This document shows, in pieces, positions 1 through 64,000 of a DNA stretch of 64,000 nucleotides. This DNA comes from Amycolatopsis jiangsuensis (GTDB lineage: Bacteria > Actinomycetota > Actinomycetes > Mycobacteriales > Pseudonocardiaceae), in assembly GCF_014204865.1 (NCBI RefSeq), contig NZ_JACHMG010000001.1:5110501-5174500 (forward strand). Reading direction: 5' to 3'. The stretch's first letter is position 1; each line of letters starts with the position of its first letter. A program made the translations under genes and the position numbers. The notes below the pieces were generated by a model that saw nothing but the letters and a program-made list of their open reading frames with translations, had not been told where the DNA came from and searched no databases.

Positions 1-1808
1 AGGTCATTCGCACCCTCGACGTAGCAGCCGGCCTCGATGAGCTTCCGGCCCTGCCACAGCCGGACCTTCACCGCGTTGTCCGGTTCGGTCCGCACTGTCT
101 GCCAGGACTCGGCCAGCAGCTCCCCAGCCTCCTCCGGCGACACGACTTTGGCCAGGTGCATCCGGATCAAGGCGAGCCGCCGGGGATCGCCGATCTCCTC
201 GGCAAGCGCGAGGCTGCTCCGAAAGAGCGCTTCGGCCTGTTCGAACAATTTGGCCGACTCGTCCTGTCGCCCGTTCCGGCTCGCGATCAGACCCGGCTCG
301 AAACAGGCAAGCCCCCGTGCCTCCAGCGCGGATGCACGCTCCTCCGGGGTCGCGGCCAGCTCCGCCACCGCGGCGAACTGCTCCTGAGCGCCGGCCCAAT
401 CCCGTCGCTGCATCTGGGCGAACCCGAGCTGAGTGCGGACCAGCCCCTCGGCGAGCGGCATTGCGGCGGCCTGTGCGGCCAGCACCGCGTCCTGACTGAC
501 CGACACCAGCTCGATCGAGTAGGCGCCGCCCCGGTAAACCGGCCACAACGCCCTCGCCAGCCGGATGACGTCCTCGTGCGCCCCGGCCAGCAACGCGGCC
601 TCTGCCGCGGCGAGCAGGTTCGCCTGCTCGGCGAACAACCAGCTCCAGGCCTCGTCGGCGGACAACGAGGCCGCAGTGAAGTCCGGCCAGATCTTGCGCG
701 GCCACCCGGTGGGCGACGCGCACTCCGCGATGCGCAGCCCGTGCTCGGCGTAGTACCCGACCACCGCTTCGGGCAGTTCGCCGGCCAGCGTGGCGGCGTG
801 CAGACCAGCGAGCACGGAAATCCGGTAGCGGCCGCCGAGTTCCTCGACCAGCTTGGCGGAGACCAGTTTCTGCACCGCGTCCTCGGCCTCGTATTCGTCC
901 AGGCTGAGGACTGCCGCGATGGTGTCCGGCTGGACGTCGCCGCTGCCCGGGTGTGCGCCGAAGAACCGATACGCCGCTTGCTCGTGTTCGTTCAGCCATT
1001 CGTAGGCAACGTCGAACACTGCGCTGGCCAGCGCGCCCTTCGCCCGGATCCGCGCGACCAGCCGCTCCACTGTGCGGCCGCGCGCCGCGAGAAGCGTGCC
1101 GGCCACGTTGAGCTCCGCGGCAGAGCCGGCGCAGATCCGGATCAGCTCGTCCCGGTGCGCCGGCTCGGCCGCGAGCTTTTCCTCGCCGACCAGGTCGGTC
1201 AGCACACCCAGCGCAGCCTCCCGGCCCAATGGCTCGAGCTCGACTTCTCTGGCCGAATACCGGGTGCGCAACGCCTCGAGTCCCGAGCCGACCACGAGCA
1301 CGCACGATCCGGGACAGGTCGGCAGCAAGGCCTTCACGTCCGCCGCGCTCACCACGTCATCGATCAGCAGCGCCACCTGGAACCCGGCGGTCTGCGCACG
1401 CCACATCGCCGAGCGGGCCTCGAGGCTCGCGGGCATCTCGTCCGGTCCGTACCCGAGCAGGGACAGCAACTCGGCCAGCACGTCGGCACCGGCTCGGTGG
1501 CCGACCCGCACGGAGAAGAAGCGATCGAACCGGTCCAGCTGACCGTGCAGCCAGGTTTCGCACAGCGTGGTGCGCCCACTGCCCGGAGCGCCGAGCACGA
1601 GTGCGATCGCGATCCGTCCGGTGGCCTCGTGGTGGATCTCGGTGAGCAGCTTGAGCTGCGCCTCGTTGTTCCGGTAGTGCTCCGGCGGCGCCGGCACCTG
1701 CAACACCGGCGCCTCCGGCCGCCGAGGCCCGTTGAAAACGACGTCGCCGTAGATGTTGCCCGCCTGGACGACCGCGTCCGCCTGACCGTCGAAGTAGTTC
1801 CCGCTCAC
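1..1808 (-). CDS. NB-ARC-type NTPase with TPR-like C-terminus (3' end beyond window)
   Basis: The minus frame is open from a GTG at 1808 to the window edge, about 602 codons, so the C-terminus is missing. The N-terminus reads MSGNYFDGQADAVVQAGNI, then GDVVF; this short segment precedes many actinobacterial signalling ATPases. A Walker A motif (GAPGSGRTT) lies near residues 68-76 and a Walker B-like ALLIDD near 146-151. A winged-helix-like middle and an Ala/Leu/Glu-rich helical C-terminal half resembling TPR repeats follow. This is the STAND/NB-ARC arrangement, which senses an unknown ligand and oligomerises; no DNA-binding SARP domain is seen before the ATPase. Partner and signal are unknown. 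An AfsR-like regulator lacking the SARP domain is the alternative reading. Confidence 0.75.
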   Translation of the reverse strand, partial: MSGNYFDGQADAVVQAGNIYGDVVFNGPRRPEAPVLQVPAPPEHYRNNEAQLKLLTEIHHEATGRIAIALVLGAPGSGRTTLCETWLHGQLDRFDRFFSVRVGHRAGADVLAELLSLLGYGPDEMPASLEARSAMWRAQTAGFQVALLIDDVVSAADVKALLPTCPGSCVLVVGSGLEALRTRYSAREVELEPLGREAALGVLTDLVGEEKLAAEPAHRDELIRICAGSAAELNVAGTLLAARGRTVERLVARIRAKGALASAVFDVAYEWLNEHEQAAYRFFGAHPGSGDVQPDTIAAVLSLDEYEAEDAVQKLVSAKLVEELGGRYRISVLAGLHAATLAGELPEAVVGYYAEHGLRIAECASPTGWPRKIWPDFTAASLSADEAWSWLFAEQANLLAAAEAALLAGAHEDVIRLARALWPVYRGGAYSIELVSVSQDAVLAAQAAAMPLAEGLVRTQLGFAQMQRRDWAGAQEQFAAVAELAATPEERASALEARGLACFEPGLIASRNGRQDESAKLFEQAEALFRSSLALAEEIGDPRRLALIRMHLAKVVSPEEAGELLAESWQTVRTEPDNAVKVRLWQGRKLIEAGCYVEGAND

Positions 1809-2044
1809 CGTTCCCCCCACCCAGTCACTCCTGGACGAGGCTACCGGAAACGTAACCGTCCGTGTCCACCCCACAACACCACAGGCCCCGCCTCACGCCC
1901 CACGCTCGCTCGCTACGCCCTCCGCCCGCCCCGCCCCGCTACGCGCCCACCGCTTCGCTACGTGGGCTCCGCGCACGACGCGCCCACCGCACCGCGGGGG
2001 CCCGGGGGCTCGGCCCCCGGATACAACGACGACCGACAACGGGA
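1809..2044. other. Intergenic, low-complexity GC-rich stretch
   Basis: No convincing gene. The stretch contains repeated GCTACG and CGCTACG words and a short hairpin of the form GGGGGCCCGGGGGC near 1996-2020. It separates the NB-ARC gene start from the tRNA-Leu terminator. Confidence 0.5.
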
Positions 2045-2078
2045 AGAGCCCCCAGTCGCGCAAGCGGCTGGGGGCTCT
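2045..2078 (-). terminator. Rho-independent-like terminator of tRNA-Leu
   Basis: Inverted repeat AGAGCCCCCAG (2045-2055) and CTGGGGGCTCT (2068-2078), 11-bp perfect stem with a 12-nt loop, directly downstream of tRNA-Leu on the minus strand. There is no long U tract, as is common in GC-rich actinobacteria. Confidence 0.75.
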
Positions 2079-2086
2079 GAACAGCG

Positions 2087-2169
2087 TGGGCGAGGAGGGA
2101 GTTGAACCCTCACGTCCTTTCGGACACACGGACCTGAACCGTGCGCGTCTGCCATTCCGCCACTCGCCC
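2087..2169 (-). tRNA. tRNA-Leu (CAG)
   Basis: On the minus strand the acceptor arm is GGGCGAG paired with CTCGCCC. The D-arm, the anticodon loop TTCAGGT (anticodon CAG), a long class II variable arm and the T-loop GGTTCAACTCC are all present. Position next to fhaA matches leuT in the conserved actinobacterial origin region. Confidence 0.95.
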
Positions 2170-2299
2170 GAGTGCTTCTCTCTGACAGCCCGCACAGCTT
2201 AGCAGCGCTGTTCGACCGGTTTCACCGGGGGCCTGCTGAACCCTTCCTCTCCCGGATAGGATCGCTGCGGAAGCACACGTGTGAGGAGGTCAGTCCCCG

Positions 2300-3499
2300 G
2301 TGGGCCGCGTTGAGCGTTTCGACAGACGCCTCGAGAACCTGGTGGGGAATACCTTCGCGCGCATGTTCGGTGGCAGTGTCGTCACGCAGGAAGTGGCGGT
2401 GGCGCTCGAGCGGGAAGGCGAGGAGAACGTACGTGAGCTGGCAGGCGGTCGGCAGCTCGCCCCGAATCACTACATCGTGTCCTTGGGGTCGGCTGACCAC
2501 GAACGCATGGCCGGCGACGAACAGCGGGTCACCAGGGTTCTCGCGGAAGCCGTGGCGGAACACCTCGCCGAGCAAGGCTGGGACACTTATGGTGACGTCG
2601 TCGTATCACTCGAGCGCAACGAGGCGCTGCATACTGGACAGTTCAAGACCCGCTCGTCCGTCGATCCCGACGCCCGCGCCCGCGCGGGTGGTGGCTCGTC
2701 ACGGTCGGCACGACCCAGCAACGCAGGAGACCCAGCAATGAGCCAGCCCCCCGGCTACGGCCAATACGACCAGGGTGACCCGTACGGCCAGCAGGGCCAG
2801 TACGGCTACGGACAGCAGGGTGGCCAGCAGCCCGGGTACGACCAGGGTTATGGCCAGCAGGGCGGTTACGACCAGGGCTACGGCGCCCCGCAGGGCGGCT
2901 ACGACCAGTACGGGCAGCCCCAGCAGGGCTATGACCAGTACGGCGGCCAGGGTGGTTACGACCAGGGTTACGGCCAGCCTCAGGGCGGCTACGACCAGTA
3001 CGGCCAGCCCCAGCAGGGGTATGACCAGGGCTACGGGCAGGGCGGCTACGGCACCCCGCCGGGTGGCCAGCCCGCCTACGACCCGGGTTACGGCCAGCCG
3101 CAGCAGGGTGGCTACGACCAGTACGGCGCCCAGGGCGGCTACGGCCAGCCTCCGCAGGACCCGTACGGCCAGCAGGGTGGTTACGGCCAGCCGCCGGCTC
3201 CCGGTCGTCCGGTGGCGGCGAGCCTGCAGCTCGACGACGGTTCGAACCGCACCTACTCGCTCAAGCAGGGCGGCAACGTGGTGGGCCGCGGCCAGGACGC
3301 CGACTTCCGGCTGCCCGACACCGGGGTCTCGCGCCGGCACCTGGAGATCACCTGGGACGGCCAGAGCGCCACGCTCGCCGACATCGGCTCGACCAACGGC
3401 ACCACCGTGAACGGCACCCCGGTGCAGACCTGGCAGCTCGCCGACGGCGACGTCATCCGGGTGGGTCATTCGTCCCTGGTCTTCCGAACCCAGGGCTGA
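2300..3499 (+). CDS. fhaA: FHA domain-containing protein FhaA
   Basis: Phosphothreonine-reading scaffold of the cell-wall growth pathway. In mycobacteria FhaA binds phosphorylated MviN/FhaA partners and is a PknB substrate. The 399-residue protein has an N-terminal DUF3662 domain (about 1-125), a low-complexity Gly/Gln/Tyr region (about 150-295) with more than a dozen imperfect units such as [10 protein letters not shown], and a C-terminal FHA domain (about 305-399). The FHA domain carries [19 protein letters not shown] and [10 protein letters not shown]. The start is the GTG after GTGAGGAGG. It opens the fhaA-fhaB-pstP-rodA-pbpA-pknA-pknB run. The tract length is likely to vary among relatives. 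Confidence 0.95.
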
Positions 3500-3600
3500 C
3501 CGCAGGTCCTTCACGGGGTTCCCGCAGAATTGTCGTGCGGGGGATCCGCGGTGCGCGTTGCACCGCGGCTTGCAGGCAGAGGCGGGAGCGGACACAACAA

Positions 3601-4062
3601 GTGCCAGAGCTGGTCGTTCAACTCACCAGAGTGGGCTTTCTCGTGCTGCTCTGGCTCTTCGTGTTCGCCGCGTTGCGGGTCGTGCGTTCGGACCTGTACG
3701 CGGCCTCCGGCATGCGGGTACAGGTGCCGTCCTTCCGCCGCAACAAAGAGAAGAAGCCGCGGGGCAGCAAGGCCCCGCAGCAGCTGCTGGTGACCCACGG
3801 GGCGCTGGCGGGAACCCGGATCGCACTCGACGGCAGGCCGATCCTCATCGGCAGGGCCGACGACTCGACGCTGGTCCTCGACGACGACTACGCGTCGACC
3901 CGCCACGCCCGGATCGCCCTGCGCGGGGAGGACTGGTACGTGGAAGATCTGGGTTCGACGAACGGGACCTACCTCGACCGGGCTAAGGTCACTGCACCAC
4001 TCCGGGTCCCGCTCGGAGTCCCCATCCGGATCGGCAAGACGGTGATCGAGCTTCGCCCATGA
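3601..4062 (+). CDS. fhaB: FHA domain-containing membrane-anchored protein FhaB (FipA)
   Basis: 153-residue protein with one N-terminal transmembrane helix (about 8-28, FLVLLWLFVFAAL) and a C-terminal FHA domain (about 62-153) with GRADDS, STRHARI and GSTNGTYL, the phosphothreonine-binding signatures. The mycobacterial orthologue FipA links PknA signalling to FtsZ/FtsQ. The GTG at 3601 gives the family's usual length of about 155 residues and puts the membrane helix at the N-terminus; a longer upstream frame from 3535 would add a non-conserved Arg-rich leader. The stop overlaps the pstP start by 4 bp (ATGA), so the two are translationally coupled. Confidence 0.93.
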   Translation: MPELVVQLTRVGFLVLLWLFVFAALRVVRSDLYAASGMRVQVPSFRRNKEKKPRGSKAPQQLLVTHGALAGTRIALDGRPILIGRADDSTLVLDDDYASTRHARIALRGEDWYVEDLGSTNGTYLDRAKVTAPLRVPLGVPIRIGKTVIELRP

Positions 4063-5435
4063 CTCTCGTCCTCCGCTACGCAGCCCGCAGCGACCGGGGC
4101 CTGGTGCGTTCGAACAACCAGGACTCCGTGTACGCCGGCCCCCGCCTGCTCGCACTCGCCGACGGAATGGGCGGGCACGCTGCCGGTGAGGTGGCCAGCA
4201 AGGTCGTCATCGCCTCGCTCGCCCCGCTCGACGACGACGAGCCGGGCGATGACCTGCTCGCCCAGCTCCGTGATGCCGTGCAGAACGGCAACGCGGCGAT
4301 CGCCGAGCTGGTCAGCCAAGACCCCGACCTCGACGGCATGGGCACCACGCTCACCGCGGTGTTGTTCGCCGGCAGCAGGCTCGGCCTGGTGCACGTCGGC
4401 GACTCCCGGGCCTATCTGATGCGCGGTGGCCAGTTCGCGCAGATCACCCGCGACGACAGCTTCGTCAACGAGCTGCTGGAGCAGGGCCGCATCACGCCCG
4501 AGGAGGCGGCGGTGCACCCGCAGCGGTCGTTGCTGCTCAAGGCGCTCACCGGGCACGAGGTGGAGCCGAGTCTCACCGTGCGTGAGGCACGGGCGGGTGA
4601 TCGCTACCTGATCTGCTCCGACGGCCTGTCCGGCATGGTCAGCGACGAGACGCTGGCCGAGGCGGTGCAGATCGCGGATCCGCAGGACTGCGCCGACCGG
4701 ATGATCGAGCTGGCCCTCAAGGGCGGCGGCACGGACAACGTGACGGTGGTCATCGCGGATGTGGTGGACGTCGACTTCGGCGACGACGCCCCCATCGTGG
4801 GTGGCGCGGCCGGCGACGGCAGCGACGAACTGCACCAGGGGGATTCCCCGGCCGCCCGGGCCCGCGCGCTGACCCAGCCCGCGCCCACGCCGCGGGCGGA
4901 GCCGCAGGCTTTCGAGGAGGACCCGAAGACCAAGCGGCGGAAGCGGTTCCGCTGGCTGGTGGGCGCGGTGGTGGTGCTGGTGGTGCTGGCCGCGGCGGCC
5001 ATCGCCACCCGGTACTTCGTGCTGAGCCAGTACTACGTGGGTGAGGGGCCGGACGAGGAGGTCGTGATCTACCGCGGTGTCCCCGGCAGCATCCTCGGCG
5101 TTCAGCTGCACACCCTGGAGCAGGGCTCGTGTCCGCCAGGGCAGTTGTGCACCGACAAGCTGCGGGTGCCCGCGCTGCAGGAGGACGCCCGTGCACTGGT
5201 GCGCAACGGCGTGAAGCGCGACAGCCTGGACGACGCACGCAAGTACATCGACGACTTCCTGCGGCTGAACAAGCAGCTTTCGGACTGCAAGCAGTCCGCT
5301 CCGCCGTCGTCGGGTGGTGCCCCGTCCAGCAGTGCCGCCCCGCCGTCGTCCGGCGCGCCGTCGTCGGCGAACCAGCCTCCGGGGAGGGACTGCGCGGCGT
5401 CGGGTACGACGCCGACGACAGGAGGCGGTAGCTGA
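4059..5435 (+). CDS. pstP: PP2C-family Ser/Thr phosphatase PstP
   Basis: Membrane-anchored phosphatase that reverses PknA/PknB phosphorylation. The catalytic PPM domain covers about residues 5-240. Metal-binding aspartates are visible in NNQDS (D22), ADGMGGHA (D35), GDSRAY and GGTDNVTVV. A proline/acidic linker leads to a single transmembrane helix near 302-322, then an extracellular domain of about 100 residues and a Ser/Pro/Ala-rich tail. 458 residues is somewhat shorter than the mycobacterial protein. It overlaps fhaB by 4 bp and rodA by 1 bp, as expected for one co-translated operon. Confidence 0.95.
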   Translation: MTLVLRYAARSDRGLVRSNNQDSVYAGPRLLALADGMGGHAAGEVASKVVIASLAPLDDDEPGDDLLAQLRDAVQNGNAAIAELVSQDPDLDGMGTTLTAVLFAGSRLGLVHVGDSRAYLMRGGQFAQITRDDSFVNELLEQGRITPEEAAVHPQRSLLLKALTGHEVEPSLTVREARAGDRYLICSDGLSGMVSDETLAEAVQIADPQDCADRMIELALKGGGTDNVTVVIADVVDVDFGDDAPIVGGAAGDGSDELHQGDSPAARARALTQPAPTPRAEPQAFEEDPKTKRRKRFRWLVGAVVVLVVLAAAAIATRYFVLSQYYVGEGPDEEVVIYRGVPGSILGVQLHTLEQGSCPPGQLCTDKLRVPALQEDARALVRNGVKRDSLDDARKYIDDFLRLNKQLSDCKQSAPPSSGGAPSSSAAPPSSGAPSSANQPPGRDCAASGTTPTTGGGS

Positions 5436-6922
5436 TGGGCCAGCCGCTGGCCGACCCGGTGTCCGCTCAGTTCGCCACCAACCCCCCGCGTGACCTGCCG
5501 AACCGCCGCAACACCGAGCTGATGCTGCTCGCGTTCGCCGCGGGCCTGGTCACCATCGCGCTGGTGCTGGTGGAGGCCAACCAGGAGCAGGAGCTGACGC
5601 TTTCCATCCTGTGGCTCGGCCTGGCCTACCTCGGCATCCTCAGCGCCGCGCACCTGGCCGTGCGCCGCTGGGCGCCGTACGCGGATCCGGTGCTGCTGCC
5701 GTGCGTGGCACTGCTCAACGGCATCGGCCTGGTGATGATCCACCGGATCGACCTGGCCAAGGCGGAGAAGGCACTGCAGTCCGGCAAGGAGTTCAGCCCG
5801 GAGGTCACGAAGCAGGTCCTGTTCACCGTCGTGTCGCTGGTGTTGTTCGTGGTCGTGCTGGTCGTGGTCAACGACCACCGCACGCTGACCCGTTACGGCT
5901 ACACCTTCGGGCTGATCGGCATCGTCGCGCTGGCGCTGCCCGCGGTACTGCCTTCGAGCCTGTCCGAGGTGAACGGCGCGAAGGTGTGGCTGAAGCTGCC
6001 GTTCTTCTCGATCCAGCCGGGTGAGTTCGCGAAGATCCTGCTGATGATCTTCTTCGCCTCGTTCCTGGTGTCGAAGCGCGATCTGTTCATGGTGGCCGGC
6101 AAGAAGTTCCTCGGGGTGGAGCTGCCGCGCGCCCGTGACCTGGGCCCGATCCTGATCGCAGCGGCCGCCTCGATCGGCATCCTGGTGCTCGAGAAGGACC
6201 TGGGCACCTCACTGCTCTACTTCAGCATCATCCTGGTGATGCTCTACGTCGCGACCGAGCGCGTGATCTGGGTCGTGGTGGGGCTGTCCTTCTTCGTGGC
6301 CGGCTGCCTCATCGCCTACAACCTCTTCACGCACGTGCAGCAGCGCGTGGAGAACTGGCTCAACCCGCTGGGTCCGCGCTACGACGAGCTGGGCGGCTCC
6401 TACCAGCTCGCGCAGGGTTTGTTCGGTCTCGGCACCGGCGGGGTCGGCGGTACCGGGCTCGGCGCCGGCCGTCCCGACATCGTGCCCGCGGCGAGCACTG
6501 ACTTCATCACCGCCTCGATCGGCGAGGAGATCGGCTTCGTCGGGCTGGCCGCGGTGCTGATGCTGTACCTGCTGATCGCGATGCGCGGAATGCGCAGCGC
6601 GCTGGCGGTGCGTGACACGTTCGGCAAGCTGCTCGGCGGCGGGCTCGCGTTCACCATCGTGATGCAGATCTTCGTGGTCGTCGGCGGCGTCACGGCCCTG
6701 ATCCCGGAGACCGGGATCACCGCGCCGTTCCTGTCCCAGGGTGGTTCCTCGCTGCTGGCGAACTACATTCTGGTGGCCCTGCTGCTGCGCATTTCCGACG
6801 CGGCCCGCAAGCCGGCCACCCGGCCCAAGCCGCAGCAGCGCCAGGCCCCGATCGCCGAGGCACACACCGTGATGGTGCAGCGCCCGCCCGCCGCCGGTGA
6901 GACGAACGGGAGGACGACGTGA
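5435..6922 (+). CDS. rodA: SEDS peptidoglycan glycosyltransferase RodA/FtsW family
   Basis: Polytopic SEDS-family polymerase that elongates glycan strands from lipid II together with the class B PBP encoded next. 495 residues with about ten to twelve hydrophobic helices. The conserved SEDS signatures are visible, including FFSIQPGEFAKI, KDLGTSLL and a C-terminal GITAPFLSQGGSSLL. The ATG shares its A with the pstP stop (TGATG). The final codons overlap the pbpA GTG. The genomic pairing with pbpA rather than ftsZ genes supports the elongation role. Confidence 0.95.
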   Translation: MGQPLADPVSAQFATNPPRDLPNRRNTELMLLAFAAGLVTIALVLVEANQEQELTLSILWLGLAYLGILSAAHLAVRRWAPYADPVLLPCVALLNGIGLVMIHRIDLAKAEKALQSGKEFSPEVTKQVLFTVVSLVLFVVVLVVVNDHRTLTRYGYTFGLIGIVALALPAVLPSSLSEVNGAKVWLKLPFFSIQPGEFAKILLMIFFASFLVSKRDLFMVAGKKFLGVELPRARDLGPILIAAAASIGILVLEKDLGTSLLYFSIILVMLYVATERVIWVVVGLSFFVAGCLIAYNLFTHVQQRVENWLNPLGPRYDELGGSYQLAQGLFGLGTGGVGGTGLGAGRPDIVPAASTDFITASIGEEIGFVGLAAVLMLYLLIAMRGMRSALAVRDTFGKLLGGGLAFTIVMQIFVVVGGVTALIPETGITAPFLSQGGSSLLANYILVALLLRISDAARKPATRPKPQQRQAPIAEAHTVMVQRPPAAGETNGRTT

Positions 6923-8382
6923 ACACGCCGCTGCGCAAGGTCGGCATGGCGATGCTCGTGATGGTCGTGCTGCTGCTCGGCACCGACACCTACGTGCAGG
7001 TGGTGAAGGCCGACGACTACCGCACCGATTCGCGCAACCAGCGCGTGCTCTACGACGAGTACTCCCGCCAGCGCGGTCAGATCGTGGCCCCGGACGGCAC
7101 CATCCTCGCCGGGGTGAAGCCCTCCGACGACAAGTTCAAGTTCACCCGCACCTACACCGACGGCCCGATGTACGCGCCGGTCACCGGCTACTACTCGATC
7201 AACTACGGGGCGGGCGGCACGGAACGGGTCGAGGACGACGTGCTCAACGGTTCGGATCCGCGGCTGTTCGTCCGCAGGCTCTCGGACATGGTCACCGGCC
7301 GCGACCCGCGGGGCGGGAACGTGAAGCTGACCATCGACCCGAAGGTGCAGAAGGCCGCCTACGACCTGATGACCCAGCGCGGCTACACCGGCGCCGTGGT
7401 GGCGATGGAGCCGAAGACCGGGCGGATCCTGGCGATGGTGTCCACCCCGTCCTACGACCCGAACGCGCTCGCCACGCACGGTTCCGATCAGAACACCGCG
7501 TGGAAGAAGTTCACCGACGATCCGGCGAATCCGTTGATCAACCGGGCGATCAGCGAGAACTACCCGCCGGGTTCGACGTTCAAGCTGGTCACCGCCACTG
7601 CCGCGCTGGAGTCCGGGATCGGCCCGGACACCCAGGTGAGCACCGCGCCGAACGTGCAGCTGCCGGGCACCAGCACGACGCTGGAGAACTACGGCGGCGA
7701 AACCTGCCCCGGCAACACGTTCAAGGACGCGCTCGCGCATTCGTGCAACGTGCCGTTCGCGACGTTCTCCGGTCAGCTCGGCGCGGACAAGATGAAGGCC
7801 GCCGCGGCGAACTTCGGCATCGGGCAGAGCGATCTGACCGTGCCGCTGAAGGTGGCGCAGTCCACCGTCGGTTCGCTCGACTCGCAGGGCGCGCTCTACC
7901 AGAGCGGCATCGGCCAGCGCGACGTGCGGCTGACCCCGCTGCAGGACTGCCTGCTCTCGGCGACCGTCGCCAACGGCGGCATGGCCATGAAGCCGCAGCT
8001 CGTGCAGTCGATCCTCGCCCCGGACCTGTCCACCATCGACGACGTCGATCCGGAGCAGCTGACCGGCAAGCCCGCGCTGTCGGCGGAGAACGACAAGATC
8101 CTCACCGACATGATGATCGCGTCGGAGGGCTTCACCAAGGGCGGCGGCAAGGACCCGGCGCTGAAGATCGCGTCGAAGACCGGCACCGCCGAACACGGCT
8201 CCGACTCCAAGAACACCCCGCCGCACGCCTGGTACACCGGGTTCGCGCCGTCGGACGACCCGCAGATCGCGGTGTCGGTCATCGTCGAGAACGGCGGCAA
8301 CCGCGGGCTGGCCGCGACCGGTGGCTCGGTGGCCGCCGAGATCGGCCGCGCCGCGATCGCCGCCCACCTCGGGGGTGGATAG
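6919..8382 (+). CDS. pbpA: Class B penicillin-binding protein PbpA
   Basis: D,D-transpeptidase that cross-links peptidoglycan made by the adjacent RodA. N-terminal membrane anchor (about 7-27), dimerisation region, then a transpeptidase domain with the three active-site motifs: S219-T-F-K222, S275-C-N277 and K420-T-G-T423. 487 residues matches actinobacterial PbpA. GTG start overlaps the rodA stop by 4 bp. The downstream gene pknA starts 3 bp after the stop. The corresponding mycobacterial protein is phosphorylated by PknB; that regulation is inferred here from operon membership. Confidence 0.95.
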   Translation: MNTPLRKVGMAMLVMVVLLLGTDTYVQVVKADDYRTDSRNQRVLYDEYSRQRGQIVAPDGTILAGVKPSDDKFKFTRTYTDGPMYAPVTGYYSINYGAGGTERVEDDVLNGSDPRLFVRRLSDMVTGRDPRGGNVKLTIDPKVQKAAYDLMTQRGYTGAVVAMEPKTGRILAMVSTPSYDPNALATHGSDQNTAWKKFTDDPANPLINRAISENYPPGSTFKLVTATAALESGIGPDTQVSTAPNVQLPGTSTTLENYGGETCPGNTFKDALAHSCNVPFATFSGQLGADKMKAAAANFGIGQSDLTVPLKVAQSTVGSLDSQGALYQSGIGQRDVRLTPLQDCLLSATVANGGMAMKPQLVQSILAPDLSTIDDVDPEQLTGKPALSAENDKILTDMMIASEGFTKGGGKDPALKIASKTGTAEHGSDSKNTPPHAWYTGFAPSDDPQIAVSVIVENGGNRGLAATGGSVAAEIGRAAIAAHLGGG

Positions 8383-8385
8383 CCG

Positions 8386-9639
8386 ATGCTGTCCTCGGGT
8401 CAGCTGCTGGCCGAGCGCTACAAGCTGACGAACCGGATCGCCGTCGGCGGGATGGGCGAGGTCTGGCAGGCGAGCGACACCCGGTTGGACCGGGTGGTCG
8501 CGGTCAAGGTGCTGAAGGCCGAACTGTCCGGCGACGCGGAGTTCCTGCACCGGTTCCGGACCGAGGCGCGGATGACCGCGTCGCTCAACCACGCCGGGAT
8601 CGCCGCGGTGCATGACTACGGCGAGACGGTCAACGAGGACCTGTCCGTCGCCTACCTGGTGATGGAGTTCGTGGAGGGGGATCCGCTGGCGGGCATCCTC
8701 GCCCGGCACGGGCGGCTGACCGCCGAGTACACCCTGGACCTGCTGGAACAGGCGGGCAACGCACTGCAGGCCGCGCACGAGCGAGGTCTGGTGCACCGTG
8801 ACGTGAAACCGGGCAACATCCTGGTCACCCCGACCGGGCAGGTGAAGATCACCGACTTCGGCGTGGCGAAGGCCGCGGACGCGGCACCGGTCACGCGCTC
8901 TGGCATGGTCATGGGCACCGCGCACTACATCGCGCCGGAGCAGGCGCTCGGGCACGACGCGGAGCCGGCCAGCGACGTGTACTCGCTCGCGGTGTGCGGG
9001 TACGAGTGCCTGGCCGGGCACCGGCCGTTCCTGTCCGAGAACGCCGTGACGGTCGCGATGATGCACATCCGCGACGTGCCGCCGCCGCTGCCGCCGGACG
9101 TTCCGCCGGGGCCGCGTGCGGTGATCGAAGCAACGCTGGTGAAGGATCCGCGGCAGCGGTACGCCAGCGGTGGCGAGTTCGCCGCCGCGGTCGCCGCGGT
9201 CCGCGCCGGCCACCGGTTGCCGCCACCGTTCGGGCTGGTGGGCGCCGGTTTCCCGGCGGCGCAGGCACCCGTGGTGCCGCCGCCCGTACCTCCCCCGCCC
9301 GCGCCGGGAGTGCCCCCGGCCGCGGCGGGCCCGATCGGACCCGGCTCCAACCCTGCGTTCCGGCCGTTGGCCGGCCCGCCCACGCCGCCGCGGAGGCGTG
9401 GCCAGTGGGGCTGGTGGGTGCTGCTGGCGGTGATCGTCGTCGTGGTCCTCGCGGCCGCGGTGTTCGTGATCACGCGGGTGGCAGCGTCCGGCAACGGAGG
9501 AACCCCGCGGAGCGTGGACACCAGGAGCGGACCGACGACAGGCAGACCGACCCCGGCCCGGACCGGACCGAGCGAGCACGACGGCGTTGCGGGCATGATG
9601 ACCACACCCTGGACGGAATGGAACGGCACACAGAGATGA
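8386..9639 (+). CDS. pknA: Transmembrane Ser/Thr protein kinase PknA
   Basis: Eukaryotic-type kinase controlling growth and division. Kinase domain about 10-275 with glycine loop [13 protein letters not shown] lysine K41, catalytic HRDVKPGN (D139), DFG and an APEQ-type activation-segment end. A Pro/Gly-rich juxtamembrane linker precedes one transmembrane helix (about 342-364). The short extracellular tail has no PASTA domains, as in other PknA proteins. The stop overlaps the pknB ATG by 4 bp. Length 417 residues. Confidence 0.95.
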
Positions 9640-11609
9640 GCACACCCAGACTGCTCTCCAATCGGTACGAGCTGGGCGACACGCTCGGCTACGGAGGTAT
9701 GTCCGAGGTCCACCACGGACACGACGTGCGTCTGGGCCGGGAGGTCGCGATCAAGGTCCTGCGTGCGGACCTCGCCAGGGACCCCCAGTTCCAGGAGCGG
9801 TTCCGCCGGGAAGCCCAGAACGCCGCCGCGCTGAACCACCCGGCGATCGTGGCCGTGTACGACACCGGCGAGACCAACACCGACGTGGGGCCGCTGCCCT
9901 ACATCGTGATGGAGTACGTCGAGGGCCGGACGCTGCGCGACATCGTGAAGACCGAGGGTCCGATGTCGCAGAAGCGTGCCATGGAGGTCATGGCCGACGT
10001 CAGCGCCGCGCTCGACTTCTCGCACCGGCACGGCATCGTGCACCGGGACGTGAAGCCGGCCAACGTGATGATCACGAAGAACGGCGCGGTCAAGGTGATG
10101 GACTTCGGCATCGCGCGGGCGATGCACGACGGCCAGTCCGCGATGACCCAGACCGCGGCGGTGATCGGCACCGCGCAGTACCTGTCGCCGGAGCAGGCCC
10201 GCGGCGAGTCGGTCGACGCCCGTTCCGACGTCTACGCCGCGGGCTGTGTGCTCTACGAACTGGTCACCGGAGAGCCGCCGTTCACCGGGGACTCGCCGGT
10301 CGCGGTGGCCTACCAGCACGTGCGGGAGGATCCGCATCCGCCGTCGTCGGTGAATCCGGCGGTGTCGCCGGAGCTGGACGCGGTGGTGCTCAAGGCGCTG
10401 GCCAAGGGCCCGGCGAACCGGTACCAGTCGGCCGCCGAGATGCGCTCGGACCTGGTGCGCACGCTGTCCGGGCAGCGGCCGTCCGCGCCGATGGTGATGT
10501 CCGAGGACGAGCGCACCCAGGTGATGGACGCCGACCGCCGGATCCCGCCGCGCTACGAGGAGTACGCCGACGAGCCGGACGAGGACCCCCGGGCGAAGCG
10601 GCGGCGCCGGACCATCTTCGCGGTGCTGGCCGCGGTGCTCGTGGCCGGTGTGGTGCTGATGGTGCTGTGGCTGTCGAACGCGTTCCGCGACACCGAGAAG
10701 ACCGCGCAGATCCCGTCGGTGGTGAACCAGCCGGTCGTGTCGGCGAAGGCGCAGCTGCAGAGCGCGGGCTTCTCCTCGTTCGCGGAGAACAAGAAGGTCG
10801 TGTGCGGGGTGACGCCGGCCAATCCCGGTGACCAGTCGTGCAACGAGGACCAGATCGACAAGGTGCTCGACATCGACCCGGCGGTCGGGTCGACCGTGTC
10901 GACCACCACCCAGGTCACGCTCACCGTCGGGGTGCGGCCGAACTCGGTGCAGGTGCCGGACCTGCAGGGCAAGTCCCAGGAGGAGGCCAGGCAGGCGCTG
11001 GAGTCGAGCAAGCTCGAACTCGGCGACGTGACCCCGCAGACGGTGGACGACCAGAGCGACGTCGGCAAGGTCGTGTCGCAGGATCCGACCGCGAACTCCT
11101 CGGCCGCCGAGGGCACGAAGGTGAACATCACCGTCGGTTCGCAGGTCGCGCTCAAGCAGGTGCCGGACACCACCGGCAAGACCTACGACGAGGCGAAGCA
11201 GATCATCACCGACGCCGGGTTCAAGGCGGTGCGTGAGGACCAGGATTCGGACGAGCCGAAGGACACGGTGATCGGCCAGCAGCCCAACGGCGGCAGCCTG
11301 GCGCCGGGCAGCAACGTGACGCTGACCGTGTCCAAGGGTCCGCAGGAGATCCAGATGCCGGATCTGACCGGGATGACCCAGGACCAGGCCGTGCAGGAAC
11401 TGCAGAAGCGCGGCTGGTCGGGCAAGGTCAACATCCAGTCCACGCACACCGGCACCGGTCAGCCGAACACCGTGGTCAAGCAGAACCCGTCGGACGGCAC
11501 GACGATCAGCAACACCCAGACGGTCACGCTGACGATCCTGGAGGACGACGGCGGGATCATCCCGACGTCGCAGAGCCAGCCGGGCGGGTTCTTCCCGGGC
11601 GGCGGCTGA
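9636..11609 (+). CDS. pknB: Ser/Thr protein kinase PknB with PASTA domains
   Basis: Master growth kinase with an extracellular peptidoglycan-fragment sensor. Kinase domain about 11-275: K40, HRDVKPAN with D138, and activation-loop T171 and T173 in MTQTA, the same numbering as in the M. tuberculosis enzyme. A charged juxtamembrane stretch leads to a transmembrane helix (about 326-347), then four PASTA repeats ending in a Pro/Gly tail. ATG at 9636 ([13 protein letters not shown]) sits in ATGA with the pknA stop and gives 657 residues. A longer frame upstream is only readthrough of another frame of pknA. A terminator follows at 11624. Confidence 0.96.
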
Positions 11610-11623
11610 TCCCGAGACGAACG

Positions 11624-11655
11624 AGGGCCCGCACGGCACGCGCCGTGCGGGCCCT
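11624..11655. terminator. Bidirectional terminator after pknB
   Basis: Perfect 14-bp inverted repeat AGGGCCCGCACGGC / GCCGTGCGGGCCCT with a 4-nt loop, followed by TTCTCG. It ends the fhaA-pknB operon on the plus strand and the EACC1 operon on the minus strand; the two stops converge on it. Confidence 0.9.
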
Positions 11656-11667
11656 TTCTCGTGGTAC

Positions 11668-12009
11668 TCAGCGCTGCTCGAGGAACGCCCGGACGCTGGC
11701 GAGGACCTCGTCCGCGTCGCTGCCGGCACCGCAGTCGAGGTCGAGTTCCTCGACCGCGCCGGAGCGTTTCACGGTGAGCGAGACCCGCCGCTCGTCGCGC
11801 AGCCGGCGCAGCCAGCCGAAGAGGGAACGGCAGAGCGTACCGACCGAACGGCTGCTCAGCACGACCACCACGCTGTCGCCTGCCGGTCCGGTCATCTCCG
11901 CGAGCCGTACGAACCCGGCCAGCTCGTCCTCGGCATCCAGCCAGGACGCCAGCTGCCGCACCTCGTCCGCGGACCCGTCGACAGTGATCGCGGCAATCCC
12001 GGCCGGCAC
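11668..12009 (-). CDS. EACC1-like effector-associated constant component protein
   Basis: Small soluble protein of 113 residues from a GTG preceded by GAGGGGAG. The pattern is a DELAGFVRL-type segment, then GDSVVVVLSSRSVGTLCRSLF, then a WLRRLRDERRVSLTV strand and a C-terminal ELDLD...VRAFLEQR. It resembles the EACC1 component of actinobacterial and cyanobacterial STAND/effector conflict systems. No protease, caspase or TIR effector gene is adjacent here; the nearest ATPase of that type is at the window's left end. It lies 98 bp downstream of the ABC permease on the same strand, so it may be the last gene of the trpG-ABC run. The family call rests on pattern recognition only. Confidence 0.6.
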   Translation of the reverse strand: MPAGIAAITVDGSADEVRQLASWLDAEDELAGFVRLAEMTGPAGDSVVVVLSSRSVGTLCRSLFGWLRRLRDERRVSLTVKRSGAVEELDLDCGAGSDADEVLASVRAFLEQR

Positions 12010-12107
12010 AGGCTCTCCCCTCGAGGGCGGATCGGACGGCGCGAGGGTAGCCGACGCCTGGGCGGACGGGAACCCCTGTCCGTAAATTGCCGAGTGCAAT
12101 ATGCAGA

Positions 12108-12752
12108 TCAAGCCCGGCCGGCGCAGACGCGTCCGACCACGACGGCGCTGAGGGCGAGTCCGGCCAGTGCGGTGCCGGTGGCCAGGGCCAGCGGACCGGC
12201 GTAGGAGGTTCCGGACATCAGCGCCTGCAGCAGCGGGTGCACGAGCGGAACCCACTTGCCGAGCAGCACCACGCCGAGCGCCAGGACGCCGATCAGGACA
12301 GTCCAGCCGATGCGGGCGATGAGCAGCCGCGAACACGGCAGTCCGATGGCGATACCGAGCAGCGCGCACGACAGGTGGGCGAGCAGCCCGGTGCCGGTGA
12401 GCGACCAGCGCAGTTCTCCGGTCAGCGCCACCGACCAGCCGACCGTCACCAGCGTCAGCACCAGTACGCAGGCCAGGACCGCCAGTACCGCACCGCCGAT
12501 GGTCGCGCCGCGGCCGCGGGCGTGGCTCAGGGTGATCAGACGCTGGACCGGATCCTCGATGTCCAGCACCGCGATGGTGAGCCAGCAGCCGACGACGAGC
12601 AGCCCGCCAGCACTCACCCCGAACAGCGGGAGCACCGGCGAACTCGGGTCGGTGTAAAGGATCGCGCACAACGTCAGGTACGCGAGCACGGCGGGCAGGT
12701 ACCGCTGCGAATGCCCCAGCAGCGCCAGGTGATAGCGGCTCACGGCGAGCAC
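12108..12752 (-). CDS. ABC transporter permease-like membrane protein
   Basis: 214 residues with about six hydrophobic helices and no enzyme motif. The gene overlaps the 3' end of the ABC ATPase gene by 13 bp, so it is probably its membrane partner. The paired gene encodes a CcmA/NatA-type ATPase with an altered signature, so an exporter is more likely than an importer. Substrate unknown. The C-terminus ends in a short basic tail. Confidence 0.75.
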   Translation of the reverse strand: MLAVSRYHLALLGHSQRYLPAVLAYLTLCAILYTDPSSPVLPLFGVSAGGLLVVGCWLTIAVLDIEDPVQRLITLSHARGRGATIGGAVLAVLACVLVLTLVTVGWSVALTGELRWSLTGTGLLAHLSCALLGIAIGLPCSRLLIARIGWTVLIGVLALGVVLLGKWVPLVHPLLQALMSGTSYAGPLALATGTALAGLALSAVVVGRVCAGRA

Positions 12753-13552
12753 GGCGCCACCTCCCGCACCGACCAGCCGCCGGACAACGCCCGCAGCAAC
12801 ACCGCGTCGGCGCGGGCCGCGTCCACCGTCAGCACGACACGGCCCGCCTCGCCGGTCACCGTCCGCACCCCGGGCTCGTCCGCCCAGTCGTGACCCACCG
12901 GCGACGTGGACGACAGCGTGATGCGAGTGGTCTCCGGATGCGCTTCGACGCTGGTGAGCCGTCCGGAGTCCAGGCGGTACACGTCATCGGCGTGCTCCGC
13001 GACGACCGCCGGACGGTGGTCGGTGAACACCACGCTCGCGCCGCGTTCACGGGTCTCGGCGACCAGTTCGCCGAGGATCGCGTGCGTGCCGGTGTCGAGG
13101 CCCGACCACGGTTCGTCCAGGAGCAGCAGCGCCGGTTCGGCCAGCACCGCCTGCGCGAGACCGACCTTCTGCGCGTTGCCCTTCGACAGCGTGCGCAGCT
13201 GCGCGTCCGGATCGCCGACCAGCCCGAGCCGGGCCAGCAGCGGGTCGATCACCGACAGGTCCGGCACGCCGCGGATCCGCGCCAGATGCCGCAGGTAGGA
13301 CCGCGCGGACAGGCGCTGGCCACCGGGAAACCGGTCGGGGAGGTAGCCGATGGCCGGACTGCCCGTCAGCACGCCGTGCGACGGCGTGGACACCCCCGCC
13401 ATGATCCGCAGCAGCGTGGACTTGCCCGATCCGTTGGTGCCGAGGACTCCGATCACCCGGCCCGCGGGCACGGTGAGATCGACCTGCCCGAGCACCGGTT
13501 CACCACCGCCGTACTGCTTCCCGACGCCGCTGAGCCGGAGCAGCGGGCTCAC
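12740..13552 (-). CDS. ABC transporter ATP-binding protein
   Basis: 270 residues. Walker A GTNGSGKST (about 37-45), a Q-loop-region residue replaced in IGYLPDRFPGGQRL, signature LSKGNAQKVGLAQAV instead of LSGGQ, Walker B LLLLDEPWSGLD, and an H-loop FTDHRP. It resembles the CcmA/NatA subgroup of exporter ATPases. It overlaps the trpG-like gene by 4 bp and the permease gene by 13 bp, so the three form one operon. The C-terminal extension of about 60 residues beyond the ATPase fold is unassigned. Confidence 0.88.
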   Translation of the reverse strand: MSPLLRLSGVGKQYGGGEPVLGQVDLTVPAGRVIGVLGTNGSGKSTLLRIMAGVSTPSHGVLTGSPAIGYLPDRFPGGQRLSARSYLRHLARIRGVPDLSVIDPLLARLGLVGDPDAQLRTLSKGNAQKVGLAQAVLAEPALLLLDEPWSGLDTGTHAILGELVAETRERGASVVFTDHRPAVVAEHADDVYRLDSGRLTSVEAHPETTRITLSSTSPVGHDWADEPGVRTVTGEAGRVVLTVDAARADAVLLRALSGGWSVREVAPCSP

Positions 13553-14193
13553 GCAGCGGCGGCCTTCTGCAGCGCACGGGTGGACCGTTCGAGTTCGTCC
13601 ACCACGTTCGCCGGCACCGGATGCCCGGCCGCGGCCAGCCAGTTCGCCAGCATCCGGTGACCGCCTTCGGTGAGCACCGATTCGGGGTGGAACTGCACTC
13701 CCTCCAGCGGCAGTTCCCGGTGCCGCATGCCCATCACGACGCCGCTTTCGGTGCGCCCGGTGACCTCGAAAACCGTGTCGTCGATCGTCTCCGGCAGCAC
13801 GGTCAGCGAGTGGTAGCGGGTCGCGGTGAACTCCTCCGGCAGCCCGGCGAGCACGCCGAGACCCGAGTGCCGTACCTGGCTCGTCTTGCCGTGCAGCAGC
13901 TCCGGCGCGCGGTCAACGGTGGCGCCGAAGTGCACGCCGAGCGCCTGGTGACCGAGGCAGACGCCGAGCATCGGCGTGCGCGTCTCGGCGCACTTCGCGA
14001 TCACCTCGATGCTCTGGCCTGCCCGCTCGGGGGTGCCGGGACCGGGCGAGACGAGCACCGCGTCGAACTCCGGCACGCGGTCGAGCTCCACGACGTCGTT
14101 GCGCCACACCGTGCAGTCGGCGCCGAGCTGCGCCAGGTACTGCACCAGGTTGTAGACGAAGCTGTCGTAGTTGTCGACGACGAGAACGCGCAT
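13549..14193 (-). CDS. trpG: Class I glutamine amidotransferase, anthranilate/aminodeoxychorismate synthase component II
   Basis: Hydrolyses glutamine and supplies ammonia to a chorismate-using synthase. 214 residues with N-terminal VLVVDNYDSF, oxyanion PGPGTPE, nucleophile C79 in GVCLGHQALG, and H169/E171 in QFHPES. This gene sits next to pknB in many actinobacteria and is labelled trpG or pabA. The synthase partner (TrpE/PabB) is not in the window, so the pathway (tryptophan or folate) cannot be fixed from here. ATG start; the upstream region is shared with fprA. Confidence 0.9.
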   Translation of the reverse strand: MRVLVVDNYDSFVYNLVQYLAQLGADCTVWRNDVVELDRVPEFDAVLVSPGPGTPERAGQSIEVIAKCAETRTPMLGVCLGHQALGVHFGATVDRAPELLHGKTSQVRHSGLGVLAGLPEEFTATRYHSLTVLPETIDDTVFEVTGRTESGVVMGMRHRELPLEGVQFHPESVLTEGGHRMLANWLAAAGHPVPANVVDELERSTRALQKAAAA

Positions 14194-14243
14194 GCGGCCA
14201 GCCTACCGGCTCCCACCTGCTGGACCGTAGCCCAGATCACAGT

Positions 14244-14263
14244 GTTAGTTAGCCTTACCTAAC
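14244..14263. promoter_or_regulatory. IdeR/DmdR-type iron box
   Basis: On the minus strand, TTAGGTAAGGCTAAC followed by TAAC matches the IdeR/DmdR consensus TTAGGTTAGGCTAACCTAA at about 15 of 19 positions. It lies between the divergent trpG and fprA genes, ending 14 bp before the preferred fprA start, where a bound repressor would block transcription when iron is sufficient. Confidence 0.7.
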
Positions 14264-14277
14264 TTACCGTGGGACGG

Positions 14278-15624
14278 GTGAGCCGAATCCTTCGTGTCGC
14301 CGTGGTGGGTGCCGGTCCGGCCGGGATCTACGCCGCGGACCTGCTGGACAAGTCCGAAGCCGACGTGGAAATCGACCTGTTCGAGCGGATGCCCGCACCC
14401 TTCGGGCTGATCCGCTACGGCGTCGCACCCGACCACCCGCGGATCAAGGGCATCGTGACCGCCCTGCACAAGGTGCTGGACCGGCCGAACATCCGGCTGC
14501 TGGGCAACATCGACTACGGCACCGACATCAAGCTCGACGAGCTGCGGGAGTTCTACGACGCGGTGGTGTTCGCCACCGGCGCGATGGCCGACCGCGCGCT
14601 CGACATCCCCGGCATCGACCTGGACGGCAGCCACGGCGCTGCCGACTTCGTCTCCTGGTACGACGGGCATCCCGACGTTCCGCGCAGCTGGCCGCTGACC
14701 GCGACCTCGGTCGCCGTCCTCGGCGTCGGCAACGTCGCGCTCGACGTCGCCCGCGTGCTCGCCAAGACCGCGGACGAACTGCTGCCCACCGACATCCCGG
14801 CGAACGTCCACGCCGGACTGGCGGCCAGCCCGGTCACCGACGTGCACGTGTTCGGCCGCCGCGGTCCGGCGCAGGCCAAGTTCACCCCGCTGGAACTGCG
14901 GGAGCTGGACCATTCGCCGAACGTCGAGGTGATCGTCGACCCGGAGGACATGGAGTTCGACGAGGCCAGCGTCGCGCAGCTGCGCGGGTCGAGGCAGGTG
15001 GAGATGGTGGTGAAGACGCTGCAGGAGTGGGCGATCCGCGATCCCGGCTCCCGCCCGCGTCGGCTGCACCTGCACTTCTTCCACTCGCCGTCCGAGGTGC
15101 TGGGCGAGGACGGCCGGGTGGTCGGCCTGCGTACCGAACGCACCGAGTACGCCGGCGACGGCACGGTCCGCGGCACCGGCGAGTTCCGGGACTGGGACGT
15201 GCAGGCGGTGTACCGCGCGGTCGGCTACCTGTCCTCGCACCTGCCGGAGATCCCGTTCGACCACGTGGCCGGCGTGATCCCGAACGACGCGGGCCGGGTG
15301 CTGGACCTCGACGAGGACCAGGTTCCCGGCGTCTACGTGACCGGCTGGATCAAGCGCGGCCCGGTGGGCCTGATCGGCCACACGAAGGGCGACGCCGCCG
15401 AGACGGTGGCGAGCCTGCTGGCCGACGCGGACACCCTCGCCGCCCCGAAACACGCCTCCCCCGACGCGATCCTGGAGTTCCTCGCCGCCCGCGGCATCCC
15501 GTTCACCACCTGGGCGGGCTGGGGCAAGCTGGACGCGCACGAGAAGTCCCTCGGCGAACCCCACGGCCGCGAACGGGTCAAGGTCGTGGAGCGCGAGGAG
15601 ATGGTGCGGGTCTCGCGGGACTGA
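14278..15624 (+). CDS. fprA: FprA-like FAD/NADP-dependent ferredoxin reductase
   Basis: Adrenodoxin-reductase-type flavoprotein that transfers electrons from NADPH to ferredoxin, for example for P450s or iron handling. FAD-binding VAVVGAGPAGIYAAD is at the N-terminus, the NADP-binding GVGNVALDVARVL lies near residue 150, and the FAD-binding GWIKRGPVGLIGHT near 355. GTG at 14278 gives MSRILRVAVVGAGP, the usual N-terminus; an in-frame GTG at 14269 would add three residues. No strong ribosome binding site is seen, so the mRNA may be nearly leaderless. A probable iron box ends just upstream. 448 residues. Confidence 0.92.
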   Translation: MSRILRVAVVGAGPAGIYAADLLDKSEADVEIDLFERMPAPFGLIRYGVAPDHPRIKGIVTALHKVLDRPNIRLLGNIDYGTDIKLDELREFYDAVVFATGAMADRALDIPGIDLDGSHGAADFVSWYDGHPDVPRSWPLTATSVAVLGVGNVALDVARVLAKTADELLPTDIPANVHAGLAASPVTDVHVFGRRGPAQAKFTPLELRELDHSPNVEVIVDPEDMEFDEASVAQLRGSRQVEMVVKTLQEWAIRDPGSRPRRLHLHFFHSPSEVLGEDGRVVGLRTERTEYAGDGTVRGTGEFRDWDVQAVYRAVGYLSSHLPEIPFDHVAGVIPNDAGRVLDLDEDQVPGVYVTGWIKRGPVGLIGHTKGDAAETVASLLADADTLAAPKHASPDAILEFLAARGIPFTTWAGWGKLDAHEKSLGEPHGRERVKVVEREEMVRVSRD

Positions 15625-15625
15625 G

Positions 15626-16270
15626 TCAGGCGGCGAGCTTGGCCAGTGCCTCACCGGTTTCCCTGGCGAGCTCGTGGCTGCGCGCACGCAGTTCGACGGC
15701 CTTGTCCTGCAGGTGCGCCATCGCCGGGCTGCGACCGGCCAGCGTCAGCTCGGTCTCGATGAGCGTGACGTCGGCGCCGAACACATCGGTGCCGAAGGTC
15801 CGGAGCAGGTAGGGCACGGAGTGGTCCCAGCCTTCCTGGGGCGCGCCCACGGAGGCACCGCCGCCGCGGGAGACGACGAGCACGACCGGCTTGCCGGTCA
15901 ACGGATAGGTCCGCGGCCCGAACCGCGGATCGGTCCACAGCATGTCGATCCAGCACTTGACGTGCTGCGACGGACCCCAGTTGTACAGCGGCGCGCCGAT
16001 CACGATCGCGTCCGCGGCCAGCATCTCGCCGGCGAGGTCTGCGGCGAGATCGGCCGCGGACTGCTGCTCCTTGGTGCGCTCCCCGGCACCGTGGGCGGCC
16101 AGCGCCGCGGTCCACACGGCCGGGGCGAGGGGCGTGGTGACGAGGTCGCGCCGATTCACGACGCCCTCGGGCGCGGTGGCGGACCAGGCCCGCTCGAACT
16201 CGTCGGTGATCTCCCGGGTCACCGAAACGTCGCCCTGGATGCTGCTGTCGACGCGGTAAAGGGTGCTCAT
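15626..16270 (-). CDS. azoR: FMN-dependent NADH-azoreductase (AzoR/NQO family)
   Basis: Flavodoxin-fold reductase of quinones and azo compounds. N-terminal LYRVDSSIQGDVSVT (phosphate-binding region), AIVIGAPLYNWGPSQHVKCW (FMN-binding loop) and GGGASVG are visible. 214 residues is normal. It is divergently transcribed from a MarR-type regulator with an inverted repeat between them, the usual layout for an electrophile- or quinone-inducible reductase. The stop lies 2 bp from the convergent fprA stop. Confidence 0.9.
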   Translation of the reverse strand: MSTLYRVDSSIQGDVSVTREITDEFERAWSATAPEGVVNRRDLVTTPLAPAVWTAALAAHGAGERTKEQQSAADLAADLAGEMLAADAIVIGAPLYNWGPSQHVKCWIDMLWTDPRFGPRTYPLTGKPVVLVVSRGGGASVGAPQEGWDHSVPYLLRTFGTDVFGADVTLIETELTLAGRSPAMAHLQDKAVELRARSHELARETGEALAKLAA

Positions 16271-16303
16271 CCGGTCTTCCTTCCCAATGTGGTCGCCAGT
16301 TCA

Positions 16304-16326
16304 GATAATCTTGTTTTTAGATTATT
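16304..16326. promoter_or_regulatory. Probable MarR operator
   Basis: Inverted repeat GATAATCT (16304-16311) and AGATTATT (16319-16326), 7 of 8 positions symmetrical, in an unusually AT-rich patch between azoR and the marR-like gene. The placement suggests it controls both promoters. Confidence 0.6.
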
Positions 16327-16374
16327 GTGTCAACAGATCATAGCTCGCGCCACCTACCGCGTTACGATGTGCTG

Positions 16375-16878
16375 GTGAGCACCTCCGAGAGCATCGAGAC
16401 CGATCTCGGCTGCGCCCTGTTCGCCGTCGTTCGCCGCTACCGGCAGCTCACCGACGACCTGCTCGCCGACCTGCCGGCCGGGCCGCGCGGCTACCAGGTG
16501 CTGATGACCGCGCAGCTGGGCGGGCCGAAGAACCAGGTCGCGCTGGCGCAGTACCTCGGCGTCGACCGGACGGTGATGACCTACCTGCTCGACGACATGG
16601 AGGAGGCCGGACTCGTCGAGCGCAAGCCCGACCCGGCCGACCGGCGCGCACGGCGCATCGAGCTGACCGAGCAGGGCGCGGCCGCCCTGTACGACGCACA
16701 CCGGCGCTTGCAGAGCGCCGAGACAGCCCTGCTCGAACCTCTGGGGCCGGCGGACAGCGAAGCTTTCCGTGCACTGCTGCAGCGACTCGCCGGCAGCGAG
16801 GCCATCCTCGGCGGCCTCACCCGGTTCGAGGCGAAGCCGGTCGCCGCGAAACGGCGAAGCACCCGGAAACGGGTCTAG
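16375..16878 (+). CDS. MarR-family transcriptional regulator
   Basis: Winged-helix repressor, 167 residues from GTG at 16375. The recognition region reads VALAQYLGVDRTVMTYLLDDME and the wing LVERKPDPADRRARRIELT, both typical of MarR. The C-terminus ends in a basic KRRSTRKRV tail. A longer frame from 16327 would extend into the predicted operator, so the shorter start is preferred. It probably represses azoR. The last codons overlap the stop of the convergent response regulator gene by 4 bp. Confidence 0.9.
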   Translation: MSTSESIETDLGCALFAVVRRYRQLTDDLLADLPAGPRGYQVLMTAQLGGPKNQVALAQYLGVDRTVMTYLLDDMEEAGLVERKPDPADRRARRIELTEQGAAALYDAHRRLQSAETALLEPLGPADSEAFRALLQRLAGSEAILGGLTRFEAKPVAAKRRSTRKRV

Positions 16879-17543
16879 CCGGCGCCGAGGTAGGCCAGCA
16901 CGGCGAGCACCCGGCGGTTGGTGTCGTCGGAGGCGGTGATGTCCAGCTTCGCGAAGATGTTCGCGGTGTGCTTGCCGACCGCGCCCTCGCTGAAGTGCAG
17001 GCGGACGGCGATCGCGGCGTTGGAACAGCCTTCGGCCATCAGGCCGAGCACCTCGCGTTCCCGCGGGGTCAACGCGGCCAGTGGGTCGGAATCGTTGCCG
17101 GCCACCAGTTTCGCGATCACTTCGGGATCCATCGCGGTGCCGCCGGCGGCGACCCGCCGTACCGCGTCGATGAACTGGCCCGCGTCGAACACCCGGTCCT
17201 TGAGCAGGTAGCCGACCGCACCCGTGCCGTCGGCCAGCAGCTCGCGTGCATACAGCTGCTCGACGTGCTGCGACAGCACCAGGATCGGCAGACCGGGCAT
17301 CTCCCGCCGGGCGGCGAGCGCGACCTGCAGGCCCTCGTCGGTGTTCGTCGGCGGCATCCGGACGTCCACGATGGACACATCGGGACGGTGCTCGCGCAGC
17401 GCCACGGCCAGCTCCGGCCCCGACGCCACGGCCGCGACCACGTCGAACCCGTGCGCGGCGAGCAGGTGCCTCAGGCCGTCGCGGAGGAGGTACTGGTCTT
17501 CGGCGATGACGGTTCGGGGGTGCGCGGAGGGTCGAGCTGACAC
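16875..17543 (-). CDS. NarL/LuxR-type response regulator
   Basis: 222 residues: receiver domain (about 10-130) with phospho-acceptor D60 in SIVDVRMPP and a lysine in YLLKDRV, then a LuxR-type helix-turn-helix (about 155-215) with LTPREREVLGLMAEG and SEGAVGKHTANIFAKL. GTG start lies inside the 3' end of the histidine kinase gene, a 73-bp overlap in another frame, which implies tight coupling. The divergent ABC transporter at 19475-20934 is the likely target. Confidence 0.92.
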   Translation of the reverse strand: MSARPSAHPRTVIAEDQYLLRDGLRHLLAAHGFDVVAAVASGPELAVALREHRPDVSIVDVRMPPTNTDEGLQVALAARREMPGLPILVLSQHVEQLYARELLADGTGAVGYLLKDRVFDAGQFIDAVRRVAAGGTAMDPEVIAKLVAGNDSDPLAALTPREREVLGLMAEGCSNAAIAVRLHFSEGAVGKHTANIFAKLDITASDDTNRRVLAVLAYLGAG

Positions 17544-19306
17544 GGCACCTCCACGAACGCCTCGGTCGGTCCGCCCGGCGGACTGGTGAGGGTCAACCTA
17601 CCGTCGAAGCCGCCGAGCCTGCGCTCGATTCCGCGAAGTCCCGAACCCCGTGCGGCGTCCGCTCCGCCCCTCCCGTCATCGGTCACCGTGATGCTCAGCA
17701 GACCCTCGCGGTGGTCCAACGCGATCAGCACGCGCCGCGCCTCGCCGTGCTTCGCCGCGTTGCCGAGCAGTTCGCACACGGCGAAGTACGCGCACGCCTC
17801 CACCGGCTGCTCCACCCGGCCCGCCACCGTGCTGGTGACTTCGACCTTCAACGGGCTGTCGAGCGCCGCTGCCCGCACGGCGTCGGTCAGCCCACGTTCG
17901 GACAGCACCGGCGGATGGATGCCGCGCACCAGCGACCGCAGCTCGGTGAGCGCCTCCGAGGAAGCAGTGCGCAGTTCGGCCGCCAGCTGCCTCGCCGCCG
18001 CGGGATCCTGGTCGATCAACGCCTCCACCGCACCGAGCTTCATCCCCATCGCGACGAGCCGGGACTGGACGCCGTCGTGCAGGTCGCGTTCGATCCGCCG
18101 CAGCTCGGAGGCCTGCGCGACGGTCACCTCGGTGCGCGTCTGGTCGAGCCGCCGCACCCGCTGGGCGAGCAGCGCCGCCTCGGTGGGCCCGAGCAGCAGC
18201 CGGCCGAACCGCACCTGCAGCCGCAGCAGCCACGGCGCCGGCAGCATCGCGACGAGCACCGCGGCCGCCGCTGCGAACGTCATCGCCACCGCGGGCCAGG
18301 TGCCGGTCACCGCGGGCAGCCCTGCCATCTCGAACCAGCCGGAAATGACCGGCAGCGGGAGGAAAAGCCGGCCGATCCACAACGCGGCGATGCCGATCAG
18401 CCCCCAGCACGCCAGTACCGCCGACGGCACCCAGAACACCGGCGACACCACCGGCAGCACCAGTCCGGCGGCCATGTCCCGCCAGGTCGCCCGGTCCCGC
18501 AGCACCCATTGCGCACGGCTTCGGCGCAGCGGCACCCACGGCTGGTCGTAAAGCCGCTTGCCGTACTGGTAGTAGCCGTCGGCGCGGACGACCGGCGGCG
18601 ACGGCGGCGGCAGATACGGCCGTGGGATGCGGAGTCCGGTCCAGTTCTCCGCCTCGCGGCGGAACGTGTCCGCGATCGTGCGGCCGTGCTGCACCGCGCC
18701 GGAGAACAGCGCCGGCGCGCCGATCAGGACCACAAGCTGGACCAGCGCGGTCATCAGGAGCGCGAGCGAGATCGCGTACAGGCCGAACTGATGCCCGAGC
18801 ATTTCCGGCCGCCGCACGCGCCGGGTCCGCTGCCGGGCCGGCCGCGGACCGAGCCAGTACCGCGTCCACCGCGCGTACCCGCGCAGCGCGGCCGGGCCCG
18901 CGACCAGCGAGAACCCGGCGAACGACAGGGCGACCACCGGGTTCAGCACCTGCCAGACGAGTTCCCGGCCGGTCGCCGGATCGTCTTTGATCCACGTGAA
19001 ACGTCGGTTCCAGCGGATCCACCAGTCCCGCCGGTAGAGCTGGTTGCCGTCGCGGTACCAGCCGTCCCGCTCGCGTTCCGGGTCGGCAGGGGCCGGCCGG
19101 TACGGACTCGGGATCTCCTCGCCGGTCCAGCGCCCGACCAGCTCGCGGGTGCGCCGCGACCGGCCGCGAGCCCCTTCGAGGACCGCGGGGTAGAAGACCA
19201 CGATCCCGACGCAGAGCAGCACGAAGGCAGCCAGCTCGAGTACGACGTCGCCCCAGCTCAGCAGGGCGAGACCGGCCAGCTTCCCGGCCCGCCGGACAGA
19301 TCCCAT
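17471..19306 (-). CDS. Membrane sensor histidine kinase (HisKA_3) with duplicated sensor module
   Basis: 611 residues from an ATG preceded by GGAAGGAGG; a longer upstream frame lacks a good site. About five to six membrane helices in the first 365 residues, then the dimerisation helix with IERDLHDGVQSRL (phospho-acceptor H410) and a HATPase domain with ELLGNAAKHG and DDGRGG. The N-terminal half holds two copies of a roughly 70-residue module (about 62-133 and 223-293), each with IPxPYxPxP, a DGxYxxGxxLY-like core, a Trp/Arg-rich stretch and a following hydrophobic segment. Phosphorylates the overlapping LuxR-type regulator by inference. Signal unknown. Confidence 0.88.
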   Translation of the reverse strand: MGSVRRAGKLAGLALLSWGDVVLELAAFVLLCVGIVVFYPAVLEGARGRSRRTRELVGRWTGEEIPSPYRPAPADPERERDGWYRDGNQLYRRDWWIRWNRRFTWIKDDPATGRELVWQVLNPVVALSFAGFSLVAGPAALRGYARWTRYWLGPRPARQRTRRVRRPEMLGHQFGLYAISLALLMTALVQLVVLIGAPALFSGAVQHGRTIADTFRREAENWTGLRIPRPYLPPPSPPVVRADGYYQYGKRLYDQPWVPLRRSRAQWVLRDRATWRDMAAGLVLPVVSPVFWVPSAVLACWGLIGIAALWIGRLFLPLPVISGWFEMAGLPAVTGTWPAVAMTFAAAAAVLVAMLPAPWLLRLQVRFGRLLLGPTEAALLAQRVRRLDQTRTEVTVAQASELRRIERDLHDGVQSRLVAMGMKLGAVEALIDQDPAAARQLAAELRTASSEALTELRSLVRGIHPPVLSERGLTDAVRAAALDSPLKVEVTSTVAGRVEQPVEACAYFAVCELLGNAAKHGEARRVLIALDHREGLLSITVTDDGRGGADAARGSGLRGIERRLGGFDGRLTLTSPPGGPTEAFVEVPCQLDPPRTPEPSSPKTSTSSATA

Positions 19307-19474
19307 GGCCCTCCTTCCCTCGTCCGAGTCTGGACCGCCTGCCCGCCCCCGGCACTGCCCGCAGCCCCCGAAACGGGGTGGGCCCAGCCCCACCCCCCGG
19401 GTCAACGAAATCCCACCTGAACTGGGGTTTCCGGGTCATTCTGCCGGACGTCGCGGGTTTCTAGCGTGTTTTCC

Positions 19475-20185
19475 ATGGCAAGCATCGAAGTCACCGAACT
19501 CCGCAAGGCCTACGCCGGCCGGACGGTGGTCGACGGCGTTTCGTTCACTGTCGAGCGCGGCGAGATCTTCGGCATCCTCGGCACCAACGGCGCCGGGAAG
19601 ACCACCACCGTCGAATGCCTCCAGGGCCTGCGCACACCGGACTCCGGCACGGTGTCCGTGCTCGGCCTGGATCCGGCGCGCGACGCCGCCGAGCTGCGCC
19701 GCCGCGTCGGCACGCAGCTGCAGGACGCGAGGTTGCCGGAGAAGCTTCGGGTGCGGGAGGCGCTGGAGCTGTTCGCGACGTTCTACCCGCATCCGGCCGA
19801 CATCGAGGACCTGCTGCGCCGGCTCGGTCTCGAAGAACACCGCGACGCCGGCTTCGGCACGCTGTCCGGCGGGCTCAAACAGCGGCTGTCCATCGCGCTC
19901 GCGCTGGTCGGCGATCCCGAGATCGCCATCCTCGACGAGCTGACCACCGGCCTCGACCCGCACGCGCGCCGCGACACCTGGAAGCTCGTCGAGGGTGTGC
20001 GCGACGCCGGCGTGACCGTCGTGCTGGTCACGCACTTCATGGACGAGGCGCAACGGTTGTGCGACCGCGTGGCGATCCTCGACGCCGGCTGCGTCGTCGC
20101 CACCGGCAGCCCGGCCGAGCTACTCGCCACCACCGACAAATCCACTTTGGATGACGCGTTCGTCACACTGACCGGACGCGACTGA
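19475..20185 (+). CDS. ABC transporter ATP-binding protein (DrrA-like)
   Basis: Drug/lipid-exporter type ATPase, 236 residues. Walker A GTNGAGKTT, signature LSGGLKQRL, Walker B IAILDELTTGLD with Glu replaced by Leu next to the usual Glu, and H-loop VTHFMDE. The ATG at 19475 (MASIEVTEL) is preferred; a GTG at 19466 would add MFS. No clear ribosome binding site, so the message may be leaderless. The permease gene follows after 14 bp. It diverges from the two-component genes, which probably control it. Confidence 0.9.
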   Translation: MASIEVTELRKAYAGRTVVDGVSFTVERGEIFGILGTNGAGKTTTVECLQGLRTPDSGTVSVLGLDPARDAAELRRRVGTQLQDARLPEKLRVREALELFATFYPHPADIEDLLRRLGLEEHRDAGFGTLSGGLKQRLSIALALVGDPEIAILDELTTGLDPHARRDTWKLVEGVRDAGVTVVLVTHFMDEAQRLCDRVAILDAGCVVATGSPAELLATTDKSTLDDAFVTLTGRD

Positions 20186-20199
20186 GGGGACCCGCCACG

Positions 20200-20934
20200 A
20201 TGACCACCTTCGGCAAACTCGCCACCACCGAAGCGAAACTGCTGCTGCGCACCCCGGTCTGGGTCGGCTTCGGCGTGCTGCTGCCCACCGTCGTGCTGCT
20301 CGTCGTCGGCTTCATTCCCGGGACGTCCGAACCCAGCGAAGCCACCGGCGGCTACCGCTTTCTCGACCTGTGGGTCCCGTCGCTGGTGGTGATCGCGCTG
20401 GCGATGCTCGGACTGCAGGGAATCCCGGCGGCCGTGGCCACCTACCGGGAACAGGGCGTGCTGCGCAGGCTCGCGACCACGCCCGTGTCGCCCGCGCTGC
20501 TGCTGCTCGCCCAGGTGCTGGTGCACGCCGTGGTCGCGCTGACCGGGGTCACCCTGATGCTCGCCGCCGCGCGGCTGCTGTTCCACGTGCCGCTGCCCCG
20601 GCATCCGCTGTCGTTCGTGCTCACCGTGCTGCTCGGCCTGGTGTCGGTGTTCGCGCTCGGCCTGGTGGCCGCCTCGCTCGCGCGGACCACCAAGGGGGCG
20701 AGCGGACTGGCCATGATCGTGTTCTTCCCGATCATGTTCCTCGGCGGGGTCTACCTGCCGCGGCCGCTGCTGCCGAAGCTGATCCGCGAGATCGGCGCGT
20801 ACGCCCCGCCCGGCGCGCAACCGCTGCAGGACGCCTGGATCGGCGCCGGCGTGCGGCCGCTGCAGTTCGTCGTGCTCGCCGCGTTCGCGGTGGGTGGTAC
20901 GGCGCTGGCGGTACGGCTGTTCCGGTGGGAGTGA
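20200..20934 (+). CDS. ABC-2 type transporter permease (DrrB-like)
   Basis: 244 residues with six hydrophobic helices in the ABC-2 arrangement: an N-terminal VWVGFGVLLPTVVLLVVGF helix, central helices with an LRRLATTPVSP loop, and the C-terminal GGVYLPRPLLP motif region typical of ABC-2 exporters. It forms a transporter with the preceding ATPase. A GGGGAC lies upstream of the ATG. Confidence 0.9.
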   Translation: MTTFGKLATTEAKLLLRTPVWVGFGVLLPTVVLLVVGFIPGTSEPSEATGGYRFLDLWVPSLVVIALAMLGLQGIPAAVATYREQGVLRRLATTPVSPALLLLAQVLVHAVVALTGVTLMLAAARLLFHVPLPRHPLSFVLTVLLGLVSVFALGLVAASLARTTKGASGLAMIVFFPIMFLGGVYLPRPLLPKLIREIGAYAPPGAQPLQDAWIGAGVRPLQFVVLAAFAVGGTALAVRLFRWE

Positions 20935-21014
20935 TCCACCGAAGTGGTGATGAAACTCGTTTTCCCTTGTTCGCGTCCCTGGCGCCCGGTAGCCAGGACA
21001 GGGAACCACTCACC

Positions 21015-21419
21015 ATGGAGGTTGTCTTGTCGCTGGACGTATCGCCCGCGTTGCTGGAGAAGGCCGAGCGCGGGGAGGTCTCCGACGCGGAGTTCGTGGC
21101 CTGCGTACGGGAATCGCTGCCGTACGCGTGGGAGGTCATCACCGGGGTCATCGCCGAGGCCGACGGCGCGGTGGACGGTTTCGCGGACAACGAGACCCCG
21201 CCGCCGAGCGAGGCGGACCGCGGGCAGCTGCTGCGAGCGCTGGCCTCCGACGCCATCCGCGGCGGGCTGGAGCGGCACTTCGGCGTGAAGCTGGCCTTCC
21301 AGAACTGCCACCGGGTCGCCGTCTTCCGGACGTCCGAAGTGGACAGTGACAGGTACCGGGCGTTCGTGTCGGTGCGCGGGCAGCTGCTCAACCAGAGCCC
21401 GGAGCTGCGGGACTGCTAG
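21015..21419 (+). CDS. SCO5389-family conserved actinobacterial protein
   Basis: 134-residue soluble protein from the ATG at 21015. The motif blocks SDAEFVACVRESLPYAWE, FADNETPPPSEADRGQLLRA, LASDAIRGGLERHFG and a C-terminal LNQSPELRDC are highly conserved in a family known from Streptomyces (SCO5389). Function unknown. A 349-residue frame runs upstream through the permease gene but is out of its frame and is not the real start. The last 32 bp overlap the convergent monooxygenase gene. Confidence 0.88.
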   Translation: MEVVLSLDVSPALLEKAERGEVSDAEFVACVRESLPYAWEVITGVIAEADGAVDGFADNETPPPSEADRGQLLRALASDAIRGGLERHFGVKLAFQNCHRVAVFRTSEVDSDRYRAFVSVRGQLLNQSPELRDC

Positions 21420-22386
21420 CCCGCAGCGCGGGCAGCACCTCGGCGCCGATCCGCGCGATGTTCGCCACCGTGTCCTCCGGCGTACCGGATGCCTCCACGA
21501 ACATGATCACGTGGGACACCCCGGTGCGCCGGAGGCTCGTTTCCAGCTTCGCCACGCAGTCCTCCGCCGGGCCGACCGGGTGCATCTCGCACAGCAGGTC
21601 GGTGTACTCCCGCGGATCGCGCGACGGACTCGGGTGCCCTTCCAGCGGCACGTGCGCACCGAGACCGTCGGCCAGCCAGCCCGGCAACGTCCGCCGCACC
21701 AGGCCCGCCGCGTCGTCGCCGACCTGGCAGAGCACCGTCGACACGTGCCCGCCAGGCCCTCCGTAGGCAGCGACTGTCGCGGCCTTCGCGTCGTCGTCCG
21801 CGTGCATTCCGAGCAGCATCGGCAGTCCCCGGTCCGCGGCCAGCCGGACCGAGCCCGAGGCCGCGCTCCCACAGGCCACCACGATCCGTGGTTTCCCGCC
21901 GGGCACCGGGGTCACCGGTACTTCGCGGAAGGCGAAGTGCTCGCCGTTCGCGGAAACCGTGCCGGTCGCCGCGGCCAGCAGCAGATCGAGCGACTCGGCG
22001 TACCCGCGCTCGTAGCGTTCGATCCCGGTGCCGAACACCTCGAGGTCCTGCCAGGGTCCGCCGCGGCCGACCCCCAGCCGCAGCCGTCCGCCGGACACCG
22101 CGTCGAGCATCGACCACTGTTCGGCGAGCGCCACCGGATGCGTCGTGGACAGCACGCTCACCGCCGTGCCCACGTCGATCCGTTCGGTGCGGCCGAGCAG
22201 GTGCGCGGCCAACGTGATCGCCGAAGGGCACACGCCGTAGGGCATGAAGTGGTGCTCGGCGAGCCAGACGTCGTCGAAACCCGCCGCCTCCGCGGCCTCG
22301 GCGGCCAGCACCGTGCGACGCAGCACTCCGGCGTCTTCCTGACCGGGAAACCGCCCGGAGACCAGGAAGACGCCGAACCGCCTCAG
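21388..22386 (-). CDS. Luciferase-like flavin-dependent monooxygenase
   Basis: Bacterial-luciferase-type (LLM) oxidoreductase, about 332 residues, with AGFDDVWLAEHHFMPYGVCP, RIDVGTAVSVLSTTHPVALAEQ and GGRLRLGVGRGGP blocks. The conserved N-terminus RRFGVFLVSGRFPGQ has no ATG, GTG or TTG at the expected place. The best start is a CTG at 22386 overlapping the stop of the upstream small membrane gene (CTGA). Upstream in-frame starts lie inside that other gene. Substrate unknown. The gene runs convergently into the SCO5389-family gene. Confidence 0.82.
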   Translation of the reverse strand: MRRFGVFLVSGRFPGQEDAGVLRRTVLAAEAAEAAGFDDVWLAEHHFMPYGVCPSAITLAAHLLGRTERIDVGTAVSVLSTTHPVALAEQWSMLDAVSGGRLRLGVGRGGPWQDLEVFGTGIERYERGYAESLDLLLAAATGTVSANGEHFAFREVPVTPVPGGKPRIVVACGSAASGSVRLAADRGLPMLLGMHADDDAKAATVAAYGGPGGHVSTVLCQVGDDAAGLVRRTLPGWLADGLGAHVPLEGHPSPSRDPREYTDLLCEMHPVGPAEDCVAKLETSLRRTGVSHVIMFVEASGTPEDTVANIARIGAEVLPALRASSPAAPGSG

Positions 22387-22541
22387 TTGTCCACCGACAC
22401 GTCGTTGAACGGCAGCAGCGGGTCCAGCCACGGGAACACCACGAACATCAGCAACGCCACGATGCCCAGCAGCAGCACGACCGCGATGGTCAGCTTCGCC
22501 GCGAACGGTCCCGGCAGATGCCGCCAGATCCACCCGTACAT
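22383..22541 (-). CDS. Small single-pass membrane protein after sortase E
   Basis: 52 residues: MYGWIWRHLPGP, a transmembrane helix (about 14-38, KLTIAVVLLLGIVALLMFVV) and a C-terminal FPWLDPLLPFNDVSVDN. The ATG shares its A with the sortase stop codon (TGATG). Small proteins with this WRxLPGP...LPFNDV pattern commonly follow class E sortases in actinobacteria, so it may assist the sortase; the function is not established. Confidence 0.8.
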   Translation of the reverse strand: MYGWIWRHLPGPFAAKLTIAVVLLLGIVALLMFVVFPWLDPLLPFNDVSVDN

Positions 22542-24241
22542 CAGGCCGCACCACCGATCTTCTCCAGCAGCGTGTCGTAGTCCCCGGCCTGCGACTTCGG
22601 CACCTGCTGGGTGAGCACGGAGGTGATGATCAGCCGCTGTTTGGCGGAGAACTTCGGATGACAGGTGGTGAGCGTGAGCAACGAGGCCTCCTGCGCCTTC
22701 GGCAGCACGTCCGCCGGCTGGTACGGCACCGGGTTCACCGCGTCGCCCTGGCTCGGCAGCACGACCTTGCGGCCGACTGTGTGCTCGTACGGTCCGCCAC
22801 CGGAAATGCTCGAATCGCGCAGCGTCGACACGCCCTTGCACGCCGGCTCGGCACCCTTGGCACCGCTCCAGCCGTCGACCTCGTCGTCGTAGGGCAGCAC
22901 TTTGTAGATGAAGAAGTCGGTCTGCGTCTCGATCACGATCCGGTCGCAGGAGCTCAGGTTGTCCAGATCGTTGAACGGCGCGCCCTTACCCACCCGATGC
23001 CCGGCGACGGCGAAGTTGCCGGGTTCCCCCGGCAGCGAGGTGCCCTTGTAGTGGCCGGGCCCGACGGCGAGCGCGTCCTCGCCGGTGCCCTCCTGGATGG
23101 TGAAGTTGAAGTCCGCCCCGAACGACGGGATGTGGATCCGCGCGAACGCCTTGCCGTCCACCAGTTCCGGGTGCAGCGTGCGGTCCTTGGCCCAGTCGCC
23201 GGTCAGCTGGTCGCTGGCCGCGGACTGCTTCTCGGCGGAGAACAGGTCGGTCACCCAGACCTCATAGACCATGAACAGCAACACGATCACCCCGAGCGTG
23301 ATGAACACCTCGCCGGCCGTGCGGATCGCGAGCCCACCCTTGCCCAACGGCGCCGGCCCCGGCTTCTCCGCCACCGCGGTGGCCCCGACCGCGGCGATCA
23401 CCTCGGTCGGCTGCTCGGCGACCCCGGGCCCGGTCATCCTCCGCCGCGGTCCTGCGGTGCCTCGTTCGCCGCGGTCACCCCGTTCACCGCGGTCACCCTG
23501 TTCACCGCGGTCACCCGGTTCGCCCCGGTCGCCCTGGGCAGCTGTCGGACGTCGCGGCGGACCCGCGGCGGAACGCCCACTCCGGCCCGCGGACGTATCC
23601 CGTCGCGACCCCCCGGCCGGACGCTCCGACCGGGAAGCCACAGCTGGATCCCCCTCCGGCCGCCGACCGGTGTCCCGACGAGACTCATCCGCCACAGGAG
23701 GCACCCGACGCTCCCCCTCCGGACGGCTCGGCCCGCCCCCACGGCGCTCGCCGTCGGTACGGCGGTTCCCGTCCGGGCCACGCGTGCCGGGTTCGTCACC
23801 GCGGCGACGGGGGCCGCCCGTGCGGTCCTGCTGGGCGGGGTCGGGCCGGCCGCGGCGCGGACCGGGCTCACCCCGGTCGATCGGCCTGGGCGGTTCGGGT
23901 GATCCTTGCGGTGCGCGCCCCTGCTGTGGCGGGCGGGGATTGCCGGCGATTCTTCGCGGAGGTGGCGTGCCCTGGCGTCCGGGATCGCCCTGCCGGCGAT
24001 CACCGGGTGGAGGCTGCCTGCGGCGCGGTCCTCCGGCTCCTCGTCCCGCGGCTCCTGAGCCCGCGGCTCCTGATTCCCTGGGTCCCGGACCGCCGGCTCC
24101 TGGTCTTCCGGTCCCTGGACCACCGGCTTCGGTCCCGGGGTCCCCGGCCCCCGGCCTTCGGGCTCCCGGTCTTTCGGCTCCTGGTCCGGGCGGTCCGGGC
24201 GGTCTGCGGTCGTCCTCGCCCGGCCGATCCTGTGGCGTCAC
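22541..24241 (-). CDS. Class E sortase with long disordered N-terminus
   Basis: Transpeptidase that attaches LAXTG-type surface proteins to peptidoglycan. 566 residues: about 300 N-terminal residues rich in Pro, Gly, Arg and Asp, many in PGxxR repeats, then one transmembrane helix (about 313-333), then the sortase domain with H415 in VAGHRVG, C527 in LTTCHPK and R536 in AKQRL. The catalytic domain has normal length; the cytoplasmic extension is far longer than in most sortases. GTG start at 24241. Divergent from crgA. Confidence 0.9.
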   Translation of the reverse strand: MTPQDRPGEDDRRPPGPPGPGAERPGARRPGAGDPGTEAGGPGTGRPGAGGPGPRESGAAGSGAAGRGAGGPRRRQPPPGDRRQGDPGRQGTPPPRRIAGNPRPPQQGRAPQGSPEPPRPIDRGEPGPRRGRPDPAQQDRTGGPRRRGDEPGTRGPDGNRRTDGERRGGGPSRPEGERRVPPVADESRRDTGRRPEGDPAVASRSERPAGGSRRDTSAGRSGRSAAGPPRRPTAAQGDRGEPGDRGEQGDRGERGDRGERGTAGPRRRMTGPGVAEQPTEVIAAVGATAVAEKPGPAPLGKGGLAIRTAGEVFITLGVIVLLFMVYEVWVTDLFSAEKQSAASDQLTGDWAKDRTLHPELVDGKAFARIHIPSFGADFNFTIQEGTGEDALAVGPGHYKGTSLPGEPGNFAVAGHRVGKGAPFNDLDNLSSCDRIVIETQTDFFIYKVLPYDDEVDGWSGAKGAEPACKGVSTLRDSSISGGGPYEHTVGRKVVLPSQGDAVNPVPYQPADVLPKAQEASLLTLTTCHPKFSAKQRLIITSVLTQQVPKSQAGDYDTLLEKIGGAA

Positions 24242-24352
24242 GCAAGCTCCTCCCGCGCCCGCCCCGGCCGCTGCCCGGAACTCCTGGTGGCGCTCATGTC
24301 ACAGTCGCTGAAACCCCGACCGCTCCCGCCCAGTGCTGCGGAGCCGTCGTTT

Positions 24353-24362
24353 ACGTTAACGT
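24353..24362. promoter_or_regulatory. ACGTTAACGT palindrome in the sortase-crgA intergenic region
   Basis: Perfect 10-bp palindrome in an AT-rich patch about 90 bp upstream of crgA and 110 bp upstream of the sortase start. Placement suits a regulator site for either promoter; no regulator is assigned. Confidence 0.3.
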
Positions 24363-24450
24363 GTCCCCGTGGCGCTGGTTGCGCACCCCGACAGCGGGAC
24401 CTCGTCCAGGATGTCGCCACCGGAACAGCCGAGAGCACGCGAGGAACACG

Positions 24451-24717
24451 ATGCCGAAGTCCAAGGTCCGCAAGAAGACCGCGTACACCCCGCCGGCCGA
24501 TCGCCGTACGCCGGTGAAGGTGAAGGCCGCGGGCCCGTCGAACCTGTTCTACAAAATCGTCATGTTCGGCCTCATGCTGCTCGGTCTGCTGTGGCTCATC
24601 GTCAACTACATCGCGGGCGACAAGGTTTCGTTCCTCAGCGAGCTCGGAAACTGGAACTTCGCGATCGGTTTCGCCGCGATGATCGCCGGTCTGCTCATGA
24701 CGATGCGGTGGCGCTGA
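24451..24717 (+). CDS. crgA: Cell division regulator CrgA
   Basis: Small membrane protein that interacts with FtsZ/FtsI and coordinates septation with growth in actinobacteria. 88 residues with a basic N-terminus (MPKSKVRKKTAYTPP), two transmembrane helices (about 32-53 and 68-85) and C-terminal MTMRWR. GAGGA precedes the ATG at 24451. A long frame running in from 23899 is readthrough from the antisense of the sortase gene. Confidence 0.95.
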   Translation: MPKSKVRKKTAYTPPADRRTPVKVKAAGPSNLFYKIVMFGLMLLGLLWLIVNYIAGDKVSFLSELGNWNFAIGFAAMIAGLLMTMRWR

Positions 24718-24773
24718 GGATTACTCCGGACGGCCGCTTGACACCGAATCACACCGGTGTGACTCATCCCCAC

Positions 24774-24795
24774 TGTGGATAACTCCTGTGGATAA
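24774..24795. promoter_or_regulatory. Two consensus DnaA boxes
   Basis: Two copies of TGTGGATAA (complement TTATCCACA) at 24774-24782 and 24787-24795, 13 bp apart and in the same orientation, between crgA and the PH-domain gene. The second overlaps the PH gene's GTG start. Both match the classical 9-mer exactly. Confidence 0.75.
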
Positions 24796-25222
24796 CTACC
24801 CCACCTCGTGGGCACCGCGACAGAACGTTGTGGTAGTGGCTTGGGTCCTGACCGTGCTGCTGCTGGCCGGCGCCGTGGCGGACGGCGTCTTCGGTGACGG
24901 CAAAGGCGCCGTGCTGCTGGGTCTCGCCACGATCGCGTCCGGCGTCTTCGCCGCGCACGGGACCATCGTGCGGCCCCGGCTGACGGCGGACGCCGGAGGC
25001 CTGCTCATCCGCACGCTCAGCGGTGCGCAACGCCTCCCCTGGCCCGGCACCACCACCCGGCTGCGCAGTACCCGCCGGCTCGGGCGCGACGGCGTCACCC
25101 TGGAAGTCGAGCACGACGACCGGCTGTTCGTCTTCGGGCAGCTCGACCTCGGCGAGGACCCCCGCGACGTGCTCGACGTGCTGGACGTGCTGCGGGCCCG
25201 CTGGGATCAGCGGCCGCAGTAG
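24788..25222 (+). CDS. PH-domain membrane protein (Rv0010c-like)
   Basis: 144 residues: two N-terminal membrane helices (about 15-34 and 40-60, VVVAWVLTVLLLAGAVA and AVLLGLATIASGVFAAH) followed by a small PH-like beta domain (about 62-144) with RPRLTADAGGLLIRTL and LEVEHDDRLFVFGQLDLG. Position between crgA and ppiA matches Rv0010c of mycobacteria. The GTG start is embedded in a DnaA box. The gene overlaps the convergent rhomboid gene by 16 bp. Function unknown. Confidence 0.82.
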   Translation: MDNYPTSWAPRQNVVVVAWVLTVLLLAGAVADGVFGDGKGAVLLGLATIASGVFAAHGTIVRPRLTADAGGLLIRTLSGAQRLPWPGTTTRLRSTRRLGRDGVTLEVEHDDRLFVFGQLDLGEDPRDVLDVLDVLRARWDQRPQ

Positions 25223-26166
25223 TAGGCCTGTGCCCCCTGCAGCACCGCGAACTGGCACTGCACCGACGGGATCTGGGTGCTCCGCCAGATCAGCAGCCCG
25301 ACGAGCGCGACCACGATGATCGCCAGCCCGACGGACTGCCAGCGGACCCGGTTGCGCTCCGGCGCGTACAGCACCGCCACGGCCACGATCGCGCCGGTCA
25401 CCAGTCCGCCGGCGTGCGCCCAGATCGAAATCCCCGGGATCGAGAACGTGATGTAGGCGTTGATGGCCAGCGTGATGAGCAGCCCGGTGGGGTTCAGCCG
25501 GAGCTTGAACACGATCACCGCGTAGCAGCCCATCAGGCCGAACAGCGCCCCGGAGGCGCCGGCCGTGGCCCGGTTCGGCACGTCGAACAGCAGGACCGCC
25601 GTGGACGCGCCGAGCATCGACACGAAGTACAGGGCGAGGAACCGCGTCCGGCCGAAGACCTGCTCCAGCGCGCGGCCGATCATCCACAGCGAGAACATGT
25701 TCGCCGCGATGTGGATCGGGCCGAAGTGCAGGAAGCCCGAGGTGAAGATCCGCCACCATTCGCCACCGCCGAGGGTGGGGCTGGTGGCCAGGACACCCAG
25801 CTGTTCCAGCTCGGCGTTGCCGTTGTCGAACAGGCTCTTCGCCTGGACCACGGTGAGGAAGTAGATGACGACGTTGACCGCGAGCAGCGTCGCGGTGGCC
25901 ACCACCGAGCTGCTCGGGCGGGCGCCGGCGATGGTGCGCGAGCCCAGTCCCGAACTGCGGTACTGGCGTTGCTGAGTCCGCTGCTGCTGGGCGCCGGTGT
26001 GCACGCAGTCGGTGCACTGGAACCCGACCGGTGCCTCACGCAGGCAGTCCGGGCAGGCCGGGCGCCCGCAGCGCGCACAGCTCAAACCGGTCGGACGGTT
26101 CGGGTGCCACCAGCACCCGGGCAGGGCGGACTGCGGGTACGCGGGGGGATTCGGCGGTTGGTTCAC
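25207..26166 (-). CDS. Rhomboid family intramembrane serine protease
   Basis: 319 residues. The N-terminal cysteine-rich segment (about 18-57; CARCGRPACPDC and CTDC) looks like a zinc-binding domain. Six to seven membrane helices follow. Catalytic serine in GASGALFGL and catalytic histidine in WAHAGGL on a later helix. Cleaves membrane proteins; substrate unknown. It has the common actinobacterial architecture and sits beside ppiA as in related genomes. Confidence 0.92.
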   Translation of the reverse strand: MNQPPNPPAYPQSALPGCWWHPNRPTGLSCARCGRPACPDCLREAPVGFQCTDCVHTGAQQQRTQQRQYRSSGLGSRTIAGARPSSSVVATATLLAVNVVIYFLTVVQAKSLFDNGNAELEQLGVLATSPTLGGGEWWRIFTSGFLHFGPIHIAANMFSLWMIGRALEQVFGRTRFLALYFVSMLGASTAVLLFDVPNRATAGASGALFGLMGCYAVIVFKLRLNPTGLLITLAINAYITFSIPGISIWAHAGGLVTGAIVAVAVLYAPERNRVRWQSVGLAIIVVALVGLLIWRSTQIPSVQCQFAVLQGAQAYYCGR

Positions 26167-26207
26167 GATGTCCCCAACCTACCGAAACCCACCACGTCCT
26201 CGCGGAC

Positions 26208-26732
26208 TCAGTCCTCGACGGTGACCTTCTCGATGATCACGTCGGACAGCGGACGGTCCGCCGGGCCGGTCGCGGTGCGGCCGATCGCGTCGACGACGTT
26301 GCGGGACTCCTGGTCCGCCACCTCGCCGAAGATGGTGTGCTTGAAGTTCAGGTGCGCGGTCGGCGCGACGGTGATGAAGAACTGCGAGCCGTTGGTGCCC
26401 GGCCCGGCGTTCGCCATGGCCAGCAGGTACGGCTTGGAGAACTGCAGCTCCGGGTGGAACTCGTCACCGAACTTGTAGCCGGGGCCGCCGCGGCCGGTAC
26501 CGGTGGGGTCACCGCCCTGGAGCATGAAGCCGTCGATGACCCGGTGGAAGATCGAGCCGTCGTAGAACGGACCGGTCTTGCCGCCCTGCGCGTTCGGCTG
26601 GGTGTACTCCTTGGAGCCGGTCGCCAGCCCCACGAAGTTCGCCACCGTCTTCGGCGCGTGGTCGGGCAGCAGGTTCAGGTGGATGTCACCCTGATTGGTG
26701 TGCAGGGTGGCCTTACGGGCGCTTTCAGTCAC
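26208..26732 (-). CDS. ppiA: Cyclophilin-type peptidyl-prolyl isomerase
   Basis: Cytosolic PPIase, 174 residues from GTG at 26732 (VTESARKATLHTNQGDI). Cyclophilin core blocks are present: FHRVIDGFMLQGGDPTGTG, NAGPGTNGSQFFIT and HTIFGEVAD, with the catalytic arginine in FHR. A longer frame to 26861 adds a non-conserved leader. Equivalent to Rv0009 by position and sequence. Confidence 0.94.
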   Translation of the reverse strand: MTESARKATLHTNQGDIHLNLLPDHAPKTVANFVGLATGSKEYTQPNAQGGKTGPFYDGSIFHRVIDGFMLQGGDPTGTGRGGPGYKFGDEFHPELQFSKPYLLAMANAGPGTNGSQFFITVAPTAHLNFKHTIFGEVADQESRNVVDAIGRTATGPADRPLSDVIIEKVTVED

Positions 26733-26938
26733 CCCGTCATCGTGCCATCCCTTCGCACAATTGGGGGGTTCAGGGGGCGCCCCGGGCCGGTGCGCAATCG
26801 CACATCCCCAGGTGAACGGTCCTTTCTCCAGGTTTGCCATGACCCCGTCCGGGGAAGCCACAGCGGTACGCGGCGAAAAAGGGCAGGATAGGTTACAGGC
26901 AACAGAGCGGTTTCAAAACGATTGATGAGGTGAAGGCC

Positions 26939-27550
26939 ATGACCCGGGCCGTGGATTCGGTCGACGAGTCGGTCAAGTCCGGCGCCGGCCTGCGCAAGCG
27001 AGCCAGCAGTGCCGGCAAGGCGGGCGCGGAGGCCGCTGCAGCAGGCGCCGAAGAGCTGGGAAAGCGGGGCCGTCGCGCGCAGCGGAAGCTGGCGAAGAAG
27101 ACGGAGCTGACCCGCAAGGAGCTGAAAAAGAGCTCCGCCGCGGCGCGTAAGGAGGCGCTGGCCCGCGTGGCCGAGTTGAAGAAGCCCGGCCGCAAGGCCA
27201 GGAAGGCCGCGATCAAGGCAGCCAAGTCCACCGGTGAGTCCAAGCGCCGCGGCAAGAAGGACTTCAAGGCGGCGAAGAAGGAGTTCCGGGCCGCGCTGGT
27301 CGAGGCCAAGACCGCGGCGAAGGGCACGCGCAAGCGTCGCCGTTGGCCGTGGGTGGTCGGGCTGGCCGCGGTCGCCGCCGGCACCGCGGTGGCGCTGAAG
27401 TCGCGTCAGCCGGAGCCGCCGGTCGCCCCGGCCCCGCCTAAGGCGACGCCGCCCGCTCCGCCGGCTCCGTCGGCCAAGCCGGTCGCGGACGCCGAGCCGA
27501 AGACCAACGGCAAGGCACCGAACACGCCGGCTGCCGAGAAGAAGAACTGA
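26939..27550 (+). CDS. Lys/Ala-rich protein with C-terminal membrane helix
   Basis: 203 residues. The first 135 are strongly basic and Ala/Lys-rich, with histone-tail-like AAKKA words and probable long helices. A transmembrane helix (about 137-155, WPWVVGLAAVAAGTAVAL) follows, then a Pro/Ala-rich tail. ATG at 26939 has GAGG eight bases upstream; a GTG at 26930 is an alternative. It occupies the place of cwsA near ppiA in mycobacteria, but I see no specific sequence evidence that it is CwsA. It may tether nucleic acid or acidic polymers to the membrane; this is inference. Confidence 0.75.
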   Translation: MTRAVDSVDESVKSGAGLRKRASSAGKAGAEAAAAGAEELGKRGRRAQRKLAKKTELTRKELKKSSAAARKEALARVAELKKPGRKARKAAIKAAKSTGESKRRGKKDFKAAKKEFRAALVEAKTAAKGTRKRRRWPWVVGLAAVAAGTAVALKSRQPEPPVAPAPPKATPPAPPAPSAKPVADAEPKTNGKAPNTPAAEKKN

Positions 27551-27560
27551 GCAGTGCACG

Positions 27561-27596
27561 AAGTGGGCCCCGGGATGTGCGTCCCGGGGCCCACTT
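27561..27596. terminator. Terminator after the Lys/Ala-rich gene
   Basis: 15-bp perfect inverted repeat AAGTGGGCCCCGGGA / TCCCGGGGCCCACTT with a 6-nt loop, followed by TCGTT. Confidence 0.9.
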
Positions 27597-27617
27597 TCGT
27601 TGCGGTGCTCAGGCGGT

Positions 27618-28070
27618 TCAGGCCGTCGCGGCGTGCTTGTCGATCAGCTGGCCGAGGCGCGGGAGGGCCTCCTCGACGTTCTTCTTGCCGTTCGGGCGCA
27701 TCTTCGAGTAGACCTTCTTGATGCTGTCGCGGCTGCTCTTGTCGGCGCGCGAGTCGGTGACGCTCAGCAGTGCGTCGGCTGCCTCGTCCGAGCGGCCGGT
27801 GAGGTAGGCGCCGAAGTCGTCGCCGCCCTTGGTCCGGTAGTCGCCGTAGAACGGCTCGAGGGCGACCGCGAAGTCGTCGAGCAGGCTGTCGACGGCGGCG
27901 GGGATGATGCCCGGCTTGATCTTCTTGACGGCCGCGAAGCCGGTCTTCACGACCGCGCCCGAGACCCCGCCCTTGTCGGAGACCTCGGCGTCCACGAGGC
28001 CCTCGAGGTCGGTGACCACGGTCGGGCGACGGCTCGAGTCGAGCAGGATTTCCTTGAGGGTGTCAGCCAC
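27618..28070 (-). CDS. Conserved actinobacterial protein (DUF6918-like)
   Basis: 150-residue soluble helical protein from GTG at 28070 with AAGGA upstream. Blocks VADTLKEILLDSSRRPTVV, SDKGGVSGAVVKTGFAAVK and a long helical C-terminus. The pattern matches a conserved actinobacterial hypothetical family that I associate with DUF6918. Function unknown. A longer frame to 28184 adds Pro/His-rich sequence without a ribosome binding site. Confidence 0.65.
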   Translation of the reverse strand: MADTLKEILLDSSRRPTVVTDLEGLVDAEVSDKGGVSGAVVKTGFAAVKKIKPGIIPAAVDSLLDDFAVALEPFYGDYRTKGGDDFGAYLTGRSDEAADALLSVTDSRADKSSRDSIKKVYSKMRPNGKKNVEEALPRLGQLIDKHAATA

Positions 28071-28206
28071 GAATCTGTCCTTGTCGTCTGGATGGTGAAG
28101 TGCTGGTGGTGCCGACGGGCACCCGCCCGCGCGAGTGCTCGTCGCCTGCGCGTGCCGCACAGGGTAATACAAGATCAACTTCACTCACCCGTGTGGAGGT
28201 CATTAC

Positions 28207-28731
28207 TCAGAGCTTCAGGGCGGAAATGGCCTCTTTCGCCACTGTGCGTGCTTTGATGCTCTGCTTTTGATTACTCGACACGATGACCGCCGCGGGCCCC
28301 TTCGCGACCGCGTACACCACGCCGTCGTCGGACGGCTGGTAGCCGCCCTTCCACCCGGCGGGCTCCGACGCGGGGTTGGACGTGTCCACCGGCGCGGCCT
28401 TGTCCACGAGTGCCGTCGCCGTGGCGCTCTCGCCCACGTACACGCGCACTGTCAGCTGCAGACCACCGTCCGGACGGTAGAAGAAGCACGCCGGGTGCGG
28501 CTGGTCGTCGGACACCTTCACCTCGGTCACGTGCTGACCGTTCGCGTCCTCCGCCTGTGCCTCCGACAGGTACGGGCACTCCGCGGTACGCGCCGGCTGC
28601 GGATCGGGCGGCAGTCCGGCGGACGAACTCGCCGAGGAGGGGGAAGGTTGCGGCGTCCCGGGGACCTGTGCGGCCGGACTGCAGCCGGCGAACAGGACCA
28701 GAGCGGGGGCGAGCAGGAGAATTCGTCGCAT
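28207..28731 (-). CDS. DUF2020-type lipoprotein
   Basis: 174 residues with a lipoprotein signal peptide: MRRILLLAPALVLFAGC, lipobox cysteine at 17. A Ser/Pro-rich spacer (about 25-50) leads into a compact domain with ECPYLSEAQAEDANG and PACFFYRPDGG. Exported and anchored to the outer face of the membrane. Matches the actinobacterial DUF2020 pattern. A TTG at 28746 would add five residues; the ATG is preferred. Confidence 0.78.
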   Translation of the reverse strand: MRRILLLAPALVLFAGCSPAAQVPGTPQPSPSSASSSAGLPPDPQPARTAECPYLSEAQAEDANGQHVTEVKVSDDQPHPACFFYRPDGGLQLTVRVYVGESATATALVDKAAPVDTSNPASEPAGWKGGYQPSDDGVVYAVAKGPAAVIVSSNQKQSIKARTVAKEAISALKL

Positions 28732-28822
28732 GGCGCGCACAGTCAACCATGCCCGGTGAGGTCACCGCGAAGCTTTCCCCGTGCGACGATGGCCGGAACT
28801 CCCCGTTCAGCCAGGAGGTCCC

Positions 28823-29554
28823 GTGCTCACGCCGGAGCAGTACCTGCAGGTGGTCGCCGAGCGTGTGACCCGCAGCGGCGGCCGGCTGAACACCGTGCGG
28901 ATCGGGCCGGTGCAGGCCGCGGTGGGCCTGTTCACCGAGTCGATCATGCTGTCCACGATGAACTACTGCGTGGTGGCCGCGGCCTACCCGGAGATCGACG
29001 CGCAGACCCTGCACCAGTTCACCGGCCTGGCCACCCAGCACGCCCGCGCGAACGTGCAGGGCACGGTCGGCTGGACCGCGGCGTCGGTGGTGATCGCCGG
29101 ACTGGTCGGGCGCGTGCACCCGGACGCAGCCCAGCTGGCGAGCGCCAAATCGGGCAACCAGTTCGGCGGCGAAACCCGGATGGTCGCGGTGGACCCGCAC
29201 GCGGGCGCGACGTACGCCTGGGTGGGCGGCAAGTTCTGGGGAGCCGCGGTACAGGGCTCGGTGAACGCGAAGCTGCTGTTCTGCTTCCCCCAGCCCGCTG
29301 AGGCCTTCCAGCAACTGCAGTGGCAGGCCCGGCAACAACCGGGATACGGCGCAGCGGCACCCGGTCAGCCCTACGGTGTTCCCGGGCAGCCAGGCGTTCC
29401 CGGGCAGCCAGGTGTTCCCGGGCCAGGTGGGTTTCCCGGTCAGCCGATTCCGCCGGGGCCGCAGCCGCGGACCGGGCCACCGCCGGCCGCGGGGCCGCCC
29501 GGTCCGCATCCGCCGCACTACCCGCCGCCGGGGCAACCGCCATACGGTCGCTGA
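28823..29554 (+). CDS. Hypothetical protein with collagen-like Gly-Pro-Gln tail
   Basis: 243 residues from GTG with AGGAGG five to nine bases upstream. The first 165 residues form a globular-looking domain (LTPEQYLQVVAERVTRSGG, FTESIMLSTMNYCVVAAAYPE, GGKFWGAAVQGSVNAK). The tail from about 180 is low complexity with repeats of PGQPGVPG. No family recognised and no export signal. Its stop is 6 bp from the stop of the convergent ABC exporter. An upstream ATG at 28781 lacks support. Confidence 0.65.
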   Translation: MLTPEQYLQVVAERVTRSGGRLNTVRIGPVQAAVGLFTESIMLSTMNYCVVAAAYPEIDAQTLHQFTGLATQHARANVQGTVGWTAASVVIAGLVGRVHPDAAQLASAKSGNQFGGETRMVAVDPHAGATYAWVGGKFWGAAVQGSVNAKLLFCFPQPAEAFQQLQWQARQQPGYGAAAPGQPYGVPGQPGVPGQPGVPGPGGFPGQPIPPGPQPRTGPPPAAGPPGPHPPHYPPPGQPPYGR

Positions 29555-29560
29555 TCGGGC

Positions 29561-31348
29561 TCACCCCGGCCGTCCGACCTGCGGCAGCCGCAGTGTCTCC
29601 GCGTGCCACCGCGGATCGTCGCCGGCTGGGTGCGGGTCCTGCCCGCCGGGCACCACGACGGTCCGGTCGGCGATGGCTGCCAGCGCGGGATCGTGCGTGA
29701 TCAGGATGGTGGTGCGGCCGCCGGCCAGCCGGCGCAGTGGTTCGGCCACCCGCCGGGCCGAGAGTTCGTCCAGGTTGGCGGTCGGTTCGTCGAGCACCAG
29801 GACCGGGGTGTCCGCGACCAGCGCCCTCGCGATGCCGATGCGCTGGCGCTGACCGCCGGAGACGCCGTGTCCGTTGCGGCCGATCACAGTGTCGTAGCCC
29901 TGCGGCAGAGCGGTGATGAACGCGTGCGCGTCCGCCGCTTCGGCCGCCGCGACGATCTCGCTCATCGTGGCACCGTCGCGGCCGTAGCCGATGTTGTCCG
30001 CGATCGTGCCGTGGAAGACGGCCGTTTCCTGCGGCAGCAAGGAAATGCCGGACCGCAGGGAATGCTGGGTCAGGTCACGGACGTCGAGCCCGTCGAGCCG
30101 CACGGTGCCGGAAACCGGGTCGTCGAACCGCAGCAGCAGTTTGGCGATGGTGGACTTGCCCGCGCCGCTCGCACCGATCACCGCCACCAGCTCGCCGGGG
30201 TACACGGTCAGCGAGAAGTCCCGCAGCACCCACTGCGGCGATCCCGGGTACCGGTAGGAAATCCGCTCCAGCCGGACCTCGCCTCGCGCGCCACGCAGTT
30301 GCCGGGCACCGGGCGCGTCGGTCACGGCCGGCCGCGCGTCGAGGAGTTCGATCAGGCGCGCCGACCCGGTCGAGGCAGCGGCGACGGTGAGGGTGAGCGT
30401 GCCGAGGCTCTGCACCGGCGGGTACAGGTAACCGAGGAACGCCGCGAACGCGAACAGTTGCCCCAAAGTCATCCGGTGCTGCGCGATTTCCCACGTGCCC
30501 AAGCCGATGACGCTCAGCACGCACACGGTTTCCAGCAGGTGCACCGAAGGCGAGTACAGCGCGCCGAGTTTGACGAGCGACAGCTTCGTGCTCATCCAGC
30601 TCAGCCCGTGCCGGTGCAAACGCTCCTTCTCGGTGTCCTGCCGGTTGTACACCTGCGTCACGGCGAGGTTGGCGAGATCTTCTTCCACCACCGAGACGAG
30701 TTCGCCGTGGTAGGCACGTTCCTTCCGGGCGACGGTGCCGATCCGCCGGGAGAAGTTCTTGGCCACCACCGCGAACAGCGGCACGGCGGCGAACGCGGCC
30801 AGCGCGAGTTCCCAGCGCAGCAGCAGCGCGCCGGTCGCGAAGAACACGACGGTGAGCACCGAGGTCGCGGCTTCCACGAGCCCGGAATTGACCAGCGCCT
30901 CGACCGATTCGACGTCCGAGGTCAGCCGCGCGACCAGATCGCCGTGTTTGCGCCTTTCCAGAAAATCCGGGGAAAGCGTCTGAACGTGGGCGAAAACCCG
31001 GTCACGCAGGCGCAGGAGAAAACGCTCACCCGCCCGGGCTGTCAGGTAGTGGCCGGCGAAGACCAGTCCCCCGGAAAGCACCACCAGTCCCACCCATTCC
31101 AGGGCCGGTACCCAGAACGCGGACAGATTTCCGGTGGTGAGCGCGCCGTCGGTGATCACCGAGAACATCCAGATCGCCGCGGCGTCCCCGGCCGCCGCAC
31201 CGATCAACAGCAGCGCGCCGAGGGCCAGCCATCGGCGCTCCCGGCGCGCGATCGGCCAGAACCGGCGCAGCACCGCCCGTGCCGAAAGCACCGGAGCCAG
31301 CACTGTCGCGGTCACGCCGTGCGGGGAATCCTGTTGCTGGGTCGGCAT
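29561..31348 (-). CDS. ABC exporter, fused membrane and ATPase domains
   Basis: 595 residues. A cytoplasmic N-terminus of about 38 residues (no C39 peptidase domain), six helices in the type I exporter fold (about 40-330), then an ATPase domain with Walker A GASGAGKST, signature VSGGQRQR, Walker B VLVLDEPTANLD and H-loop ITHDPA. It probably works as a homodimer or with an unlinked half. ATG preceded by GGGAGGAC. It lies 63 bp downstream of the 51-residue peptide gene on the same strand, with a strong hairpin between, so the peptide is a plausible substrate. Confidence 0.9.
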   Translation of the reverse strand: MPTQQQDSPHGVTATVLAPVLSARAVLRRFWPIARRERRWLALGALLLIGAAAGDAAAIWMFSVITDGALTTGNLSAFWVPALEWVGLVVLSGGLVFAGHYLTARAGERFLLRLRDRVFAHVQTLSPDFLERRKHGDLVARLTSDVESVEALVNSGLVEAATSVLTVVFFATGALLLRWELALAAFAAVPLFAVVAKNFSRRIGTVARKERAYHGELVSVVEEDLANLAVTQVYNRQDTEKERLHRHGLSWMSTKLSLVKLGALYSPSVHLLETVCVLSVIGLGTWEIAQHRMTLGQLFAFAAFLGYLYPPVQSLGTLTLTVAAASTGSARLIELLDARPAVTDAPGARQLRGARGEVRLERISYRYPGSPQWVLRDFSLTVYPGELVAVIGASGAGKSTIAKLLLRFDDPVSGTVRLDGLDVRDLTQHSLRSGISLLPQETAVFHGTIADNIGYGRDGATMSEIVAAAEAADAHAFITALPQGYDTVIGRNGHGVSGGQRQRIGIARALVADTPVLVLDEPTANLDELSARRVAEPLRRLAGGRTTILITHDPALAAIADRTVVVPGGQDPHPAGDDPRWHAETLRLPQVGRPG

Positions 31349-31367
31349 CTTCGTCCTCCCGTACGCG

Positions 31368-31395
31368 GTGGGGCGCCGCAGTCGCGGCGCCCCAC
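31368..31395 (-). terminator. 12-bp hairpin between peptide gene and exporter gene
   Basis: Perfect inverted repeat GTGGGGCGCCGC (31368-31379) and GCGGCGCCCCAC (31384-31395), 4-nt loop, with no U tract. It ends 19 bp before the exporter ATG and leaves the exporter ribosome binding site free. Probably an attenuator or mRNA-stabilising stem allowing more peptide than exporter. Confidence 0.65.
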
Positions 31396-31411
31396 TCCCC
31401 TCCGGTACCGG

Positions 31412-31567
31412 TCAGCCACGCGGGTGCGTCGGGTGGCCGGGGCCGCCGATCCCGTCGTTGCGCACGATCGAGATGCTGCCGTCCGGGTTGCGGACGATCG
31501 ACACGCCACCGCTGGGGCGGGTGGGAATCGGAAGCGGGAAGGTACGTCCGCCGACCGGCTTGCCCAT
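31412..31567 (-). CDS. 51-residue peptide, candidate exported precursor
   Basis: Short ORF of 52 codons with a strong ribosome binding site (CGGAGG six bases before the ATG). N-terminal MGKPVGGRTFPLPIPTRP, a Gly-Gly at 20-21, then a tandem 10-residue repeat (22-31 VSIVRNPDGS and 32-41 ISIVRNDGIG), and a Gly/His/Pro-rich C-terminus ending THPRG. No signal peptide and no cysteines. Located directly upstream of an ABC exporter on the same strand and divergent from a two-component system. It looks like a precursor or signalling peptide; no modifying enzyme is adjacent. Family not recognised. Confidence 0.6.
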   Translation of the reverse strand: MGKPVGGRTFPLPIPTRPSGGVSIVRNPDGSISIVRNDGIGGPGHPTHPRG

Positions 31568-31746
31568 GGTGTTCCTCCGTTTTCTCGGTGTTCTGCCAAA
31601 CCGTGTTGGCCTTGCCCCACCAGATCTACCGATGCCCCGGTATCAGCGTCCTTTCAGGAAAATAAGAGCAAACCCACAGGATCGCGTTACGGTTTCGAAA
31701 CAGCGGCGCTGCTACCGTGCGGAAAAAGGCAGGACGGAGATCGCTC

Positions 31747-32415
31747 GTGCGCGTATTGGTCGCCGAAGACGAGAAGACCCTCGCCGGGTACATCGCGGAA
31801 GGCTTGCGGGACAACGCGATGTCGGTCGACCTCGCCCACGACGGGGACACCACACTGGACAAGCTCGGGACCGGTCGCTATGACGTCGTCGTACTGGACC
31901 GGGACCTGCCGGGAACCCATGGCGACGAGGTCTGCCGGCGCCTCGCCTCGGCAGGCGCCGGAACCAGGGTGCTGATGCTGACCGCGATGTCCGACGTGCG
32001 GCAGCGGGTCGCCGGGCTGCGCCTCGGCGCCGACGACTACCTGGGCAAGCCGTTCGACTTCGACGAGCTGGTCGCCCGGCTCGACGCGCTCGGCCGCCGG
32101 CCCCGGGAGGCCGCGCCGCCCGTGCTGCGCGGGGGCGACGTCGTGCTCGACTCCGCGCATCGCCGGGTGTCCCGCGGCGAACGGTACCTGTCGCTGACGA
32201 ACAAGGAATTCGCCGTGCTGGCGCAGCTGCTGGCCGCGGCGGGTGCGGTGGTCAGCGCCGAGGAGCTGCTCCGGTCGGTCTGGGACGAGCACGCGGACCC
32301 GTTCACCAACGCGGTCCGGATGACCATGCACCGGCTGCGTGCGAAGCTCGGCGAACCGGCCGTCATCGAAACACTCCCGGGCGTCGGTTACCGGATCGTG
32401 GATCCTCCGTGCTGA
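31747..32415 (+). CDS. OmpR/PhoB-type response regulator
   Basis: 222 residues from GTG at 31747 (VRVLVAEDEKTLAGYI). Receiver domain with acidic pocket EDE, phospho-acceptor D in VVVLDRDLPG (about 51) and K in LGKPFDFDEL; C-terminal winged helix (about 125-220) with LTNKEFAVLAQLL and the wing LPGVGYRI. Overlaps the kinase gene by 7 bp. It diverges from the peptide-exporter genes across a 179-bp region that includes the palindrome GTTTCGAAAC (31692-31701). Confidence 0.92.
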   Translation: MRVLVAEDEKTLAGYIAEGLRDNAMSVDLAHDGDTTLDKLGTGRYDVVVLDRDLPGTHGDEVCRRLASAGAGTRVLMLTAMSDVRQRVAGLRLGADDYLGKPFDFDELVARLDALGRRPREAAPPVLRGGDVVLDSAHRRVSRGERYLSLTNKEFAVLAQLLAAAGAVVSAEELLRSVWDEHADPFTNAVRMTMHRLRAKLGEPAVIETLPGVGYRIVDPPC

Positions 32416-33530
32416 GCCGTCTCGGCATCCGGGCGAAGCTGACCGTGCTGCAGACCGGCGTGTTCTTCGTCGCCGGCTGCGTCGTCGTCACCGTCATCTA
32501 CTTCCAAAATCAGGTCGTGATCGCCCCGATCCAAGTGAGGGGCGGCGGGCAAGCGCACCGCTCCGTGCCCGGCACGGCCGAAGGTGTCGCGATCTGGCGG
32601 AACGACACGCTGTCCACTTTGCTCACGCAGTGGATAGTGGCACTGCTCGCGATGACCGCGCTCACCGGATTGCTGACCTGGTGGGTCACCGGGCGCGTGC
32701 TGAAGCCGGTGCGGCGGATGACCGCGCAGGCCCGCCGCATCTCCAGTGCCAATCTGCACGAGCGCATCGGCGTGCACGGTCCCCACGACGAGTTCAAACA
32801 CCTCAGCGACACCTTCGACGACCTGCTTGCCAGGCTGGACAACGCTTTCCACGCGCAAGGCCGGTTCATCGCCAACGCCTCGCACGAACTGCGCACCCCA
32901 CTGGCGGTCGCGCGCACCACGCTCCAAATCGGACTTGCCGGCACAGATCCGGAGCGGGTACGCCGGGTGCGCGACGACCTGTTGCAGAACAACGACCGCT
33001 GCATCGCGTTGATCAACGGCATGCTCACCCTGGCCACCTGCGAACAAGGGCTCCGCGAGCGCGACACCGTGGCGTTGGACGCGGTGGTCCGGCAAGCAGT
33101 CGGCGAGTACGCCGCGGCCGATCCAGGCGGCGGGCCGCGGATCACGCTGGTCGCCCCGGACGGCTGCCCGGTGGCCGGGGACGGCCTGCTGCTGGGCCAG
33201 TTGACGCGCAACTTGGTGGAAAACGCGGTCCGCTACAACGTGCCCGGCGGTCAGGTCCTGGTCGAGGTCGGCAGGGAGGGGCTGCTGCGCGTCACCAACA
33301 CCGGCCCGGTGATCGAGCAGTCCGCGGTGGCCGCCCTGTTCGAGCCGTTCCGCCGCGGGGTCGAACGCACGGCCTCGCCGAACGGCGCGGGGCTGGGCCT
33401 GTCGATCGTGCACGCCATCGTCACCGCGCACGACGGCACGATCCACGCCCGCGCGCGGGAAGGCGGCGGCTTGGTCATCGAGGTCACCGTGCCCCGGGTT
33501 TTGTCGCCGGCGCTGGTGGCCGTGGGATGA
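32409..33530 (+). CDS. EnvZ-type sensor histidine kinase
   Basis: 373 residues. Two membrane helices (about 9-29 and 70-92) flank a small extracellular loop of about 40 residues. HAMP linker, dimerisation helix with FIANASHELRTPL (phospho-acceptor His), then HATPase blocks LVENAVRYN and GAGLGLSIVHAIV. Partner of the overlapping OmpR-type regulator. The small sensing loop suits an envelope or peptide signal; the ligand is unknown. ATG start in the regulator's last codons. Confidence 0.92.
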   Translation: MLSRLGIRAKLTVLQTGVFFVAGCVVVTVIYFQNQVVIAPIQVRGGGQAHRSVPGTAEGVAIWRNDTLSTLLTQWIVALLAMTALTGLLTWWVTGRVLKPVRRMTAQARRISSANLHERIGVHGPHDEFKHLSDTFDDLLARLDNAFHAQGRFIANASHELRTPLAVARTTLQIGLAGTDPERVRRVRDDLLQNNDRCIALINGMLTLATCEQGLRERDTVALDAVVRQAVGEYAAADPGGGPRITLVAPDGCPVAGDGLLLGQLTRNLVENAVRYNVPGGQVLVEVGREGLLRVTNTGPVIEQSAVAALFEPFRRGVERTASPNGAGLGLSIVHAIVTAHDGTIHARAREGGGLVIEVTVPRVLSPALVAVG

Positions 33531-33569
33531 GGGTGGACCGGCGGTCGTCGGGCGGCCTATCGTCGGGGA

Positions 33570-34208
33570 ATGGTTTCCCTGCGTGGCTGGCCTTCGTTCC
33601 CCGAGCGGCTTCCGGACTTCGACCCGGCCGCGGCCCCGGAACGACCCGATGACTTGTTCCTCACCTGGCTCACCGAAGCCGGTGAGCACGTACTGGCACC
33701 ACACGCGGTCACGCTGTCCACAGTGGATCAGGACGGTGCGCCGGACGCCCGCGTGGTGATCCTCAAGGACGTCGGGCCGGACGGATGGGCCGTCGCGACC
33801 AGCTCGGAAAGCCCGAAAGGCCGGCAGCTGAGCGCGAACCCCCGTGCCGCGCTCACGTTCTTCTGGCCGGGCCGCGGTCGCCAGGTGCGGGCGCGCGGCC
33901 TGGTGACGCCCGCTTCGGCCGATGCGTCCGCCGACGACTTCCTGGCGCGGCCGCCGGCCTCACGCGTCGAGGCGTACCTCGGCCGGCAGTCGGAAGTGCT
34001 CGCCGATCACGGACAGCTCACCGAAGCTGCCGCCGAGGCCGAGCGCTGGGTGGCGGAAAACCCCGGCACCGCACCGGAAACCTGGACCAGGTACCTCGTC
34101 CGTCCCGCGACAGTCGAGTTCTGGCAGGCCGCGCACGACCGCCGGCACCTGCGCCTGCGTTACCGGCTCGACGGGGATTCCTGGGTCCGCGAGCGCCTCT
34201 GGCCGTGA
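33570..34208 (+). CDS. Pyridoxamine 5'-phosphate oxidase-like flavoprotein
   Basis: 212 residues of the PNPOx fold. The FMN-binding segment is ARVVILKDVGPDGWAVATSS with SPKGRQL, and the C-terminal segment is WQAAHDRRHLRLRYR with VRERLWP, as in PdxH/PhzG-type enzymes. The C-terminal motif supports a pyridoxamine-phosphate oxidase or PhzG-like oxidase rather than an F420-dependent reductase. The gene stands alone between the histidine kinase and a convergent hypothetical gene. Confidence 0.82.
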   Translation: MVSLRGWPSFPERLPDFDPAAAPERPDDLFLTWLTEAGEHVLAPHAVTLSTVDQDGAPDARVVILKDVGPDGWAVATSSESPKGRQLSANPRAALTFFWPGRGRQVRARGLVTPASADASADDFLARPPASRVEAYLGRQSEVLADHGQLTEAAAEAERWVAENPGTAPETWTRYLVRPATVEFWQAAHDRRHLRLRYRLDGDSWVRERLWP

Positions 34209-34214
34209 GTCCGA

Positions 34215-35102
34215 TCAGGACAGCCGGGAGTTGGCCCGCAGCACGGAGATCGCGCCGACCGTCGCGTAACCACGCCATTCCAGCGCGGCGGCCGGGGAAA
34301 AGCTGGCGAAGTCGACCTGCCAGCCACCGTCGGCTTGCTGCCCGGTGGCCAGCCGCGTCAGGTCCGCTTCGACTGCCTCCGGGCGGAACAGGCTTCGCGC
34401 CGGTCCGGGAACCGGCGCGAAGTCCAGTGGCCGCAACACTTCCCCTGCCGAGCCTCCGGCGACCGGCACGATGCCGTCGTCGGGGATGAACCTTCCCAAC
34501 CGGGCAAGCAGTTCGCCGGCTTCGGGGTAGCGGCCGCTCGCGGCATCGAGGAATCGGATCGCGAAGGACAACTCGATCGCGTGCGGTTGCTCGGTGATCT
34601 CCCTGATCGCCGACAGGCACACTTCGGTGGCCTGGACGGTCCACGGATGCTGCGCCGCCGCCGGGTCTCCCTCGGCCACCCGCAACGCGGTACCCGCGAC
34701 GAACGCCGTGCTCTGCAAGGAAAACCGCGTCGGGTCGGCCGAGGTCCAGAACGGTGCGCTGGCCGTCGGATCGGCGACTGGGAAGGCGAACGGCAACCCG
34801 CCACCGGGCAGGGACACCGACGTCAGCCAGTCACACAGCTCCGCTGCGCGCGGGGTGGTCACCGGCGCGACCTCGGCGAACACCTCCAACGCGTGCAACG
34901 CTCCGCCCGGCTGGCTTTCCGGCGCACGCAGATCCGCTTCCAGACCCCAGCCGTAACCGCCGTCGGGATTGCGGTAACTCTCGACGGCGGCCAGTACGTC
35001 CGCCGCCCGCGCGGTCCCTTGCATCAGCGCGAACCGCCGTCGATCGAGCACCCGAGCGTGCCCGGCGAGAAACGACGCGGCAGCGGAGAAGTTCACAGTC
35101 AC
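34215..35102 (-). CDS. Hypothetical protein with terpene-cyclase/prenyltransferase-like alpha-toroid repeats
   Basis: 295 residues. Repeated helix-loop units with Gly-rich turns such as YRNPDGGYGWGLEADLR and GQQADGGWQVDF resemble the QW-type or prenyltransferase toroid repeat. I see no Asp-rich catalytic motif, so enzymatic activity is doubtful. No signal peptide. Function unknown. The out-of-frame reading of the upstream SCP2 gene runs 272 bp into this gene. Confidence 0.7.
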   Translation of the reverse strand: MTVNFSAAASFLAGHARVLDRRRFALMQGTARAADVLAAVESYRNPDGGYGWGLEADLRAPESQPGGALHALEVFAEVAPVTTPRAAELCDWLTSVSLPGGGLPFAFPVADPTASAPFWTSADPTRFSLQSTAFVAGTALRVAEGDPAAAQHPWTVQATEVCLSAIREITEQPHAIELSFAIRFLDAASGRYPEAGELLARLGRFIPDDGIVPVAGGSAGEVLRPLDFAPVPGPARSLFRPEAVEADLTRLATGQQADGGWQVDFASFSPAAALEWRGYATVGAISVLRANSRLS

Positions 35103-35210
35103 CGCTCCACCGTGACACGTTCGGCGCGAACTGTCTTGAACAGATCGGTCGCGTCCTACCGACCTCCGGCCGGCCCAGCTGCGCGTTTTTCGCGCCGCGG
35201 ACAGGGCGTC

Positions 35211-35568
35211 TCATGGCTTGGGCGCCCCCCCCCCGGGCCAGGAGCTTGTCGAGCTTGATCGCCAGGTCGAGCTTGCCCTTGACCTTCACCTTGCCGGTCA
35301 TGAAGAGGCGGCGAGCGCTGGCCTGCCCACCGACGATGGACAGGAAGTGCTCCTCGTCGGTGCTGACCCTCGTGTGGGAAGCGTCGGTCGCGCCGGCCCT
35401 CACCGTGATCGCACCGTTGTCGATCGTGACCGTCCAGGTTCCGGCACCGACGATCTCGAAGCACACGACGCCGGTGGTGCCGCCGATCCGCTCGGCGCCG
35501 CTTTCCGGTGCCATGGCGGCGAAGAAGTCCGCCGCGGTGGCGAACCCGCCCTGCTCGCGGTCGCTCAT
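35211..35568 (-). CDS. SCP2 sterol-binding domain protein, frameshifted at a G10 tract
   Basis: Starts ATG at 35568 (MSDREQGGFATAADFFAAM) and shows an SCP2-like domain: TWTVTIDNGAITVRAG, DEEHFLSIVGGQASARRLF and GKVKVKGKLDLAIKLDKLL. Near the expected C-terminus lies a run of ten G (C on the plus strand, 35225-35234). As sequenced, the frame continues about 130 residues to 34831, deep into the next gene. With one G fewer the protein ends ARGGAPKP at 35211, the usual length for this domain (about 118 residues). I give the coordinates of that likely intact form. Overlaps the CMD-family gene by 4 bp. Confidence 0.7.
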
Positions 35569-36167
35569 GCCCCGGCCTCCACGTGCCGGCCGATCTCCCA
35601 GCCACCCTTTTCCACGAGGTGCCGCTCGGCGTATTCGCGCGGCGCTTGCTCCAGGGTCGTCGCCATCGTGTCGTTCCACCGGTTCATGTGGCCGAAGAAC
35701 GCGATGACGGCGACGATCTCGATGCACTGCTCCTCACTGAAGTGCCTGCGCATCTCGGCGAAGTCCTCGTCGCTCACCTGGTTCGGGTTCATTCCGCCGT
35801 GCCAGGCCACGCGCAGGGCGGACCGCTCCGCTTCCGAGAACAGCGGAGAGGTCTCGAACTCGTAAGCCGCTTCGATCTTCGCGTCGTCCACCTCGAAGAC
35901 CTTGGCGTGGTTGGCCGTGTGCGCCTGGCAGTAGCGGCACCCCTGGGCGGCCGACGCCAGCATCGCGATCAACTGCTTGAAGCCGCCGTCGACCTCATCG
36001 GGACGCAGCACGACGAACGACCATTCCATGAATGCCTCGTACAGCTCGGGCTTCTTGGCCATCGTCAGCAGCGAGTTGGGCAAGACGCCCATGAACTCGG
36101 TCGTGGCTTCGAACTTTTCCTCGTACTGCGGCAGCGATTCTCGCGGCAGCGGGTCGATCCGTCCCAT
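35565..36167 (-). CDS. Carboxymuconolactone decarboxylase/AhpD-like family protein
   Basis: 200 residues from ATG with AGGAGGGG upstream (MGRIDPLPRESLPQ). The redox CxxC with nearby His is in QGCRYCQAHTANH, and there is a FFGHMNRWNDTMA block. This resembles alkylhydroperoxidase-like (AhpD) proteins rather than true lactone decarboxylases. It forms an operon with the SCP2 gene (ATGA overlap) and diverges from a TetR-type regulator with an inverted repeat between them. Confidence 0.88.
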   Translation of the reverse strand: MGRIDPLPRESLPQYEEKFEATTEFMGVLPNSLLTMAKKPELYEAFMEWSFVVLRPDEVDGGFKQLIAMLASAAQGCRYCQAHTANHAKVFEVDDAKIEAAYEFETSPLFSEAERSALRVAWHGGMNPNQVSDEDFAEMRRHFSEEQCIEIVAVIAFFGHMNRWNDTMATTLEQAPREYAERHLVEKGGWEIGRHVEAGA

Positions 36168-36191
36168 GGGAACCCCTCCTTCGACTGTCTC

Positions 36192-36222
36192 GCATATAGT
36201 GCACTGCAGATGCAGACTATGC
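36192..36222. promoter_or_regulatory. Imperfect inverted repeat, probable TetR operator
   Basis: GCATATAGTGCA (36192-36203) and TGCAGACTATGC (36211-36222) pair at 9 of 12 positions around a 7-nt spacer, between the CMD/SCP2 operon start and the TetR-type gene. Located 18 bp upstream of the regulator ATG. Confidence 0.5.
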
Positions 36223-36240
36223 AAGAGGATAATCGGAGCC

Positions 36241-36945
36241 ATGACCCGTCCCGCACCCACGACCGCCGCCCAGCGCCGCGAAGCGGTGGCCAGGGCGTTC
36301 GGCGAGCATGGCGAAGGCGCGGCGCGGGTGGCGCGCGAACTCGGCGTGGCGCCCTCGACCGTCTACCGGTGGGCACAGAAGGGCGACGACCAGCGCGACA
36401 GCTCCGAACGGCTGATTGCCGCGTGCCAGGAGCTCGCGCATTCGTCGAGCTACGACGAGCTGACCATCGAACACGTGGCGAGGACAGCGGGCGTCGCGGT
36501 GCGTACGGCGTTCAACTGCTTCCCCACCAAGAAAAGCCTCTTCGGCGCAGCCGTGCAGGACGCCGGCGTACGGATGGTCACGGCGATGGCGCGAGAGGTC
36601 TCGCTGCCGGCAGACCCGCTCGCCGGACTGCGGGATCTGCTGGTCTCCGGACTGCGGGCGGCCCAGGATCAGCCGTCGGCGTACCTGCTGTTCGCCGACC
36701 TCGGTGTGCCGCCCGCCGATGACCAGACGTCCCCGTGGCACGAAGCGATGGTGGCGCCGTGCGAACGCCTCATCACGGCAGCCATCGCCGACGGGCAGCT
36801 GCCGCCCTACGAGGAACCGGCAGTCCAGGCCCGGATGCTCGTCGCCGCGGCCCGGTCACTGAACGCCATGGTCGTCACAGGAACGCCTCCGGAAACGGTC
36901 GAGCCGCTGATGGCGCGGCTACCGCTGCTCCTGCCCCCTGCTTAG
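36241..36945 (+). CDS. TetR-type regulator with extra N-terminal helix-turn-helix
   Basis: 234 residues from ATG at 36241. An N-terminal homeodomain-like HTH (about 7-45: AAQRREAVARAFGEHG then ELGVAPSTVYRWAQ) resembles transposase or Hin-type DNA-binding domains. The canonical TetR HTH follows (about 60-100: DELTIEHVARTAGVAVRTAF, NCFPTKKSLF) and a ligand-binding helical half. Controls the divergent CMD/SCP2 pair by inference. The doubled DNA-binding architecture is uncommon. Confidence 0.85.
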   Translation: MTRPAPTTAAQRREAVARAFGEHGEGAARVARELGVAPSTVYRWAQKGDDQRDSSERLIAACQELAHSSSYDELTIEHVARTAGVAVRTAFNCFPTKKSLFGAAVQDAGVRMVTAMAREVSLPADPLAGLRDLLVSGLRAAQDQPSAYLLFADLGVPPADDQTSPWHEAMVAPCERLITAAIADGQLPPYEEPAVQARMLVAAARSLNAMVVTGTPPETVEPLMARLPLLLPPA

Positions 36946-37045
36946 CAGCCGACCCGCGAGGCACGCGGCTTCTTTCGCCGAGGTCGGGCGCCGGCACGAA
37001 GAAACCCTGCCCCGCTGTGACGCGCGACAGGGTTCGAACTTTCGG

Positions 37046-37118
37046 TGGACCTGAGGGGAATCGAACCCCTGACCCCCGCCTTGCAAAGGCGGTGCTCTAC
37101 CAATTGAGCTACAGGCCC
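37046..37118 (-). tRNA. tRNA-Ala (TGC)
   Basis: Minus-strand acceptor GGGCCTG/CAGGTCC with the G3-U70 wobble pair diagnostic of tRNA-Ala. Anticodon loop TTTGCAA (anticodon TGC), T-loop GGTTCGATTCC. Corresponds to alaT downstream of gyrA. Confidence 0.96.
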
Positions 37119-37143
37119 GGTGCGGACGAGGTCCGCGGGTGGG

Positions 37144-37317
37144 TCAGTTGCGCGAGGCGTCCGCGGCCTTGGCCGGGGTGCTGCCGTTCGACGAGATCGG
37201 GCCGGTGGGAGCGGTGGCCTCACGCCACAGGTCGGCCTCGGCCTTGGCGGCTTTGTTGCGCTTGACGACGAACAGCACGCCGCCCGCGACGACCGCGAGT
37301 GCCAGCAGCTTCTTCAC
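37144..37317 (-). CDS. DLW-39 family small membrane protein
   Basis: 57 residues from GTG with AGGGGGC upstream. Transmembrane helix at the N-terminus (about 3-17, KLLALAVVAGGVLFVV), then a basic stretch and the EADLWREAT motif that names the family. Conserved beside the tRNA-Ala/gyrA locus in actinobacteria; function unknown. It lies 26 bp upstream of tRNA-Ala on the same strand. Confidence 0.9.
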   Translation of the reverse strand: MKKLLALAVVAGGVLFVVKRNKAAKAEADLWREATAPTGPISSNGSTPAKAADASRN

Positions 37318-37396
37318 CTGGAGCCCCCTTCTGCGACTTTCCCTGTGCTACTCCGACAATGCTACTGCACCCACCGAGCGGCCGGTCCGGCGGTTC

Positions 37397-37410
37397 GTTC
37401 CACGTGGAAC
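37397..37410. promoter_or_regulatory. parS-like palindrome
   Basis: GTTCCACGTGGAAC matches the parS core GTTTCACGTGAAAC at 12 of 14 positions and is perfectly symmetrical. It lies in the DLW-39 to attL intergenic region about 23 kb from oriC. A second 12/14 match, GATCCACGTGAAAC, is inside the histidine kinase gene at 18989-19002. Confidence 0.35.
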
Positions 37411-37481
37411 GAAGCGGAATACCGGCGGCCACGCAGTGGTTGACACCACCGGGCCGGAGCGAGGGCGGCCCACGCAGAGTT

Positions 37482-37516
37482 CAGCCCTGCCGGTCATTCT
37501 CTTCCCGGCAGGGCTG
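37482..37516. terminator. 12-bp hairpin in the DLW-39/attL intergenic region
   Basis: CAGCCCTGCCGG (37482-37493) and CCGGCAGGGCTG (37505-37516), perfect stem, 11-nt loop. No gene lies between 37318 and 37629; this hairpin and the parS-like palindrome are the only structures I see there, apart from the terminator at 37594. Confidence 0.6.
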
Positions 37517-37593
37517 ACGTGTCGCCGGCCCATGGTCACGTCACCGGCACGTCGATAACAGGCACAGCCCGGACGATACAGCCCGGACAACAC

Positions 37594-37627
37594 AAAGCCC
37601 GGTTCACAGAGACTGTGAACCGGGCTT
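37594..37627 (-). terminator. Original chromosomal tRNA-Ile terminator (now outside attL)
   Basis: Inverted repeat AAGCCCGGTTCAC and GTGAACCGGGCTT next to the left 45-bp repeat. It has nearly the same stem as the hairpin beside the intact tRNA-Ile at 50031-50065. Before insertion this one would have terminated tRNA-Ile. Confidence 0.8.
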
Positions 37628-37629
37628 GG

Positions 37630-37674
37630 GTGTGGGCCCACCAGGACTTGAACCTGGGACCTCTTCGTTATCAG
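37630..37674. repeat. Left attachment repeat (tRNA-Ile 3' remnant)
   Basis: 45 bp identical to 50071-50115, starting GTGTGGGCCCACCAGGAC and ending TTCGTTATCAG. It copies the 3' half of tRNA-Ile from the anticodon arm to the acceptor. It has no 5' half, so it is not a functional tRNA. Confidence 0.95.
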
Positions 37675-37807
37675 GGCAATTCGGCCCTGCGCTGACCTTC
37701 GGAAGTACCGTTTGACCTGCACGTCTAGGTTCCCTGAACGTCCGTGCACGTCCGCCTGGTTCCGCCGTGATTGTCACTCACTTCGTCACCCACCCGCCAG
37801 GGGAAAC

Positions 37808-37849
37808 CGGCTGGAACAGAGGGGGGTCAGTTCCCCTCTGTTCCAGCCG
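37808..37849. repeat. 17-bp perfect hairpin in AICE left end
   Basis: CGGCTGGAACAGAGGGG (37808-37824) and its exact reverse complement (37833-37849) with an 8-nt loop. Could be a terminator or a structure used in replication or transfer. Confidence 0.8.
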
Positions 37850-37913
37850 TCTTCCCGTCTCCGCGGTACACCAGTGACATAGAGAGAGTGTGGGACGAAC
37901 GCACCACCGAGCA

Positions 37914-37985
37914 CTGTCACTCCCCTGTCACACCTAAAACAGCAGGTCAGAACCCACAAAGTGACAGAGTGACAGGTGTGACAGG
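37914..37985. repeat. Left TGTCAC/GTGACA repeat cluster
   Basis: TGTCAC at 37915-37920 and again inside CCTGTCACACCT (37924-37935). On the other side of a spacer come GTGACA, GTGACA and AGGTGTGACAGG (37974-37985), the exact inverse of the second copy. The same hexamer recurs at 48340-48555. Confidence 0.75.
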
Positions 37986-38216
37986 CGCGACGTGCTCCCG
38001 AGTGTCGCACCGACCCCGAAGAACCGGCGCTGAGCGCCCCTGAGCCGCTCCCCCGGGTCCAGTTACACCAGGACACCCGAGATAACCCGCCAGGAAGCGC
38101 CTCAGAGCGCACGCTATGGCCCATTCCTGCAGCCTGAGAAGGCCGCGCGGCGGCCGTGCATGCTGACCGCGCGTCGGCCCGAACCGGCCGCGCTCCGGGC
38201 ACTCGGAGGACACACG

Positions 38217-39167
38217 CTAGTTCGCCGCCGGGCGGTCCGTAACGAGGTTCGCCGGCTTCGTTCCCTGCAGGAAAGCGGAGATCTGCTCGGCCGCTACCTG
38301 GTAACACAGCGCGTTGGTTCCGGGGACCGTACGTGCGGAATGCGGGCTGACAATCGCGCCAGTACATGACCAGAGCGGATGGTCCGCGGGCAGCGGCTCA
38401 GGATCGGTGACGTCAAGGGCTGCGCGCAAGCGCCCGGACTGCAGCTCTGTTACCAGCGCGCTGGTATCCACAATCTGCCCACGCCCAGCGTTCACCAGCA
38501 AAGCGCCGTCATCCATCTTCGCAAGGAATTCGGAGTCAACAAGCCTGAGCGTTTCGCTGGTCAACGGTGCAGTGACCACAACTATCGCGTGACCTGAAAT
38601 CAGGTGAGGTAGCTCATCCGGTCCATGTACACCTTTCCGCGGCTTGCTCGCTACCAGCGTGGACCTTGTCTCGAAAGCAGCAAGGCGCCGGGAAACGGCA
38701 CCGCCGATTGCGCCCGCTCCCACAATCAAGGCGTTCTTGCCCGCGAGGGTATCCGCATCGAACTTCCGGTGCGCCCAGGTATGCGAATCCTGGAATCGAA
38801 CAAGCGCCGGCCACCGCCGAAATTGGGCCAGGATAGCCGACATAACCCACTCCGAGACCGGCCCAGCGTGCGCGCCACGCGCCGTCGCCAAGGAGATCGA
38901 TGCTGGGACGTCGCCTGCCCACTCGTCCGCCCCGGCAGACAAGAGCTGCACCATCTTCAAGTGAGGTAGCTGCGATAGCAGTCGGATCGGCCGGTGGCTG
39001 CTTCGATATGGCGGAAGAAGTGCATCGGCAGAACGCTGCTCGTCGGAGAGCGCCTCCACGGTGGGGTCGTAGCCAACTACCTCGACACCCGCGATTCGCG
39101 CAAGCAGCTCATGCCCAACGGTATCGTCGGACTCGGTACTGACGAGCACCTTGAATTTCTCTGTCAC
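38217..39167 (-). CDS. D-isomer-specific 2-hydroxyacid dehydrogenase family protein
   Basis: 316 residues. Rossmann NAD-binding motif GAGAIGGAVSRRLAAF, an LVNAGRGQIVDTSAL block and a catalytic-region PLWSCTGAIVSPHSA where the usual catalytic His is followed by Ser-Ala. The N-terminal lid ends with VQLLSAGADEWAG. GTG start overlaps the stop of the upstream GntR-kinase gene by 1 bp, so the two are co-translated. Base composition is lower in GC than the conjugation genes. Substrate unknown; an unusual cargo for an AICE. Confidence 0.85.
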   Translation of the reverse strand: MTEKFKVLVSTESDDTVGHELLARIAGVEVVGYDPTVEALSDEQRSADALLPPYRSSHRPIRLLSQLPHLKMVQLLSAGADEWAGDVPASISLATARGAHAGPVSEWVMSAILAQFRRWPALVRFQDSHTWAHRKFDADTLAGKNALIVGAGAIGGAVSRRLAAFETRSTLVASKPRKGVHGPDELPHLISGHAIVVVTAPLTSETLRLVDSEFLAKMDDGALLVNAGRGQIVDTSALVTELQSGRLRAALDVTDPEPLPADHPLWSCTGAIVSPHSARTVPGTNALCYQVAAEQISAFLQGTKPANLVTDRPAAN

Positions 39168-40021
39168 TACTTCCCCACTTCTTCCGTCACTTGAGCGACA
39201 AGCCGACGCGCTTGGTCCACCAAGAGCTCTCCCGCCACCGAATTGTCTATGACGACATGAGGAACGGGCGGCCGGAATTCGAGGTTTACACCCTCCATGT
39301 AACCGCCCCAGTTCGCAAGCTTGGCGCCATCCCGCGGCGCGTCACGATGCTTTACGTACGTGTGCATGGTGTCTTCATCGCAGTAGACCCACACGATCGT
39401 CAGGTTCGCTCCCAGCTTCCGACAAGCCGCAATTTGCCTGTTCAACCACTCTTCGCTTGAAAATTCCCGAAGAAACGGCGCCGTTACGATCACGCTATTC
39501 CCGACCTGAACGTTCTCCGTCATCGCCTCAAGCAAAGAGGTGTATTCGGCGGGGCGAATCTTGGTCAGGTATGTCTCGGACTCCCGGTCGTTACGCGAAA
39601 GGCCCATCACCTCAAGAGCCGCCTCCACCACGAAGCGCGTCAACGAATCCTTGTCGAGCATGGCCCAGCCCGTCTCGCGAGTCAGCACCCGCCCGAGCTC
39701 CGTCTTCCCGCTCCCGGCGTAGCCGCCGATCATGAGCACCTGGGGCACCGATGTGGTCACCTCGCGACGCACCTCCTGGTTCGGCGCGTTCACGGTTCGA
39801 GCAGACCGCGTCTTGCTCACGACCAGCCCCTTCTTTGCGAGCAGGCCCATGGCCTCGTTAATCGTGAAGACGCTGACGTCCCACTCCTGAGCAAGCTCGC
39901 GCGACGAAGCGAGCCGCTGCCCGTGCCGTAGCCGGCCAGCGTGGATGTCGTTCTCGACGTTCCGGGCGATCTGCTGCGCAAGCGGCTCCGACCGGGTCAA
40001 TGAGCTGCGCGGGCGAGACAT
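39167..40021 (-). CDS. GntR winged-helix regulator fused to a P-loop kinase-like domain
   Basis: 284 residues from ATG at 40021 with AGGAG upstream. N-terminal GntR wHTH (about 15-80: LAQQIARNVENDIHAGRL, RLASSRELAQEWDVSVFTI). A P-loop NTPase domain follows (about 95-284) with Walker A GGYAGSGKTE, then LDKDSLTRFVVEAAL and an IVWVYCDEDTMHTYVKHRD segment that resembles AAA_33 or zeta-like small-molecule kinases. It occupies the place of the KorA/KorSA transfer repressor in other AICEs. The inverted repeat at 40144 is its likely operator. Confidence 0.85.
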   Translation of the reverse strand: MSRPRSSLTRSEPLAQQIARNVENDIHAGRLRHGQRLASSRELAQEWDVSVFTINEAMGLLAKKGLVVSKTRSARTVNAPNQEVRREVTTSVPQVLMIGGYAGSGKTELGRVLTRETGWAMLDKDSLTRFVVEAALEVMGLSRNDRESETYLTKIRPAEYTSLLEAMTENVQVGNSVIVTAPFLREFSSEEWLNRQIAACRKLGANLTIVWVYCDEDTMHTYVKHRDAPRDGAKLANWGGYMEGVNLEFRPPVPHVVIDNSVAGELLVDQARRLVAQVTEEVGK

Positions 40022-40143
40022 GCGGACTCCTAGCTGGGCGGACGGCACGCCCGTTGGATCAACTGGTTGGTGACCATACCAGAACCTATCAGGACCGCTC
40101 AGTGTTCCCGCAGCTCAGAGACTCATTTCACTTGAATTTAGAC

Positions 40144-40177
40144 CTAACAGTTGACCTGGTATCCATTCAACTGTTAG
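40144..40177 (+). promoter_or_regulatory. Operator/promoter of the AICE transfer genes
   Basis: Perfect 11-bp inverted repeat CTAACAGTTGA (40144-40154) and TCAACTGTTAG (40167-40177). Its left arm contains a TTGACC -35-like hexamer and the right arm leads into TAGCTT as a -10-like hexamer at about 18 bp spacing. It lies between the divergent regulator and the transfer gene run, so a dimeric GntR repressor bound here would cover the promoter. Confidence 0.7.
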
Positions 40178-40228
40178 CTTCTTGGTGGTCCGGATCACCC
40201 CGGACGAACCCGAACCAAGGAGGAGCCC

Positions 40229-40414
40229 ATGAGCAAGCAGGCGATCACGAAGAAGGCGCTTCGGGGCCTCGGCGGCTCTGGCTTCAAGGCGAAGCTGCTG
40301 GTACTCGCCCTGGTGGCGTTCGTCCTGTGGCAGGTCGTCACCTCGCCGCTCGAGTCCGCCCACTTCGTCGGCCACGTGTGGGACAGCGTCGTCACCTTCT
40401 TCAAGTCGTTCTGA
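40229..40414 (+). CDS. Small single-pass membrane protein, AICE
   Basis: 61 residues: basic N-terminus (MSKQAITKKALRGLGG), one membrane helix (about 21-38, AKLLVLALVAFVLWQVV) and an amphipathic C-terminus ending VTFFKSF. AAGGAGG precedes the ATG. First gene after the operator. No family recognised; a role in mating or spread is possible. Confidence 0.75.
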   Translation: MSKQAITKKALRGLGGSGFKAKLLVLALVAFVLWQVVTSPLESAHFVGHVWDSVVTFFKSF

Positions 40415-40454
40415 CACTCCCCTGACCTGCAACTTCTTCCGAAAGGGCTTCCTG

Positions 40455-40748
40455 ATGAGCACCAACTACCACCGCACTGGCTTCGACCGTTTTCCGCTGT
40501 TCGCCGGCGAGATCGAGGGGGAGGGCTACTACCCGGACGGGCTAACTGAGGCGGCGATCGATGCGCTGTTGCAGGACGTGTACGGCGAGCTGGATGCCGA
40601 GGAGCACGCGGCGGAGGCCGCGTTCCTGTGCGACCTGAACGACCAGCGCCGCGCGCACCGCACCCGCCGCCGCGCCGGCCGCACGGTGTTGCGGTCGCTG
40701 CCGGTCCGGGTGCAGGTCACGGACCTGGTCGAGGACGAGGCCGCGTGA
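40455..40748 (+). CDS. Hypothetical AICE protein
   Basis: 97 residues, soluble. Acidic first half (FAGEIEGEGYYPDG, EAAIDALLQDVYGELDAEEHAAE) and a very basic segment (QRRAHRTRRRAGR) near the middle, suggesting nucleic acid or acidic-partner contact. GAAAGGG lies upstream of the ATG. Its stop overlaps a possible ATG at 40748. Family unknown. Confidence 0.7.
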   Translation: MSTNYHRTGFDRFPLFAGEIEGEGYYPDGLTEAAIDALLQDVYGELDAEEHAAEAAFLCDLNDQRRAHRTRRRAGRTVLRSLPVRVQVTDLVEDEAA

Positions 40749-40858
40749 TGGCGGCCCGCCTGGTCTTTCACCCCGACGCGGCGGCTCATCCCGCCAAGAA
40801 CGCGCTCGCCGCGTCGGGTTCCCACGTTCAGCCGCAAGACCGTACGAAGGAGACTCCG

Positions 40859-41323
40859 ATGGTAGAGCCCGTATCGGGTGCCGGACAGCCGGCGAGTGGC
40901 CCGGTGGCGGTCCTGTTCGCCGGTGCCGCCGCGACCGCGGTCGCGGAGCTGGCCGACACTTACGCCCCGGCGCTGCAGGAGATGGCCGATCTGGTCGAGA
41001 CCGAGGCGGCCCGCCGGCCGCTGCGACACATCGTGGACATGCTGGCCGACCCGGCCACCGCGCGGTGCCTGAACGTCCTGTCCGCGGCGGTGCACCTGAC
41101 CATCCTGCCGCGTTCACTGCCCGGGTATCCGTTGTACCGCAAGGTGTTCGCCGCGTTCGCGCAGCGGGTGGAGAGTCTGGCCTTCCTCGACTACCACGCC
41201 TCGGTGGACAGCGGCCAGGTCAGTGCCGCGCTGGGGATTCTCGCCGCTCGGACGCCGGCCGCGTACGCCGCGGCGGTCGAGGCCTTGTCGGCGGACCCGA
41301 CGGTGGCGGTGATGGCCCGATGA
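40859..41323 (+). CDS. Hypothetical AICE protein
   Basis: 154 residues, Ala-rich and mostly helical (VAVLFAGAAATAVAELADTY, IVDMLADPATARCLNVLS, AFAQRVESLAFLDYHASVD). I chose ATG 40859 because GAAGGAG sits five bases upstream. An in-frame ATG at 40748, coupled to the previous stop, would add 37 residues. Overlaps the next gene by 4 bp. No family recognised. Confidence 0.65.
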   Translation: MVEPVSGAGQPASGPVAVLFAGAAATAVAELADTYAPALQEMADLVETEAARRPLRHIVDMLADPATARCLNVLSAAVHLTILPRSLPGYPLYRKVFAAFAQRVESLAFLDYHASVDSGQVSAALGILAARTPAAYAAAVEALSADPTVAVMAR

Positions 41324-41748
41324 ACCCCCGCAACCGTAAGCAGCAGGTGACCCGGGTGTTCGACGGCCGCACGCACCACATCGCCTTGTGCCGCGGTTTT
41401 CGCGACCAGCTCCCGGTGTTCGGGTGGGGTGAGGCGCCCTCGACGCTGCTGACCACGGCCCAGCTTCGGGACGCCGGGTTGCGGCGCAACGGACAGGACC
41501 CGGTGGCGCTGTTGGTGTTTCGCCACCAACGCCCTTACGCCCGGGAGACCGTGGCGGAGCTGTTCTCGGTCGAGCTGGCCGCGCCGAAGCGGGCCGCGGC
41601 GCCGGGGCAGATGGACCACGCGATGGAAGCCCGCCGCACCTGCGTGGACTGCGCCCGGGTGCAGGACTACTGCGTCCCGACCTCGACGCGGCAGTGCTGG
41701 GACTGCTTCGACGACGAGCAGGGCGGCCAGGTGGAGGCCGCGGCATGA
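41320..41748 (+). CDS. RRQRL-motif-like zinc-binding AICE protein
   Basis: 142 residues. A central VFGWGEAPSTLLTTAQLRDAG and LRRNGQDPVALLVF segment is followed by C-terminal cysteine pairs in CVDCARVQDYC and RQCWDCFD, a probable zinc site. It matches the actinobacterial RRQRL-motif zinc-binding pattern seen in AICEs and plasmids, though the motif itself here reads LRRNGQ. Coupled to neighbours through ATGA overlaps on both sides. Confidence 0.7.
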   Translation: MNPRNRKQQVTRVFDGRTHHIALCRGFRDQLPVFGWGEAPSTLLTTAQLRDAGLRRNGQDPVALLVFRHQRPYARETVAELFSVELAAPKRAAAPGQMDHAMEARRTCVDCARVQDYCVPTSTRQCWDCFDDEQGGQVEAAA

Positions 41749-41843
41749 ACCCGACACCGGAAGACCCGTGGGACCTGCACGAGCACATCACCCGCGAAAA
41801 CGACCGCATCGCCCGCGAACGCGCCAAGGAGAGCAACCGATGA
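41745..41843 (+). CDS. 32-residue microprotein, AICE
   Basis: MNPTPEDPWDLHEHIT followed by a charged helix RENDRIARERAKESNR. ATG overlaps the previous stop and its stop overlaps the next ATG (ATGA on both sides), which supports translation. Function unknown. Confidence 0.55.
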   Translation: MNPTPEDPWDLHEHITRENDRIARERAKESNR

Positions 41844-42019
41844 GTTTCTACTGCGACGAGTGCGAAGACGAGCACGACAGCTGGGACGACTGCCCCCACA
41901 CGTTGCGAGAGTGCCCGAACTGCAAGGAATTCGCCGTGGAAATCCTGCTCGGCCGCGGCGACATCGGCGAGCAGGACGAGGCCTCATGCGACGCGTGCGG
42001 CTGGAACGGGTGGTGGTGA
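41840..42019 (+). CDS. Zinc-ribbon microprotein, AICE
   Basis: 59 residues, acidic, with three CxxC pairs: CDEC (5-8), CPNC (25-28) and CDAC (51-54), ending GWNGWW. ATG in ATGA with the previous stop. Probably binds one or two zinc ions; partner unknown. The next gene starts 3 bp after the stop. Confidence 0.75.
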   Translation: MSFYCDECEDEHDSWDDCPHTLRECPNCKEFAVEILLGRGDIGEQDEASCDACGWNGWW

Positions 42020-42022
42020 GCC

Positions 42023-42265
42023 GTGTCCACGTTCGAGGTCCTGTCCCGGTTCGGCACGTTGGCCCTGATTCGGCACGCGGTGACGGTGCTGCTGTTCCTG
42101 CTGCTGCACCTGGTCCGCATCCCGGTGGTGTTGGTGGCGCGGGTGATCGAGGGCGTCATGGGCGAACTCGACCGCTACGCCACCGCCCAGGCCAGCCGCG
42201 AACCGCGCGGCCCGATCAACCAGTTTTTCCCGCACGAGAGCACGAAGGAGGCCCGGCATGCGTAG
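42023..42265 (+). CDS. Small membrane protein, AICE (Spd-like position)
   Basis: 80 residues from GTG. A long hydrophobic segment (about 15-42, LIRHAVTVLLFLLLHLVRIP) with a charged C-terminus. Overlaps the next gene by 8 bp. Small hydrophobic proteins in this position, upstream of traB, include the spread (Spd) proteins of AICEs and Streptomyces plasmids, which help plasmid migration within recipient mycelium; this assignment is by context only. Confidence 0.7.
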   Translation: MSTFEVLSRFGTLALIRHAVTVLLFLLLHLVRIPVVLVARVIEGVMGELDRYATAQASREPRGPINQFFPHESTKEARHA

Positions 42266-42515
42266 GCGACACAACGACCGGATGTGGATGACCTGGCAAG
42301 AGGCCTACTGCGAAGCCGTCGCCCACGATGCGGAAGCCGCGTTGCGCGGGTGTGCGCTGCAGGTCGCCGTGCTGATCGTGCTCGTGCTGTTCGTCCCGAC
42401 CGTGTGGGTCACGCTCCCGGCCGCCGCCGCGGGGGTGTGGGTCGTGGCCCGCGCAATCCGCTGGTCCCGGCTGCTGCGCAAGGCCCGTACCGGCCGGATC
42501 TACCCGCCCCGCTGA
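42258..42515 (+). CDS. Small two-helix membrane protein, AICE
   Basis: 85 residues. Soluble N-terminus (WMTWQEAYCEAVAHDAEAAL), then a hydrophobic hairpin (about 30-68, AVLIVLVLFVPTVWVTLPAAAAGVWVVA), and a basic tail RLLRKARTGRIYPPR. Overlaps the previous gene by 8 bp. Possible spread protein by context. Confidence 0.7.
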   Translation: MRRRHNDRMWMTWQEAYCEAVAHDAEAALRGCALQVAVLIVLVLFVPTVWVTLPAAAAGVWVVARAIRWSRLLRKARTGRIYPPR

Positions 42516-42531
42516 GAAGGAGGTGACCGTC

Positions 42532-42822
42532 ATGACCACTCGACACGCACACACCCGCACCGACGCCGCGATTCAGTGGATCGTGTGGCACGCCGCGGAA
42601 CTCGCGGCCGTCGCCGCCCCGCTCGTGCTGGCCGCCCTGGTATCAGGCTGGTTCGCCCTCGGCACCGTCGTGGCCGTCGTGGCGTGGGCCGGGCACGAGA
42701 TCGCCGTCCGCCGCCGCCACCGCGGCCCGGAGAACGGTGCGCCGCACCAGATCACCACCACCGACACCACCTCGTTGCCGGCGCTGCCCGCCGGTAGCCG
42801 CGAACTCAAGGAGGGCGCGTGA
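42532..42822 (+). CDS. Small membrane protein, AICE
   Basis: 96 residues from ATG at 42532, six bases after AAGGAGGT; a GTG at 42523 is too close to that site. Two hydrophobic segments (about 15-58) and a hydrophilic C-terminus. Shares its stop region with the next ATG (TGATG). Possible spread protein by context. Confidence 0.7.
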   Translation: MTTRHAHTRTDAAIQWIVWHAAELAAVAAPLVLAALVSGWFALGTVVAVVAWAGHEIAVRRRHRGPENGAPHQITTTDTTSLPALPAGSRELKEGA

Positions 42823-43721
42823 TGAACCCCCCGACCGACGCGCGGCACGTGCCGCTCACGGACGCGGACAAACTCGCACAGGACGCCGCCGCGGCGGCGC
42901 AGGTGCGGCGCCTGGCCAACCACCCGGACGTGGTCGCGTTGCGGGTGGAGAAGGTCCGCGCGCAGGTCGACGCCGTGATCTGGCTGGGGATCTTCCTGGG
43001 TCTGGCGTTCACGATGGTCAACGTTCAGCAGTTCGCCGCCGCCGGTGCGCCGGTGTGGTCGCTGGGCTGGTTCGCGGGATGGCTGCTGGACCCGATGGTG
43101 TCCCTCGTCCTCGTGGCGGTGCTGCGGGCGGAGCAGATCACCGCCCGGTACCAGGTATCGACCGGGGTATGGGCGCACCGGACGAAGTGGTTCGCGTTCC
43201 TGGCCACCTACGTCATGAACACTTGGGAGTCCTGGACCCGCCTGGACGTGGCCGGGGTGGCGCTGCACTCGGTCCCGCCGGTACTGGTGTTCCTCGCCGC
43301 GGAGACCGCTCCGGTGCTGCGCGACAAGCTCACCGAAGCCGTCCTCGTCGCCGCCGACCACACCCACACCGGCACGGCGGCCGGGGTCCGGCCCGCGCCG
43401 GCCGGGCCGTCGACCCTGGCCGCTGCGGAACTCGCCGCCGTCGCCGCACCCGTCGCGGCGAAGCCGGTCCGGGTGCGCAAGCCCGCCCGCAAGCCCAGCA
43501 AGGCCAAGCCTGCGGGCCGGAAGCTGCTGGCCGACTACGTCGCCGACGCCCGCGCCGCCTGGGCCCCCGGAACCGAGATCACCCCGGCCTGGGTCCGCAG
43601 CGTCACCGACTGCGCCCGCGGCACCTCCTCCAGCGTCGCCGCCGCCCTGGCCGCCGAACTGCCCGACACCGAACCGGCCACGGCCGACCCGGAGCCCGCC
43701 GACCTGAGGGAGGCCGCCTGA
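42822..43721 (+). CDS. SpdB/DUF2637-like membrane protein, AICE
   Basis: 299 residues. Four membrane helices in the first 170 residues (VIWLGIFLGLAFTMVNVQQF, WFAGWLLDPMVSLVLVAVL and later). An Ala/Lys/Pro-rich linker (about 190-230) follows, with a C-terminal HTH-like region (DARAAWAPGTEITPAWVR, GTSSSVAAALAAE). Resembles DUF2637/spread proteins that accompany traB. ATG at 42822 chosen over GTG 42819 because of ribosome binding site spacing. Confidence 0.72.
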   Translation: MNPPTDARHVPLTDADKLAQDAAAAAQVRRLANHPDVVALRVEKVRAQVDAVIWLGIFLGLAFTMVNVQQFAAAGAPVWSLGWFAGWLLDPMVSLVLVAVLRAEQITARYQVSTGVWAHRTKWFAFLATYVMNTWESWTRLDVAGVALHSVPPVLVFLAAETAPVLRDKLTEAVLVAADHTHTGTAAGVRPAPAGPSTLAAAELAAVAAPVAAKPVRVRKPARKPSKAKPAGRKLLADYVADARAAWAPGTEITPAWVRSVTDCARGTSSSVAAALAAELPDTEPATADPEPADLREAA

Positions 43722-45991
43722 TGTCCACCACCGCCGACCGCGAACGCCAGGGAGACCAGCCCGTGAACACCCCCGACGAACCGTCCGTGAACACCCCGGC
43801 CGACGCATCCGCGAACCCGGCCGTGAACACCGCCGCCGGTGAACTCGCGACCGTTCACCGCCTGCCCGCCCGCGAAGACACCGGCACCGTACTGGAAGCC
43901 GACGAGGTGCTCTCGGCAGAGGAGTACGAACGTCGTCGGTCCCAGAAGGAACAGGCCCTCGCCCGCTGGGCCGGGTACCGCAACGACGCCGTCGTGGTCG
44001 CCCGCACCGCCCGCAACGTCGTCAAGCACGACCGCACCAAGGCCGCGTTCCGGCACGTGGTGGCCTACCCGACCGCCGGGGCGAAGCTGGTTGTCCGGCG
44101 GTGGCGGGATGCGCACGGCGCGAACCGGTACGAGCGGCAGATGCGCGCCGCGGAAGCCGCCGGTGATCAGGACGCGTTGCGGTACTGGCAGGAAGCCGAC
44201 GTCGCGGAGAAGCAGCGGCGCCACGACCGGGTCCAGGACTGGGTGTCCGCACCCGGGAAGGTGATCAAAACCGTTGTTGTCGGGCTGCTCGGGCTGACCG
44301 GGCTGCTGCTGGCCCTCGGGTTCATCCTCGCGGTCAAGAACGGCGACGCCGGCCAGATCCTCGCCCCGATCGGCGCGGTGCTCGACGCGATCGCGTTCAC
44401 GGTGTGGTTCCTGACCACCTACGGGGTGTTTCTCCTGCTCGGGGGCACCGTGCTCGGTCTGGGTTACCTGTATCAGACCGGCCGCACCCACGGTGACATG
44501 CCGACCTGGCTCACCCCGCCGGCCGAGGGCAGCACGATGGACGAGCTGCCGGACGAGAACACGATCCTGAACGCGTTGAAGAACCTGAACATCCCCGGGT
44601 TCAACCGCGCGGTCAAGGAAGGGTGGCGGATCAAGTTCGTGACCCTGCCGCACGTGGACGGCAAGGGCTGGCGTGCGCAGGTCGCGCTGCCCCCGGCCTG
44701 CCCGGTCGAGGAGATTGTGAAGCGCAAGACCACCTTGGCGCACAACCTGGTCCGCTATCCGCGGGAGGTGTGGCCGACCGAACCGCAACCGTCCATGTTG
44801 GACCTGTGGGTGGCCAAGCCCGGTGCCCTGTCCGGACCGGTGGACCCGTGGCCGCTGCTGGAAGACCTCGACAACGCGCAGACCGACTACTTTGCCGGTG
44901 TCCCGGTCGGAGTGACGCTCAAGGGCGACGTGGTCAACGGCCGGCTGGCCGAAGCGAACTACGCCGAAGGCGGCATGATGGGCTCGGGCAAGTCCACCCT
45001 GGCGATCGATCTCGTGCTCGGCTCGATGCTCGACCCGCTGACCGTCATCGACGTCGTGGTCATGGCCGAAAACGCCGACTACGACCCGATGAAACCCCGG
45101 CTGAACTCGCTGACCACCGGCGCCGGCGACGACACCGTGGACAAGTGCCTGAACCTGCTCTGCGAGCTCTACGACGACCTGACCGTGCGCGGGCAAGCGT
45201 TGCAGCAGCACGGGGTCCGCTCGGTCAACCGTGAAGTGGCCGAAAAGGACAGTCGGCTCCGTCCGCGGGTCGTGGTGATCGACGAGTGTCAGAACCTGTT
45301 CATGGGCAAGAACGGCAAGACCGCCATCGAGGTCGCGTCCAAGCTGATGTCCACCGCGCGGAAGTACGCAATCACCCTGATTTTTCTGACGCCGGAACCG
45401 TCCAAGGACGCGCTGCCGCGCAAGATCACCTCGGTGGCCAGCAACAAGGCGTGCTTCGCGATCGGCGATCAGATGGCCAACGACGCCGTGCTCGGGACCG
45501 GCTCGTACAAGGCCGGCATCTCCGCGGTCGGGCTCACCCCCAAGACCGACGAAGGCCCCGGCGACGTCGGCACCTGCATGGCCCGCGGTTTCACCGCACA
45601 ACCCGGCCTGCTGCGCTGCTTCTACGTCAACGAGAAGGACGCCGCCCGCGTCACCAAGCGCGCCATGGAACTGCAGGCACAGACCGTGCCGACCGCCGCG
45701 CCGACCGAGGTCCGCGCCGAACGGGTCGACCACGTCGCCGACATTGCGAAGGTCATCGGCACCGAAGCCCGGATGCGCACGCAGGAAGTCCTGCAGGGCC
45801 TCGCGAACCTCGACCCCGCCACCTACACCGGCTGGACGTTCAGCAACCTGCAGGCGGCGCTGCCCGACTCCGCCAAGCCCTACAAGACCCAGGGCGTGAT
45901 GCAAGTCAGCGCCGCTCGCGTCCGCGAAGCCATCGCCGAGCGTGACGAATTCGGCGGCGACGAGTCCGACGAAACCGAGGGAACCGAGTAA
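43721..45991 (+). CDS. traB: TraB-type FtsK/SpoIIIE DNA translocase
   Basis: 756 residues; moves double-stranded DNA between mycelia during conjugation. Hydrophilic N-terminus with NTP repeats, two hydrophobic helices (about 180-260), then the motor domain with Walker A EGGMMGSGKSTLA (about 415-427) and Walker B RVVVIDECQNLF (about 514-525). The C-terminal 90 residues (RTQEVLQGLANLDPATY onward) may be the winged-helix domain that recognises clt-type repeats. ATG shares its A with the previous stop. A longer frame from 42737 is readthrough in another frame. Confidence 0.92.
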   Translation: MSTTADRERQGDQPVNTPDEPSVNTPADASANPAVNTAAGELATVHRLPAREDTGTVLEADEVLSAEEYERRRSQKEQALARWAGYRNDAVVVARTARNVVKHDRTKAAFRHVVAYPTAGAKLVVRRWRDAHGANRYERQMRAAEAAGDQDALRYWQEADVAEKQRRHDRVQDWVSAPGKVIKTVVVGLLGLTGLLLALGFILAVKNGDAGQILAPIGAVLDAIAFTVWFLTTYGVFLLLGGTVLGLGYLYQTGRTHGDMPTWLTPPAEGSTMDELPDENTILNALKNLNIPGFNRAVKEGWRIKFVTLPHVDGKGWRAQVALPPACPVEEIVKRKTTLAHNLVRYPREVWPTEPQPSMLDLWVAKPGALSGPVDPWPLLEDLDNAQTDYFAGVPVGVTLKGDVVNGRLAEANYAEGGMMGSGKSTLAIDLVLGSMLDPLTVIDVVVMAENADYDPMKPRLNSLTTGAGDDTVDKCLNLLCELYDDLTVRGQALQQHGVRSVNREVAEKDSRLRPRVVVIDECQNLFMGKNGKTAIEVASKLMSTARKYAITLIFLTPEPSKDALPRKITSVASNKACFAIGDQMANDAVLGTGSYKAGISAVGLTPKTDEGPGDVGTCMARGFTAQPGLLRCFYVNEKDAARVTKRAMELQAQTVPTAAPTEVRAERVDHVADIAKVIGTEARMRTQEVLQGLANLDPATYTGWTFSNLQAALPDSAKPYKTQGVMQVSAARVREAIAERDEFGGDESDETEGTE

Positions 45992-46224
45992 GGGAGGCCG
46001 CGGAATCCGGGGAGTTCTCCCTCACCACCTCCCCGGACCCACCTCCCCCACCTGACCAGCACCGACCCTGACCAGGGAGGCCAGGGACCCACCCGGCCAC
46101 CACCGGCGAGAACCCGCCGAAACCCACACCCGAACACCCCGCCCGCGACTCCCTCCCCGGGACACCGCGCCGGCCGACCCATGCCGAAAACAGGCACACA
46201 CCGTCACCAGACGAAGGAGTACCA

Positions 46225-46392
46225 ATGGCCAGCAAGCCCCTCGTTCACCGCGGCTCGTCCTCGTGGTGGTCCGGCACCTTCACCACCCTGTGCGGGCAGA
46301 AGTTCCCGCTCAAGGGCTCCAAGAACCCGTGGTTCACCAACCCGCGCTGCCCCGCCTGTGAAGCCATCCACCGCGCGAACGGAGGCAAGTGA
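46225..46392 (+). CDS. 55-residue AICE protein with Cys motif
   Basis: GAAGGAG lies five bases before the ATG. Sequence starts MASKPLVHRGSSSWWSG, has Cys at 23, and ends NPRCPACEAIHRANGGK with a CPAC pair, so a small zinc site is likely. Just upstream of the primase gene. Function unknown. The 233 bp before it (45992-46224) hold only Pro-coding-like GC-rich DNA with no gene seen. Confidence 0.7.
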   Translation: MASKPLVHRGSSSWWSGTFTTLCGQKFPLKGSKNPWFTNPRCPACEAIHRANGGK

Positions 46393-46394
46393 TC

Positions 46395-47336
46395 ATGGCC
46401 GACACCACGACCGTGACGGCCGCGCTCGACGCCGCGGCCCGCGGATGGCACGTGTTCCCGCTCCGGCCGGGCAGCAAGCGCCCGGCCGGGCACGGCGCCC
46501 ACGACTGCCCCGGCACCGGCCGCTGCGCCGGTGGGCACCGCACCTGGGAGCAGCGCGCCACCACCGACCCCGACAAGATCCGCGCCGCCTGGACCCACGC
46601 CCCGTACGGGATCGGGCTCGCCACCGGCCCGTCCGGGTTGTGTGTGCTCGACCTCGACACCGCCAAGCCCGGCGACACCGTGCCGGACCGGTGGACCACC
46701 GCCGGCGCGACGTCCGGTGAGGACGTGCTCGCGGTACTCGCCGACGAGGCTGGGCAGGACCTGCCCGGCGACACCCTCACCGTGGCCACCCCCACCGGTG
46801 GGCTGCACCTGTACTACCGGGCGCCGGAGGACGTGGCGTTGCGCTGCACCGCCGGCGACCGCGGCAACGGACTCGGCTGGAAAGTCGACACCCGCGCATG
46901 GGGCGGCTACGTCGTCGCCCCCGGCACCATCACCGACGCCGGCCGCTACCGGTTCCTGTTCGACGGCCCCACCGCCCTCCTCCCGGACTGGCTCACCGCA
47001 CGGCTCACCCCGCCACCGCTCCCGGCACCGCCGGCCCGGCCGGTACGTCCCGCCGGCGACCGGCGCGGCCGCTACCTCGACGCCGCGATCCGTGCCGAGG
47101 CCGGGAAAGTCGCCGACGCATCCAGCAACCGCAACGCCACCTTGTACGGCGCCGCGCTCGCCCTCGGCCAACTCGTCGCCGGCGGCGCCCTCACCGACGA
47201 CGACGTCCGCGCCGTACTGCTCACCGCGGCCGGTCGGCACATCGGCACGAGCAACTTCACCCGCCGCGAGGCCGAAGCCACCATCACGTCCGGTCTGCGC
47301 GCCGGCCGCAACCGGCCCCGCACGGTCGCCGCCTGA
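46395..47336 (+). CDS. Bifunctional DNA primase/polymerase, N-terminal type
   Basis: 313 residues. Prim-Pol fold: ALDAAARGWHVFPLRPGSKRP, an ATGPSGLCVLDLD metal-binding segment (Asp-x-Asp), TPTGGLHLYYR and GWKVDTRAWGGYVVAPG. Primes and extends element DNA in replication of the excised circle. ATG at 46395 preferred over GTG 46389. Works with the helicase encoded 27 bp downstream. Confidence 0.9.
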   Translation: MADTTTVTAALDAAARGWHVFPLRPGSKRPAGHGAHDCPGTGRCAGGHRTWEQRATTDPDKIRAAWTHAPYGIGLATGPSGLCVLDLDTAKPGDTVPDRWTTAGATSGEDVLAVLADEAGQDLPGDTLTVATPTGGLHLYYRAPEDVALRCTAGDRGNGLGWKVDTRAWGGYVVAPGTITDAGRYRFLFDGPTALLPDWLTARLTPPPLPAPPARPVRPAGDRRGRYLDAAIRAEAGKVADASSNRNATLYGAALALGQLVAGGALTDDDVRAVLLTAAGRHIGTSNFTRREAEATITSGLRAGRNRPRTVAA

Positions 47337-47363
47337 CCGCCCCTCTCCTTCGGAGGTAACACC

Positions 47364-48410
47364 ATGACCACGCCCCGGCCCTTGGCCGCCGTGCCGACAC
47401 CACCGCCCCGCCGCACCCGATGGACGGACGCGGAACTCATGCGAGAGGAGTTCCCACCGGTCAAGTGGGCCGTACCCGGCCTGCTCGCCGAAGGGGTCAA
47501 CCTGCTGGCCGGCGCGCCGAAGCTCGGGAAGTCATGGCTCTCCCTCGGACTCGGGGCCGCGATCGCCAACGGCGACCTCGCGCTGAACGCGATCGAGGTC
47601 GAACGCGGCCCCGTCCTGTACTGCGCCCTGGAAGACACCGGCCGGCGGCTGCAGCGCCGACGCCGGCAGCAGATCTCCGCCGGTGGACGGCCGGCGCCGC
47701 TGCTGACGCTGGAAACCGCGTGCGCCAGCATGACCGCCGGCGGAGACGCGACCCTGGTCGAGTGGCTGGAAGAAAACCCGGCCGCGCGGCTGGTCATCAT
47801 CGACACCTTCGAGAAGATGCGCGGCGCGGTCGCCCCCGGCGCGTCGGCCTACAGCGGCGACTACGCCGCCGGCGCCCGGTTCAAGGAACTCGCCGACCAC
47901 TACGGCGTGCCGTTCCTGCTGATTCACCACGTCCGCAAACAAGGCGCCGACGACTGGCAAAACCTCGTCTCCGGAACCGCCGGACTCACCGGCGCCATGG
48001 ACGCCACCCTCGTCCTCGAACGCGGCCGCGGACAGGCGGACGGCGTCCTGCACGTCACCGGCCGCGACGTCGAAGAAACCGACTACGCCATGACCTTCGA
48101 CGCCCACGCCGGCGCCTGGACCAAACTCGACGGCCCCGCCACCGACCACCTCGTCGCCGACACCCGCGCCGACATTCTCCGGCTGCTGCGCGAGCACGGG
48201 ACGTTGAAACCCGCGCGGATCGCCGAAGCCCTCGACGCCAACCCGGGCACCATCCGCCAGACCTGCAAGCGCATGGCCGACGCCGGCCAGCTCCACAAAA
48301 GCCCCGGGGGCGAATACAGCGCGCCCGGCCACACCACCGGTGACACCCCCGCCCCGTCACGCCTGTCACCACTGTCACTCCCGCCCGCTGACCAGCACGA
48401 ACAGGAGTGA
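47364..48410 (+). CDS. RepA-like AAA replicative helicase
   Basis: 348 residues of the RecA-fold AAA_25/RepA type. Walker A LAGAPKLGKSW (about 46-56), Walker B ARLVIIDTFEKMR, sensor HHVRKQGAD, and a C-terminal winged helix (about 280-320, ILRLLREHGTLKPARIAEAL). Expected to load on the element origin with the Prim-Pol. GGAGGT precedes the ATG. The 3' coding end contains the first copies of the TGTCAC repeats that continue downstream. Confidence 0.88.
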   Translation: MTTPRPLAAVPTPPPRRTRWTDAELMREEFPPVKWAVPGLLAEGVNLLAGAPKLGKSWLSLGLGAAIANGDLALNAIEVERGPVLYCALEDTGRRLQRRRRQQISAGGRPAPLLTLETACASMTAGGDATLVEWLEENPAARLVIIDTFEKMRGAVAPGASAYSGDYAAGARFKELADHYGVPFLLIHHVRKQGADDWQNLVSGTAGLTGAMDATLVLERGRGQADGVLHVTGRDVEETDYAMTFDAHAGAWTKLDGPATDHLVADTRADILRLLREHGTLKPARIAEALDANPGTIRQTCKRMADAGQLHKSPGGEYSAPGHTTGDTPAPSRLSPLSLPPADQHEQE

Positions 48411-48555
48411 CAGCCGGTGTGACACCTCCGGTACCTGTCACACCCCACCGGCCCGTGACACCCGAGACCACACCGCACCTGTCACACCCGTCACCAGAGT
48501 CACCCAACCCACCTGACCAGCGCAAATACCCGTGACACCCGATCTGGCCTGTCAC
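48340..48555. repeat. Right TGTCAC/GTGACA repeat cluster, possible origin or Rep site
   Basis: About ten copies of TGTCAC or GTGACA in roughly 215 bp, many as CTGTCACAC or GTGACACC, in both orientations, starting inside the helicase gene and filling the gap before xis. The same repeats sit at the element's left end. Placement beside the replication genes fits iterons bound by Rep or a double-strand origin. Confidence 0.65.
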
Positions 48556-48625
48556 GCACCGCGAAGGAGCGCGCCGTGTTCGACACCGCTACCGCCGCCC
48601 AGCTTCACGACGCGAAAGGCACCTC

Positions 48626-48859
48626 ATGGACGCCGTCATTTCGCCGGCGCCGGTTCCGGCGCGGCACCTGTACCGCATTCCCGAAGCCATGCGTCTGCTC
48701 TCGATGAGCCGATCGGTCATCTACGAGCTATTGCGCGCCGGCCGCCTCTTCTCCGTGAAGCAGGGCCGGGCACGGCTCATCCCGGCGAAAGCCATTCAGC
48801 AGTACGTAGACCAGCTCATTCAGGAAGCAGAGGTGACCGGATATGGCCAAGCGGCGTAG
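48626..48859 (+). CDS. xis: Excisionase, MerR-like HTH
   Basis: 77 residues: LYRIPEAMRLLSMSRSVIYELLRAGRLFSVKQG is a DNA-binding domain of the HTH_17/excisionase type. Located directly upstream of int with a 17-bp overlap. Directs excision with the integrase. ATG start. Confidence 0.92.
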   Translation: MDAVISPAPVPARHLYRIPEAMRLLSMSRSVIYELLRAGRLFSVKQGRARLIPAKAIQQYVDQLIQEAEVTGYGQAA

Positions 48860-50003
48860 TCGCGGTGACGGCGGGCTCTACTGGGACGAAGCACGGCAGC
48901 GCTGGACCGCGGAAGCGACGGTCGGCTACCGACCGGACGGAAAGCGGATCGTGCGCAAGGCGCGCGGTGTCACGAAGACCGAAGCCAAGGAGAAGCTCCG
49001 CGCACTTCTGCAAGAGATCGAGGACGGCGCGCCGACTGAGGCACGCAACTTCACCGTCGCCGATGCTGTGACGGATTGGCTGGAATTCGGGCTGCCGCGC
49101 CGAAGCAAGGCCACGCGAGACAAGCTCACGATCCTGGCGACCAAGCACGTGATCGGCCGTCTCGGTGCTCGGAAGTTACGCGAGTTGAGCGCCGACGACG
49201 TGGACAGGTGGCTGGCGGAACGCGCGAAGGTACTGTCCACGCGGACGCTACGAGAAGTGCGCTCGATCCTGGTGCGTGCGATCAACCGGGCACAGGCCCG
49301 GGAGAAGGTGAAGCGCAATGTGGTGCTGCTGTGCGAGCTTCCGGAAGGCCAGGCCGGACGTCCATCCAAGTCGCTGACCTTCACGCAAGCGGAAGCGGTC
49401 TTGGCCGCGGCGGAATACACCCCGCTGCGTGCGTACGTGGTGCTCTCGCTGCTGGTCGGTGCCCGTACGGAAGAGCTGCGAGCGCTCACCTGGTCGCACG
49501 TGTCCCTGGGCACCGAGGACGGCAAGCCACCGCACATCATGGTGTGGCGTTCGGTCCGTGAGCACGGCGACACGAAGACGCGGAAGTCGCGTCGCTCGCT
49601 CGCGCTCCCACAGCGGTGCGTCGCCGCGTTGAAGGCCCATCGGGTGAAGCAGGACTTCGCGCAGCGGCTTGCGGGTCGTCGGTGGCAGGACACAGGGCTC
49701 GTATTCGCGTCCGACGCCGGCACCCAGCTCGACGCGGCGAACGTGCGGCGGGCACTCCGCAAGATCACTGAACGCGCTGGGCTCAACCCGAGGGAGTGGA
49801 CACCGCGCGAGCTGCGGCACAGCTTCGTGTCCCTGCTCTCCGACCGGGGCATGCCGATCGAGCAGATTGCCCGCCTGATGGGCCACCAGGGAACGCAAGT
49901 CACAGAGCTGGTCTACCGTCACCAGCTCCGCCCGATCGTGGAACACGGGGCAGAAGCCATGGACGAGATCTTCGGCGACGAGGAGGAAAACGGGGCAGCT
50001 TAG
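48843..50003 (+). CDS. int: Site-specific tyrosine recombinase (integrase)
   Basis: 386 residues. N-terminal arm-binding and SAM-like domains (about 1-150) and catalytic domain (about 175-386) with R208 (GARTEELR), R325 (PRELRHS), H348 (GHQGT) and nucleophile Y358. Box II has R322 where many relatives have His, a variant seen in actinobacterial AICE integrases. Catalyses recombination between the 45-bp tRNA-Ile att sites; it lies 68 bp from the right repeat. ATG start. Confidence 0.95.
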   Translation: MAKRRSRGDGGLYWDEARQRWTAEATVGYRPDGKRIVRKARGVTKTEAKEKLRALLQEIEDGAPTEARNFTVADAVTDWLEFGLPRRSKATRDKLTILATKHVIGRLGARKLRELSADDVDRWLAERAKVLSTRTLREVRSILVRAINRAQAREKVKRNVVLLCELPEGQAGRPSKSLTFTQAEAVLAAAEYTPLRAYVVLSLLVGARTEELRALTWSHVSLGTEDGKPPHIMVWRSVREHGDTKTRKSRRSLALPQRCVAALKAHRVKQDFAQRLAGRRWQDTGLVFASDAGTQLDAANVRRALRKITERAGLNPREWTPRELRHSFVSLLSDRGMPIEQIARLMGHQGTQVTELVYRHQLRPIVEHGAEAMDEIFGDEEENGAA

Positions 50004-50030
50004 TCACCCAGTTAGACACCCACCACAGAA

Positions 50031-50065
50031 AAAGCCCGGTTCACCAGTGTGGTGAACCGGGCTTT
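50031..50065. terminator. Element-borne terminator beside tRNA-Ile and int
   Basis: Stem AAAGCCCGGTTCACC / GGTGAACCGGGCTTT, 15 bp, with T tract on the plus side. It terminates int on the plus strand and tRNA-Ile on the minus strand. It is a near copy of the chromosomal hairpin at 37594-37627, so integration preserves tRNA termination. Confidence 0.9.
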
Positions 50066-50070
50066 GACCT

Positions 50071-50115
50071 GTGTGGGCCCACCAGGACTTGAACCTGGGA
50101 CCTCTTCGTTATCAG
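50071..50115. repeat. Right attachment repeat within tRNA-Ile
   Basis: 45 bp identical to 37630-37674. It overlaps the intact tRNA-Ile from the anticodon arm to the 3' end plus 3 bp, so the element supplies the tRNA's 3' half. Confidence 0.95.
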
Positions 50116-50147
50116 CGAAGCGCTCTAACCGCCTGAGCTATGGGCCC
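50074..50147 (-). tRNA. tRNA-Ile (GAT)
   Basis: Minus strand: acceptor GGGCCCA paired with TGGGCCC, D-arm AGCTCAGGCGGTTAGAGCG, anticodon loop CTGATAA (anticodon GAT), T-loop GGTTCAAGTCC. Complete despite the element inserted at its 3' end. ileT of the gyrA locus. Confidence 0.97.
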
Positions 50148-50197
50148 GTCGAACGGTGAGAACTCTACCGGACGCCCGTGGTGGGCCCGCAACCGGG

Positions 50198-50854
50198 TTA
50201 CTCCCGCTCGGACAGGGTGACCTCGAGGCCGCCGGCGAGGTCCGCCGACACGTTGTAGATGAACGCGCTCACCGTGGCCAGCGCGGAGATCAGCACGATG
50301 TTGATGGCACCCAGGATCGCCGCGATGCCGAACACGCGACCGGCGCTGATCAGCGGGTCCGCGGCCGCGCTCGCGCCCTCGCCGCCGACCAGCGACGAGT
50401 ACGTGCCGTTCAGCTTGTCCCACACACCCATGCCGTCGAGCACGGTGTACAGCACCCCGACCGCGACCAGCCACACGAAGAACAACGCGACGCCCAGGAC
50501 CAGCGCCAGCTTCAGCACCGACCACGGATCGAACCGCTTGATCTGCAGGCTCGCCCGCCGCGGGCCGCGGCCCGGACGGCGCAACGCGCTCGGCGTGGGG
50601 CGGGTACGGCCCGCCGGCGGTACGTCCCCGGCCGGCGGCTGCTCGGCGCCGAAGAGCCGGGGGGCCGCGCTGCCGGAGACGGGGTACTCGTGCTCGCTCA
50701 CCCGCGATCCGTCCTGCTCATGCTCCGAGTAGACCACATCCTCGGTGGCTATTCCGGTCGACACCGTGGCCTCGGAGTCGCCGCCACCGTCCTTGGCGGT
50801 GCGCTGCCAGGGCGGAGGGGCCGACGTGCCGTCGGACTTGTCGGATGGTGCCAC
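50198..50854 (-). CDS. DUF3566 membrane protein
   Basis: 218 residues from GTG. Disordered N-terminal half, then a conserved DUF3566 domain (about 95-218) with two membrane helices (SVLKLALVLGVALFFVWLV and IAAILGAINIVLISALATV) and KRFDPWSVLK. Conserved downstream of gyrA in actinobacteria (Rv0007-like). Function unknown. 35 bp separate it from gyrA. Confidence 0.92.
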   Translation of the reverse strand: MAPSDKSDGTSAPPPWQRTAKDGGGDSEATVSTGIATEDVVYSEHEQDGSRVSEHEYPVSGSAAPRLFGAEQPPAGDVPPAGRTRPTPSALRRPGRGPRRASLQIKRFDPWSVLKLALVLGVALFFVWLVAVGVLYTVLDGMGVWDKLNGTYSSLVGGEGASAAADPLISAGRVFGIAAILGAINIVLISALATVSAFIYNVSADLAGGLEVTLSERE

Positions 50855-50889
50855 GTTGAGTCAGTCCTTACCCGTGCGTGGGGCGCCGC

Positions 50890-53508
50890 TCACTGCTCCG
50901 GCGCCGTACCGTCGTCTTCTGCGGCAGGCTCGTTCCCGGCCTGCTCGTTCCCGGCCGTCGGCTCCCCGGTCGCTTCGGCGGCCGGAGCACCTTCGGCGGC
51001 CGGACCGCCGTCGGCGTCTGCTTCACCATCAGTGACGACGTCCGAGCCCTCGTCCGCGTTGCGCGCGACCGCGAGAAGAGTGGTGCCCTCCCCGAGATTC
51101 ATCAACCGCACGCCCTTGGTCTGCCGACCGGCCTTGCGCACGTCGCGCGCCGGCGTGCGGATGACACCGCCGCTGGACGTGATGGCGAACAACTCGTCGT
51201 CCTCGTCGACGATGAGCGCCCCCACCAGCCTGCCACGTTTGGTGTCGTGCTGAATGGTGAGCACACCCTTGCCGCCCCGGCCCTGCACCGGGTAGTCGGC
51301 GATCGGGGTGCGCTTGCCGTACGCCCCGTCGGTCGCGACCAGCAGGTACTTGTCCTCCTTGACCACGCCGATGGCGAGCAGTTCGTCACCCTCGTTGAAC
51401 CGCATGCCCAGCACACCCGAGGTCGGCCTGCCCATCGGGCGCAGCGCCTCGTCGGTCGCGTGGAACCGGATGGACTGACCGCCCGCGGACACCAGCAGCA
51501 GGTCGTCCTCGGCCGCGGCGAGCACCGCACCCATCAGCTCGTCGCCCTCACGCAGGTTGATCGCGATGAGCCCGCCCGCCCGGTTCGAGTCGAAGTCGGT
51601 GAGCTTGGTCTTCTTCACCAGCCCACGCTGCGTGGCGAGCACCAGGTACGGCGCCACCTCGTAGTTCGCGATTTCGATGACCTGGGCGATCTGCTCGTCC
51701 GGCTGGAAGGCCAGCAGGTTCGCCACGTGCTGACCGCGGGCGTTGCGGTTGGCCTCGGGCAGGTCGTAGGCCTTCGCGCGGTACACCCGGCCCTTGTTCG
51801 TGAAGAACAGGATCCAGTCGTGCGTGGAACAGACGAAGAAGTGCTGGACGATGTCGTCCTGGCGCAGTGTGGCGCCCTGCACCCCCTTGCCGCCGCGCTT
51901 CTGCGAGCGGTACAGGTCGGTCTTGGTGCGCTTCGCGTAGCCGGTGCGCGTGATGGTGACCACCACGTCTTCCTGCGCGATCAGGTCCTCGACCGACACG
52001 TCCCCGTCGAACGGGATGATCTGCGTACGCCGGTCGTCGCCGTACTTGTCGACGATGCCCATCAGCTCGTCGCGGATGATGATGCGCTGCCGCTCCGGCT
52101 TCTCCAGGATGTCCTTGAGGTCGGCGATCTCGGCCTCGATCTTGGCCAGGTCGTCGATGATCTTCTGGCGTTCCAGGGCCGCCAGCCGCCGCAGCTGCAT
52201 GTCCAGGATCGCGGTCGCCTGGATCTCGTCGACGTCGAGCAGCTCCATCAGGCCCGGCCGCGCCTCGTCCGCGGACGGCGACCGCCGGATCAGCGCGATG
52301 ACCTCGTCGAGCGCGTCGAGCGCCTTGACGTACCCACGCAGGAGGTGGGCCCGTTCCTCGGCCTTGCGCAGCCGGTACCGGGTGCGCCGCACGATCACGT
52401 CGATCTGGTGCTTGACGTAGTGCCGGATGACCTGGTCCAGCCGCAGCGTGCGGGGCACGCCCTCGACCAGTGCCAGCATGTTCACGCCGAAGTTCTGCTG
52501 CAGCTGGGTGTGCTTGTAGAGGTTGTTCAGCACCACCTTGGCCACCGCGTCGCGGCGCAGCGTGATCACGATCCGCATGCCGGAGCGGCTGTTGGTCTCG
52601 TCGGCGATGTCCGAGATGCCGGTGACCTTGCCGTCGCGCACCAGGTGCGCGATGTTCTCCACCAGGTTGTCCGGGTTCACCTGGTACGGCAGTTCGGACA
52701 CGACGAGCGTGGTGCGCCCCTTCGCGTCCTCCTCGACCTCGACGACCGCGCGCATCCGGATCGAACCGCGGCCGGTGCGGTAGGCGTCCTCGATCCCGGA
52801 GGTGCCGAGAATCATCGCCTTGGTCGGGAAATCCGGGCCCTTGACCCGCACGAGCAGTGCGGCGAGCAGCTCGTCGTCGGTCGCCTCCGGGTTCTCCAGC
52901 GCCCACACGACACCGTCGGCGACCTCGCGCAGGTTGTGCGGCGGGATGTTCGTCGCCATCCCGACCGCGATCCCGGAACTACCGTTGACCAGCAGGTTCG
53001 GGAACCGCGACGGCAGCACGTCCGGTTCCTGCGTGCGACCGTCGTAGTTGTCGGAGAAGTCGACGGTCTCCTCTTCGATGTCGGCCAGCATCTGCATGGC
53101 CAACGGAGCGAGCCGGGACTCGGTGTACCGCATCGCGGCGGCCGGGTCGTTGCCCGGCGAACCGAAGTTGCCCTGTCCGTCGATCAGCGGGTACCGCATC
53201 GACCAGCGCTGGGCCAGCCGCACGAGCGCGTCGTAGATCGCCGAGTCGCCGTGCGGGTGGTAGTTGCCCATGACGTCGCCGACGACGCGGGAGCACTTGT
53301 TGTACCCGCGGTCCGGGCGGAACCCGGAGTCGAACATCGAGTAGAGCACCCGGCGGTGCACCGGCTTGAGCCCGTCACGCACGTCCGGCAGCGCCCGCGA
53401 CACGATCACGCTCATCGCGTAGTCGATGTAGGAGCGCTGCATCTCCTGCTGGATGTCGACCGGCTCGATCCGGTCGTTCTCCGGAGCCGGCGGCAAGGTT
53501 TCCGTCAT
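50890..53508 (-). CDS. gyrA: DNA gyrase subunit A
   Basis: Breakage-reunion subunit of the supercoiling type II topoisomerase. 872 residues: catalytic half with the quinolone region [14 protein letters not shown] (Ser and Asp at both classical positions, the susceptible-type residues), active-site Tyr in [11 protein letters not shown], and a C-terminal beta-pinwheel (about 530-830) with a gyrase box QRGGKGVQG. The acidic Ala/Glu-rich tail is actinobacterial. No intein. Start ATG 49 bp downstream of gyrB. Confidence 0.97.
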
Positions 53509-53556
53509 GGGGTCCTTCTCGGTGAGCAGTCCTGGGAGGTCGGTTTCGGGGGACGC

Positions 53557-55563
<2,007 letters not shown>

Positions 55564-55721
55564 CTACTTCACCAGTGTACTTGCCCACCCCCGCTCACAT
55601 GCGGCAAGGACACCTCTCATCGGGTCACAGAGGCGCGAAATCACTCTCGACCGACTCATCTCGTATCCCGACTGCCGTCAAGCGGTTCTCGGGGAACTCA
55701 CCCGGCTGCCCGCAACCCGGG

Positions 55722-56480
55722 TCAGCCGTACGTGTCACGTGGGCCCCGGCCAGGCACGTGCCGTGGCCCTTTCCGCCAGCTCGGGGCGGTCGGACCCTGG
55801 ATCCGCATCCGCTTCACCACGCCGTGGCCGACGCCGGCGGCGATCTTCGCGAGCAGCTTCCCCTGCAGCAACCGCAGCTGCGTCGCCCACGCGGTGGAGC
55901 TCGCGCGCACGGTCAGCTCGCCGTCCTTCAGCGCCACCGGCTGGGCGTGTTCGGCGACGTCCTCGCCCACCAGCCGCGCCCACTGGCCGAACACGCGAGC
56001 GTTGGTCATCGTGTCCTGCCAGCCGCTGTCGGTGATCAGCCGCGAAACCAGCCGGCCCAGCGGTTGCGGGTCGCGCGCATCGGCACCCGGCCCTGACCAG
56101 CGCCGACGGCGTGGGTGCTGGCCTTTGCCCCCGGCTCCGCCGATCCGGCCGCGGCGCAGGTTCGGCGGGGCACCCCGTTCGCGGGCCTTGGCCTTGGCGG
56201 CTTCGAGCGCGGCGTGCGCGAGGTCCCGGCCGGACTGGTTCTCCCCCACGACCCCCTCGTTCGGCCCAGTGGTCGCAGCACGGTCGGTGACCGAACGAGC
56301 CGAATCGCGTGGGTGACCGTCGGTGCGGGGGGTGTCAAGACCGCCATCCGGCCGATTCGTCACGCGCGGCGATAACGCGGGCACGGGTTTATCCACACTG
56401 TCCACAGGTTTGTCCCCAGATCGGTAGGCAACAGGTGTGGCGCCGGTCACCCGACGTGGTTGTGCTGGGTGTTCAGTCAC
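55722..56480 (-). CDS. dciA: DciA-like DUF721 protein
   Basis: 252 residues. The C-terminal DUF721 domain (about 140-252, with [20 protein letters not shown] and [18 protein letters not shown]) is that of DciA, which loads or activates the DnaB helicase. The N-terminal 110 residues are disordered. Overlaps recF by 8 bp. The 5' coding region contains a cluster of DnaA-box-like sequences. The position between recF and gyrB is standard in actinobacteria (Rv0004). Confidence 0.85.
56389..56418. promoter_or_regulatory. DnaA-box cluster inside dciA
   Basis: TTATCCACA (56389-56397, perfect consensus), CTGTCCACA (56398-56406) and TTGTCCCCA (56410-56418) in the same orientation, within the sequence coding for the disordered N-terminus of the DUF721 protein. 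Confidence 0.7.
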
Positions 56481-57627
56481 GGTTCACCTCACCCTCTGCC
56501 ACCGTGAACCGGGCGCCGGCCAGCTCCCCGGGCACGTCCTCGTCGACGGCCGCGGTGATGAGTACCTGTTCGGCACCCGCCGCGACCTCCGCGAGCCGAG
56601 CCCGGCGTTTGCGGTCGAGCTCGGCAAACACATCGTCCAGCAGAAGGACCGGTTCGCCCCCTTCGGCACGCAGGAGTTCGTAACTTCCGAGCCGCAGAGC
56701 CAGCGCGAACGACCACGACTCGCCGTGGCTCGCGTACCCCTTCGCCGGTGCTTCACCGAGGATCAGCTCGAGCTCGTCCCGGTGCGGGCCGACCAGACTG
56801 ATCCCACGCTCCAGCTCATTGCGCCGTACGTCGGCCATCGCCTTCAGCAGCAGCTCACGCAGCACCTCCGGCTCCGCGCGCTCACCGCCGGGCACACCGT
56901 AGGACGGTGGGAGCGCTTCGCCCAGCGAAGAGCGGTACGCGATCTTCGCCGGCCGCGAGTCCGGCGCGACTCCCATGTACGCGTCGGCTGCGTACGGTGC
57001 GAGGTCGGCGACGAGGTTCAGCCGCGCGGCGAGTAGTTGCGCGCCGGCTACCGACAGGTGGTCGTCCCACACGTCGAGCGTCGACAGCGCGTACGGGTCT
57101 TCGCGGCCGGTACGTCGCTTGCCCGCGGTCTTGAGGAGCGCGTTGCGCTGCTTCAGCACCTTCTCGTAGTCCGAGCGCACCCCGGCGTACCGAGGCGCGC
57201 GAAGCACGAGCAGCTCGTCCATGAACCGCCGGCGTTCACTCGGATCCCCGCGTACGAGCGCGAGGTCCTCCGGAGCGAACAACACTGTTCGAAGGACACC
57301 GAGTACATCGCGCGGCCTGCCGACGGCGCCACGGTTCACCCTCGCCCGGTTCGCGCGGCCCGCGGTGATCTCGAGCTCGACTGTCAGCTCACGGTCGGCG
57401 TTGACGACCGCGACGCGCACGAGTGCGCGCTCGCACCCGTGGCGGATGAGCGGCGCGTCCGTCGCGACCCGGTGCGAGCCCAGGGTCGCGACGTAGCCGA
57501 CCGCTTCGAGCAGGTTCGTCTTCCCCCGGCCGTTCTGGCCGACCAGCACGACCGGCCCCGGTTCGAGGGCGAGATCGGCTTGCGGCCAGGACCGGAAGTC
57601 GGTGACCTGGAGGTGGCGCAGATACAC
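56473..57627 (-). CDS. recF: DNA replication and repair protein RecF
   Basis: SMC-like ATPase helping RecA load at gaps. 384 residues with Walker [10 protein letters not shown] near 31-39, ABC-type signature region, and Walker [13 protein letters not shown] near the C-terminus. N-terminus [14 protein letters not shown] is typical. 19 bp from gnd. Confidence 0.96.
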
Positions 57628-57646
57628 GGAGGGGGACCGGCCTGCG

Positions 57647-58537
57647 TCAGCTCCCGGCTTTCTTCACCGAGTGCCCGCCGAACTGGTTGCGCAGCGCGGC
57701 GACCGCGCGCATCGCGGACGAGTCCTTCTGCCGGGAGGAGAACCGGGCGAACAGGGCGGCCGAGAGCACCGGCGCCGGCACCGCGTGGTTCACGGCTTCC
57801 TCCAGCGTCCACCGGCCCTCGCCCGAGTCCTCGACGTAGCCCTCGAGGTCGTCCAGATCCGGGTCCTCGTCGAGCGCGCGGACCAGCAGGTCGAGCAGCC
57901 ATGAGCGGACCACGGTGCCACGCTGCCAGCCCTTGATCACGGCAGGCACGTCGTCGACGACCTTCGACGCTTCGAGCAGCTCGAAGCCTTCGGCGTAGGC
58001 CTGCATGACGCCGTACTCGATGCCGTTGTGGATCATCTTCGCGTAGTGCCCGGCACCGACCGAACCGGCGTGCGAGAAGCCCTCCTCACGCGGACCGTCC
58101 GGGCGCAGCGCGTCGAAGATCGGCATCGCGCGGGTCACGTCGGACGCCGCGCCGCCGACCATCAGGCCGTACCCGTTGTCCTTGCCCCACACCCCACCGG
58201 ACACGCCACAGTCGAGGTACCCGATTCCCTTGGCAGCCAAGAGATCCGCGTTCAGCTTGTCGTCGGTGAACTTCGAGTTGCCGCCGTCGATCACCAGATC
58301 GCCCTCGGACAGCAGCTCGCCGAGCTCGATGACGGTCTGCCGGGTCGGTTCACCGGCCGGCACCATGATCCAGACGATCCGGGGGCCGGACAGCTTGGAC
58401 ACCAGATCGGCCGGCGACGCGGAGTCGCTCACGTCCGGGTTGCGGTCGTAGCCGACCACCTCGTGCCCGGCGGCCCGCAGCCGCTCGCGCATGTTGAAAC
58501 CCATCTTGCCCAGGCCGATCAGACCCAGCTGAACCAT
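57647..58537 (-). CDS. gnd: 6-phosphogluconate dehydrogenase, decarboxylating (short type)
   Basis: Oxidises 6-phosphogluconate to ribulose 5-phosphate with reduction of a nicotinamide cofactor. 296 residues, the short bacterial type. Rossmann [15 protein letters not shown](P) loop, substrate-binding [10 protein letters not shown] and the catalytic Lys in [14 protein letters not shown]. It is routinely located between dnaN and recF in actinobacteria, so it shares the replication operon without an obvious mechanistic link. Confidence 0.94.
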
Positions 58538-58583
58538 GAGATCCCCTTAGGTAGTAACGAAAATCCGCGGCGGTGCCGGACGA

Positions 58584-59717
58584 TCAGCCCGGCAGCCGAA
58601 CCGGCATGAGCAGGTAGAGGAACCCGGGGACGACGTTGCCCTCGGCGTCCGCGGGCTTGATCAGCGCCGGACGGTTGGGGGTGGTGAAGGTGAGCTCCGC
58701 CCGGTCGCTGTGCAGCGCGCCGAGCCCGTCGACGAGATAACCGGGGTTGAACGCGATGGTGACCGGATCGCCCTCGTAGTCGACCTTCAGTTCCTCCTCG
58801 GCACTGCCCTCGTCGTCCCCGCCGGCGGACAGCCGCAGGCTGCCGTCGCCGAACTCCAGCCGGACCTGGGTACCGCGCTCGGCGACCAGCGAAACCCGCT
58901 TGATCGACTCGGTGAGCGCACCGACCTCGATCACCGCGCGTGACGTGTGGTTCGCGGGCAGCAGCTGGCGGTATGGCGGGAACTCCGCGTCGAGCAGGCG
59001 CGTGGTGGTGTAGCGGCCCGCGCCGGACAGGCCGAGCAGGCCGTCGCCACTGGCGAGCGCGAGCTTCACGGTGGCACCGGAGCCCCCGAGCGTCTTCGCG
59101 GCCTCGGCGAGCGTGCGGGCGGGGACGAGCACCGCGGCGTCGGACAGGCCCTCGGCCGGCTGCCAGGTGAACTCGCGCATGGCGAGCCGGAAACGGTCGG
59201 TGGCCACCAGCGTCAGCGACTCCCCGGAGATCTCCAGCCGCATGCCGGTGAGCATCGGGAGCGTGTCGTCCTTGCCGGCCGCGGTGACGACCTGGGTCAC
59301 CGCCTGGCCGAAGACGTCGCCGGGGAGTTCGCCGGCGTGCGCGGGCTGGGACGGCAGCTGCGGGTAGTCCTCCACCGGCATGGTGGGCAGGCTGAACCGG
59401 GCACTGCCGCAGGTGATGGTCGCGCGGGCGCCGTCGACGGAGATCTCCACCGGCTGGGCGGGCAGCGCCTTGGTGATGTCGGCGAGGAGCCGGCCGGAGA
59501 CGAGCAGCCGCCCGCCGTCGGCGATGGTCGCGGGGACGCCGACGGTGGCCGACACCTCGTAGTCGAAGCCGGAGACGGTGAGCGCGTCGGATTCGCCGTC
59601 CGCACCCGCGTCGAGCAGGACTCCACCCAGCACCGGCACCGGCGGCCGGGACGGGAGGCTTCTGGCCACCCACGCGACGGCGTCGGCGAGCCCGTCGCGC
59701 TCGACGCGGATCTTCAT
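58584..59717 (-). CDS. dnaN: DNA polymerase III beta sliding clamp
   Basis: Ring-shaped processivity clamp. 377 residues from ATG at 59717 ([19 protein letters not shown]); a 425-residue frame to 59861 includes non-coding leader. Three clamp domains, C-terminal VMPVRLPG-like end (LLMPVRLPG). First gene on the dnaN side of oriC. No other feature obscures its start. Confidence 0.96.
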
Positions 59718-60420
59718 GCGCGCATCCTTTCGGCAACCGAGCCCCGCGGCTCGTGAAGGGTCGGCGGGTGACGGCCGGGAGTACGCCCGAGGCGTGCGCG
59801 ACCGGGTCCCCACCGGTCCGGTCCGACCCACGCGCGGGACGGACCAGGTGCAGGCATCCACGTTAGGCCGTCGCCGGGGGTGCCGTCACCTCGGCCTCCC
59901 CTTGACTTTGTCGACAAGCCGACAGCGTCTCGGGCTTGTCCCCAACTTCGTCCTTCGCCTGTTTTTGTTCTGTTCTCTCTTTCAAGAGATCTAAAGGCAG
60001 TAGCAGTAATAGGGGCTGTGGGTTGTGTGGACAGAGCTCGTTGCCGCAGGTCGTGGCGGTCGTCGGCCTGTGGAGAGCCCTGGTGGTGGATCGGTGGATG
60101 AATCGAGCGGTCGGTGGATGGTTTCGGGCGTCCCCCGGTTCATCCACAGCCGGGCGTAGTTGTCCCCATGGTTGTCCCCAGGCATGTGCCGAGTTGTACC
60201 CAGGCGATGTGGGCGTCCGGAGTGGTCCGAATCGCCCTGGCGAGTGACGGGCCACGGCTGGGGATGAAATGGGGACAACCTGGGGAATCAACGTGGACAG
60301 AGCTGGGGACAACCTGTGGATTCCGTGTGAGTGCAATGTGGACGGTTTCCGGTTCGGGCTGATCAAGGATCTGTTGGGGCTGTGGGCAAAGTACTCACAC
60401 CCTGGGGAAAACCGGTTGTG
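59718..60420. other. Chromosomal replication origin oriC
   Basis: Intergenic region between dnaN and dnaA with many DnaA-box-like 9-mers in both orientations. These include TTGTCCCCA near 59936, 60160 and 60172, CTGTCCACA (complement) near 60026, TCATCCACA near 60140, and TGGGGACAA near 60270 and 60304. TGTGGATTC (60315) and TGTGGACGG (60338) also occur. Between 59945 and 60012 lies an AT-richer stretch (GTTTTTGTTC onward) that fits a DNA-unwinding element. The boxes from 60140 to 60345 form the densest cluster. Confidence 0.9.
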
Positions 60421-60439
60421 TATCAATGGATTTCGGCGA

Positions 60440-60473
60440 GCTGCGTACAGGCGCGTACGCGTGCGTACGCAGC
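60440..60473. repeat. GTACGC-rich inverted repeat next to oriC
   Basis: GCTGCGTAC (60440-60448) and GTACGCAGC (60465-60473) are a perfect 9-bp inverted repeat with further GCGTACGC words between. Located on the dnaA side of oriC. Confidence 0.7.
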
Positions 60474-60602
60474 TTCGCGCACACAGTCGACACGAAGGCG
60501 GTGCGAAGACGTTGCGAGAGAAAGGAAAGCGCCTTCGCAGCACGTCGGCGCGCGAGAGAGCGACAGCGGCCGTGTCGCGGCTGTTGTCCGGTGAAGGCGC
60601 TG

Positions 60603-60711
60603 TCGAGTTAGAGCGCCGAGATAGAGCGCTGCCGAGACGGAGCGCCTAGATAGAGCGTTGTGCCGTTGAGGGCCGCACTGCCGAGACAGCGCGTTGCCGA
60701 GACAGTGCGCC
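60603..60711. repeat. Imperfect short tandem repeats downstream of dnaA
   Basis: About seven degenerate units of 14-17 bp with the core CCGAGAnnGAGCGC or CCGAGACAGnGCG (for example CCGAGATAGAGCGC, CCGAGACGGAGCGC, CCGAGACAGCGCG) directly between the dnaA stop and oriC. No known protein site matches. Confidence 0.7.
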
Positions 60712-60722
60712 GAGCTACGCGG

Positions 60723-62396
60723 TTACTGCCGGGCCCGCTGCTTGATGCGCGAGGTCAGCTCCTGCACCTGGTCGTAGATCCGCCGCCGTTCGGCCATTTC
60801 CTTGCGGATCTTCTTGTCCGCGTGCATCACCGTGGTGTGGTCGCGGCCGCCGAAGGTCTGGCCGATCTTCGGCAGCGACATGTCGGTCAGCTCGCGGCAC
60901 AGGTACATCGCGATCTGCCGCGCGGTGGCCAGCGCCTTCGTCTTGCCCGGGCCGCACAGGTCCTCGAGCGTGACGTCGAAGAACTCGGCCGTGACGCCCA
61001 TGATGGTCGGCGCGGTGATCTCCGGTGCGTGCGAATCCGGGATCAGCTCGCGCAGCACGACCTCGGCGAGGCCGACGTCCACCGGCTGCTGGTTGAGCGA
61101 CGCGAACGCGGTGACGCGGATCAGCGCGCCCTCCAGCTCGCGGATGTTCGCCTCGACGCGGGAGGCGATGAACTCCAGCACGTCGCCCGGCACCGCGAGC
61201 CGGTCCTGCGCCGCCTTCTTCCGCAGGATCGCGATCCGCGTCTCCAGATCGGGCGGCTGGATGTCGGTGATCAGGCCCCATTCGAACCGCGTGCGCAGCC
61301 GGTCCTCCAGCGTCTCCAGGCGCTTCGGCGGCCGGTCGGAGGAGACGACGATCTGCTTGTTCGCGTTGTGCAGGGTGTTGAAGGTGTGGAAGAACTCCTC
61401 CTGCGTACCTTCCTTGCCCTCCAGGAACTGGATGTCGTCGACGAGCAGGATGTCGATGTCCCGGTAGCGCCGCTGGAAGGCGACCTTGCGGTCGTCACGC
61501 AGTGAGTTGATGAAGTCGTTGGTGAACTCTTCGGTCGACACGTACCGCACGCGCATCCCGGGGAACAGCCGTTGCGCGTAGTGCCCGACCGCGTGCAGCA
61601 GGTGGGTCTTGCCCAGCCCGGACTCGCCCCAGATGAACAGCGGGTTGTAGGCGCGGGCCGGCGCCTCCGCCACGGCGACCGCGGCGGCATGCGCGAACCG
61701 GTTCGACGCGCCGATGACGAACGTGTCCAGGGTGTACTTCTCGTTCAATTTCGTCTTCGAGGTCTGCGGCTGGGCCGGTGCGGTGTAGGGCTGCCCGGCG
61801 ATCGGCTGGCCGGAGAACGTGGGCCAGATCTCGTGCACCGCGGCGAGTGCTTCGCCCTCTTCATCGACTTCTTCGTCGGTGTCCTCGGTGTCTTCCGCCG
61901 ACGGCTTCGCCGGCTCGGGCCGAGCCGGCGGCAGGCCGTTGCCCTCGGACGGCGGGCGTGGCGGCGTCATCGCCGGCGGTGCGTTCTCCGTACGTCCCGC
62001 GTCGGCCCGTCCGTTGTCCGGGCGCGCGCCGTCCGGGAGGACCGGCTCAGTGCGCGCGCCGTCGAAGTGCCCGTTGGTTTCGTTTTCCACCCGCGAGGGT
62101 GACGGCACATAGCGAGGGGCGGGTGCGACGGCCTCGGCGCTGTCCACCTTCACCGCGAGCGAGACCGGGCGGCCGAGCCGGCGCGACAGCGCGTCGGTGA
62201 TCGACGTGCGCAGCGCGCGTTCGATGGCTTCCTTCGCGAAATCGCTGGGAGCGGCCAGCAGGGCGGTGCCGTCGAGCAGGCCGATCGGCCGGGTGACGCG
62301 CATCCAGGCCCGCTGCTGCGGCGAGAGGGTGCCGTCGGACAGCTCCCGCACCACCTGCTCCCAGATGACGCCCAGATTGTGCTGGTGCTCGGACAC
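60723..62396 (-). CDS. dnaA: Chromosomal replication initiator DnaA
   Basis: Binds DnaA boxes, opens oriC and recruits the helicase. 557 residues from GTG at 62396 ([16 protein letters not shown]). A longer frame to 62525 has no support and would overlap the DnaA-box promoter region. Domain I (about 1-90), a long acidic/Pro-rich domain II (about 100-230, with an [14 protein letters not shown] stretch), AAA+ domain III with GESGLGKTH and LLVDDIQF, and domain IV with [14 protein letters not shown] for DNA contact. The long domain II is characteristic of actinobacteria. Confidence 0.97.
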
Positions 62397-63003
62397 CGGT
62401 CTGACTCCCCTCCCCTCGTCGGCGTGTACGCCCGGGTTCAGCCCACGCACGCGCGGAACACTCCCGCAAGCGTCATCCTGGCCCGATCCGCACGACGGCA
62501 CAGCGATATCCACATAGTTGTCCACAGCTGTGCACTAATGTACGGCGGCCCGCAGCCACGCCACCTGCGGGCTCGACGTTCTCGCCGGGTGCCTCCACAC
62601 CCCGTGGCCGACGGCGGCGGTAACCTGACGTCCACCCCGCCCGGCAGCCTGAGAGAGGCACGCTAACAAGCCCCGGTCATTGCCACAAGGCGTGGTGCCG
62701 CGCAAGCATTTCACGGTGTACGGCGTGTTGCCATTCGGTGCCGTGGCGTACCGGAGCCCGGGGCCGGACGCTGGTCGCGGTGCGTGGCGGAGGGGGCGGC
62801 TGCACGTCTCCGGACGGGGGTGCGTACCCTCGTAAGGTCTCCCGTAAGCGACGGGTGCGTTTCGCGTGCCCACGTATGTCGTCGCTCGTCGTGACGAGGC
62901 CACACGTTGGTAGGAGACACCAGAGACTGCCGTGCGACCCGCACGACATGCCGGGCGCCGGAGAAATGACCGTCGTCCGACGGCCGAGACACATGGAGAA
63001 GCA
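62397..63003. other. dnaA-rpmH divergent intergenic region
   Basis: No gene is seen. It must hold the promoters of dnaA and rpmH. Two DnaA boxes lie at 62506-62526. Other structure is weak; frames here are shadows with Arg-rich translations. Confidence 0.7.
62506..62526. promoter_or_regulatory. DnaA boxes in the dnaA promoter region
   Basis: ATATCCACA (62506-62514) and TTGTCCACA (62518-62526), same orientation, about 110-130 bp upstream of the dnaA start. Consistent with DnaA autoregulation. Confidence 0.75.
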
Positions 63004-63147
63004 GTGAGCAAGGGCAAGCGCACCTTCCAGCCGAACAACCGTCGTCGCGCGCGGACCCACGGTTTCCGCCTGCGTATGCGTACCCGCGCGGGCCGCGGCA
63101 TCCTGGCGGCCCGCCGTCGCAAGGGCCGCGCCGCGCTGTCCGCCTGA
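63004..63147 (+). CDS. rpmH: 50S ribosomal protein L34
   Basis: 47-residue very basic ribosomal protein ([20 protein letters not shown]...). GTG start preceded by GGAGAAGCA. Diverges from dnaA, conserved across bacteria. Upstream in-frame codons add only non-conserved sequence. Confidence 0.97.
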
Positions 63148-63168
63148 TCCGGCTCGCCGAGACGCGCC

Positions 63169-63600
63169 GTGCTGCCCGCTGCCGCACGCCTGCGGCGGAG
63201 TGAGGACTTCCGGGTCGTCCTCCGCCGGGGGTCCCGGGCAGGCAGGCGCCGCCTCGTCGTCCATGCGTTGACCACGGACCCGCCCGTGGCCACACCCGCT
63301 GTGGCCAGGGCGGGTTTTGTGGTGAGCAAGGCCGTGGGCAACTCCGTGGTCCGCCACCGCGTGACCCGGCGGTTGCGGCACCTCGTCTCGGCCCGTCTCG
63401 GAACACTGCCCCAGGGCAGCTCGTTGGTGGTACGGGCACTACCTCCGGCGGCGACCGCGTCGAGCGCGGAACTCGGCGCCGATCTCGACGCGGCGTTGCG
63501 CCGGCTCGGTCTCGCGCCGGCCGGGCGCCCGGCCCGGGAGGATGCTCCCCGGCAGCCGCGTCAGCAGGGCGCGGGCCCCGACCACGGATCAGCGGTGTAA
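63169..63600 (+). CDS. rnpA: Ribonuclease P protein component
   Basis: Protein subunit of the tRNA 5'-processing enzyme. 143 residues with the RNA-binding core [15 protein letters not shown] and the signature [18 protein letters not shown]. The C-terminal 40 residues are Pro/Gln/Ala-rich and beyond the usual fold. GTG start, 21 bp after rpmH. Confidence 0.95.
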
Positions 63601-63606
63601 ACGGCC

Positions 63607-63942
63607 ATGCACGCCACCCCCGAGCACGAAACCACCGAGGCCACCGGAGTCCCCGAGGAAGCGAAGCCTCCCCGGCCCGGGCCGGTCGCGTGGGTACTGC
63701 TCCTGCCCGTCAGGTTCTACCGCAAGGCGATCTCGCCTTTTCTCCCGCCGGCTTGCCGGTTCTACCCGAGCTGCAGCGCGTACGCAGTCGAAGCCCTGAC
63801 CCGCCACGGCGCGGCTCGCGGCTCCTATCTCGCGCTGCGCCGGTTGTTGCGCTGCGGCCCGTGGACCCCGCCCGGCCGCGACCCGGTCCCCGAGAAGTTC
63901 TCGTGGCGACACCGCATGCCTGAAACACCGATCGAGGAGTAG
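63607..63942 (+). CDS. yidD: Membrane protein insertion efficiency factor YidD
   Basis: 111 residues. The YidD core runs from LLLPVRFYRKAISPFL through CRFYPSCSAYAVEALTRHG to LRRLLRCGPW with the conserved Cys residues. Assists YidC in membrane protein insertion. Extended N-terminus of about 28 residues. 6 bp after rnpA; its last codons carry the yidC ribosome binding site. Confidence 0.95.
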   Translation: MHATPEHETTEATGVPEEAKPPRPGPVAWVLLLPVRFYRKAISPFLPPACRFYPSCSAYAVEALTRHGAARGSYLALRRLLRCGPWTPPGRDPVPEKFSWRHRMPETPIEE

Positions 63943-63946
63943 CTCA

Positions 63947-64000
63947 GTGCTCGATTTCATCTACTACCCCGTGTCCTTCATCTTGTGGTGTTGGCACAAG
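63947..64000 (+). CDS. yidC: Membrane protein insertase YidC, 5' end only
   Basis: GTG at 63947 opens MLDFIYYPVSFILWCWHK, the usual N-terminus of actinobacterial YidC/Oxa1. The remaining protein is outside the window. GAGGAG lies in the yidD stop region just upstream. Confidence 0.9.
   Translation, partial: MLDFIYYPVSFILWCWHK

Follow-up and report, generated by a model that had tools for sequence, protein, structure and literature searches.

LmrB of Lactococcus is an ABC multidrug half-transporter. Together with the leaderless bacteriocin LsbB, for which the cited part of the literature reports one transporter for both secretion and immunity (PMC6131525), it appears to be the closest functional analogue of the locus described here. 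LsbB and EntK1 are described, in the section cited, as having an amphiphilic N-terminal helix (PMC5413573). Aureocin A53-like leaderless bacteriocins have been predicted, and partly synthesised, from Actinomycetota, and the cited portion of that study presents them as small globules of four to five helices, often accompanied by PH-domain proteins (PMC11580447).

We analysed a 64,000-nt stretch of the Amycolatopsis jiangsuensis genome (the window), in which the gene for a 51-residue peptide adjoins an ABC exporter gene and diverges from a two-component pair (Table 1). We think it likely that the locus is a two-gene module in which a leaderless, unmodified, secreted cationic peptide is paired with a dedicated exporter of the ABCB type, two-component control being optional. 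As far as the cited descriptions go, the likeness to LsbB and LmrB would lie in a short, presumably leaderless peptide with one transporter, the activity of the actinobacterial peptides being only predicted. The actinobacterial module differs from LsbB in its stem-loop slot and N-terminal motif and, relative to the helix described for LsbB and EntK1 in the section cited, in peptides that are low-complexity and rich in Pro, Arg, Trp or His. With the aureocin A53-like bacteriocins, as presented in the parts cited, it shares cationic, presumably leaderless peptides of about 50 aa and nearby ABC transport genes (PMC11580447; charges from PMC6131525). However, no partner gene recurs at the module loci in the way that PH-domain proteins do in that account, and a four-to-five-helix globule is unlikely for Pro-rich or poly-Arg peptides.

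Table 1. Features of the peptide-exporter locus, in window coordinates.
Feature	Position	Strand	Remarks
ABCB-type half-transporter, 595 aa, presumed dedicated exporter	29561..31348	-	without C39 domain
Glu273 codon	30530..30532	-	hydrophobic segment taken as TM5 (hydropathy and alignment)
Glu180 codon	30809..30811	-	exporter alignment
Stem-loop 3' of peptide stop	31368..31395	-	12 bp perfect stem, GACT loop, without U tract
51-aa peptide gene	31412..31567	-	MGKPVGG...THPRG, ATG start, net charge +4
Shine-Dalgarno GGAGG, peptide gene	31574..31578	-	read from sequence; SD match length 5
TGTTTCGAAAC	31692..31702		divergent intergenic region; candidate regulator site
OmpR-family response regulator	31717..32415	+	Response_reg and Trans_reg_C; start codon may lie slightly downstream
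Sensor histidine kinase	32409..33530	+	HAMP/HisKA/HATPase; two predicted TM helices

An earlier note on this DNA had proposed a 51-residue open reading frame (ORF) with a strong ribosome binding site immediately 5' of the exporter, and the ORF, its ATG and its GGAGG were confirmed. Its GC content at the three codon positions (GC1/2/3 = 0.65/0.63/0.87) resembles that averaged over the 91 peptides compared below (0.61/0.63/0.86), and the peptide contains neither Cys nor Trp. Among 80 Amycolatopsis genomes only its own contained it, and a protein database search, which requires shared 5-residue words, returned only the peptide itself. The sole ortholog recovered (L098) is 5'-truncated, the 5' end of its peptide being lost at a contig end; counted by eye, 19 of 31 C-terminal residues are identical in an ungapped comparison. 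Over 31 codons pS is 0.42 and pN 0.33, a weak selection signal from this one truncated sequence. The earlier note had also stressed a Gly-Gly as leader boundary and a tandem repeat as a unit. The letters of both are present, but L098 has GDG and a single copy of the SIVRN that occurs twice in the window peptide. Because neither is kept in the ortholog, they mean less than was first thought; some exact repeat of at least five residues arose in 178 of 20,000 shuffles of the peptide's letters.

Domain matches of the window exporter to PF00664 and PF00005, accompanied by weaker ones to AAA/ABC models, identify it as a fused TMD-NBD half-transporter of the ABCB type. Among solved structures it is most similar to ABCB proteins, followed by MsbA and Sav1866. 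There is no C39 model among its domain matches, in agreement with the earlier reading. Like C39 double-glycine exporters, it adjoins a small peptide gene with a Gly-Gly, but the lack of the C39 domain, the GDG in L098 and the absence, by eye, of a common Gly-Gly position across the 91 curated peptides led us to reject a double-glycine (C39) peptide.

The closest exporter (P0003, 81%) is from Amycolatopsis ultiminotia. Loci L001, L003-L005 and L086-L094 were omitted, since L001 overlaps L002 and wider copies (L095-L106) took the place of the remainder. Of the loci left, the 91 scoring above 330 bits in tblastn make up the clade, and the 68 below that value the outgroup. In a tree whose rows were labelled according to exporter similarity rather than from peptide calls made blind, the actinobacterial exporters group as a single branch apart from 59 other ABC exporters (SH-aLRT 100); L115, which has an in-frame stop, and eight outgroup rows shorter than 400 aa are absent from tree and alignment. 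Position 273 is E in 85/91 and Q in 6/91 clade exporters, with no acid in the 59 outgroup rows. Position 180 is D or E in 82/91, and the outgroup there has no acid, K being commonest. Arg211 is likewise clade-specific (89/91), and in total the membrane part barely differs in acidic and basic residues; both points count against the reading favoured here. Two exporter matches lie in annotated plasmid records.

An automatic strict rule identified a short, SD-preceded ATG ORF just 5' of the exporter at 79 of 89 clade loci, compared with 18/66 outgroup exporters, 18/89 antisense controls and 22/112 other genes. With an SD of at least 5 the counts were 64/89 against 4/66, 4/89 and 10/112, respectively, and the mean charge of the rule-picked ORFs was +8.7 in the clade against +3.3, +2.6 and -0.1. 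Matched controls here are the antisense and other-gene sets; the outgroup genomes have a different GC content. L098, L141 and L047 (<350 nt upstream) were omitted from the strict-rule count, and L079, which matches at 58% in a partial and broken alignment of 182 bits, was counted as outgroup in the ORF counts although it is probably a clade member. A looser rule finds some SD-preceded short ORF at 50/68 outgroup loci as well as at 91/91 clade loci, so ORF presence alone says little; what carries the case is the strict rule together with charge, selection and the hairpin. The reading of the earlier note would have failed had relatives shown no such ORF at the exporter, but the peptide slot is kept next to homologous exporters.

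The 91 curated peptides (22 of the choices were hand-set, whereas the strict-rule count used the automatic rule only; L098 is left out, and L017, at 39% identity, is included here but stands in neither group of that count) are very unlike each other, with Pro/Lys-, Arg/Trp/Cys-, His/Asp- and Gly/Arg-rich types. They are 25-68 aa long (median 42 aa) and, as small cationic peptides, resemble leaderless bacteriocins: the charge is at least +3 in 85/91, with a median of +10, the other six being L039 (-5), L145 (-1), L158 (-1), L117 (0), L153 (+1) and L155 (+1). We take their composition classes to resemble the Pro-rich (apidaecin/oncocin), Trp/Arg-rich (indolicidin) and His-rich (histatin) host-defence peptides of animals, but claim no homology with these, since the present peptides are bacterial and exporter-linked, with no signal-peptide precursor processing. 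At E<=0.01, 25 representatives of the 91 matched no Pfam or NCBIfam family and 14 peptides no NCBIfam family, and membership of a described family (aureocin A53-like) was rejected for lack of a match among the peptides tested.

Pooled dN/dS was 0.34 across 13 groups picked by eye (47/91 loci) and below 1 in every group, which indicates purifying selection; the five other reading frames gave 0.56-1.89. A hydrophobic-x-Pro motif, chosen after seeing the list, occurs near the N-terminus of 60/91 peptides against a shuffle mean of 8.1 and could be a tag. Peptide composition tracks exporter distance, with a Mantel r of 0.46 where 300 permutations reached at most 0.08, a correlation that shared descent alone could produce.

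The 75-nt region containing the window stem-loop has a folding z of -3.9, and L098 and most of the clade have a similar structure in other letters. A stem of at least 12 bp, counting GU pairs and tolerating one mismatch, follows the peptide stop at 75/91 clade loci, compared with 26/233 after other genes, 4/91 shuffled sequences and 3/91 inside the exporter, and compensatory pair changes were found in each of five groups, again picked by eye. A short ORF and a hairpin before an ABC transporter form a classic layout for a cis-acting leader peptide, and translation can slow down on stretches of Pro or Arg. Stalling on Pro-/Arg-rich codons would then switch the hairpin and control a drug-efflux pump, and the short distance from stop to hairpin (median 12 nt) fits such a switch. 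We nevertheless consider this unlikely. Purifying selection extends across the whole ORF, the range of lengths is wide with no common stalling motif among the types by eye, and a second, different peptide stands in tandem at three loci (L104, L113, L123). The intrinsic-terminator U tract (at least 5 T in the 10 nt after the hairpin) occurs at only 5/91 loci, and an antiterminator-like fold of the 70 nt upstream with the 5' arm is inconsistent (mean z -0.40, against -6.19 for the hairpin; z<-2 in 10/79 loci). The clade-specific exporter acids, moreover, suit a cationic substrate.

The earlier statement that no maturation enzyme is adjacent stands: none recurs in relatives, and nine further window genes near the locus, the nearest ones scanned, contain no peptide-modifying domain. 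By crude gene calling, 6 of the 25 wide neighbourhoods is the most that any gene besides the exporter reaches; of that next commonest cluster, two members resemble, by eye, short-chain dehydrogenases at scattered places. An exporter without C39 and no recurring partner would suit a leaderless peptide, but the short N-terminal motif could be a tag. A RiPP precursor that carries only a minimal recognition tag at its N-terminus, its modifying enzyme being encoded elsewhere, would share the leader-core layout of a recurrent N-terminal segment and a variable remainder, and some peptide types are rich in Cys, Trp or His; given the neighbourhoods above and the window peptide's lack of Cys and Trp, we judge this to be quite improbable. 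No recurring immunity gene was seen in the 25 neighbourhoods, and a toxic peptide might need one unless the exporter itself protects.

The domains and orientation of the divergent OmpR-type regulator and kinase agree with the earlier note, as does the small outside loop: hydropathy places kinase TM segments at 12-30 and 71-89, giving a predicted outer loop of about 40 residues. The divergent pair is present at five loci, one of them a second copy in the A. jiangsuensis genome, and a divergent response regulator 67-71% identical occurs at L095, L099, L102 and L103. In a Pseudonocardiaceae sub-clade the pair adjoins the module. The proposal of a peptide with export and sensing genes holds for a peptide 5' of its exporter with sensing genes adjacent, but the pair is not constant, with no response regulator or kinase match in 15/25 wide loci. 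TGTTTCGAAAC is a candidate regulator site, and GTTTCA...GAAAC is found at a similar place in four relatives. A peptide that stays cellular or membrane-bound and serves the exporter or the kinase as a small subunit or regulator is very unlikely: the exporter is adjacent at every listed clade locus, but no membrane helix is seen by eye, the peptide types vary far more than the exporter, and the kinase, with no match at those 15 loci, cannot be a general partner.

For the exported, unmodified peptide that we favour, we infer the following scheme. A divergent promoter, probably under the neighbouring two-component pair, would give an mRNA encoding a short cationic peptide without a classical leader, then a strong stem-loop, then a homodimeric ABCB-type exporter. 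The stem-loop would shield or partly terminate the message, so that many peptides could be made per pump. The exporter may read the N-terminal hydrophobic-x-Pro segment and the positive charge, helped by acidic transmembrane residues, and the peptide would be secreted unmodified, most likely to act outside the cell as an antimicrobial or envelope-binding polycation. Its sequence would diversify fast while the exporter is conserved.

In the literature covered, with subscription journals and preprints outside the scope, we found no published description of the module, including by exact-word peptide search. More tentatively, and at somewhat less than even odds, the loci may represent a large, unnamed actinobacterial family of hypervariable cationic mini-peptide, stem-loop and ABCB exporter with optional two-component control, whose unmodified ribosomal peptides converge in composition with the animal host-defence classes and are exported via a minimal N-terminal motif with no cleaved leader. 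If so, usual cluster mining would probably have missed this family of ribosomal peptides, since they have no modifying enzyme, leader or known domain. One exporter sequence would then be a hook for finding numerous antimicrobial peptide candidates in antibiotic-producing genera, and the question arises of how one transporter clade recognises peptides alike in little except charge and a short N-terminal motif.

The reading frame, exporter and two-component pair of the window locus are listed in the table with nearby genes. The earlier note had described a 51-residue ORF with a ribosome binding site, an exporter without a C39 peptidase domain, an OmpR-type regulator and kinase diverging from the ORF, and no adjacent maturation enzyme. 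The ORF was found as described, ending 63 bases before the exporter start, and domain scans confirmed the pair and the exporter's lack of C39; the best solved relatives of the exporter are ABCB proteins. Nine more window genes (24788-36260) yielded cyclophilin, rhomboid, bacterial PH, carboxymuconolactone decarboxylase and DUF domains, three genes without a match, and no peptide-modifying domain. Gene clustering across 25 wide loci placed the exporter in 25/25 and any other cluster in at most six; the next most frequent (6/25), short-chain dehydrogenase-like by eye, occupied scattered places. No shared enzyme recurred beside the exporter in these 25 loci, where gene calling was crude and a normal-sized enzyme should have shown.

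Features of the window locus and its surroundings
Feature	Position	Strand	Description
Peptide ORF	31412-31567	minus	51 codons, ATG start behind GGAGG
ABC exporter	29561-31348	minus	half-transporter, PF00664 + PF00005
OmpR-family regulator and HAMP/HisKA kinase			opposite flank of the peptide ORF, divergent from it
PNPOx-like oxidase	33570-34208		
Cyclophilin, rhomboid protease and bacterial PH-domain genes	24788-26861		2.7 to 5 kb from the exporter gene end

The cyclophilin, rhomboid and PH-domain genes are presumably an ordinary actinobacterial neighbourhood. PH-domain proteins are found in leaderless bacteriocin clusters (PMC11580447).

A short ORF is a conserved feature of the 91 loci whose exporters are related to that of the window (the clade). 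Under a strict automatic rule (ATG, 20-80 codons, SD match of at least 4, ORF end at most 320 nt upstream), one was present in 79/89 clade loci, against 18/66 outgroup ABC exporters, 18/89 antisense strands of the same regions and 22/112 regions upstream of other genes at the same loci; the ORF and ribosome binding site are thus kept beside homologous exporters, whereas the earlier note had named a lack of ORF conservation there as a refutation. With an SD match of at least 5, the counts were 64/89, 4/66, 4/89 and 10/112, respectively. Loci that the strict rule missed or misread have the peptide farther upstream or a weaker SD. A looser rule found a short ORF in 91/91 clade loci, yet also in 50/68 outgroup loci, so the argument rests on the strict rule and on ORF properties. 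In a 150-row exporter tree (quick method, midpoint root), the 91 clade rows formed one branch against the other 59 (SH-aLRT 100); row labels came from exporter similarity, so the tree establishes the exporters as a single group without testing the peptide blind. Peptide composition tracks exporter distance (Mantel r 0.46; the highest of 300 permutations reached 0.08), a correlation that could arise from shared descent as well.

Pooled dN/dS was 0.34 across 13 groups of similar loci (47/91), formed by eye and with non-independent pairs, and was below 1 in every group; five alternative frames gave 0.56 to 1.89, and differences per codon position were 603/441/974. Judged by these substitution patterns, the short ORFs of the family are coding. 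The GC3 of the window peptide ORF (0.87) resembles that of other peptides of the family. Its sole recovered ortholog, L098, is cut at the 5' end; 19 of 31 C-terminal residues are identical (eye count), the PRG end is shared and a hairpin lies downstream of the stop. With a pS of 0.42 and a pN of 0.33 across those codons, the window peptide by itself offers weak evidence of selection, and the case depends on the family. Neither the Gly-Gly nor the tandem repeat (SIVRN) singled out earlier is retained in L098, and neither is supported.

In the curated list of 91 peptides (22 set by hand), lengths range from 25 to 68 (median 42), and charge is at least +3 in 85, with a median of +10. Lys/Pro-rich, Arg/Trp/Cys/Gly-rich, His/Asp-rich and Gly/Arg/Tyr-rich types occur, and peptides of the window sub-clade (eight exporters in the tree) are Val/Ile/Pro-rich with scattered Arg. 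A hydrophobic-x-Pro motif near the N terminus, picked after the list had been seen, is present in 60/91 (shuffles: mean 8.1, maximum 17), and a common start is M-S-F-x-K-(I/L/V)-x-P. Three loci (L104, L113, L123) carry two such genes in tandem, related but different, before one exporter. L153 and L158 may each produce two dissimilar peptides, since a further short ORF, rich in Lys (with Tyr, His and Cys), sits behind a strong ribosome-binding site some 800 bases upstream of the peptide in the list. The peptides of L117, L119 and L145, whose exporters are at 46-47% identity, start with MAIF-x-x-L-(I/L)-P; two of the three (L117, L145) are rich in His and Asp and close to neutral, a composition more suggestive of metal binding than of a simple polycation role. 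No Pfam or NCBIfam family matched the peptide representatives scanned. A Lys/Pro-type profile matched 386 proteins at E<=0.1 on peptide sequence, irrespective of exporter neighbourhood; among the 120 matches listed, those with names are hypothetical or uncharacterized.

The exporters carry acidic residues at clade-specific positions. Position 273, in a hydrophobic segment taken as TM5, is Glu in 85/91 clade rows and Gln in six, with an acid in 0/59 outgroup rows; position 180 is acidic in 82/91 clade rows and in none of the 59, where Lys is commonest. Acid columns 108, 150, 222 and 287 are enriched in the clade, yet 17-35% of the outgroup has them. Arg211 is also clade-specific, and residues 21-330 differ little between clade and outgroup (acid 8.3% vs 7.6%, base 9.4% vs 9.5%), both of which count against a pure charge story. 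The acid signal is positional and would fit a cationic substrate. One in-frame stop each interrupts L115 and two other exporter places (G787:C36, G717:C9), which may be copies in decay or reflect sequencing errors. L079 (Paractinoplanes atraurantiacus) is probably a decayed clade member; its exporter match is partial and broken (58% identity), with no clear peptide upstream of the part that matches.

A stem-loop follows the peptide stop. The 75 nt after it fold more stably than shuffles (z <-1.5 in 88/91, mean z -4.06), and a stem of at least 12 bp, permitting GU and one mismatch, is found in 75/91 loci, compared with 26/233 after other genes, 4/91 shuffled and 3/91 within the exporter. Stem letters vary between groups, with compensatory changes in 6/15, 2/13, 2/12, 1/19 and 7/20 pairs of five groups, the structure having been predicted from the same alignments. 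At least five T within the next 10 nt occur in 5/91. A leader-peptide switch governing the exporter is opposed by the folding results: an antiterminator-like alternative is not the rule across 79 loci, with a mean z of -0.40 (hairpin: -6.19) and z<-2 in ten of them. The stem-loop may be a message stabiliser or partial terminator, which would give many peptides per exporter.

The sensing genes held up in part. At five of the eight sub-clade loci (the window, L095, L099, L102 and L103), the pair lies next to the module and diverges from it; L101 has it upstream in the same orientation, at L100 its closest relatives are some 9 kb downstream, and it was not found in the recovered stretch of L098, which stops at a contig end. 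Among the 25 wide loci (loci with 1.5 kb flanks left out), six have a response regulator relative at >=60%, four at 36-42% and 15 none, making the pair optional. TGTTTCA...GCATATCG...GAAAC is common to the divergent promoters of L095, L099, L102 and L103, with TGTTTCGAAAC as the window counterpart, which suggests regulator control of the peptide operon. The regulator-peptide gap of the same four loci contains a strongly conserved non-coding stretch, GCACAAC...TGTTTCA...GCATATCG, a candidate operator. A second module of peptide, exporter and two-component genes lies at L095 (G000:C1, about 7,836,000) in the genome of the window; its peptide (MAKSIPAIPGLSP...) is Pro/Ser-rich and unrelated.

The window peptide was found in 1/80 genomes of the genus, its own, and a protein database search with it matched nothing but itself. 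Taken alone it looks like an orphan, and the exporter is the better search hook. Close exporters are from Amycolatopsis (81%, 71%), Crossiella (61%) and Kutzneria (58%), and more distant ones (about 44-56%) from Saccharopolyspora, Nonomuraea, Actinomadura and a genus that is probably Streptomyces. At the cut-offs used, carriers number 3/80 genomes of the genus, 9/249 of the family, 10/394 of the class and 38/150 of the probable Streptomyces; clade exporters are ubiquitous in none of these.

By the tests made, the peptides belong to no described bacteriocin family, and our literature search found no description of an exporter-linked peptide family. The simplest account of the locus is a secreted cationic peptide, leaderless and unmodified, served by an exporter of its own; the two would work like LsbB with LmrB as outlined in PMC6131525. 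From its charge, composition and diversification, the peptide may act as an antimicrobial or envelope binder.
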